Assembly (NCBI GenBank): GCA_018003315.1
Contig: JAGNEJ010000052.1
Span: forward strand, 1 to 34,483
Direction of reading: 5' to 3'
Source: Verrucomicrobiales bacterium
GTDB taxonomy: Bacteria; Verrucomicrobiota; Verrucomicrobiia; Verrucomicrobiales; V1-33
Length of the DNA stretch: 34,483 bases
A model generated the notes under the pieces. It worked only from the letters and a program-made list of their open reading frames with translations. It ran no database searches and was not told the DNA's origin. Of this stretch, positions 1 through 34,483 are shown piece after piece. The position numbers and the translations under genes are program-made. Within the stretch, counting starts at the first letter, position 1. Each line of letters opens with the position of its first letter.

Positions 1-1
1 C

Positions 2-187
2 GAACGCGGACTGCGCCCCGCGGTCATCAGCCGCAAAGTCTCGCAATGCTCGAAGAATCAGAAAGGGGCGACCATGTTCGCGATCTTCAAGAGCCTGACC
101 GAAACGATGAAACTGCGAACGGAAAGCATCATCACCGGCATCGCGGAACTTTTCAACGAACAGCATCCCGCGGCCAATCGGGGCTAA
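2..187 (+). pseudogene. C-terminal tail of an IS66-type transposase (partial at window edge)
   Basis: The frame is open from the first bases of the window and stops with TAA at 185-187. The visible 61 residues include the stretch ERGLRPAVISRKVSQCSKN followed by a helical tail. This resembles the end of IS66-family TnpC transposases, where a conserved 'LRP-VI-RKV' element follows the catalytic glutamate. The catalytic part would lie upstream of the window, so I cannot tell whether the gene is intact. An internal ATG at 74 is probably not a separate gene. The IS66 assignment rests on motif resemblance only; another transposase class is possible. Confidence 0.5.
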
Positions 188-204
188 TCAGTTACAACTG
201 TACC

Positions 205-1227
205 ATGACGAGAAGTCATAAATTCTTCACCGTCGGCCTGCTCGTTTTCATCAGTGGGGCGGCTTTCTATGCTCTTGTGACCTTCAATCGTCCGAGTTCG
301 ACTGGGACTTCCCTAGCATCGCCTCCGGGAGATGGAGGTGCCACCGATCAGTCCCACAGTCTTGCCTCACGAATTGGCCCAGAACCGAGCGTTAGTGCCG
401 ATAGACGCCCGGCTTCAGAAACTGCGCCTGACATCAATTACGAGAGGGCAGCTTTGGTGCAAAAGTTGATTAATCCTCGGTATCTCGCAGGAGAACCGGT
501 TCCACCGGAATTGGAGGCAGAGTTTCGCGCGGCGCTGGCGGCAGCAAAAACCCTCCCCGATCGGATTCTGGTGTATCGCTCCGCACCGCCGTCCTTGCTG
601 AGATTGGTAAAACCCGAGTTGATGGCTGATTATCAGGCGGCGAGAGACCCTAAGAATCGGGGTCACTTGTCAGATATGTTTCCGATTCTGCAAAAAGTGG
701 CTAAGGGAGACACCGCGTTGGGCGAGTGTCTCCTCGACGATATTAGGGACATTCTGCAGGCCGTGGATGCAGGTGCGTCGGTGGCATCGCCGTTTAATAC
801 AATGGAATTGAGGGGAGTTGTATCGACGCTGGCTGCTGTCAATGATCCTAATCAAATGAACCTTGTTGCCACATTAATCGTGAATGCGCCACCGGATACA
901 CAAAAATACTTGATACAAGGATTGGCTCAATCTTCAAACATTGCGGATTTTAACTTTTTGATGGATGTTTCAGAAAAAATTCCCTACGCAGCCAATGCTG
1001 CGCAGATGGCAGTGCACAATGTGCGTCAAAAGCGCATAGCATTACTTTTCTTCGGCAAGGGGGTTACCGTTGCCACTCTGCAAGGAGATTGGATTCCTTC
1101 AAGTAGGGAAAAGCGTGAGGCTCTGGCATCCGAACTGGCTAGTCAAGAGGTTGGGATGATTTCTGCATTGAAAGAGCGGGGGGTTGATCCGATGAAAATT
1201 CTCCCGCCGATGCCGGAATTGAAATAG
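205..1227 (+). CDS. Exported or membrane-anchored hypothetical protein, 340 aa
   Basis: I do not recognise this family. I chose the ATG at 205 because the following residues form a short basic n-region (MTRSHK) and a hydrophobic stretch (about residues 8-24), typical of a signal peptide or N-terminal anchor. The longer frame from 46 would bury this signal and overlap the upstream transposase tail. After the anchor there is a Ser/Pro/Gly-rich linker to about residue 70, then a predicted mainly helical domain ending in a proline-rich tail. No cysteine lipobox is visible. The base composition is more AT-rich than in the core genes further right. It has no obvious operon partner; the next gene begins about 100 bp downstream. 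It probably acts in the periplasm or at the inner membrane. Confidence 0.65.
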   Translation: MTRSHKFFTVGLLVFISGAAFYALVTFNRPSSTGTSLASPPGDGGATDQSHSLASRIGPEPSVSADRRPASETAPDINYERAALVQKLINPRYLAGEPVPPELEAEFRAALAAAKTLPDRILVYRSAPPSLLRLVKPELMADYQAARDPKNRGHLSDMFPILQKVAKGDTALGECLLDDIRDILQAVDAGASVASPFNTMELRGVVSTLAAVNDPNQMNLVATLIVNAPPDTQKYLIQGLAQSSNIADFNFLMDVSEKIPYAANAAQMAVHNVRQKRIALLFFGKGVTVATLQGDWIPSSREKREALASELASQEVGMISALKERGVDPMKILPPMPELK

Positions 1228-1333
1228 ACGGTAGTCCTTTATCGTGAATCTTGCTCATGCCCTTTGCGAGGGACCAACACCCAAACCCGGCGCAATCAAA
1301 CCCAAACGGGAACTTAGGTGAAAGGTGAGGCAA

Positions 1334-2056
1334 ATGGCATCGCTGTGTTCCAGGCCGGTTCAATATTGTTTTAAAGGTAATTTCTTTTTGCGGGAGAAAG
1401 ATCAATTGCGCTGCTTTTACGAAAATGCCTGGTTTTCCCTCGAAGAAGCGGAACTGGAGCGATTTCTGCCGTCGCTGGGGATGAACGACGAGTGTCTCGA
1501 GCAAATGCCGCGTGAGCTATGGCAATTTTGCGGGAAAGGATTGCGCTTCTGGCAGTATCCCAACCAACTTGCGGGTCTGATTTGCCTCTTGAGGCAGCGC
1601 GAAGCCCGGTCCTACCTGGAAATCGGATCGCGGTGGGGCGGCACGTGTGAGATTTTGGATTCCCTGCTGCGGGCCGGCTGCCCTGAACTCCGTTCGTATG
1701 CCGTGGATGTCATCGAGGAACCGCCGTTGCTCCAGCAATACCGGCAGGGGAGGGCCGTGACTTATGTGCAGGGGAGCAGTGCGGATGTGGAAACCTGGCT
1801 GCGGCTGCCGGAGCAGATCGATGTGGTCTTCATTGATGGGGACCACAGTTGGGAGGGCGTGAAGCGGGATTTCAACATGGCAATGAAACTGTGCCCCCAA
1901 ACCGTGATTTTTCATGACACCGCGAGTGATGCCTGCCCGGATGTGCGCCGGTATTGGAGCCACCTTCGGGAAATCTTTGCGGACACTCACGAATTCCATG
2001 AGCAATACGAGTCCGTGAGAGGTTCGTTCCTTGGCATTGGGGTGGTGCTGTTGTAG
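1334..2056 (+). CDS. Class I SAM-dependent methyltransferase (Methyltransf_24-like), copy 1
   Basis: The 240-residue product has a Rossmann-type SAM-binding motif (YLEIGSRWGG, about residues 94-103), an acidic residue after the second strand (AVDVIEE), and the signature VVFIDGDHSWEG (about 164-175) of small class I methyltransferases often found in polysaccharide or glycan clusters. Substrate is unknown; the adjacent UDP-galactopyranose mutase suggests a surface sugar. The ATG at 1334 is preferred because AGGTGAGG lies just upstream; a GTG at 1325 is also possible. It ends 11 bp before glf copy 1, so the two are likely co-transcribed. From base 1430 on it is nearly identical to the copy at 7856-8482, while the first 32 residues are unrelated, so the two genes have different N-termini. 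It appears intact. Confidence 0.8.
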   Translation: MASLCSRPVQYCFKGNFFLREKDQLRCFYENAWFSLEEAELERFLPSLGMNDECLEQMPRELWQFCGKGLRFWQYPNQLAGLICLLRQREARSYLEIGSRWGGTCEILDSLLRAGCPELRSYAVDVIEEPPLLQQYRQGRAVTYVQGSSADVETWLRLPEQIDVVFIDGDHSWEGVKRDFNMAMKLCPQTVIFHDTASDACPDVRRYWSHLREIFADTHEFHEQYESVRGSFLGIGVVLL

Positions 2057-3068
2057 AACCGTCGAAAATGACTGCACGCATCGTTGGCTCCGGGTTGAGC
2101 GGCGCCACCGCCGCCGTTTTGTTGAAGGCGGGCGGCTTTCAGGTGGAGATGTTCGAAACCAGACCGCAAATCGCAGGGAACTGTTTTGACCGGAGAATCG
2201 GCGGAATCTTGCAGCATGGTTACGGCCCGCATCTCTTCCACACCAACGATGCGGAGGTCTGGCGGTTTCTCAGCCGGTTTACCGAATGGACGAGTTACCG
2301 GCACCGGGTGGTGGCCGACACCGCGGCCGGGCGGATTTCCATTCCCTACAACACTCGGACCAGAACCCAGATCGGACGGGAGTTGACGGATGAGGAAATC
2401 CGGAAGCTGATTTTCGTGGAATACTCGGAAAAACAATGGGGTGTGGCGTGGGAAGCGATGCCGGCGGCGATCATCGGCCGGGTCCCGGCGAGGCGGCACA
2501 ACGACGACGACCGGTATTTCACGGACGAATTCCAGGGCCAGCCGAAGGACGGGTTCACGAAAATGTTTGAGCGGATGCTGGAGGGCATTCCCGTGCATTT
2601 GAGAGTGGGAAAAGATGACTGGCGCAGGCAGGCTGCCAGGGCTGATCTGGTGATCTACACGGGCAAGATCGATGAGCATTTTCACTGCTGCCACGGTCGC
2701 CTGCCGTATCGCAGTCTGCGGTTCGAGCATTTCTGGAGTCCGCAACGGCTGCCCCAGGCGGTGATCAATCAGTGCAACCGGCTGCCCTTCACCCGCATTT
2801 ACGACCACCGGTATTTCAGCGAGAATGAGGCTCCCTCCCTGCCTTCGGAATGGGCACGGAAGATACACCCGCAAACACTTTTGCCAGCATGCGCCGTCTC
2901 GCTGGGGCCATCCGCAGTGAAGGAGGGCGGAACCATCCTCACCCGCGAATACCCGCAGGCCCACGACGGGTCCAATGAGCCGTACTACCCGATGCCCTTC
3001 GGCGAGGGAATGGCGTTGTATCAGAAATACAAAAGGCTCGCCGACGCCGAACCTCGGACCGTTTTTGT
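1430..3068 (+). repeat. Direct duplication of methyltransferase-glf cassette, copy 1 (continues at 4332-4440)
   Basis: Bases 1430-3068 match 7856-9494 at a constant offset of 6,426, so there is no net insertion or deletion over 1.64 kb. After the IS, 4332-4440 matches 9487-9595. Most differences are scattered single bases; the exception is an 84-bp block in glf. Confidence 0.9.
3061..3068. repeat. Left target-site duplication of the ISL3 element
   Basis: GTTTTTGT directly precedes the left inverted repeat. The same 8 bases follow the right inverted repeat at 4332-4339. The uninterrupted copy of glf has a single GTTTTTGT at 9487-9494, confirming the target. Confidence 0.92.
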
Positions 3069-4331
3069 GGCTCTTCCCAGAATTGTGTGGGAATTTTCAC
3101 GGCAAAGAAAGGTCGAGTTTTCCGAGGAGGAAGAGAATGCGGACGCGGTAGTGTGCGAAGTTGCGGAACCCTCGGGTGGCGGATTTGATTGCTTGGATCA
3201 CGCTGTTGAAGCCTTCGGCCAAGGCGTTGCTGATGGGGTGTGCGAACCAGTTGAGCAAGCGTGGCAGGCTGGCTTTGAAACTCTTGCCGAGCTTCTTCAT
3301 CGGCTCCAACCGGCAGCGCTGGGTGCGCCGATACCACTTCGCAAAATAGTCGCCCCCCTGCAGTGCGTCGTCCTGCTCCCAAAATCCGCCAAAGAGTTCT
3401 TTGATTTCCCAAGCCCGTGACGTCTTGAGTGTGAGCCGCGCCAGCGCTTCAAAACCGGTGAGTTTCTCGGAACTCAGATTCAACGGGTTGGTCAGCCACA
3501 GGTATTTCGTTTTGGCCAGGGTGTGATCCCCCTGCGCCAGCAGTTCGGCGCTCAGATGATAGGCATCGTGAACGATCTGGGCCTGCGGCAGCGCTTCTTC
3601 CACCGCGGCCTGATAGGTGGGGCTGCGATCCATCGCCACCGCCGCGATGCGTTGCTGTTGCACCGTCGGCAGGCTTCGAATGGCGGCGACGGCCGCTTCC
3701 TTGGTCGCCCCGCTGGTCACCTCCAGCACCGCCGACCGTCGATGTCGCTCAAGACGGTGGCGTAGCTGTGCCCGCGGCCGAAACTCTTCTCGTCGATCCC
3801 GACATGCGCCATGGGCTTCTCCTCGCGCCGTGCCAGGCCGCGGTGGACGGCGCGTTCGAGGATTTTATGGGCGCTGTCCCAGTGCAGCCGCAGCAGTTGG
3901 CAGGCATCCTCAATGCTGCGGGCGACCAGCAGCACCTCCAGCGCCAGTCGCTCGAAGGCCAGCGTCCACCGACTGTGCGGCGCGGCCCACGGCACGGCTA
4001 CGACCATCGTTTTGCCGCTCGTGGGATTGCGCACCCTGGGAACCTTGGCGACGAGTATCGTCTCGTATTGCCAGAAGTCCAGATGCCGCCAAGTGCGTTC
4101 CTGCCACCCGTGGATGTGCAGCGCTTCGCCGGTGGCGGGATCGGCCCACGTTGTCGCCGCACACTCCACGCACAGCCGCACCGTGCGGGCCGCATGGTCA
4201 ATCTCCAAAGAAGTAACCCGCCAAGGTCCCACCAGGCCCAGCATCTGTTCGAGGTCTTTCGCAGTCATCCTCCAATCTCCTCGAAAAAGCCCGATTCGCA
4301 GACTTTTTCCCACACGAATCCGGGATGAGCC
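3069..4331 (-). mobile_element. ISL3-family insertion sequence, complete ends
   Basis: This 1,263-bp element interrupts glf. Its left end begins GGCTCTTCCCAGAATTGTGT and its right end, read on the other strand, begins GGCTCATCCCGGATTCGTGT. Over 25 bp these inverted repeats match at 21 positions. The GGCTC start is typical of ISL3 elements, and so is the 8-bp target duplication GTTTTTGT found at 3061-3068 and 4332-4339. It carries one transposase gene on the minus strand, in two frames. The intact ends and exact duplication point to a recent insertion. It could still move if a related transposase elsewhere acts in trans. Confidence 0.9.
3097..4268 (-). pseudogene. ISL3-family transposase, frameshifted
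   Basis: The ATG at 4268 has a purine-rich stretch upstream (GAGGAGATTGGAGG). The first frame runs to about 3730 and holds the N-terminal part with a CVEC cysteine pair, a TSGKTMVVAVPWA block, and the first catalytic aspartate in HVGIDEKSFGRG. It then leaves frame in the segment encoding SDIDGRR. The second frame continues from about 3729 to the stop at 3097-3099 and carries the second aspartate (AVAMDRSPTY) and the catalytic glutamate (SNALAEGFNS). The two halves fit end to end if one base is added in the CGGTCGGCGGTG stretch near 3730-3740, so a single-base deletion explains the break. No classical slippery heptamer is visible and programmed shifting is not usual for this family. A sequencing or assembly error cannot be excluded. 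Confidence 0.85.
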
Positions 4332-4339
4332 GTTTTTGT
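4332..4339. repeat. Right target-site duplication of the ISL3 element
   Basis: This is an exact copy of the 8 bases at 3061-3068. Deleting the element plus one copy of this repeat restores the glf reading frame. Confidence 0.92.
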
Positions 4340-4445
4340 CGGCCGCCTGGCCACCTACAGTTATCTGGACATGTGGATGGCGGTGAAGCAAGCGATGGTA
4401 AAGCTGCGGGGTGTGCTGGGGCAAAGGCAAACGGCGGCGCCGTGA

Positions 4446-5090
4446 AATTCCAACGTTTTCAAGCCGCAGGGCGTGATCGCACTTGGAGCGGGTGCCAGAC
4501 AAGGAAGAGCCGGAAATAATCCGCTCAACCGCCGACAGGGCGTTTCCTTCAGCGGTTCAGCAATTTCAAGGCCCGTTCAGTAGTCATTATTAGTCAGTCA
4601 TTTTATTAAGAAATTCCGCGCAGAGTTCCTTCAGATACGCCAGGTCAGCAGGGTCCGCCGTGTTGGACCACCAGTGGTGCTCATCGATGAATTTCCGGTT
4701 CTCCGGCTTCAGCAGGTAAGCCGCCAGCACCGCCACATACCGCCGCCGCCCCGCAGGGCATGTCGAAATCACGCGTTGTCCGGAATACATAAATCAGTGT
4801 TCAGGAATCGAAATCTGTTGGCGTTAAGGTGGTTCGGGGCTGCATTCCAGCAGCGAGGTGCAGCCTGGACAAAATGAATGACTGTGGCGCCGCCCGCCGG
4901 GCGGCTGCACGAAATCCGCCGGGCCGGCGGAACCACTTTCCCTGTGGGCAGTGTCTCCCAAATCTGCTGCGGCACTGCGCGTTCAGTTCGTCTCGTGCTG
5001 GACATCATTCGCAAATTTGAAAATTCCCTCGACAATCATTTTACTAACAGGTAACATCACCCTTGCAATCGGAAAACCGCAATAAAACGG
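4446..5090. other. Gene-poor stretch between glf copy 1 and the Tat-exported gene
   Basis: Apart from the small minus-strand frame at 4590-4790 I see nothing assignable here. A GC-rich inverted stretch occurs near 4895-4930. The last 60 bp before 5091 are AT-rich and probably hold the promoter of the three-gene run that follows, but I cannot point to convincing -35/-10 boxes. Confidence 0.4.
4590..4790 (-). CDS. Small hypothetical protein or gene fragment, 66 aa
   Basis: The frame starts at an ATG at 4790, with an in-frame stop two codons upstream, and ends at 4590. The product is not low-complexity: it has a hydrophobic YVAVLAAYLL segment, an acidic and aromatic centre (DEHHWWSNTADP), and a helical end (LKELCAEFLNK). 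I do not recognise it. It may be a real small gene or the remaining C-terminus of a larger one cut away during the rearrangements around glf. No ribosome-binding site is evident. Confidence 0.3.
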   Translation of the reverse strand: MYSGQRVISTCPAGRRRYVAVLAAYLLKPENRKFIDEHHWWSNTADPADLAYLKELCAEFLNKMTD

Positions 5091-6239
5091 ATGGACAAAA
5101 AAACAATAATTTCCATAAACAAAGGCGGTGGCCAGCTTGGCGAAAAGAATCAGCCTCTGGCGGCGGCTTGGAAGGGGGATCCAATTTCAAGGCGACGGTT
5201 TTTGAAACGAACCGGTGGGTTCATTGGGTCGACCGTCATTGTCCTGCATGGGCTTAAACTGAACAGTAACGCCAGCGAATCTACTCCGGGTTCCAGCGTT
5301 CCTCCTGTTCAGCACATTTTGGGTCTCAACAAGGACGATCCAGAGAACCCAATTACACTCAATCCGATTTTAGTCGTTGACCTGGGAGAAGACGCGTCTC
5401 TGGCGGTTTGCGCGTGGGAATCTCGGGAAATTGGTCCATCTGGTTACCTCGTGGAAATCGAGCATGTTGAAGCAGTTGGTACCGTGTTGACTGTCCAATT
5501 CCGTGCAACCGGGCCGTCCAATTCTCCCCAGCAATCCAAATCAATTCTCAAGATATCTCTCAATGCAAAGGGGTGGACTTTCGATGTGAAGGTCGAAAAA
5601 CCGCATCATATCATGTTTACGCCGGATCCTAAGACAACCACTGTTCAGAACGTTCCTTCGATCCGAGGCTTGAGCCTTCATCCGACGAATTGGTTTAACT
5701 GGCAACCTCGCAGTTCCTTGGTGCGCCCAAAACTTCCATCCACTCAGGGAACTGGTTATTACCATGCAGGATGGTCTATTGATATACCGATCCCAGTGTA
5801 TAACCAATTTGGGGAGCTTCTGTCTGTGGGGTGGAACGGCTCCTGGGTGTCGGAGAAGATTCTGAAAATTGGAAGCGATGACCAGGAGATGCAATACGTA
5901 CAAATCGCCTTCATGAATGGAGACGGAACATATACAGACCCGGTATCGTTCGGCGAAGATATTCCAAATCAATCGTTCCTCGTCGGTCAGGATCGTGTCA
6001 AAGGGGAGAGGTGGCTCAACAATCAAAATCCTGGAGATGGCAGTGCCATACCTGCCAGTCAACATCCAGCATTATTTCAGGAGGGCAAACTGACACAAGA
6101 AACCCCAGGAAACATACAACTCGCAATCCGTGTGGGTGGGTGGGATATTTCTCCAGCCTTTACAAGGGTTAGTTCCAAAGTTTCTGGAACCGCCGGAAGC
6201 AATCTCGGCAAATTTGAAGTGGTAGATGATGCACCGTGA
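5091..6239 (+). CDS. Tat-exported hypothetical protein, 382 aa
   Basis: The N-terminus carries SRRRFLK at residues 33-39, an exact match to the twin-arginine consensus, followed by a hydrophobic stretch (GGFIGSTVIVLHG). The product is therefore expected to be exported folded by the Tat system. The mature part is probably beta-rich, with many Gly, Asn, Pro and Trp residues, and shows a run of aromatic blocks such as HPTNWFNWQPR. I do not recognise a family. Tat export often goes with a cofactor or pre-folded partner, but no cofactor motif is visible. Its stop overlaps the GTG start of the next gene (GTGA), so the two are translationally coupled. The composition is AT-richer than the flanking duplicated cassettes, which hints at a different origin. 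Confidence 0.75.
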   Translation: MDKKTIISINKGGGQLGEKNQPLAAAWKGDPISRRRFLKRTGGFIGSTVIVLHGLKLNSNASESTPGSSVPPVQHILGLNKDDPENPITLNPILVVDLGEDASLAVCAWESREIGPSGYLVEIEHVEAVGTVLTVQFRATGPSNSPQQSKSILKISLNAKGWTFDVKVEKPHHIMFTPDPKTTTVQNVPSIRGLSLHPTNWFNWQPRSSLVRPKLPSTQGTGYYHAGWSIDIPIPVYNQFGELLSVGWNGSWVSEKILKIGSDDQEMQYVQIAFMNGDGTYTDPVSFGEDIPNQSFLVGQDRVKGERWLNNQNPGDGSAIPASQHPALFQEGKLTQETPGNIQLAIRVGGWDISPAFTRVSSKVSGTAGSNLGKFEVVDDAP

Positions 6240-6994
6240 ACGTTCATCCGGCACTTCTGTTTAGTTTGTTTGCGGGAGCATTATCCGGCTGGTGCGCAGC
6301 TGGTTATTATCAAAATAGGGATCGAATAGACGCCAGCCAAGAATCGGCACTTTCTCCAAAGCAATTCAACAATTTGATCGAGCATACCCAACGTGGGATA
6401 GAGCAACTACACCTAGAAGATGTCGATCAATCACTTGTTCCATTAGAACCGGGTGATGAAACGATTGCCACTAGAATCACCGGCGCCTTGTTGTTCGCTC
6501 CGGGAGAAGCCAAAGTCGACGTCAGAATATTTGAGACGTTTCGGTTGCCGGATGAAATCATTTCCGATTTCATAGATGCCTCAGAAATGCTCCTTAGGGA
6601 CATCCGGTCTTATGAATTAAAGAGCATTCGTTTGGAAGTTCAAAATCAAGACGAAATATTGATTGTTCCTGGCTTCAGCAATGAAGAAGCAAACCAATTT
6701 CTCGGGAGAGCATGCTCGAATTTGAGTTCAAAAATAGAATCTGCGGCGCGCCTTTTTACAGCGATGGCATTCGAATCTTTCCCATTATTGCAAGGCAGAA
6801 ACTGCGAATTAGCGATTATCTGCTCTGGTGGTAGTGACGAACACTACCTAGTCGAAGAGCGATACACGCTGAAGGGGAAGAATGATTTGGTGCGCTCCAT
6901 AGGAGTGCCCACTCGAACTAGACCCCAACTGTGGGAGTCCGCCAGGTGGTCTCATTTGGCATCGCTAGATTTTGCTCATCTCCGGAAAAAATAG
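6236..6994 (+). CDS. Membrane-anchored or exported hypothetical protein, 252 aa
   Basis: It starts at a GTG overlapping the stop of the upstream Tat-exported gene by 4 bases. A hydrophobic segment (about residues 7-24, LFSLFAGALSGWCAAGYY) indicates a signal peptide or N-terminal anchor. The remaining 220 residues are mixed, with an acidic N-terminal half. No catalytic motif or known domain is recognisable. The tight overlap and short spacing to the next gene (8 bp) place it in a three-gene operon of exported proteins that probably work together. Confidence 0.65.
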   Translation: MNVHPALLFSLFAGALSGWCAAGYYQNRDRIDASQESALSPKQFNNLIEHTQRGIEQLHLEDVDQSLVPLEPGDETIATRITGALLFAPGEAKVDVRIFETFRLPDEIISDFIDASEMLLRDIRSYELKSIRLEVQNQDEILIVPGFSNEEANQFLGRACSNLSSKIESAARLFTAMAFESFPLLQGRNCELAIICSGGSDEHYLVEERYTLKGKNDLVRSIGVPTRTRPQLWESARWSHLASLDFAHLRKK

Positions 6995-7002
6995 GTAATT
7001 AA

Positions 7003-7791
7003 ATGAAATGGAACCGGCTACATATTTTCGCTACATTTGCAGTTTCTTGCGGAGTAGTGTTTTTTGGAAGGCTTTTGTGCGCACCCAGCGCCGATGGTTT
7101 ACGCCATGATCCGGAAAATGTGCAGGTGTCTCGTGGGTTAAAGGTGCCTTTGCATCCAAATAGCAGGGCCGCACCAACGGCGAAACCGCTCGTCGCGCTG
7201 GATTTGGCAGGATTCGCTCTGAAGGATGAGTTTGTTTTATTTGGTCCTTGGACGACAGCCATGAGGTTTAATTTGCTTAAGGAGCTGAATGTTGCCCCGG
7301 AACTTATTGCCCCGACCGCAACAGTTATCAAGAAATGCAGGACTTCCTTAGGACGGTCATTCATGCATCAAGTAAAATCGCACGAGCCCCTAAAAGCTGG
7401 CGTTTCATACCATCTGCTGCCTCTTCCATCTGATAAAATTGCCGCTGAATGCAGCCTCATCGTTACGAATGCACCCCATGGGCTGTCGAGTTTTCAAAAG
7501 CGCATTCTTCAGTTCGAGTTGCTACGGTCCTCAATTGACTCCTTTTGCATTGATACGAAAATTCAGTTCTTTTTACCGCAAATGTCACTACTTTCGCCTA
7601 TCCCCGGTGCATTTTTGGTGTTGTCTGAGGGCCATAACGTGCTTGAAGATACAAGTTTCCGGAATGCAAATGAGTTTGCATCTAAAAAAGAGACTCTATT
7701 CGAATCATTAGATATTTCAATCAAATCTTTAGAAAATGCACGGCTATTGAATGATCCGCGGTTTCATATTTCTACAGATGTGCGCTTTTAA
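7003..7791 (+). CDS. Exported hypothetical protein, 262 aa
   Basis: The N-terminus (MKWNRLHIFATFAVSCGVVF) looks like a signal peptide or anchor, with a possible cleavage after CAPSA near residue 30. The rest has no recognisable domain. It lies 8 bp after the upstream exported-protein gene and is likely third in that operon. Its 3' end overlaps the start of methyltransferase copy 2, depending on the start chosen there, so the duplicated cassette is joined directly to this operon. The base composition is noticeably AT-rich, and the shift towards higher GC occurs near 7860, where the duplicated cassette begins. Confidence 0.6.
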   Translation: MKWNRLHIFATFAVSCGVVFFGRLLCAPSADGLRHDPENVQVSRGLKVPLHPNSRAAPTAKPLVALDLAGFALKDEFVLFGPWTTAMRFNLLKELNVAPELIAPTATVIKKCRTSLGRSFMHQVKSHEPLKAGVSYHLLPLPSDKIAAECSLIVTNAPHGLSSFQKRILQFELLRSSIDSFCIDTKIQFFLPQMSLLSPIPGAFLVLSEGHNVLEDTSFRNANEFASKKETLFESLDISIKSLENARLLNDPRFHISTDVRF

Positions 7792-8482
7792 CGACAATGA
7801 GCCTTCACCCGCAATTGAAAAGCAATCGAGCGTTGGACGCTTTACTGAAGGTGATTGGTGTTCCCTCGAAGAATCCGAGCTGGAGAAATTCCTTCCGTCG
7901 CTGGGGATGAACGACGAGTGTCTCGAGCAAATGCCGCGTGAGCTATGGCAATTCTGCCGCAAAGGCTTGCGATTCTGGCAGTATCCCAACCAACTCGCGG
8001 GTCTCATCTGTCTTTTGCGGCAGCGCGGAGCCCGCTCCTACCTGGAAATTGGCTCGCGGTGGGGCGGCACGTTTGTAATTTTGGAATCCCTGCTGCGGGC
8101 CGGCTGCCCTGAACTCCATTCGCATGCCGTGGATGTCATCGACGAACCACTGTTGGTCCAGCAATACCGGCAGGGGCGGGACGTGACCTATGTGCAGGGG
8201 AGCAGTGCGGATGTGGAAACGTGGCTGCGTTTGCCGGAGCAGATCGACGTGGTCTTCATTGATGGGGACCACAGTTGGGAGGGCGTGAAGCGGGATTTCA
8301 ACATGGCGATGAAACTGTGCCCCCACACCGTGATTTTTCATGACACGGCGAGTGATACCTGCCCGGATGTGCGCCGGTATTGGAGCCACCTTCAGGAAAT
8401 CTTTGCGGACACACACGAATTCCATGAGCAATACGAGTCCGTGAGAGGTTCGTTCCTGGGCATTGGGGTGGTGCTGTTGTAG
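7781..8482 (+). CDS. Class I SAM-dependent methyltransferase, copy 2
   Basis: This is a near-identical paralogue of the protein at 1334-2056 from the FLPSLGMNDECLEQM block onward. It keeps the SAM-binding YLEIGSRWGGT and the VVFIDGDHSWEG signature, so it should be functional. I prefer the ATG at 7781, which overlaps the upstream gene by 11 bases; an ATG at 7751 in the same frame would overlap it by 41. Neither has a clear ribosome-binding site. The first 25 or so residues differ from copy 1, as the duplication breakpoint lies inside the gene. It ends 11 bp before glf copy 2, the same spacing as in copy 1. The substrate is probably a sugar of a surface glycan, by context only. Confidence 0.8.
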   Translation, partial: CAFNDNEPSPAIEKQSSVGRFTEGDWCSLEESELEKFLPSLGMNDECLEQMPRELWQFCRKGLRFWQYPNQLAGLICLLRQRGARSYLEIGSRWGGTFVILESLLRAGCPELHSHAVDVIDEPLLVQQYRQGRDVTYVQGSSADVETWLRLPEQIDVVFIDGDHSWEGVKRDFNMAMKLCPHTVIFHDTASDTCPDVRRYWSHLQEIFADTHEFHEQYESVRGSFLGIGVVLL

Positions 8483-9593
8483 ACCCTTCGAAAATGACCG
8501 CACTCATCGTTGGCTCCGGGTTGAGCGGCGCCACCGCAGCCGTATTGCTGAAGGCGGGCGGCTTTCAGGTGGAGATATTCGAAACCAGGCCGCAAATCGC
8601 AGGGAACTGTTTTGACCGGAGAATCGGGGGAACCTTGCAGCACTGTTACGGTCCGCATCTCTTCCACACCAACGATGCGGAGGTCTGGCGGTTTCTCAGT
8701 CGGTTCACGGAGTGGACGGGTTACCGGCACCGGGTGGTGGCTGACACCGCGGCCGGGCGGATTTCCATTCCCTACAACACCAGGACCAGAACCCAGGTCG
8801 GACGGGAGTTGACGGATGAGGAAATCCGGAAGCTGATTTTTGTGGAGTATTCCCAAAAGCAATGGGGTGTGGCGTGGGAAGCGATGCCGGCGGCGATCAT
8901 CGGCCGGGTCCCGGCGAGGCGGCACAACGACGACGACCGGTATTTCACGGACGAATTCCAGGGCCAGCCGAAGGACGGGTTCACGAAAATGTTTGAGCGG
9001 ATGCTGGAGGGCATTCCCGTGCATTTTGGAGTCGGGAAAGACGAATGGCGCAAGCAGGCAGCCAGGGCGGCTCTGGTGATCTACACGGGCAAGATCGATG
9101 AGCATTTTCACTGCTGCCACGGTCGCCTGCCGTATCGCAGTCTGCGGTTCGAGCATTTCTGGAGCCCGCAGCGACTGCCCCATGCGGTGATCAACCAGTG
9201 CAACCGACTGCCATTCACCCGGGTTTACGACCACCGGTATTTCAGCGAGAATGAGGCTCCCTCCCTGCCTGCTGAACCGGCGAGGATGGTCCCGGAAGCT
9301 GCCCTGCTTCCCGAGGGAGCCTTGGCGCTTGGGCAAGCGCCAACCGGGACGCCCGGAACCATCCTCACCCGCGAATACCCGCAGGCCCACGACGGGTCCA
9401 ATGAGCCGTACTACCCGATGCCCTTCGGCGAGGGAATGGCGTTGTATCAGAAATAGAAAAGGCTCGCCGACGCCGAACCTCGGACCGTTTTTGTCGGCCG
9501 TCTGGCCACTTACAGCTATCTGGACATGTGGATGGCGATGAAGCAAGCGATGGTAAAGCTGCGGGGTGTGCTGGGGCAAAGGCAAACGGCGAC
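7856..9593 (+). repeat. Direct duplication of methyltransferase-glf cassette, copy 2
   Basis: This is the second copy of the cassette at 1430-4440, in the same orientation. Similarity starts inside the methyltransferase gene near codon 26 of its product and ends in the last codons of glf, so the duplicated unit does not coincide with gene boundaries. Confidence 0.9.
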
Positions 9594-9663
9594 GCCGAGG
9601 AGTTCCGCAATGTTTTCGCGGGCGGATTCGACGACGGACTTCAGCCGCGATCCGAAGCGGTAG
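8494..9663 (+). pseudogene. glf: UDP-galactopyranose mutase, copy 2, with internal stop codon
   Basis: The frame matches copy 1 through the FAD-binding GSGLSG motif, the RYFTDEFQG block and EPYYPMPFGEG. At 9454-9456 the codon TAC (Tyr) of copy 1 (3028-3030) is TAG here. The reading frame beyond the stop remains open and homologous (KRLADAEPRTVFVGRLATY and the rest of the C-terminal block), then runs past the duplication end near 9593 into unrelated sequence and stops at 9661-9663. A protein ending at 9453 would be 320 residues and would lack the C-terminal block with the conserved arginine, so it is expected to be inactive. The nonsense change could be a sequencing error; if so, this would be the only complete glf here, with a new C-terminus. 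Confidence 0.8.
9322..9343. repeat. Perfect hairpin inside glf copy 2
   Basis: A 9-bp stem TTGGCGCTT / AAGCGCCAA encloses a 4-base loop. It lies in an 84-bp block where the two glf copies do not match although their flanks are nearly identical. Copy 1 has no such hairpin at the matching place. Confidence 0.7.
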
Positions 9664-9708
9664 CTGGACGAGGGATTGCCCCAGTCATCGCCGATCAGGT
9701 CGGCTTTG
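9594..9708 (-). pseudogene. Cysteine desulfurase (NifS/IscS-like) N-terminal scrap
   Basis: On the minus strand, about 38 codons read DDWGNPSSSYRFGSR and then KSVVESARENIAELLG. This closely follows the N-terminal region of class V cysteine desulfurases (the 'FGNPSS-H-FG' block followed by an AR--IA-LLGA helix). No start codon, PLP lysine or catalytic loop is present, and it is cut off exactly where the duplicated glf ends, so it is a fragment trapped at a rearrangement junction. The identification rests on this one block. Confidence 0.55.
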
Positions 9709-10028
9709 ATTCGCCCTGCCGGGCTCACCCTGCGGGCTGCGCTGTGGCGCAGTCTGTCTCGCTCCCGTTCGGCTCATCTGCCGCCAGGGGTGACGGTGGT
9801 GCCGCTGCCGCCCTGTTGCCTGCTTTCTCAAAGGAAAAGAGTGGCAGGCTGTCTCCGCTTCGCTCCGGCTGCCCGGAACTCAATCCTGAGGAGCATGTGG
9901 GCCAGTTGCTGCGCACGGCAACAGCCAACCGGGTCTTTCCCAGCCTGCCGGCAATGGAGCAGGATATCGAAAGTAACCGTCTCACCAAGACATCTATCGT
10001 CGGGCCGGGGTCTGGGTGAGGTTCCGGC
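9664..10028 (+). pseudogene. Degraded transposon region with IS630-type remnant
   Basis: A plus-strand frame around 9867-9980 reads CPELNPEEHVGQ followed by ANRVFPSLPAMEQDIES. This matches the end of IS630/Tc1-type DDE transposases, where a conserved 'PELNP-E--W' segment carries the last catalytic glutamate, but the tryptophan and upstream catalytic residues are missing. The rest of the 365 bp is GC-rich with no assignable gene. Confidence 0.4.
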
Positions 10029-10316
10029 ATGAGGAAGCGAATCCCGAAGGAGTGGCGTCGTCTGGTGGCCGAGTTCGAGCGCGGCTGCGAGAGTCGGCGT
10101 GCGTTCTGTGAGCGACGGGCGCTTGCCCTGAGCACGCTGGACTACTGGAGGCGAAGGAGCCGGGCGGAGGCTGACGGGCGGTTGGTCGAGGTCGATCTTG
10201 ACCCGGGTGGTGCGTTGGCCGGTGGGGTGGTTGCCCCGGTGGTGATCACCTGGCCCAACGGGGTAAGGGTGGAACTTGTGCGGCGACAATATAAACTGAG
10301 CACCGACGACAATTAA
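10029..10316 (+). pseudogene. IS66-type accessory protein TnpA, truncated
   Basis: The 95-residue frame begins MRKRIPKEWRRLVAEFERG and has the helix-turn-helix segment SRRAFCERRALALSTLDYW followed by basic residues. It then has LVEVDL and WPNGVRVEL. This is the layout of the small TnpA (OrfA) protein of IS66-family elements, which normally ends shortly after an 'LPNG-R' strand. Here the last 11 residues derive from a repeated 33-bp motif (10282-10313) also seen at 24253-24284, so the natural C-terminus seems replaced. No TnpB or TnpC follows; murC starts 84 bp downstream. Confidence 0.6.
10282..10313. repeat. 33-bp motif, copy A (possible IS21-like end)
   Basis: The sequence GGCGACAATATAAACTGAGC and the following ACCGACGACA recur, with a few changes, at 24253-24284. 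Read on the minus strand it starts TGTCGTCGGTGCTCAG. A TG start and internal AATTGTCGC-type repeats recall IS21-family termini, but that is only a suggestion. Confidence 0.5.
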
Positions 10317-10400
10317 AACTTAAAAGATGGCGATGGGTGGATGGCTCCGAGTTCCACACTTTGCCTTGCCTCCGCCCGCGAACCGCTGCACTGGGAAAGG

Positions 10401-12710
10401 ATGGCAGACTTTTTTTCCCTGGCAGATGCTTCATCCAGAATCCACCTGATCGGCGTGGCCGGGTCCGGCATGAGCGGGATTGCCGCGCTGCTGCTGGACC
10501 TGGGTTACCGGGTGTCCGGGTCTGACAAAGTGACCACGGTGGAAACGGAACGGCTGCAGGGCAAGGGACTTGAGTTTTTCTGCCCGCATACGGCGGAAAG
10601 CGTGCATGGAGCCGGGATGGTGGTGTTTTCCTCGGCGATCAAGAAAGGCAACGTGGCTTACGATGAAGCGGAACGGCTTGGCATTCCGCTGTTCCGGCGC
10701 GCGGAAGCGCTCGCGGCAATCATGCGGAGAAAGAAGGGCATTGTGATCGCAGGCATGCACGGGAAAACGACGACTTCGAGCATGTGCGCCCATGTGCTGA
10801 GGGCGGGGGAGATGCATCCCAGCCACTACGTTGGGGCGGAAATCCCGCTGCTGGGAACCAATGCTTTCTGGGACAATGAGGGCGACCATTTCGTGGCGGA
10901 AGGCGATGAAAGCGACGGCACCATTGCCCTGTTCCATCCGGAACACGCCATTCTGCTCAACGTCGAGGAGGAGCACCTCGACCACTATCGCAACCTTGAC
11001 GAAATCAAAGACACCTTCCGCAAGCTGCTCCAACAGACCTGCGGACGCATTTACTTTTGCGGAAGCGATGCCGGGGCGGCGGACGTTTGTCATGGGCGCC
11101 GGGGGGCCGTTTCCTATGGCTGGGAGGAAACCAACGATTTCGCGGTCAAGGACCTGGAAATGCTAGGGCAGAGCACGGCATTCACCGTGGTGCGACGCGG
11201 GGAGTCGCTGGGCCGCATGATTCTGAACATTCCCGGACGCCATAATGTGCTCAATGCACTGGCGGTCACGGCGCTGGCTTCGGATCTGGGAGTTTCCTTT
11301 GAACGCATTGCCTGGGCGCTCGAAACGTTCCGCGGGGCCAAGCGGCGCTTCGAGGTCAAACTCCGAACGACGCATTTCACGGTGGTCGATGACTACGGAC
11401 ATCACCCGACGGAAATTGCGGCCACGCTGGCAACGGCTCGAAATTTCGCCGACGGCCAGGGCCGCAAGCGGGTGGTCTGCATTTTTCAGCCGCACCGCTA
11501 CACGCGCACCCAGCTGCTGCGCAAGGAATTTGGCCGTGCCTTCGCTCATGCGGACGCGGTCTTTGTGCTGGATGTGTATGCGGCGAGTGAACCGCCCATC
11601 CCCGGCATCTCTGGGCAGACCGTGGTGGATGAAATCGAGGCGGTGGAGGGCGACCGGGTGAAGGTCCGCTTTCTGCCCGACCGCGAAGTGGCCCACCATG
11701 CCGTCGGCAACTTCCTGCGCGAGGGAGATCTGCTGATCACCCTGGGGGCGGGCAACGTGCATGAAATCGGCACCCGGCTCACGGAAGATCTGCTGTTCAT
11801 GGAGGAAATGTCCACTGCCCTGGCCGATCCGGAAGCCACGGTCCGGCTTTACGAACCCATGAGCCGGCACACCACGCTTCTAATCGGCGGGCCTGCCCAA
11901 TACTGGTTGGAACCGCGCAGCATCGAGGCGTTCAGCCGCATCATCAAACGATGCCGTGAGGATGGCATTCCCATCCGGGTGGTCGGGCGCGGCTCCAATC
12001 TGCTGGTGCGCGACGGCGGCATTCGCGGTGCGGTCATCCACCCCAGCGGCGGAGAATTTGATGAAATCCGGCGGGAAGGAGACACCCTGACGTGCGGGGT
12101 GGGCGTGCGCTTCAAAAAGCTGGCCTGGGCCGCACGCTCCGCAAACCTGGGAGGGTTTGAATGGATGGAGGGCATTCCCGGCAATGTGGGGGGATGCCTG
12201 CGCATGAATGCCGGAGCGATGGGGGCCGAAACCTTTGACCGGATTGTCAGTGTTCGCTGTCTCGACGCCTCCGGCGAACTCTTTGAAAAAACCCGCAAAC
12301 AGATTGCCGCCTCGTATCGCAACGTGCCGGAATTTGCCACGAACTACACGGTGTCCGCCACCTTCCGCGGCATCTCCGGCGTACCTCATGCGGAAATCGA
12401 CCGCAGGATTGAGGAATCCAAGGCGAAGCGGCGCACCAGCCAGCCCATTGCCGCCAGCGCCGGGTGCATTTTCAAAAATCCTCCGGAAATACCCGCGGGA
12501 AAACTCGTGGAGGAACTCGGCTTCAAGGAATGCCGCAGCGGTGCCGCTCAGGTGTCGCCGGTGCATGGAAACTTCATCGTCAATGGCGGCGGGGCGACGG
12601 CGCGGGAAGTGCTGGATCTCATCGACCAGATCAAGAAAGCTGCGAGGGAGCAGCGGGGAATCGCCATGGAAACCGAAGTGCAGATCATTGGTCAGGACGC
12701 GGCGGTGTGA
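10401..12710 (+). CDS. murC-murB: MurC-MurB fusion: UDP-MurNAc--L-alanine ligase / UDP-MurNAc dehydrogenase
   Basis: The 769-residue protein joins two cytoplasmic steps of peptidoglycan precursor synthesis: MurB reduces UDP-GlcNAc-enolpyruvate to UDP-MurNAc, and MurC adds L-alanine. Residues 1 to about 460 are MurC, with the N-terminal IHLIGVAGSGMSG nucleotide-binding motif, the ATP loop GMHGKTTT (about 118-125), and DDYGHHPTEI. From about 475 on is MurB, with FAD-binding GRGSNLLVRDGG, GIPGNVGG and NAGAMG, and the C-terminal SAGCIFKNP block. The position usually held by the catalytic serine in that block is cysteine here. The ATG at 10401 fits the family's N-terminus; an in-frame ATG at 10341 would add 20 atypical residues. 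Such fusions occur in Verrucomicrobiota. The 3' end overlaps the convergent gene at 12685-12993 by 26 bp. Confidence 0.95.
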   Translation: MADFFSLADASSRIHLIGVAGSGMSGIAALLLDLGYRVSGSDKVTTVETERLQGKGLEFFCPHTAESVHGAGMVVFSSAIKKGNVAYDEAERLGIPLFRRAEALAAIMRRKKGIVIAGMHGKTTTSSMCAHVLRAGEMHPSHYVGAEIPLLGTNAFWDNEGDHFVAEGDESDGTIALFHPEHAILLNVEEEHLDHYRNLDEIKDTFRKLLQQTCGRIYFCGSDAGAADVCHGRRGAVSYGWEETNDFAVKDLEMLGQSTAFTVVRRGESLGRMILNIPGRHNVLNALAVTALASDLGVSFERIAWALETFRGAKRRFEVKLRTTHFTVVDDYGHHPTEIAATLATARNFADGQGRKRVVCIFQPHRYTRTQLLRKEFGRAFAHADAVFVLDVYAASEPPIPGISGQTVVDEIEAVEGDRVKVRFLPDREVAHHAVGNFLREGDLLITLGAGNVHEIGTRLTEDLLFMEEMSTALADPEATVRLYEPMSRHTTLLIGGPAQYWLEPRSIEAFSRIIKRCREDGIPIRVVGRGSNLLVRDGGIRGAVIHPSGGEFDEIRREGDTLTCGVGVRFKKLAWAARSANLGGFEWMEGIPGNVGGCLRMNAGAMGAETFDRIVSVRCLDASGELFEKTRKQIAASYRNVPEFATNYTVSATFRGISGVPHAEIDRRIEESKAKRRTSQPIAASAGCIFKNPPEIPAGKLVEELGFKECRSGAAQVSPVHGNFIVNGGGATAREVLDLIDQIKKAAREQRGIAMETEVQIIGQDAAV

Positions 12711-12993
12711 CCTCGCCGGCGCAGACACACGAGGTGATTTCCAGGCTGCTGAACGGCACCCTGCCGATGCGCAGGCACAGCGGCAGTCGGCGGTCAATCC
12801 GCGTCGGTGGAACTGCCACTTCCAGGCGTCCGCAAAGGCTGCCGTCCGTAGATGTCAGGGTGATCCTGACATTTTCTCCAATGGCGAATCCCCATTCACG
12901 GCGGATCGCTTCCCGCAGGCGTTGCTGTTCGTCCACCCAGGATGCATGACCGGCTTCGTCCGAACCATCAAAGCGGAATTCCATCTGTTCCAT
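12685..12993 (-). CDS. Small hypothetical protein of the bactofilin operon, 102 aa
   Basis: The product begins MEQMEFRFDGSDEAG; an ATG three codons in is also possible. It has an amphipathic helix (DEQQRLREAIRREWG) followed by short strands (NVRITLTSTDGSLCGRLEV, RIGRVPFSSLEI). I do not recognise a family. The segment after the helix could be a small beta fold with a binding role. It lies 30 bp downstream of the zinc-ribbon bactofilin gene on the same strand, so probably forms an operon with it. Its last 26 bp overlap the convergent murC-murB. Good codon structure and length support it being real. Confidence 0.6.
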   Translation of the reverse strand: MEQMEFRFDGSDEAGHASWVDEQQRLREAIRREWGFAIGENVRITLTSTDGSLCGRLEVAVPPTRIDRRLPLCLRIGRVPFSSLEITSCVCAGEVTPPRPDQ

Positions 12994-13023
12994 GCACGTA
13001 GTTCGATAGGGGGCGCCGTCGGA

Positions 13024-14004
13024 TTACGGAGCAAGGAGCGGGGGAAGCCACAGGGTGAAGGGTCCTGGCAGAGTGACGCCTCCAGCCTCTTCGCCGGAAT
13101 CTGTGGGGTGCGGCATCCGGGCGCGCCAGGGGGCGAGCGGACGCGGAAGCACCCTGACAGAACCCACAAGGCTGCCGCCCGCCTCCAGCCGCAATGATTT
13201 TGCCTCCACGGAACCGGTGAGGCCGCCGCGCTTGCCGATGACAAGCAGCGCGGCAACATGGAAGTTCCCCGCAACCTCTCCCAGGATTTCCGCGCTGTCG
13301 CAGGTGACGGGTTGGAGAAACTGCACCGCCACTTTTTTTTCGACCATCAGGCGACTGCAACGCACTTCGCCAAGCACCTTGCCGCTGCCATGGAAGGTCA
13401 CTTCGCCAGAAGCGGAAATGCTGCCTGCGATGGTCCCGTGGACGGTCAGGTTTCCGCAGGTGATGCTGGTTCCCAGCAGGGCACCTTTTTTTTCCACCAC
13501 CACATCCCCCCGGGTCCGAATGCGCTGGGTGGTCCGCTCCTTGATGGTGATGTTCCTCAAATCAATGTAACAGCCGCAGTTGGGACAAAGGCTGGAACTC
13601 GACAACCGCGCAACTTTGTGGACGTGCTGGCAGTCAAAACAGTTGACCACACGCTGCGCCAGTTTCTCAGACGATGTTTTGGCAGATGCCGGAGTGGACT
13701 GGGCCATCAATTCCTCCGCACCCTCGCCAAAGCCCGCAATTTGCAGCGGAAGACTGGGGGGACGCTGGGCCGGGGGATTCGGACGCTTGCTCCGATCCTT
13801 GAAACGCGACCGAAGCCCTGTCCCGGCGGGTGCAGCCTGCTGCGCAATTCGAAAATAGCCCCCGCATTTTCGACAGCAAGTGGAAAACCCGCTCGCCGGT
13901 TCCATCTGGCGGGAACCGCAATGCGGACAGGTGACCTCGATTTTCTGGCTCAGGGCGGGGGGGCGTTCATGAATGGTTGGCAAAACAAGTACGGCCCGGA
14001 ACAT
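13024..14004 (-). CDS. Bactofilin-family protein with N-terminal zinc ribbons
   Basis: The 326-residue product has two pairs of zinc-binding cysteine knuckles: CPHCG with CCRKCGG in the first 50 residues, and CFDCQH with CPNCGCY near residues 120-145. Between them is a Pro/Arg/Ser-rich linker. The C-terminal half (about 165-285) shows the repetitive short beta strands of a bactofilin/DUF583 helix (GDVVVEKKGALLG, GNLTVHGTIAGSISASGEV, AEILGEVAGNF). Bactofilins polymerise into cytoskeletal filaments in the cytoplasm; the ribbons may recruit partners or nucleic acid. The annotated ATG at 14004 lies inside a hairpin that may terminate the upstream gene; an in-frame TTG at 13983 just after it is an alternative start. 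The gene lies between the classical bactofilin and a small unknown. Confidence 0.8.
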   Translation of the reverse strand: MFRAVLVLPTIHERPPALSQKIEVTCPHCGSRQMEPASGFSTCCRKCGGYFRIAQQAAPAGTGLRSRFKDRSKRPNPPAQRPPSLPLQIAGFGEGAEELMAQSTPASAKTSSEKLAQRVVNCFDCQHVHKVARLSSSSLCPNCGCYIDLRNITIKERTTQRIRTRGDVVVEKKGALLGTSITCGNLTVHGTIAGSISASGEVTFHGSGKVLGEVRCSRLMVEKKVAVQFLQPVTCDSAEILGEVAGNFHVAALLVIGKRGGLTGSVEAKSLRLEAGGSLVGSVRVLPRPLAPWRARMPHPTDSGEEAGGVTLPGPFTLWLPPLLAP

Positions 14005-14014
14005 GGCCGGGCCG
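13992..14014 (-). terminator. Hairpin between the two bactofilin genes
   Basis: An 8-bp perfect stem CGGCCCGG / CCGGGCCG with a 7-base loop, followed on the minus strand by GTACTTGTTTTG. It could end or attenuate transcription from the upstream bactofilin. It overlaps the first ATG of the downstream gene. Confidence 0.45.
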
Positions 14015-14063
14015 CACTGAAAACGAAACGTGGTGCAGGGCGGAAGAACTCCGGCTGCCTGGC

Positions 14064-14582
14064 TTACTCCGAATACTTGGAGGAAGCTGACTGGGATGAG
14101 GTCCGCTTCGAACCCACGGTGCTCTTGCCCATGAAGGTGGCGCCCTCTTCAATGGCCAGCGTGCCGGCGGAAACGTCGCCCTCAAGCACGGCGTTGGATT
14201 TGAGTTCGCAGCGTTCGCTGACAGTGATGTTTCCCTGCACCCGGCCGAAGAGCACCACGGAGCGCGTCCGGATTTCGCCGACCACCAGGGCATTTTCGCC
14301 CACGGTGAGGCTGCCATCCGAGGAGACTTCACCTTCGATCTTGCCATCAATGATGAGATCGTTGGAAAACTTGAGGCTGCCTTTGATTTCGACGTCGCTG
14401 CTCAGGATGTTTTTATTTGGGCTCATTAGGGAAGATTTGGTGGAGGATGCGGCGGTGCGCTGCGGTTGAGTCTGATGATAGTAGTCAATTGACGGATTGG
14501 AATAAGCGGGTTCGGGCGCGGCGGCGCTGGGCGCTGGTTCCGCGGCGGGCTGGGTTTTCTGACCGATGATTTGCTTGAGCAC
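14064..14582 (-). CDS. Bactofilin (polymer-forming cytoskeletal protein)
   Basis: The conserved core reads NILSSDVEIKGSLKFSN, IDGKIEGEVSSDGSLTV, RSVVLFGRVQGNI, LEGDVSAGTLAIEEGATFMG: the alternating Gly-rich short strands of the bactofilin beta-helix. Bactofilins form stable filaments that scaffold cell-shape and envelope enzymes. I propose a GTG at 14582 (172 aa), giving LKQIIGQKT and an Ala/Pro-rich disordered N-terminus usual in the family; the first ATG in frame (14834) would overlap the divergent protease gene, and an internal ATG at the start of SPNKNILSS is also possible. The neighbouring cell-wall gene murC-murB and the second bactofilin suggest a cell-shape locus. Confidence 0.88.
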   Translation of the reverse strand: MLKQIIGQKTQPAAEPAPSAAAPEPAYSNPSIDYYHQTQPQRTAASSTKSSLMSPNKNILSSDVEIKGSLKFSNDLIIDGKIEGEVSSDGSLTVGENALVVGEIRTRSVVLFGRVQGNITVSERCELKSNAVLEGDVSAGTLAIEEGATFMGKSTVGSKRTSSQSASSKYSE

Positions 14583-14832
14583 GGCTGTGGAGGAATGGTG
14601 ACAAAGTTGAACAAAAATGCCCCGGTGCCCGACCGAACCTCCGGGACTCCTCCATGAATGCACTCCATGGAACCAGTCCGGCAGCGCTGCCGAAACGCCG
14701 AAACGCAGCGGCAGAGTAGGGAGATTCCCGATGGGAAGCAATCGGAATTTTCCCCATTTTTCCAAAGGTTTTCCGGGGAATTTGAATTTGATTGTCTGGA
14801 ATCCCCGATCGGAGAGTATCCGCCTCCAGCGC

Positions 14833-15588
14833 ATGACCTCCTACTCCAATTCCTTCCGCCTTGGCCGCATGTTCGGCATCGATGTGTTCATTGATGCGAC
14901 GATTTTGCTCCCGGTGGCGCTGGTTGCCTTCTCCGGTGCAGAACAAGGCACTGACGGAATCATCATCGGCATCACGTTCGCAACCATCATTTTTCTTTCG
15001 GTGCTCCTGCATGAATTCGGTCACGCTCTGGCCGCGCGGCGTTGCGGCATCGGCACGGAACGAATCACTTTGGGAATGCTCGGCGGCGTGGCGCAACTGG
15101 GAGGGAGAATCGCGCAGCCTGGAAGGCCCGTGCGCGACCGTCTTTCGGTCGGCGAAGATCTGTTCATCACCGCGGCAGGGCCGGCGGTGAACCTGGTCAT
15201 TTGGGGACTGGGACTAACCGCGTTGTCCAGCCTGGATGCGCTGGATTCGGCAGGGCGCTTTTGGATTCGGGCGACCGCTCAGATGAATCTCCAACTGCTG
15301 TGGTTCAACCTGATTCCGGCCTTTCCGATGGACGGAGGGCGCATTCTCAACGCGCTGCTCCAGTTGAAATTTCCGCTGTTGTCCGCCTTTCGCATCACCA
15401 ATCAGGTCGCCCGCGTTGCCGCCGCCGGGATGGCCGTGTGGGCGGTGTTCATTTACATGGAGTCCAACCATGTGCCGTTCATGCTGCTGTTCATTGCCTG
15501 GATGGTCTTTTCCAATGCCAACCAAACCCTGAGATACTTGCGCGCCGCAGAGATGCAGGTCGGCCAGGGCCGCACGGATGGCAGGTGA
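14833..15588 (+). CDS. Site-2 protease family (M50) membrane metalloprotease
   Basis: The 251-residue protein has the zinc motif HEFGH (residues 60-64) in a hydrophobic segment and the third ligand in MDGGR (about 166-170), both set in membrane helices. This is the hallmark of intramembrane S2P/RseP-type proteases, which cleave membrane-bound regulators such as anti-sigma factors. No PDZ or CBS domain is seen, so it is a short form. The ATG at 14833 follows a bactofilin-divergent region and matches the family's start (SNSFRLGRMFGIDVFIDAT). It is followed after 112 bp by an ECF sigma factor gene on the same strand, though no anti-sigma gene is visible. Confidence 0.88.
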   Translation: MTSYSNSFRLGRMFGIDVFIDATILLPVALVAFSGAEQGTDGIIIGITFATIIFLSVLLHEFGHALAARRCGIGTERITLGMLGGVAQLGGRIAQPGRPVRDRLSVGEDLFITAAGPAVNLVIWGLGLTALSSLDALDSAGRFWIRATAQMNLQLLWFNLIPAFPMDGGRILNALLQLKFPLLSAFRITNQVARVAAAGMAVWAVFIYMESNHVPFMLLFIAWMVFSNANQTLRYLRAAEMQVGQGRTDGR

Positions 15589-15700
15589 GCACCGATGACC
15601 TCCGGCGGTTGCGGATTTTTTCGCGAACAACTTTTCCTGCATCTCCGGGTTTGAACTGCTTGAGAGCCGCCGACACTGGTGGCAGGTTCCACCCACCCGC

Positions 15701-16327
15701 ATGCCCGCCAGCCCTCCCACTGACTCCCCTGCCGACGCGGAAGCTGCAAACGTCGCGGACGCCGTGAACCAGCGGAGCCTGTCGCTGATGAGTCGTGTGA
15801 AAACCGGCGATGAAACGGCCTTTGCAGAGCTGGTCACGCTGCACCAGCAGGCGGCGGTGGGTGCGGCCTTCCGAATGCTGGGCAGCCTGGAGGATGCTCA
15901 CGATGTGGCTCAGCAGGTCTTTGTGAGAATCTGGCGCAGCGCTCCGCGTTACGAACCAACGGCGAAATTTACGACCTGGATGTTCACCATTCTGCGCAAT
16001 CTGGTCTTCAACGAACAGCGCCGCCGCAGTCGCCAGCACCTGCAAAGCATCGAGGCCCAGGGGGAAGCATTCGGCCACGAGGTGGAGGATGCCACCACGC
16101 CGCAGCCGGACGCCGGAGTGTCCCAAAGGGAGTTGGAGGAAGCGGTGGATCGGGCAATCCAAACGCTGCCCGAAAATCAGCGTCTGGCCGTGAGCTTGCG
16201 GCGTGGGGAAGATCTGCCGTATGAGCAAATCGCGGAAATCATGGAGATCAGCCTCTCCGCGGTGAAGAGCCTGCTTTTCCGGGCCAGGAACGAACTGAAG
16301 GAAAAGCTCAAAAATTTCCTGGATTGA
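15701..16327 (+). CDS. ECF-type RNA polymerase sigma factor
   Basis: The 208-residue protein has a sigma-70 region 2 (from FAELVTLHQQ through DAHDVAQQVFVRIW to KFTTWMFTILRNL) and a region 4 helix-turn-helix (LPYEQIAEIMEISLSAVKSLLFRAR). It lacks regions 1 and 3, as is usual for the extracytoplasmic-function group. A disordered Ala/Pro-rich stretch of about 25 residues precedes region 2. No anti-sigma factor is adjacent, so how it is controlled is unclear; the neighbouring site-2 protease is a possible link. The hairpin at 16385-16416 follows it. Confidence 0.92.
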   Translation: MPASPPTDSPADAEAANVADAVNQRSLSLMSRVKTGDETAFAELVTLHQQAAVGAAFRMLGSLEDAHDVAQQVFVRIWRSAPRYEPTAKFTTWMFTILRNLVFNEQRRRSRQHLQSIEAQGEAFGHEVEDATTPQPDAGVSQRELEEAVDRAIQTLPENQRLAVSLRRGEDLPYEQIAEIMEISLSAVKSLLFRARNELKEKLKNFLD

Positions 16328-16384
16328 GCCGAGGTCAAGTTCCCGCCGCAGCCAGGCGGCAACCCAATTGGCTGAGCGACAACG

Positions 16385-16416
16385 GCAAAGGGGAGAGCCG
16401 AAGCCCTCCCCTTTGC
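16385..16416. terminator. Bidirectional hairpin between sigma factor and cassette protein A
   Basis: A perfect 11-bp stem GCAAAGGGGAG / CTCCCCTTTGC with loop AGCCGAAGCC sits between two convergent genes. No long T-tract follows on either strand, so it is not a standard intrinsic terminator, but its position suggests it stops or stabilises transcripts from both sides. Confidence 0.6.
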
Positions 16417-16445
16417 ACCGGAGTCAACTGAACTGGCGGTCCAGT

Positions 16446-19400
16446 TTATGGTGAGAACTGCTTGTTCTCGATGATGCGATAGCGGTAGTAGTCATCCACT
16501 TTGGGCAGTTCCCAGATGGCGTTTTGGTTGTTGGCCAGCCCCGCTTTGACGATGTAGTCCATCTGCGGCGAGGCGAGGTCCTTTTCATTGGGGTCAATGT
16601 AGCGTTCGACAACGGCATGGCCGCGATATTCGGTGGTCACTACGTCTTTCTGAGGATCGAATGTGTCCGGAGTCGAACTGCGGGCCTTCTGGATGGTCTG
16701 CACGAGGTAATGCACCTTGTAGATGTTGGAGCGGACGGTGAGGTGAGGGTAGAGGTGGGCGTAGGCTGCTTCGCGGCTGTTGTCGCCGGTCAGCGAGTGC
16801 TGCGTCCAGAAGCCGGTCATGCTGCTGGCCGTCTGACCTTCCGGCACCAGGTTGATCTCACAGATCTGCGAGGCGCTGCGGAACACCCGGCGCTTGGAAT
16901 CCTTGAAGACCTCCTCGAACTGCTTCATCGTTTCGGTCGCATCGATCCACTGCCGGAAGCTCTGACCGCCACCCGTTTTGTAGCTGGCCGCAGCGGAATT
17001 AGGAATGGCCAGCAGCCGTTCACACTTCATGGCGGCGTGCAGGGCGGTGGCGCGGGTGATGTAGTCGAACGGCTGGATCGCATAGTTCAGATTGATCTTG
17101 CCTTTGGTGCTCAGCGGTTCGCTGATGGGATAGGGATCCACCACCGGCATCCAGAAGAATTCCATGAACAGGTGGTCCGGGCAGTAGAACGGATCGGTCC
17201 CATTCTGAGGCTGGCCGTTGACGATCCAGCCGCTGCCATAGTGGGACTTGTTCTGGGCGCCATTCGGGCGGAACAGCAGCGTTTGAAACGCCACCCGGTT
17301 TTGCAGTCCGGTGGAGATGGAACCAAACATGCCGGGGCCGTAGCAGGAACGACTGGGCGTGCTGAAAGCCCGAGCCAGCGGCGGTGTGGCGGGTTTCACC
17401 CAGGCCGCCGGAAGATCGAAGTATGGCGTGTTTCCGGTGAAATTTCCTTCGTCCGTTTTGCCGGCGTAGGTGCCGTCCGGTGCGGAACCGACTCCATTGT
17501 CGAAGTCACCGGTGATGTTCGGGTCCATGGAGCCGCGGGTTGTCTTGTCGAGCCGTTTCGCATTGAAAATCGGATTTGTGGGTGGAATCGGTCCCCAGTC
17601 GGGCTGGTATTTGCCGCCCACGGCTGCAACGTTTTTCAGCAGCGGTTCGAAGTTGCCGCCTGGCAGCATGCCTGGCGCGCCTGGTTCCATGAGGCTGTGG
17701 CGCAGATTGCCGGTGGAGGGATTGATGACGAAATAGTCCTCTTTGATGGCCCGTGGACCGGTGCACAGGCGGTAGTCGGGGTTGGGCGGCACCATGGAAA
17801 TCACCCGGTCGGAGTTTTGGTTGAACAGGGGCACGTTCGGGTTGGACATGGCGTTGCGCAGCCGGTCCTGCATGGTCTGCGGCGTGTTGGATGTCGGGGC
17901 CAGCATGCTGGTGGGCGGCACGTTCAGGTAAACGACCTGGACCAGGTTGCTCACGGTGGGCGCACTGGAGGAATCGTACACCATGACCCGACACTTGCCA
18001 CGCAGGTCGATGCCCCCCCCCGTGGGAATGGGCTGGCCACCCTTGGCGCGCAGTTTGATGATATTGCGGACGTTCGAGTTGTTCGAAATGGCGCGGACGC
18101 CACCATAGCCGCCCCAGGCCACCCCACCCGTCCGAGTGACTGAGGAACTGCAGTAGGCGTAGTTGAAATTCGGGTCTGCTTCGACCGCCGTTCCGTTGAT
18201 GAACAGGCTGTCCGGTGGTGCATTGATGTCAGAGCCTGTACCGCCGCCAATGGCAACAGCCATGCCCGGATAAATGCCGCCCCACCCCTGACCGGCACAA
18301 AAGCCTTCGGTCAGGATGCCGCACTCCAGGTAGCCGTTGTTGACGGTAAACCAGAAGGCAATTTCGCTGAGGCCGAAGATGCGGCCCTGTCCCTTGGGCC
18401 GCTGCAGTTCCTGGCGGTTCCAGTTGGATTCGTGGAAGCCAGCCCCGCCGTCAGCACTGGACATGTTGGCGTCGCAGGCGCAGAACGCGGCGTGCTGGCC
18501 GTTTAAATCTCCGTAGGAATAGGCACCCATTTCCGGATCGTGCATGTTCAGGCCGCGGCAGTAGTCCAGGAATTCCACCAGGATCTGATTGCGATCACTG
18601 AAATCCTCGGACCGGTCTCCCACCTTGGGCGCGTCATATTTTTGTTTGAAACTGCCCTTGTAGGGAAAGCCCGGCGCTGGCACGTCGGTCACTTTTTGCA
18701 GGTAGAGCCACAACTCGCGGTTCCGTTCCCGCGGAGTGCGTCCCCATTCGTGGTGGCGGGAACCGTAGTCGCGCCGCACGATGTGATAGCGGTTGGTGCC
18801 GCTGCCGGTAGCCATGTTCGCCTCCGGACCAAACCGCGTCACAAATGACATGGTCTTGTCCAGGGTGGTGCCGATCGGGCTTTCGGATGATTTACCCAGC
18901 GTCAGCGGCCACATTCCAATCTTGGGATGCCCGTAGGGATTGAGTTCCGGGGCGGAGGATTTCGTGGTCAGGAGGAACGAGCCGCGCTTCACGCGGTCCT
19001 CCACCTGCTTGCTCACCGTATCATCATTGGCGGCAAGCATCCGGCGATTTTGCGCGCTCAGGTCCTTGCGGAAAACCACTTCGTCGGAGCTGCCGAAGAA
19101 CCGGTCCTGGCGGTCCAGCCGGTAGGAATCCACGTTGATGGTGGGATTCTTCACCGAGCTGGTCACGCCCCCGCCGGATGGGCCAATGTTGACCTTGGGG
19201 CCGATTTCCCAAAGGATTTTGGCCTTTTCCAGACCCATGTCCTTCATCTTGCCGACGCTCATGCCGGAACCGGCCGGGACGTAGCGTTCACCAGGAAACA
19301 GAACGGAACTGAGAGAGACCTGGAACGGGTGGCCCGGCAAGCGATAGTATTCCACGTTGGTCGGCTGGAGTTTGGCGAAATAGCGCTCCTCGGTGGTGTC

Positions 19401-20261
19401 ACAGCGCGGGGTATCCCAAAAGACGCCTTCGGAGGACGTGTTGACGTTGATTTTGCACGATTCGTCATCGGTCCAGTAGGCGATGCGGCCTACGATGGGA
19501 TTCTCTGCGGACGGAGTATCGCCGGGGGATGCGGACAGGAACTTGTTGGAAGCCGGATCCAATGCCCCAACAGCGCCATTCTGCAGGACGTAGAGCCACA
19601 TGACTGGCATGGGCAGGGCGCGAACATTTCCGGAGCTGACAATTCCAGCGATCTTGGTTCCCTTGCTGCCGTATTCAAAGCCTTCGGCGAATTTGCCGGT
19701 GGAGTCCGGACGGGGATCGCAGATGGGGTAATGCCAGGTGCCCTTGGTGGGGTCGTTGGCGTCTTTGGGATCCAGACTTGGCTTGAAAACCGGACGGTTC
19801 ATGTCTGCCCAGATGTGCGGTTTGGTGTTCCATGCCTGCTCCAGGTCTTCGGCGAAGGCGGTGGTGCTGCTCGCTCCGGCCAGGGGGTTCTTTGCCGAAT
19901 ACAGCTTGAAGATGCTAGCCGGCTTCCCATTGTCTCCCGACGGGGAAGAGATGAAGGTCGTGATTGCTCCTGGCTGGCTGACCCACATGGTGCGGTCATT
20001 TCCCACCACCTGGGTCGTCGCCACCCGAATCTGCGAAATGACCAGGTTGATGGCCACGTCGCGCAGCGAATAGTTGCGGTTCAACTCCGCTACGGCACGG
20101 GCGGAAACCTGTTCGTTTTTTGACATCGTGAACAGGGAGATCGCCATCACGCTCATCAGAATGAGGATGGCCATGACCATGAGGATGGCCACGCCCCGTT
20201 GCTTTTGCCGGGACTTTTGGGATATGGCGGCGGCCTTGCGGAAAAAAGTCGGGAGTTTCAT
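16446..20261 (-). CDS. Verru_Chthon cassette protein A-like giant exported protein
   Basis: The 1,271-residue product starts with a basic tail (FRKAAAISQKSRQKQRG), one hydrophobic helix (VAILMVMAILILMSVMAISL, residues 24-43) and then the motif SKNEQVSARAVAELNRNYS. This resembles the N-terminal anchor of pilin-like and secreted proteins of type II/IV systems. The remaining 1,200 residues are a large extracellular or periplasmic domain. Blocks such as PMPVMWLYVLQNG, NPIVGRIAYWTDDESCKINVNT and GVFWDTPR are typical of the family named Verru_Chthon cassette protein A, known from Verrucomicrobium spinosum and Chthoniobacter flavus as the largest member of a four-gene cassette whose other members have prepilin-type signals. 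No such partner genes are next to it here. The role is unknown. The ATG at 20261 has no clear ribosome-binding site. Confidence 0.8.
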   Translation of the reverse strand: MKLPTFFRKAAAISQKSRQKQRGVAILMVMAILILMSVMAISLFTMSKNEQVSARAVAELNRNYSLRDVAINLVISQIRVATTQVVGNDRTMWVSQPGAITTFISSPSGDNGKPASIFKLYSAKNPLAGASSTTAFAEDLEQAWNTKPHIWADMNRPVFKPSLDPKDANDPTKGTWHYPICDPRPDSTGKFAEGFEYGSKGTKIAGIVSSGNVRALPMPVMWLYVLQNGAVGALDPASNKFLSASPGDTPSAENPIVGRIAYWTDDESCKINVNTSSEGVFWDTPRCDTTEERYFAKLQPTNVEYYRLPGHPFQVSLSSVLFPGERYVPAGSGMSVGKMKDMGLEKAKILWEIGPKVNIGPSGGGVTSSVKNPTINVDSYRLDRQDRFFGSSDEVVFRKDLSAQNRRMLAANDDTVSKQVEDRVKRGSFLLTTKSSAPELNPYGHPKIGMWPLTLGKSSESPIGTTLDKTMSFVTRFGPEANMATGSGTNRYHIVRRDYGSRHHEWGRTPRERNRELWLYLQKVTDVPAPGFPYKGSFKQKYDAPKVGDRSEDFSDRNQILVEFLDYCRGLNMHDPEMGAYSYGDLNGQHAAFCACDANMSSADGGAGFHESNWNRQELQRPKGQGRIFGLSEIAFWFTVNNGYLECGILTEGFCAGQGWGGIYPGMAVAIGGGTGSDINAPPDSLFINGTAVEADPNFNYAYCSSSVTRTGGVAWGGYGGVRAISNNSNVRNIIKLRAKGGQPIPTGGGIDLRGKCRVMVYDSSSAPTVSNLVQVVYLNVPPTSMLAPTSNTPQTMQDRLRNAMSNPNVPLFNQNSDRVISMVPPNPDYRLCTGPRAIKEDYFVINPSTGNLRHSLMEPGAPGMLPGGNFEPLLKNVAAVGGKYQPDWGPIPPTNPIFNAKRLDKTTRGSMDPNITGDFDNGVGSAPDGTYAGKTDEGNFTGNTPYFDLPAAWVKPATPPLARAFSTPSRSCYGPGMFGSISTGLQNRVAFQTLLFRPNGAQNKSHYGSGWIVNGQPQNGTDPFYCPDHLFMEFFWMPVVDPYPISEPLSTKGKINLNYAIQPFDYITRATALHAAMKCERLLAIPNSAAASYKTGGGQSFRQWIDATETMKQFEEVFKDSKRRVFRSASQICEINLVPEGQTASSMTGFWTQHSLTGDNSREAAYAHLYPHLTVRSNIYKVHYLVQTIQKARSSTPDTFDPQKDVVTTEYRGHAVVERYIDPNEKDLASPQMDYIVKAGLANNQNAIWELPKVDDYYRYRIIENKQFSP

Positions 20262-20571
20262 CGGCGCGGGTGGTTGATACGGTGGAAATGTTCGTCCTGA
20301 GAGTATTTACAGGGACAATACATGATTTACATTGCACATACATCCATTGTCAATCGCCATTTCTGCTTTCCCCAAGATATTTTTGCGAAACCGCAGGGGA
20401 ATTTGCCGCATCTGCGGGATTTTTCAACTTTCTGCCGCAATGGCGGTGGAAAAACCCATTCTGTCCCGGCGGCGCAGTCGAAATTTCTACTTGGCGATGC
20501 TGTCGGCAGCAGGTAGATGACCGGAACCGTCTGTTCTCAACAACGCAACCTTTACCCTGCGCCACTACGCC
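20262..20571. other. Divergent intergenic region, 310 bp
   Basis: It separates cassette protein A (minus) from the alpha/beta hydrolase (plus) and must hold both promoters. The section 20262-20360 is AT-rich. A loose inverted repeat (CCGCAG at 20391, CTGCGG at 20412) precedes a short T-run. I see no RNA gene or convincing operator. Confidence 0.35.
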
Positions 20572-21378
20572 ATGCCCAAAGTCAAGCTCAGCACCGGAAT
20601 CGAAATGGCCTACACCGAACGCGGATCGGGTGATCCACTGGTCTGCATCATGGGCGTCACCGCCCCAGGAGCCGTATGGGAAGCCCATGCCGCCGCTTGG
20701 GAAACGCATTTTCGCTGCATTCTCGGTGACAACCGCGGGGTGGGTGACACCGACAAACCCGCAGGTCCCTACTCCACGGAAATGATGGCAGACGACTACG
20801 CCGCCCTCATGGATGAACTTGGAATCAAGCGGGCCCGGGTGGTCGGGTGCTCCCTGGGCAGCGTCATTGCCCAGCAGCTTTGCCTGCGCCACCCTGACAA
20901 GGTGCAGAGCGCCGTTCTGATGTGCACCTGGGCACGGCAGGACCGGTTCGGGCTGTCGGTCTGGAACCACCTCATGAAATGCAAGGCTGCCTTCCGTCCG
21001 GAGGACTTTTTGCATTATGTCCAAATGCTCATCTTTACCAAACCTTGGTTCGACAACGACGCCTGCTACCAGTCGATGCAGGAAGGCCTGGCCGGCATGG
21101 CGGTGAACCCCGCACCGCAACCGGTGCATGCCATGGAAGCGCAGGCTGCCGCGGCGATCCACCACAACACCCTCGATCAGCTCAAAAATATCCGCTGTCC
21201 GGTGCTCGTCATTGGCGGAAAAAATGATGTGTTTACACCGCGCTGGATGGGCGAGGAAGTGGCGGCCCACATCCCAGGGGCGGAACTCCACCTTTACGAC
21301 AATGCCGGTCATGCCTTCCATTGGGAATGTCTGGATGACTTCAACCCACGCACGACCGAGTGGCTGCTCCAGCACTGA
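20572..21378 (+). CDS. Alpha/beta-hydrolase fold enzyme
   Basis: The 268-residue cytoplasmic-looking protein has the nucleophile elbow GCSLGS (Ser94), an aspartate in GKNDVF (about 219) and a histidine in NAGHAFH (about 247), which form the catalytic triad. The early motifs GSGDPLVCIMG and DNRGVGDTD are typical of the fold's oxyanion and lid-proximal regions. The family covers esterases, lipases, haloalkane and C-C hydrolases; nothing seen fixes the substrate. It is directly upstream of, and may overlap, the pectate-lyase-like gene on the same strand, so they may be co-transcribed. Confidence 0.88.
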   Translation: MPKVKLSTGIEMAYTERGSGDPLVCIMGVTAPGAVWEAHAAAWETHFRCILGDNRGVGDTDKPAGPYSTEMMADDYAALMDELGIKRARVVGCSLGSVIAQQLCLRHPDKVQSAVLMCTWARQDRFGLSVWNHLMKCKAAFRPEDFLHYVQMLIFTKPWFDNDACYQSMQEGLAGMAVNPAPQPVHAMEAQAAAAIHHNTLDQLKNIRCPVLVIGGKNDVFTPRWMGEEVAAHIPGAELHLYDNAGHAFHWECLDDFNPRTTEWLLQH

Positions 21379-22828
21379 ACTGGCGGCACGCCTGACAGAC
21401 ACAGTCCTGACGCGAACTCCACTTAGATGGTGGCGCGTTGGGCTGCTGGCCGGACTGGCTTGCGGGGTGAGCGCTGCGGAGCCGCTGGCATTTCCGGGAG
21501 CGGAAGGCTATGGACGGCATGCCTCCGGAGGCCGTGGCGGGCGTGTGCTCCATGTCACCAACCGCAACGACGCCGGCCCAGGGAGCCTGCGCCATGCACT
21601 GGAACAGTCCGGCCCCCGCACCGTTGTCTTCGACGTGTCGGGGCTCATCACCCTGGAATCCCGGCTCATCCTGCGCAAGGAGCACTCCCACCTCACGATC
21701 GCCGGGCAGACGGCACCTGGAAGGGGCGTCTGCCTGCGCAAATACAACCTGGGAATGCTCGGAGCGGAAAACGTGATCATCCGCTACCTCCGGGTGCGCC
21801 CCGGGAATTTGTCCGGGGCCACCCTCGATGGCATGGGCATGGCCTCCAGCAACCATTGCATCATTGACCATTGTTCGATCAGTTGGACGCAGGATGAAGC
21901 CTTCAGCTCCCGGGGCGCCCGCAACATCACCCTCCAGCGCACCCTCATTTCCGAAGCGCTCAACATCAGCGGCCATAAAAAGTACCCGCCGGGGACCGAA
22001 CACGGCTACGCCGCCAGCATCGGCGGTGACATCGGGAGCTTCCACCACAACCTGCTCGCCCACTGTGCGGGCAGAAACTGGTCGCTGGCCGGCGGCCTGG
22101 ACAAGGCCACCAACACCTATGCCGGCCGCCTCGACATTCGCAACAACGTGGTCTTCAACTGGAAAAACCGCACCACGGACGGCGGTGCCCACGAGGTCAA
22201 CTTCGTCAACAATTTCTACAAACCCGGTCCCGCCACGAAATTCTTCCGCGCCCTCAACGCCCAATACGCGGGCTTTCCCGGCACCCAGCGCTATTTCGTT
22301 GCGGGCAATGTCATGTCCGGGCACTTCTCAAGCGCGGATCAGGAAGCCGCCCGCACCGCCAGCACGGAACGCGGCGGCAGTCTGCCTTCTGCCTACTCCC
22401 CGTGGGTCGAAGCGGAATTTTTCCCATCCTTCGTCACCACTCAGACTGCCGAGGCGGCATACGAAAGCGTGCTTGCCGACGTCGGCTGCAATTTCCCGGC
22501 ACTCGATGCCCACGACACCCGCATTCTCGCGGAAGTCCGCACCGGAAAGGTGCCATTCCGCGGCAGCAAATCCGGTCTGCCCGGGCTCCCGGACTCACAG
22601 GATGACGTGGGCGGTTGGGAGGACTATCCGGAAATCCACCGCCCAGCGGTTTGGGATTCCGACGCGGACGGCATGCCAGACGCTTGGGAAACCACCCGCC
22701 GACTCGATCCCAAGGATCCCACGGACGGCAGCAAAAGCACCATCAACCTTGCCTTCACCAATCTGGAAATATACCTCCACGAAGTGGTCCAAGGCCGAAA
22801 GATTCCTGACCAGAACCGGAAAGAGTAG
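21335..22828 (+). CDS. Secreted pectate-lyase-like polysaccharide lyase (PL1-type beta helix)
   Basis: The mature part begins EPLAFPGAEGYG with the following GGRGGRVLHVTN, DAGPGSLRHAL, RTVVFDVSG and LTIAGQTAPGRG, the standard start of pectate-lyase-like right-handed beta-helix proteins. IIDHCSISWTQDEAFSSRG continues the helix. Near the end, DSDADGMPDAWE is a calcium-binding type-3 repeat-like motif. Such enzymes cleave uronic-acid polysaccharides outside the cell. A signal region (WWRVGLLAGLACGVSA) precedes the mature part. The in-frame ATG at 21335 would overlap the hydrolase gene by 44 bp and give a long n-region; a CTG near 21409 is an alternative start. Either way the start is uncertain. 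Confidence 0.85.
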   Translation: MTSTHARPSGCSSTELAARLTDTVLTRTPLRWWRVGLLAGLACGVSAAEPLAFPGAEGYGRHASGGRGGRVLHVTNRNDAGPGSLRHALEQSGPRTVVFDVSGLITLESRLILRKEHSHLTIAGQTAPGRGVCLRKYNLGMLGAENVIIRYLRVRPGNLSGATLDGMGMASSNHCIIDHCSISWTQDEAFSSRGARNITLQRTLISEALNISGHKKYPPGTEHGYAASIGGDIGSFHHNLLAHCAGRNWSLAGGLDKATNTYAGRLDIRNNVVFNWKNRTTDGGAHEVNFVNNFYKPGPATKFFRALNAQYAGFPGTQRYFVAGNVMSGHFSSADQEAARTASTERGGSLPSAYSPWVEAEFFPSFVTTQTAEAAYESVLADVGCNFPALDAHDTRILAEVRTGKVPFRGSKSGLPGLPDSQDDVGGWEDYPEIHRPAVWDSDADGMPDAWETTRRLDPKDPTDGSKSTINLAFTNLEIYLHEVVQGRKIPDQNRKE

Positions 22829-22862
22829 TGCTCATTCCCATGCGCGTTCAAATAGAGCGGCA

Positions 22863-23056
22863 TGATCAAGCCAAGGGCTTGCCAGTCGGCAGCCGGTGGT
22901 TGCGCGAGAACGTGGGAGACCACCGGAACGATCGCCCCAATCTTTCTCCATTCCGGAGGTATGACAGCCGACTGCTACGGTGCCAGGGAGCGCTGCCATG
23001 CGTTCGGCATGGGCCCAGGCCAGGAGTTTCGTTTCTCGGCGGCATCGCAGCGCTCC
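22863..23056 (+). repeat. Interspersed repeat, copy R1
   Basis: About 190 bp here are recognisably related to 24051-24239 in the same orientation. Shared exact blocks include CGGCAGCCGGTGG, CGATCGCCCCAA, TACGGTGCCAGGG and GCATGGGCC. By eye they agree at roughly two thirds to three quarters of positions. A small hairpin (CCATGC-GTTCG-GCATGG, about 22996-23012) is kept in both copies with changed loops. No convincing protein is encoded. The stretch 22829-23294 holds nothing else I can assign. Confidence 0.65.
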
Positions 23057-23294
23057 ATCACCGACTTCAGGCTGCGATTCCTCCGACAGCTTGATCTTCG
23101 TGATCGCGCATTGGAATCAGATGCTTTTCTGACTCCCTGCGGAGTCGCGCGCTGGCCTGCTTGGAACAACTTCTCGCCCAGCACCTGAGTGCACTGCCGT
23201 CATCTGGCAACCGCAGCCATTCCGCCTTTCGAATCCTTTGTGGATTTAAGCGATCCGCAAACGGCAAGACCCGGCCGTCTGCCGGGCGCAGGGC

Positions 23295-23747
23295 TCAATT
23301 CACCCGGGTGGAGATTTTTCCGTAAGTCTTGAGCAGCACGTCCTGTTCGTCCTTGTCCAGTTCCTCCAGCAGATCCACCAGACTGCCGACAATCTCTTCG
23401 CGAATGCGCTCCACCAGATCGATGCCCTTGCGGGTAATTTGCACCATGACCTTGCGCCGGTCTTCCTGGGCGTGCAGGCGTTGGACATAGCCCAGTTTCT
23501 CCAACCGATCGACCAACCCGGTAGCCGCAGCCGTCGAGTGGCCCATCTTTTTCGAGATGTCAGTCATCGTCAGAAAGTCTTCGTTCGCCAGATACCCCAG
23601 CAGAAAAAACTGGGGGAAACTCACGTTCCCTTTGTTCAATTCCTTCGAGAGATTGAGGAGAAAGGACCTCTGGGTGAACATGATGAAATCCGCTACTCGG
23701 GATGCATCTTTTCGAATGGCTTGCTTTTGTTCGTCCAGTGTTTGCAT
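23295..23747 (-). CDS. MarR-family transcriptional regulator
   Basis: The product (150 residues from the ATG at 23747) has the winged helix-turn-helix of MarR regulators: FFLLGYLANEDFLTMTDISKKMGHSTAAATGLVDRLEKLGYVQ, followed by the wing EDRRKVMVQITRKG. Dimerisation helices lie at both ends. MarR proteins bind palindromic operators as dimers and respond to small ligands or oxidation. A TTG at 23774 in the same frame would add nine residues. The AT-rich region upstream (23775-23820) with repeated TTATAATAA-type sequence is a likely promoter. No obvious target gene is divergent within 600 bp. It lies between the two repeat copies R1 and R2. Confidence 0.9.
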   Translation of the reverse strand: MQTLDEQKQAIRKDASRVADFIMFTQRSFLLNLSKELNKGNVSFPQFFLLGYLANEDFLTMTDISKKMGHSTAAATGLVDRLEKLGYVQRLHAQEDRRKVMVQITRKGIDLVERIREEIVGSLVDLLEELDKDEQDVLLKTYGKISTRVN

Positions 23748-23774
23748 AAAATTGTTAGTTTTCGGGGTAGCCAA

Positions 23775-24050
23775 ATTTGAAAATTTCAGTGATTATTATA
23801 ATAATAAAAGCTTAATCTGCAAGGAAATTTCGCTGATTTTCACCGACTTGTTTAGAATTTCTGGAATGCACCTGCGGATTCTTCCCCGCAACGAGCACAC
23901 CTTATAGTTAATTTCCGCGAATAATCAAATACAAAATTCATTTATTTCAAAAATTCTCACCAGTGAGAAAATCGGAGGCTTTGATTTTTTGAAAATGTTG
24001 AGCCGATCAAGCTTGTTCCTTCCAAGACATATTCGAAAAAGAGCGACAGG
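23775..24050. promoter_or_regulatory. AT-rich upstream region of marR
   Basis: This stretch is much more AT-rich than its surroundings, with runs such as ATTATTATAATAATAAAAGC near 23795. It probably holds the marR promoter and, if the regulator is autoregulated as is common, its operator. I cannot define boxes with confidence and find no gene here. Confidence 0.4.
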
Positions 24051-24239
24051 ATCAAGTCGGAGGTTTGCCAGCCGGCAGCCGGTGGGTTGAGCGACAACGA
24101 ACGAAACCACCGGACCGATCGCCCCAAAATTTTTCCATTTCGGAGGCGTGGCAACCCACTGTTACGGTGCCAGGGGCACGGTCATGCCTCCGCATGGGCC
24201 AAGACCAGGGGATGCGCTTCTCGGTTGCCCAGCGACAAT
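24051..24239 (+). repeat. Interspersed repeat, copy R2
   Basis: This is the second copy of the repeat at 22863-23056. It keeps the CATGC/GCATG hairpin near 24183-24196 and ends next to two copies of GCGACAATT spaced 22 bp apart. It is followed immediately by motif copy B (24253-24284). Confidence 0.65.
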
Positions 24240-24252
24240 TGGAAATTCCCTT

Positions 24253-24284
24253 GGCGACAATTAGAATTGAGCACTGACGACAAA
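24253..24284. repeat. 33-bp motif, copy B (possible IS21-like end)
   Basis: GGCGACAATTAGAATTGAGC followed by ACTGACGACA matches copy A at 10282-10313 in about 28 of 35 positions. A further GCGACAATT lies 22 bp upstream, so on the minus strand the stretch looks like a terminus with internal repeats. Confidence 0.5.
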
Positions 24285-24404
24285 TCAGGGGGCCGAGGGG
24301 TCGGGGGGCTTGGGGATGGGGCATCGGATTTGCTTGGCGAATTGCGAAACTGCGGTAAGGTAGCAAGCCGCTGCCATGCGAGCAGCAGCAAACCCAAAAC
24401 GGTC

Positions 24405-25115
24405 ATGAATTACTATTCACCCAACACGGCTTCGTATGGCGAAGCCCAGATCAACGAGCGCTCCCTTTTCCTTCGCCGTGTCTATGGCCATCTGGCCGGG
24501 GCGGTTCTTGGATTTGTCGCCTTGGAGGCGGTGTTTCTGTCCTCCTCGACGATGAAGAGCGCTGCACTGCAGATGGTAGGCTCCGGACGCTGGATGTGGC
24601 TCGTCATCCTGCTGGCGTTCATGGGAGTGTCCGTGTTGGCCAACCGAATGGCGCACAGCATGACTTCGCGATCGGTTCAATATGCAGGGCTGGCACTCTA
24701 CACGTTCTGTGAGGCGCTGTTTTTCTTGCCGTTGCTCGCGCTGCTGGAGCTGAGGGATCCGAGCCACAGCATCCTGCTCAAGGCGGTGCTCATTACTTCG
24801 GGGCTGTTCCTCGGGCTCAGCACCGTGGCACTCTCGACGCGCCGGGATTTGTCCGGCATGGGCCGGTTCATCAAGGTCGGGATGTGGGTGGCGCTGGCAG
24901 TCATCCTGGCCAGCCTGATCTTCGGCTTTACCCTCGGAGTCTTCTTCATTTCCCTCATGGTGGCGCTCATGGCAGCCTGCATCCTGTGGGAAACCCAGAA
25001 AATCGCACGGGAATATCCAGCCGAAGGCTACGTGGGTGCATCGCTGGTCATTTTCAGCAGCCTGGCCACCCTGTTCTGGTACGTGATCCAACTCGTTGGA
25101 AGCTTCAATGATTGA
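24405..25115 (+). CDS. Bax inhibitor-1 / YccA family membrane protein
   Basis: The 236-residue protein has an N-terminal cytoplasmic segment (NERSLFLRRVYGHLAGAVLG) and about seven hydrophobic helices. The layout, including EAVFLSS, the ASLIFGFTLGVFFI segment, the WETQKIAREYP block before the last helix, and the final YVIQLVGSFND, is that of the Bax inhibitor-1-like family (YccA/YbhL/TMBIM). These inner-membrane proteins are linked to calcium leak or interaction with FtsH-type proteases. The ATG at 24405 is chosen as the first residue compatible with the family; earlier in-frame starts run through repeat R2. Confidence 0.88.
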   Translation: MNYYSPNTASYGEAQINERSLFLRRVYGHLAGAVLGFVALEAVFLSSSTMKSAALQMVGSGRWMWLVILLAFMGVSVLANRMAHSMTSRSVQYAGLALYTFCEALFFLPLLALLELRDPSHSILLKAVLITSGLFLGLSTVALSTRRDLSGMGRFIKVGMWVALAVILASLIFGFTLGVFFISLMVALMAACILWETQKIAREYPAEGYVGASLVIFSSLATLFWYVIQLVGSFND

Positions 25116-25185
25116 CCGCTGTTTTCGGTCCTGACTGGCACCCCTGATTTTTGCCCGTCGGGTGGCATTGGGAAACGGGATCCCG

Positions 25186-25203
25186 CCGCTGGTTTTTCAG
25201 CGG
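25186..25203. terminator. Possible hairpin between convergent genes
   Basis: CCGCTG-GTTTTT-CAGCGG lies between the Bax-inhibitor gene and the LptA-like gene, which converge. A palindrome CGGGATCCCG is adjacent. The stem is only 6 bp and no T-tract follows. Confidence 0.25.
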
Positions 25204-25226
25204 TGCCGGTGGGCTTCGGAATGTTG

Positions 25227-27200
25227 CTAGCGGTTGAGCAGGGTCTTGGTGGCTCCCGTGGTTGTCAGACGACTGCTGCGGGTGTCGATTAGAATTTCTG
25301 TGGAGGGGGAATTGGCGATGAGCGCCTTGCCGGCCTCCTCGATTTTCGGCCATCCGGTGAGGCGAATGGTTTCGTTTTCCGGGTCGAAGATGGCTTTGCT
25401 GCCAGTGGCGGTGTAGCCGCGTCCGTTCTCTCCGTTCATGTGGACGATGACTTTGCCAAAGGCCTCCACCTTGCCGGTGCCGCCGCCTTTGGTTTTCGGA
25501 CGGAGGTGGGAAACGACCCGGTCTGCGCGAAGGGCAAACCGTTTGCAGTCCACACTGACGTTTCCGGAGAAGGTCACGGTGTTCTTTTCGTTGTCGGAAT
25601 CGGCCCGTTCCGCATCGATGGTCATGGCTCCCAGTTTGGGATTGACCGGCAGTTCCGGGGTGTCGAATGCCGCTTCCGGCTGGGCTGGTGGACTGGGGAA
25701 AAAATCTGGTGACGGCTGGATTTCAGTCGGTCGTGATGGTGCGGTTGATGGTGCGGTGGGCGCTTGATAGGCCGTAGGCCGCACATGCTTCATGCTGGGA
25801 GTGACGGCCACTGCCGGTTTGGACGGTGCGGGCGGCGGAGCCGCGGCGGGAGGCAAATCGTCATCGGTCAGCTTGGCGGCTTTGTTGGTGAGAAGGAACG
25901 GCGTCGGGGTGTCCGTGGAAATGGCTGTATCCGCGGCAATGGCTTCGAGGGGTATGTCATTTACCGGCTGAGCATTGCGTGCGGTGATTTCCATGACGTT
26001 CAAGGCAGGGGGCGCGGGCGGTGCGGAAGGGAGGCTGTCCTGAACGGTGGCTTCAGGCAATTCCGTTCCCGGCAGCGGACCTGCATTGGCGATGACCGCC
26101 GGAGATTCCCCTAGGGGACGGTTGGGGATGACCTCCACTGGGGGAGGGGCGGAGGGAGCGAGAGCGGCGGGATCGGGCGCTGGGGCGGCGGGTGCTGGAG
26201 CAGGTGAGGCGGCCGCCACTTCGACTGCAGGCGCAGCGGATTCTTTGACCACGGCAGGCGACGGCACTTCGACGGATGTTGCCACAGCGGGTGGGGGAGT
26301 GGAAACGGGTGCGGGAAGAGGAGCCGCGAGACCGGAAACAATGGCGGACCGCGGAGAGCGGGGGGCTTCTGCTGCGGCTGAGGTTTTTTTCGCCGCATTG
26401 GCTAGGGCAGTGGCACCCACCGAATCCGACGGCGTAATCGCCAACGGAAGCATGGTGGCGGAGCCGGTCAGATGCGCGGGCAACTCTCCAGGGGTGCGAA
26501 TGATCGCCGGAGGAGGGGGGGCGTCGGCGGCCAGTGCTGCAGCTGGCGCAGGGGTTGGCACGGCCTGCGGAATGGCGGAACCGGGCGGAGGAACGGGAAT
26601 CTCCCTGGCTTCCAGAGGTTTCGGTGACGCTGCTTTTGCTGTGCCCGCCAAGATCGACTTGGCATCTTTCGCCGCTTCTTTCACATCCCGCGAAATGGCG
26701 CTCGCTTCCTTCCTCGCCACTTCCTTCACGCTTGCGATAGCCTTTTTGCTGCTGGCGACCTTGGTTTCGGCCCTGTCCGTTTTCTTGGCAATGGTGCCCG
26801 AGGTTTTTGATTTGGACGTGCTTTGCTTGGCGATCGCAGCGGATTTGCTGGTGGATTTCGCAGGTGATTTCGACTTCGCTACCGTTTTCGTCGGAGTCGG
26901 GGACTTTGATTTGGAAGAATTGGATTTAGCGGTGGCTTTCGCGACAGCGGTCTTTGTAGAAGCTGGCTTCACGGAGGACTGGACCACCTTTGCCCGCGGC
27001 GGTTGGACTGGTTGCGCCGGTTGTGCCCGCTGAACCACTGGTGGACGGGTCCTGCCCTGCGGACTAGGAATGACATATCCGCGAGGCGGCAACGCGTAGC
27101 CTCCGCTCTGCCCAATGGCTCCCTCCACCGCAACCAAAAGGGTTCCTACGATGGCACTCGCAATCCAGTTTCGCTTTTTCACGGGATGTTTATAATCCAT
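25227..27200 (-). CDS. LptA/OstA-like protein with long low-complexity linker
   Basis: The 657-residue product from the ATG at 27200 starts with a basic stretch and a hydrophobic signal (WIASAIVGTLLVAVEGAIGQ). Residues about 60-200 are a Lys/Ser/Ala/Thr-rich stretch with repeated SKSKSPTPTKT-type units. About 200-515 are Pro/Ala-rich and disordered. The C-terminal 140 residues (from about 518) carry the OstA/LptA-type fold: DAERADSDNEKNTVTFSGNV, ALRADRVVSHL, GTGKVEAFGKVIVHM and ATGSKAIFDPENETIRLTG. This periplasmic domain binds lipid A-type molecules in LPS transport. The linker may span or tether in the periplasm or bind the wall. LptA normally is about 180 residues, so the size is unusual. 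Confidence 0.75.
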   Translation of the reverse strand: MDYKHPVKKRNWIASAIVGTLLVAVEGAIGQSGGYALPPRGYVIPSPQGRTRPPVVQRAQPAQPVQPPRAKVVQSSVKPASTKTAVAKATAKSNSSKSKSPTPTKTVAKSKSPAKSTSKSAAIAKQSTSKSKTSGTIAKKTDRAETKVASSKKAIASVKEVARKEASAISRDVKEAAKDAKSILAGTAKAASPKPLEAREIPVPPPGSAIPQAVPTPAPAAALAADAPPPPAIIRTPGELPAHLTGSATMLPLAITPSDSVGATALANAAKKTSAAAEAPRSPRSAIVSGLAAPLPAPVSTPPPAVATSVEVPSPAVVKESAAPAVEVAAASPAPAPAAPAPDPAALAPSAPPPVEVIPNRPLGESPAVIANAGPLPGTELPEATVQDSLPSAPPAPPALNVMEITARNAQPVNDIPLEAIAADTAISTDTPTPFLLTNKAAKLTDDDLPPAAAPPPAPSKPAVAVTPSMKHVRPTAYQAPTAPSTAPSRPTEIQPSPDFFPSPPAQPEAAFDTPELPVNPKLGAMTIDAERADSDNEKNTVTFSGNVSVDCKRFALRADRVVSHLRPKTKGGGTGKVEAFGKVIVHMNGENGRGYTATGSKAIFDPENETIRLTGWPKIEEAGKALIANSPSTEILIDTRSSRLTTTGATKTLLNR

Positions 27201-27400
27201 TACTGATAAATTATCAAGGTAAGCGTAGCATTTTATCCAAAAATCGAAACAATCTCCCATGGCGGTGGTTTCTCGGTGAAATGAAGCAGTGGGGATTTCC
27301 CTTTTTGCGGAGCAAAGTGCCGTAAAAGCGGGGTTTGCCGACTTCTGCGCTGGCGTTATCGGTGTCGCCGAGCCAGCCGGTCTGGACGGCCCTGGGATTC
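27201..27400. promoter_or_regulatory. Divergent promoter region
   Basis: This 200-bp AT-rich gap lies between the LptA-like gene (minus) and the helical-repeat gene (plus). ACTGATAAATTATCAAGG near 27202 contains the palindrome TGATAAATTATCA, a possible operator. I cannot assign -35/-10 boxes with confidence. Confidence 0.35.
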
Positions 27401-28639
27401 ATGGACTTTCGCCGCTTCAAAAAACACGCCAAACCCGCCACCCTGGGTCTGCTTTGGGCATTCTCGCTGGCGGTGGCCTATCATTTTGGTCACAGCCCTC
27501 CGGAAACGCCGTCCGACGCTGCGGCATCCTTCCCGCCGACCCGCGATTTTGCACCTGCCAACGGACGACCGACGGACGGCTCGCATTCGTCCCGTGAAAC
27601 ACGGACGACCACCGCGGCGCGCAATGCGGAGGAAGACGACGCCTTGCGGTTGACGCCGGAGGAGGTGGGGACATTTGATCCGGAAGGTGAGTTTGCAGAA
27701 GTCATGAGCCGCCCACCAGGACCATTGCGCAACCGGGCGCTGCGGGACCTTTTTGAAAAGTGGGGTGAAGCCGATGGCGAGGGGGCACTGGCAAAGCTGC
27801 GCACCATTCAGGAACCGCTGCTGCGATTTGAACTGCGCGAGGCCACCCTGCGCCACTGGGCGATGGCCGATCCGGAAGCTGCGTGGATTTATGCCCTGGC
27901 CAACAAGGCCGGCGAACTTCCTGACAACCGCATGCAGACGGTGCTGGCCGGACTTGCCCGCGGGGACATTCAGGTCGCCCTGCGGTTCTTTGAAAACCAC
28001 AGTGCCAAGGGTGATCTGAAAAACTACTTCGACGGGGCGGTCTATGCCTTTGACAAACTCTACCAACGCGGCGGCCATGACCAACTCGTCGGTTGGGTGG
28101 AAGGGCTGCCAGCTTCCAAAATGCGCGATGGGGCGCTGAACCGCGTGGTGGACCAGTGGGCGCGCTACGATCCGGAAAAGGCCAAGGCGTGGATGGAAAA
28201 AATGTTGGTAAGCAACAAGGAAAACACCGGACCGGCGAGGCTGGAATTGGCGGAGTCGTGGGCGCGGGTGAATCCCAACAAGGCTCTGGAATGGGTGAAC
28301 GGACTGCCAGTGGCAGAGCGCAACGGAGAATACTACAACGCCATTTACCGGCGGTGGCTGGACTATGACCAGAACGGAGCCGCCCAGTTTCTGGCGGCGC
28401 AGCCCCCTTCCCCACAACTGGACCGGGCCTTTGAACGCTACGCCAGTGAGGTGGCGGCCCGCAATCCTGCGGAGACCATCGCGTGGTCGGAAAGCATCAC
28501 CGACGAACGCCGCCGCTGGCGCAGCATCGAGCGGGTGGCGGAAGTCTGGCGTCGTCAGGATTTCCAGGGGCTTACGAATTACGTCAACAGCCGGAATTTC
28601 ACCACTGACCAGCGCAAAGCCCTGCTGGGGAAAAAGTAA
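27401..28639 (+). CDS. Membrane-anchored helical-repeat protein, 412 aa
   Basis: The ATG at 27401 gives a short basic n-region (MDFRRFKKHAK) and a hydrophobic anchor (LGLLWAFSLAVAYHF). A Pro/Thr/Ser-rich linker runs to about residue 75. The rest is helical with repeated units of 'DP/NP--A--W' type (ADPEAAWIYALANKAG, YDPEKAKAWMEKM, VNPNKALEWVNGLP, NPAETIAWSESI), spaced at about 30-40 residues, as in TPR/Sel1-like repeats. Such proteins are numerous in Verrucomicrobiota and of unknown role, perhaps scaffolding at the membrane. It diverges from the LptA-like gene and converges on the secreted protease. Confidence 0.75.
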   Translation: MDFRRFKKHAKPATLGLLWAFSLAVAYHFGHSPPETPSDAAASFPPTRDFAPANGRPTDGSHSSRETRTTTAARNAEEDDALRLTPEEVGTFDPEGEFAEVMSRPPGPLRNRALRDLFEKWGEADGEGALAKLRTIQEPLLRFELREATLRHWAMADPEAAWIYALANKAGELPDNRMQTVLAGLARGDIQVALRFFENHSAKGDLKNYFDGAVYAFDKLYQRGGHDQLVGWVEGLPASKMRDGALNRVVDQWARYDPEKAKAWMEKMLVSNKENTGPARLELAESWARVNPNKALEWVNGLPVAERNGEYYNAIYRRWLDYDQNGAAQFLAAQPPSPQLDRAFERYASEVAARNPAETIAWSESITDERRRWRSIERVAEVWRRQDFQGLTNYVNSRNFTTDQRKALLGKK

Positions 28640-28649
28640 GGCCGTGAGC

Positions 28650-28664
28650 CGTCCGTTCCGGACG
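28650..28664. terminator. Possible hairpin between convergent genes
   Basis: CGTCCG-TTC-CGGACG is a perfect 6-bp inverted repeat in the 53-bp gap between the helical-repeat gene and the protease gene. The tight loop and missing T-tract make it uncertain. Confidence 0.3.
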
Positions 28665-28692
28665 TGAAACCCACGCCGGCCGCCAAGGGGAA

Positions 28693-31600
28693 CTATTCCC
28701 AGATGAGCGCCCTGAAGCGCAGAAAGCCGCGTGGGGAGGAGGCGATGGGGCTGGTGAGCCGCACCTTGAGCAGCGTGGGACTGTCGGTAACGGAGGTGGT
28801 TCCGGCTGCCGACCAGGATCCGGCCCCCAAGTCCGGGGACGTTTCCACGAGATAGGAGACGTCCGGGATTCTGGCGGACCGGATGAGCGCCAGCGTCAGC
28901 GCTCCTCCCTCAGTGGATGCGGAAACCTGCGGTCTGGAAAGTGCCTGGAGTGGATTGGTTCCTGCGGCGTATTCGGTCGCATTGGCATAGCCGTCGCCGT
29001 CGGCGTCCTGCGACGGCGCTGCGGACGGGCCGCCCGAGGGGAAATACTCCTTGCTCCAGTAGGACCAGCCGGAGGGAGCGGAAACAACGCCGGATTGGCG
29101 AATGCTGCCCGCGGTCCCCACGGTGATGAAGGTATGGTTGAAAAAGACCGCAGCATTTCGATCCGGAATGGCTCCGGGTGAGGCGGTAGTCCAACTGGTG
29201 CCGTCCGTGGAGAACAGGTCCGCGTCGGCATTCGAGTTGCTGTGGTTTACGCCCGCCGCCAGCCAGACGCCGTTGCCATAGGCGAGCGCCGGCGTTTCAT
29301 GTGCGGCGGTTTGCCCGGTGGCGGTCCATGTCAGACCCGCATCCGTGCTGGTGCGCACCTTGGAATACCATCCACTGGCGACAAACCGCTGATTCAACCA
29401 GGCGACGGACCGCAAATCCTGCCAGGTCTCCAGGCCCGCTCCTGCGGCGGCATCCGTCCAGACAAGTCCGTCCGTCGATCGCAGAACGACGGCATCACCA
29501 TTCGTGCTGCCAAAACCCACGGCGACAAAAACCCCTCCGCCCCAAGCCACTCCGCGCAGCGACTGTGTGAGGCCGGAAGTGACCACCGGTGTCCAGGTGA
29601 TGCCGTCCGTGGACTGGCGGATGGTTCCGGCGTCACCCACGGCAATGTTCCTGGTACCATTGCTGGCAACCGCCCGCAGTTCCTCACCGCCCTTGTGGCG
29701 CAGCGTCCAGGTTGTGCCATCGGGCGAAGTCCAAATGGTGCCCACCCAGCCCGGGATGGTGAAATCATAGTCCATGCCAGCGGCAATGAACTGGGTTCCC
29801 GTCCAGGTTGCGCTGAAGAAATACACGTTGAGGCGGGAGTTGGGAGGCGATTCCGGAACGGCTGTCCAGGTGACTCCGTCCGGAGATGTCAGGATGGTTC
29901 CGCGGGTGTCGCCGACGGTCACGAGTTTTCCCCCGCCCGCGGCGATGCCGTAAAAATTGGCCGAGGTGCCGGAGGTGCGGGTGGCCCACTGCTGGGCTGG
30001 ATCGGCGACAGTGATGCTGAGCGTTTTCTGAACGGCGCCCCCCTTGCGGTCGCTGACGGTGACAGTGGCGGCATAACTGCCGCCGACCAGGAAGGTTTTT
30101 GCGACTGTGGGTGCGTCCGGAAAAATCGATCCATCGCCAAAATCCCAAAAGTAGGACAAGGCATCGCCGTTGGTGTCGGCGGCATTGGCGGAATAGAGGA
30201 CTGTGGTTCGGGGCGCGGGCGCGGCCGGTCCGTCCAGGGTGGCGGTGGGAGCGGCATTTCCTGGAAATGGTCCGCGGTTGACCACCACGTCGAGGTATTC
30301 GTCCGCACCGCTCCCGCCTTGCGCCACAGGGGTGATGAAGATGGAGGCCGCGGCATCCACATAGGTCTTGCCTAACAGCAAAGCGGAATCCGCCGCGCCG
30401 CCTGGGCTGCCCGGAGTCATGTCCACGAGCCAGGTGCGGTTTTCGCCGGGACGCTCCCATAGCACGCAAGCGCCGCGCTGCAGCGAAGCATTGCCGGAGA
30501 TGCTCCGCCGGTAGCAAATCCAGTAAGCTTCATCCACACCCTTGGGAATGGTCAGGCCGCGGACGCCGGTGGTGGATTCGTGATCGATGCGCCGGATCCG
30601 GAAAGTTCCGGAAGCCGTTGCGGTCGTGATGTCCTGGGGAGCCAGCCAGTTGAGCAGCCGCTTGCCCTGGGCGTGAAAGTGCCCCTGCGGCACCGGGCCG
30701 GATCCCATGACATCAAACAGATCTCCATATTCCACGCTGCTGCCGGCCCCAACCGGATCGGCGCCGCCGGGCTGCCAGTAACTGGCGTGACCCAGCCCGT
30801 AGTTGTGACCGAGTTCATGCGCGATGACGTCGGGATCGGAATTGTTTTGCAACCACATTTGCGAACCGCCGGCAAGCCCCGCATAGGTGACGCCGCCGCC
30901 CTGCATGCCGATGTTGCCGAAAACCACACAGAGGATGTCATAACCGTCGGTGACCACGCCAGCGGCTTGGGCGGCGGCAACGGCATCGCTGTGCAGCAGC
31001 GAATTGTTTGACGGCTGGTAGGAAGCCGTTGGGCTCGGCATGCGGACCAGCGGCGCCGCTCCAGTGGCCGTGATGCCCGTTTTGCCGTAGGACATCGTTT
31101 GCACCATGCTGTGGACCTCCGCATTGATGTTGGAAAGGAGCAGATTCTTGTCCACTGGAGCGCCGGGAAGATTGGGGAAATCGACCAGAATCACCAGCAT
31201 GGTTTTTGGGGTTTCCGTCCACGAACTCGCCAGCAGTCGTCCCTCCCGTGCCAGGTTATCCCAGAAGGCCCCGCCGCCCACGGCGTTTCCTCCGCCTGAA
31301 GCCTGCAGCAAAATCCCGGCTCCGGCATGTGGTCCGGGGAGCCGGTCGAGGTCTGCCAAGTATTGTTCCGCCGCGGCGACTTCCGCGACCGTGGCGAAAT
31401 GAAACAGCCTGCCCCCTGCCAGGGCCGTCACCGACTGTGCGGGAAGGGGTGCGCCGGTGAGCAGCGAGGTTTGCGGAGCCGCCTGACCCTGCGGAAAATG
31501 CAAGGCTGCATCCTCAGCATCGGCAGGTGCCAGCGGAAGAAAAATCCGGTCCTCCACGGCAGCGAATCCCTCCAGTCGAATGCCCTGCAGGGGAGTGTTG

Positions 31601-32121
31601 TGCTTTGTTTGCCGTCCCCGCAGCCGACCCCAGGCGGTGACTTTCCATTCCCGCTCCAGAAGGCCGTTGCGATGAAGGCTGAGCGTACAGGCGGCTTCGG
31701 CATTGCTTCCACAGGCGGGAAATGCATTCCAGTTTCCCACCATGGAAAACGGCTCCTCCACCAGCGCCCTGACATGCTGAGGCAGCCGGGAGTATTCCGC
31801 GAAAGAGATGGCGTGGCGCAGCGCTTCGGAAGGGTTGTGCTCCATGAGCCGCAGCATCGCTTCGCGCCGCTGTTCAGCCAGTTGCTCCCCCTCCGCCATC
31901 CAGTCGGTGAATGGTTTCTCGGAACTGTCAGGACGCCGCTTCAGCCAGGCATCAAAGGCGGTGAACCGTGCCGCCGGCTCGGGCGCTGCAGCGACAACCA
32001 GCGGAGCCGGTCTGGATGCCCGCGGTGTTCCCGGCGGGTGAACGGGAGTTTTCTGGTGAAAACAAAACAAGGAACCCAATAGCAGCAGGGTAGAAGAGAT
32101 GGCAACAAAGCGGGCATTCAT
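28693..32121 (-). CDS. Secreted zinc metalloprotease with PKD and propeller-like repeats
   Basis: The 1,142-residue product has a signal peptide or anchor (FVAISSTLLLLGSLFCF). The zinc motif HELGHNYGLGH is at about residues 435-445, followed by DVMGSG (about 470), a likely Met-turn; this matches metzincin or M6-type peptidases. Residues about 622-706 form a PKD domain (DGDALSYFWDFGDGS, GGSYAATVTVSD). From about 711 on there are several repeats of the type 'TSPDGTTWT', 'QSTDGITWTP', 'RSTDGLVWT', as in BNR/photosystem II-assembly propellers. Near the end DADGDGYANATEYAAGTNP is a calcium-binding type-3 repeat. It probably acts outside the cell on protein or glycan-bound protein. The Cys-containing block near residues 137-145 suggests a disulfide. 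Confidence 0.85.
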   Translation of the reverse strand: MNARFVAISSTLLLLGSLFCFHQKTPVHPPGTPRASRPAPLVVAAAPEPAARFTAFDAWLKRRPDSSEKPFTDWMAEGEQLAEQRREAMLRLMEHNPSEALRHAISFAEYSRLPQHVRALVEEPFSMVGNWNAFPACGSNAEAACTLSLHRNGLLEREWKVTAWGRLRGRQTKHNTPLQGIRLEGFAAVEDRIFLPLAPADAEDAALHFPQGQAAPQTSLLTGAPLPAQSVTALAGGRLFHFATVAEVAAAEQYLADLDRLPGPHAGAGILLQASGGGNAVGGGAFWDNLAREGRLLASSWTETPKTMLVILVDFPNLPGAPVDKNLLLSNINAEVHSMVQTMSYGKTGITATGAAPLVRMPSPTASYQPSNNSLLHSDAVAAAQAAGVVTDGYDILCVVFGNIGMQGGGVTYAGLAGGSQMWLQNNSDPDVIAHELGHNYGLGHASYWQPGGADPVGAGSSVEYGDLFDVMGSGPVPQGHFHAQGKRLLNWLAPQDITTATASGTFRIRRIDHESTTGVRGLTIPKGVDEAYWICYRRSISGNASLQRGACVLWERPGENRTWLVDMTPGSPGGAADSALLLGKTYVDAAASIFITPVAQGGSGADEYLDVVVNRGPFPGNAAPTATLDGPAAPAPRTTVLYSANAADTNGDALSYFWDFGDGSIFPDAPTVAKTFLVGGSYAATVTVSDRKGGAVQKTLSITVADPAQQWATRTSGTSANFYGIAAGGGKLVTVGDTRGTILTSPDGVTWTAVPESPPNSRLNVYFFSATWTGTQFIAAGMDYDFTIPGWVGTIWTSPDGTTWTLRHKGGEELRAVASNGTRNIAVGDAGTIRQSTDGITWTPVVTSGLTQSLRGVAWGGGVFVAVGFGSTNGDAVVLRSTDGLVWTDAAAGAGLETWQDLRSVAWLNQRFVASGWYSKVRTSTDAGLTWTATGQTAAHETPALAYGNGVWLAAGVNHSNSNADADLFSTDGTSWTTASPGAIPDRNAAVFFNHTFITVGTAGSIRQSGVVSAPSGWSYWSKEYFPSGGPSAAPSQDADGDGYANATEYAAGTNPLQALSRPQVSASTEGGALTLALIRSARIPDVSYLVETSPDLGAGSWSAAGTTSVTDSPTLLKVRLTSPIASSPRGFLRFRALIWE

Positions 32122-32310
32122 CGGCAGTCAGGCAGATAACCGGAAGCATAGCCACGTGTTTCGGAACAGGAAAGAACGAACTCGGTCGGTGCCGCCCTGC
32201 ACTGGTCCCGTCTGGCTGGGCCTGCCGAAGAATTTCGAAAATGTCGGCACCTGGGTATGCGCCTTCCGTCGGACAAATGCGCCACTGCGCCCTGGATCGG
32301 GAATCACAAC
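32122..32310. other. Intergenic region upstream of the protease
   Basis: This 189-bp gap lies between the protease start and the end of the aminotransferase gene, both on the minus strand. It should hold the protease promoter. I see no RNA gene or repeat. Confidence 0.3.
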
Positions 32311-33459
32311 TCAGGAAACCGAACAGGCGCTTTCCGCCGCGGCCACGCCTCCGCTGCGTCCCAGCAGGTTTTCCAGTGCCGCCAGCACCAGCATGACGTT
32401 GCGTTTGGTGCTGCTGCTCCCCATGAGTCCAATGCGGACGGCCCGGCCTTTGAAGGGACCGAGACCGGCACCGATTTCGATGCCGTATTCTTCCAGCAGG
32501 CGGCGGCGCAGCACTGCCTCATCCACCCCGGCGGGAGCATGAATGGCATTGAGCGTCGTCAGGGAATGCGTGGGAATGTAACTGAGCCCAAGCGCTTCCA
32601 GGCCACTGCGCAGGATCAGGTGATTGCGCCGGTGCCGGGCGATGCGCGTTTCCAGCCCCTCTTCCAGAATCTGTGCGCAGGCGGCATGCAGTGCATACGT
32701 CATGTTGATGGGTGCGGTGTGGTGATACACACGTTCGGCTCCCCAGTAGTTGCGCAGCATGGTCATGTCCAGATACCAGCTCTGTACTTTGGTTGTCCGG
32801 GCATCCATTCTGGCCAGCGCCCGCGGCGAAAACGTCACCGGAGCAAGTCCCGGCGGACAGCCCAGGCATTTCTGCGTGCCGCTGTAACAGGCGTCGATCT
32901 CCCAGGCATCCACCTCGACCGGCAATCCGCCGAGCGAAGTCACCGCATCCACCACCAGCAGTGCTCCGGCTGCATGAACCAGACGGGAAATTTTCTCCAG
33001 CGGCTGGTGCGCTCCGGTGGATGTCTCCGCATGCACGATGCCCAGCACTTTTGTCGCCGGATGCTGCCGCAGTGCCTCTTCCACCATTTCTGCGGGAATG
33101 ATTTCCCCCCACGGTGCCTCCACCACATGGACCGTGGCTCCTGCCCGTTCCATCACATCCTTCATGCGACTCCCAAAAACCCCGTTCACCCCCACGATGA
33201 CTTCATCCCCCGGTTCGATCAGGTTCACCGCAGCCGCTTCCATTCCAGCGCTGCCGGTGCCGGAAACGGCCAGGGTCAATTCATTCTTCGTGCGGAAAAT
33301 TTCCTGCAGCATCCGCTTCGTTTCATCCATCAATTTCAGGTATTCCGGGTCGAGATGGCCCAGTGTCGGCGCAGCCAGTGCCGACAGCACCCGGGCGGAA
33401 ACATCGCTTGGTCCCGGACCCAGCAGAATGCGCTGCGAAGGATGAAAACTTGTTGGCAT
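32311..33459 (-). CDS. Class V PLP aminotransferase (alanine-glyoxylate/serine-pyruvate type)
   Basis: The 382-residue protein starts [18 protein letters not shown], the usual beginning of the alanine-glyoxylate aminotransferase group. The PLP lysine is in SGTQKCLG (about Lys197), and the aspartate contacting the cofactor is in [10 protein letters not shown] (about Asp171). [11 protein letters not shown] (about 66-75) binds the phosphate. The enzyme would transfer amino groups between alanine or serine and glyoxylate or a 2-oxo acid in the cytoplasm, for example in glycine or serine metabolism. The ATG at 33459 is preferred over one at 33525, which would lie in the upstream terminator. It is separated from rpsI by that terminator, so it has its own promoter. 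Confidence 0.9.
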
Positions 33460-33485
33460 GGTTCGATTGGGATTGGAAAAAACAA

Positions 33486-33511
33486 AACCGGCTTCCCCAT
33501 GGAAGCCGGTT
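33486..33511 (-). terminator. Intrinsic terminator of the rplM-rpsI operon
   Basis: On the minus strand AACCGGCTTCC-ATGG-GGAAGCCGGTT forms an 11-bp perfect stem followed by TTGTTTTTT. It lies 28 bp after the rpsI stop codon and is a classic rho-independent terminator. Confidence 0.9.
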
Positions 33512-33539
33512 CTGAAGAAACACAAATGAAAAGGATCGT

Positions 33540-33929
33540 TTAGCGCTTGGAAAATTGGAAGCGTTTCCGGGCACCGGGCCGTCCCGCCTTTTTCCGCTCC
33601 TTGGCGCGGGGATCACGCGTCAGAAAGCCGTGCTCTTTGAGGGTCGGACGGATTTCCGCATCCACCTGCAACAGCGCCCGGGCAATCGCGAGCCGGGCTG
33701 CTCCCACTTGGCCGCTGAGGCCGCCGCCTTTGGTGAAAATCTGAATGTCGAACTTCTGCGCGTTTCCCGTGGCCTGAAGGGGAGCCAGCACGAGGTTCTG
33801 CTGGTTGATGGTGGGAAAATAATCCTCGAAGGCGCGGTTATTGACGGTAATCCGGCCTTCGCCGGGAGTCATCCGGGCACGGGCACTGGCGGTCTTGCGG
33901 CGTCCGGTGGCGGCAGTTTGTTCAGCCAT
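33540..33929 (-). CDS. rpsI: 30S ribosomal protein S9
   Basis: The 129-residue protein has the S9 signatures [45 protein letters not shown] and the C-terminal [25 protein letters not shown], which places the conserved tail near the P-site tRNA in the small subunit. It lies 27 bp downstream of rplM on the same strand, the usual bacterial order. The ATG at 33929 has no obvious Shine-Dalgarno sequence. Length and sequence are normal. Confidence 0.98.
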
Positions 33930-33956
33930 GGTGTGGTTGGGTGGAATTGGGGAAAA

Positions 33957-34388
33957 TTAGAATTGCACCTGCTGGGGATTTTGAGCGGTGTGTGGGTGTT
34001 CGGTGCCTTTGTAAACGCGCAATTTGCCGTAAATCTGGCGGCCCAGCCGATTGTGGGGAATCATGCCGCGGACGGCGCTGTAAATCATCTTTTCCGGTTT
34101 GTCGGCGGCGCGGAGTTGTTTCGGCGTTGTTTCATGATGACCACCCACGTAACCCGTGAACCACCGGTAAAGCTTTTGCGTCTCCTTCTTGCCGGTCAAC
34201 TCGACTTTGTCTGCATTGATCACCACCACGAAGTCTCCATTGTCGATGTGGGGGGTGTAAGTGGCCTTGTTTTTGCCGCGCAGAAGATTGGCGGCCTGAA
34301 CGGCAACGTCACCCAGCACGCGGTTGGCGGCATCAATGACATACCACTTGCGCTGGATGTCTTCGGCTTTGGCGGAAAAGGTCTTCAT
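33957..34388 (-). CDS. rplM: 50S ribosomal protein L13
   Basis: The 143-residue protein has typical L13 blocks: WYVIDAANRVLGDVAVQAA, LLRGKNKATYTPHIDNGD, VVVINADKVELTGKK and VRGMIPHNRLGRQIYGKLRVYKG. It assembles early into the large subunit. It is the first gene of the rplM-rpsI operon. The ATG at 34388 follows an AT-rich leader with a small hairpin and a T-run. No clear ribosome-binding site is seen. Confidence 0.98.
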   Translation of the reverse strand: MKTFSAKAEDIQRKWYVIDAANRVLGDVAVQAANLLRGKNKATYTPHIDNGDFVVVINADKVELTGKKETQKLYRWFTGYVGGHHETTPKQLRAADKPEKMIYSAVRGMIPHNRLGRQIYGKLRVYKGTEHPHTAQNPQQVQF

Positions 34389-34412
34389 CAGGATGAAAAA
34401 TTCTAAAAAAAT

Positions 34413-34427
34413 TCCCGGAAATCGGGA
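34413..34427 (-). promoter_or_regulatory. Terminator-like hairpin in the rplM leader
   Basis: On the minus strand TCCCG-ATTTC-CGGGA is followed by ATTTTTTT, a short stem plus T-run about 25 bp before the rplM start. It could act as an attenuator or as a target for ribosomal-protein feedback. A 5-bp stem is weak. Confidence 0.3.
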
Positions 34428-34433
34428 GCGGGC

Positions 34434-34461
34434 ACAGTAGTGGGCGGCCAGAGGCTGTCAA
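34434..34461 (-). promoter_or_regulatory. Possible sigma-70 promoter of rplM-rpsI
   Basis: On the minus strand a perfect -35 box TTGACA (34461-34456) is followed after 16 bp by TACTGT (34439-34434), a poor -10 match. The position, 46 bp before the rplM ATG, is suitable. Confidence 0.35.
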
Positions 34462-34483
34462 ACGGGTTTTCTCTCCTCCAACG

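Follow-up and report, generated by a model that had tools for sequence, protein, structure and literature searches.

Two paralogous methyltransferase-glf cassettes with separately broken mutase genes on one contig of a Verrucomicrobiales bacterium

The window, which is the whole stretch of DNA that was analysed, represents an entire contig (C127; 34,483 bp). The draft genome to which it belongs measures 5.09 Mb in 155 contigs and is 96% complete with 2.6% contamination. A pair of genes, encoding a Methyltransf_24 methyltransferase and a UDP-galactopyranose-mutase-like protein (glf), is found twice within it, at 1413-3068 and 7839-9494, as direct repeats. A position-by-position comparison at fixed offset places them exactly 6,426 bp apart throughout, with no net indel, confirming the gap-free repetition of this gene pair described in the initial annotation, and the list of open reading frames agrees that both methyltransferases are open. 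The features of the region are listed below.

1325-2056, + strand: methyltransferase copy 1, 243 aa, homologous to copy 2 from around 1413; PF13578 (Methyltransf_24)
2068-3068, + strand: glf-like copy 1, cut by the insertion sequence (IS) after codon 333, with the ORF continuing to 3420 within the IS; PF03275 and PF13450
2845-2927, + strand: extra loop of glf copy 1, with its counterpart in copy 2 at 9271-9353
3061-3068, + strand: left target duplication, GTTTTTGT, 8 bp, read from the sequence
3069-4331, strand not assigned: ISL3-family element with a decayed transposase in two - strand frames, 3097-3729 and 3717 to around 4330
4332-4339, + strand: right target duplication, GTTTTTGT, 8 bp, read from the sequence
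4332-4445, + strand: C-terminal remainder of glf copy 1, starting VFVGRLATYSYLDM, cut off by the IS; placed by alignment, 106/111 identical to copy 2
5091-7791, + strand: three AT-rich genes of unassigned family between the cassettes, GC3 44-48%
7751-8482, + strand: methyltransferase copy 2, 243 aa, from the ORF list and a Pfam match
8494-9456, + strand: glf-like copy 2, stopped by TAG at 9454-9456
9322-9343, + strand: perfect 22-base palindrome, TTGGCGCTTG-GG-CAAGCGCCAA, in the loop of glf copy 2; one genomic site
9457-9663, + strand: unread in-frame tail of glf copy 2, starting KRLADAEPRTVFVGRLATYSYLDM; placed by alignment, frame open, tail conserved

Homology between the cassettes starts at around 1413. 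Over 1470-3068, with the loop at 2845-2927 left out, the copies show 88 differences in 1,516 bp, and the similarity continues past the IS, where 4332-4442 and 9487-9597 differ at 5 of 111 positions. Only these two DNA copies of the cassette were found genome-wide. The GC3 of the cassettes is host-like (67-76%) and that of murC-murB is 73%, with values of 44-50% in the genes upstream of each cassette. These AT-rich genes, which belong to no known family, lie directly upstream of the cassettes at 205-1227 and 5091-7791. A twin-arginine-like start marks the first gene of the latter interval, for which the relatives yielded no homologue. A synteny comparison showed no conserved order of genes around murC-murB in relatives. 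Transposase-like remnants, all below Pfam cut-offs, occur at 9600-10316 and 1-190; a PELNPEEH-like stretch near 9880 resembles IS630, a small ORF at 10029 resembles an accessory gene of IS66, and a weak match to DDE_Tnp_IS66 (E 0.078) lies at the left end of the contig. Literature searches returned no report of this case.

Glf copy 1 is split by an ISL3-family element of 1,263 bp, as had been proposed, and both the target duplication and the transposase domains bear this out. The GTTTTTGT repeats that flank the element match at 8/8 positions, and copy 2 has a single GTTTTTGT at the corresponding position. The termini of the element are imperfect inverted repeats (GGCTCTTCCC / GGCTCATCCC), and its transposase domains match DDE_Tnp_ISL3, Zn_ribbon_ISL3, and HTH_Tnp_ISL3 (PF01610, PF14690, and PF13542, respectively). 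In these characters, in the 8-bp length of the target duplication, and in the existence of scattered short derivatives, it resembles other ISL3-family insertion sequences and can be placed among them; it differs in being internally deleted and frameshifted, with the transposase found in two frames instead of one intact frame. It is around 46 bp shorter than its nearest full-length relative, a near-full-length element on contig C45 with a transposase of 405 aa. The genome contains more than 40 matches to the element, scattered and mostly short derivatives, so that one ISL3 insertion into a glf gene is unremarkable here. Short, MITE-like derivatives that consist mainly of both element ends are found on contigs C13, C25, C55, C70, C71, C82, C85, C105, C120, and C142. 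Because the frame of glf copy 1 reads on into the IS, producing an ORF of 450 aa, the gene appears full-length to an ORF caller and could be called intact by automatic annotation.

In glf copy 2, the tyrosine codon TAC found in copy 1 (3028-3030) is changed in frame to TAG at 9454-9456, in keeping with the claim that this second gene is ended by a nonsense codon. Both methyltransferase genes also end in TAG, and the codon is thus a genuine stop in this organism. Neither lesion occurs in the other copy; the two losses are therefore independent, as the initial annotation had held. Both remove the conserved C-terminal GRLATYSYLDM segment, whose coding sequence survives in each copy beyond the IS or the stop, with the result that neither encoded protein contains the GRLxxYxYxxM segment found in all 11 of the other glf proteins aligned. 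The C-terminal segment of the mutase has a known role in the binding of flavin and substrate. Judged by the absence of the conserved GRLxxYxYLDM segment, the truncated proteins are probably inactive.

Between copy 1 and copy 2, dS is 0.22 and 0.20, and dN/dS is 0.14 and 0.12, for the methyltransferase and the pre-loop part of glf, respectively. With a dS of about 0.2, the cassettes are not recent duplicates, and on these ratios both the methyltransferase and glf evolved under purifying selection. The low dN/dS suggests that the glf copies were functional for most of their separate history and that the lesions came late, the ratio being an average over both lineages that dates the lesions only imprecisely. 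None of the 14 amino-acid differences in the pre-loop region falls on a column that is invariant in the 11 other glf proteins. The divergence is distributed as a mosaic: the 167 bases of 2434-2600 are without differences, the 141 bases of 2928-3068 harbor the nonsense change only, and 2845-2927 is very different, the two 60-base bins covering it having 30 and 14 mismatches. The identical run at 2434-2600 gives a longest-run P of 0.002, and the second and third runs are also unusual, whereas the third-position test of the longest run is weaker (P 0.03). Such patchy identity would fit local gene conversion, of which it is at most suggestive.

As the genome is a draft with some contamination, an artefact of sequencing, assembly, or strain mixture could account for the nonsense codon and perhaps also for the mosaic similarity, in which case only the IS-split copy is truly broken. 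The position of the stop, as the sole difference in a stretch otherwise identical between the copies, would be compatible with such an origin. We nevertheless consider it unlikely, given that the nonsense difference is an ordinary single-base change and that the copies have distinct flanks and 88 or more differences distributed along them. The same differences, together with the different flanks within one contig, disfavour the assembly collapse that the initial annotation had raised. No sign was found of the phase variation that it also suggested; neither the decayed IS nor the single-base change resembles a switch.

It might also be proposed that the truncated proteins retain a function, for example as a shortened flavoprotein that partners the methyltransferase, and that the two breaks reflect tolerance or a changed role. 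Consistent with this, 39 bp separate the breakpoints when the copies are put in register (3030 and 3069), and dN/dS is low up to the break. However, two random breaks this close in a gene of around 1.1 kb have, by our own estimate, a chance of roughly 7%, and the missing tail is conserved throughout the other glf proteins. Moreover, the sequences beyond the breaks have stayed conserved and almost the same in both copies, which points to a recent loss and not to a truncation of long standing, and retained function is accordingly judged extremely improbable.

The same genome contains a third glf, on contig C71, that is uninterrupted, encodes 370 aa with all mutase domains, and scores 375 bits against TIGR00031 (cut-off 304). 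It shares 75% identity with the glf of the one genome from the same genus that was compared, and around 41% with the cassette mutases. The murC-murB genes on the window contig show 75% identity to the same genome, and this equal identity, together with the presence of ISL3 derivatives on both contigs, makes it very probable that C71 and C127 belong to one genome or lineage. The C71 glf overlaps the end of an unassigned 248-aa gene, a possible partner glycosyltransferase, by 22 bp (L006:9349-11186). A GlfT2-type galactofuranosyl transferase (PF19320), the only transferase family searched for, was not found.

An intact glf elsewhere is one of the findings that the initial annotation had named as evidence against its reading of the locus. 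Its proposal of selection against galactofuranose synthesis is not supported, given an intact gene that is common to the same-genus relative. We favour instead, with a probability of roughly 0.8, a reading in which two redundant paralogues, on a contig rich in mobile elements, decayed late and independently of each other. A pair of diverged, paralogous operons, each composed of a class-I SAM methyltransferase (Methyltransf_24, CmcI-like) and then an atypical UDP-galactopyranose-mutase-like flavoprotein, would have been kept functional for a long time. Each mutase gene would then have lost its C-terminal end recently and separately, in one case through insertion of a non-autonomous ISL3 element and in the other through a point nonsense mutation, with the methyltransferase left untouched by the lesion because it is upstream in each operon. 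Redundancy of the product would explain why the loss was tolerated, as another contig has a canonical, intact glf. We infer both this timing and redundancy as its reason; functional redundancy is only putative, since the C71 mutase is so distant in sequence and the cassette mutases are missing 29 residues and fall under the mutase cut-off. The relaxed need that had been offered as an alternative to selection is plausible in the weak sense of redundancy, but the low dN/dS of both glf copies means that any relaxation was only recent.

Convergent, selected loss would posit that what the cassette mutases made, whether galactofuranose or some related furanose, turned harmful, for instance by serving phages as a receptor or by acting as a surface antigen. 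In its favour, the paralogues carry two independent disabling lesions while their upstream genes are still open. Yet an intact canonical glf persists in the genome and in the genus, one insertion is unremarkable in so ISL3-rich a genome, and two events are too few for rejecting chance, and we regard such selection as very unlikely. Decay of redundant copies, by comparison, matches paralogous pseudogenes in operons under IS load, where late independent lesions in redundant copies are likewise seen, and no substantive difference from such cases is apparent. The locus mainly illustrates a need for caution, in that two broken paralogues in one window mimic convergent loss while an intact mutase remains elsewhere in the genome, and the substitution patterns suggest that maintenance of both copies ended only recently.

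The one lead worth keeping lies in the cassette mutases, for their unusual form, and in the methyltransferase that accompanies them. Both mutase copies match PF03275 (GLF), scoring 159 and 138.8 bits (cut-off 26.3). Against the TIGR00031 equivalog model, copy 2 up to its stop reaches 206.8 bits, below the cut-off of 303.75, although truncation alone lowers this score. In common with UDP-galactopyranose mutase (Glf; TIGR00031, PF03275; solved structures 3hdq, 1i8t, and 2bi7), the cassette proteins have the FAD-binding Rossmann start, KQWG, R-x-P-x-R, YRSLRFE, FTR, and EPYYP, with GRLATYSYLDM behind the breaks. They differ, apart from the low truncated score (207 versus 304 bits), in that both lack around 29 residues of domain 2 that are present in nearly all others aligned, and in that both carry an extra loop of around 30 residues. 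Part of this domain 2 stretch is also absent from the glf of locus L037. The loop is of equal length in both copies, but its DNA is highly different, far above the flanks. The cassette proteins are thus only putative UDP-galactopyranose mutases, and a role of theirs in galactofuranose synthesis is likewise putative.

The methyltransferases belong to Methyltransf_24 (PF13578), scoring 35.1 bits (copy 1) and 37.2 bits against a cut-off of 26.3. Searches of the relatives, of plasmids, and of 388 genomes from the phylum found no close match, and the gene is absent from same-family relatives. Scans of genome contigs returned distant relatives only, the best in SAR11 single cells. Methyltransf_24/CmcI-like SAM methyltransferases of glycan clusters, from Verrucomicrobia bacterium IMCC26134 and SAR11 single cells, share the IDVVFIDGDHSWEG motif, and those of SAR11 also share a conserved N-terminal segment. 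Their neighbours are glycosyltransferases, but their identity is only 34-37% and none has an adjacent glf except at L091, the one of 80 loci from these scans that has a glf nearby, around 1.8 kb downstream. The cassette mutases, with their missing domain 2 stretch and fast-changing extra loop, might form a separate Glf branch with a dedicated methyltransferase, making a novel and perhaps methylated furanose, so that the double loss would reflect a change of that surface sugar and not of ordinary galactofuranose; we consider this unlikely.

Two further candidates were set aside. The palindrome in the loop of copy 2 was considered as a mobile element, but it has a single genomic site even at 3 mismatches and its fold is unremarkable (z -1.28). 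The short cassette glf is also not a known plasmid form; the matches on alpha-proteobacterial plasmids are glycosyltransferase-Glf fusions that carry the region missing here, and their equal alignment length is coincidental. Plasmids of Rhizobium and Sphingobium encode proteins of around 745 aa in which a glycosyltransferase-like domain is followed by a fused Glf (L051:4888-7125 and L052:4903-7149).
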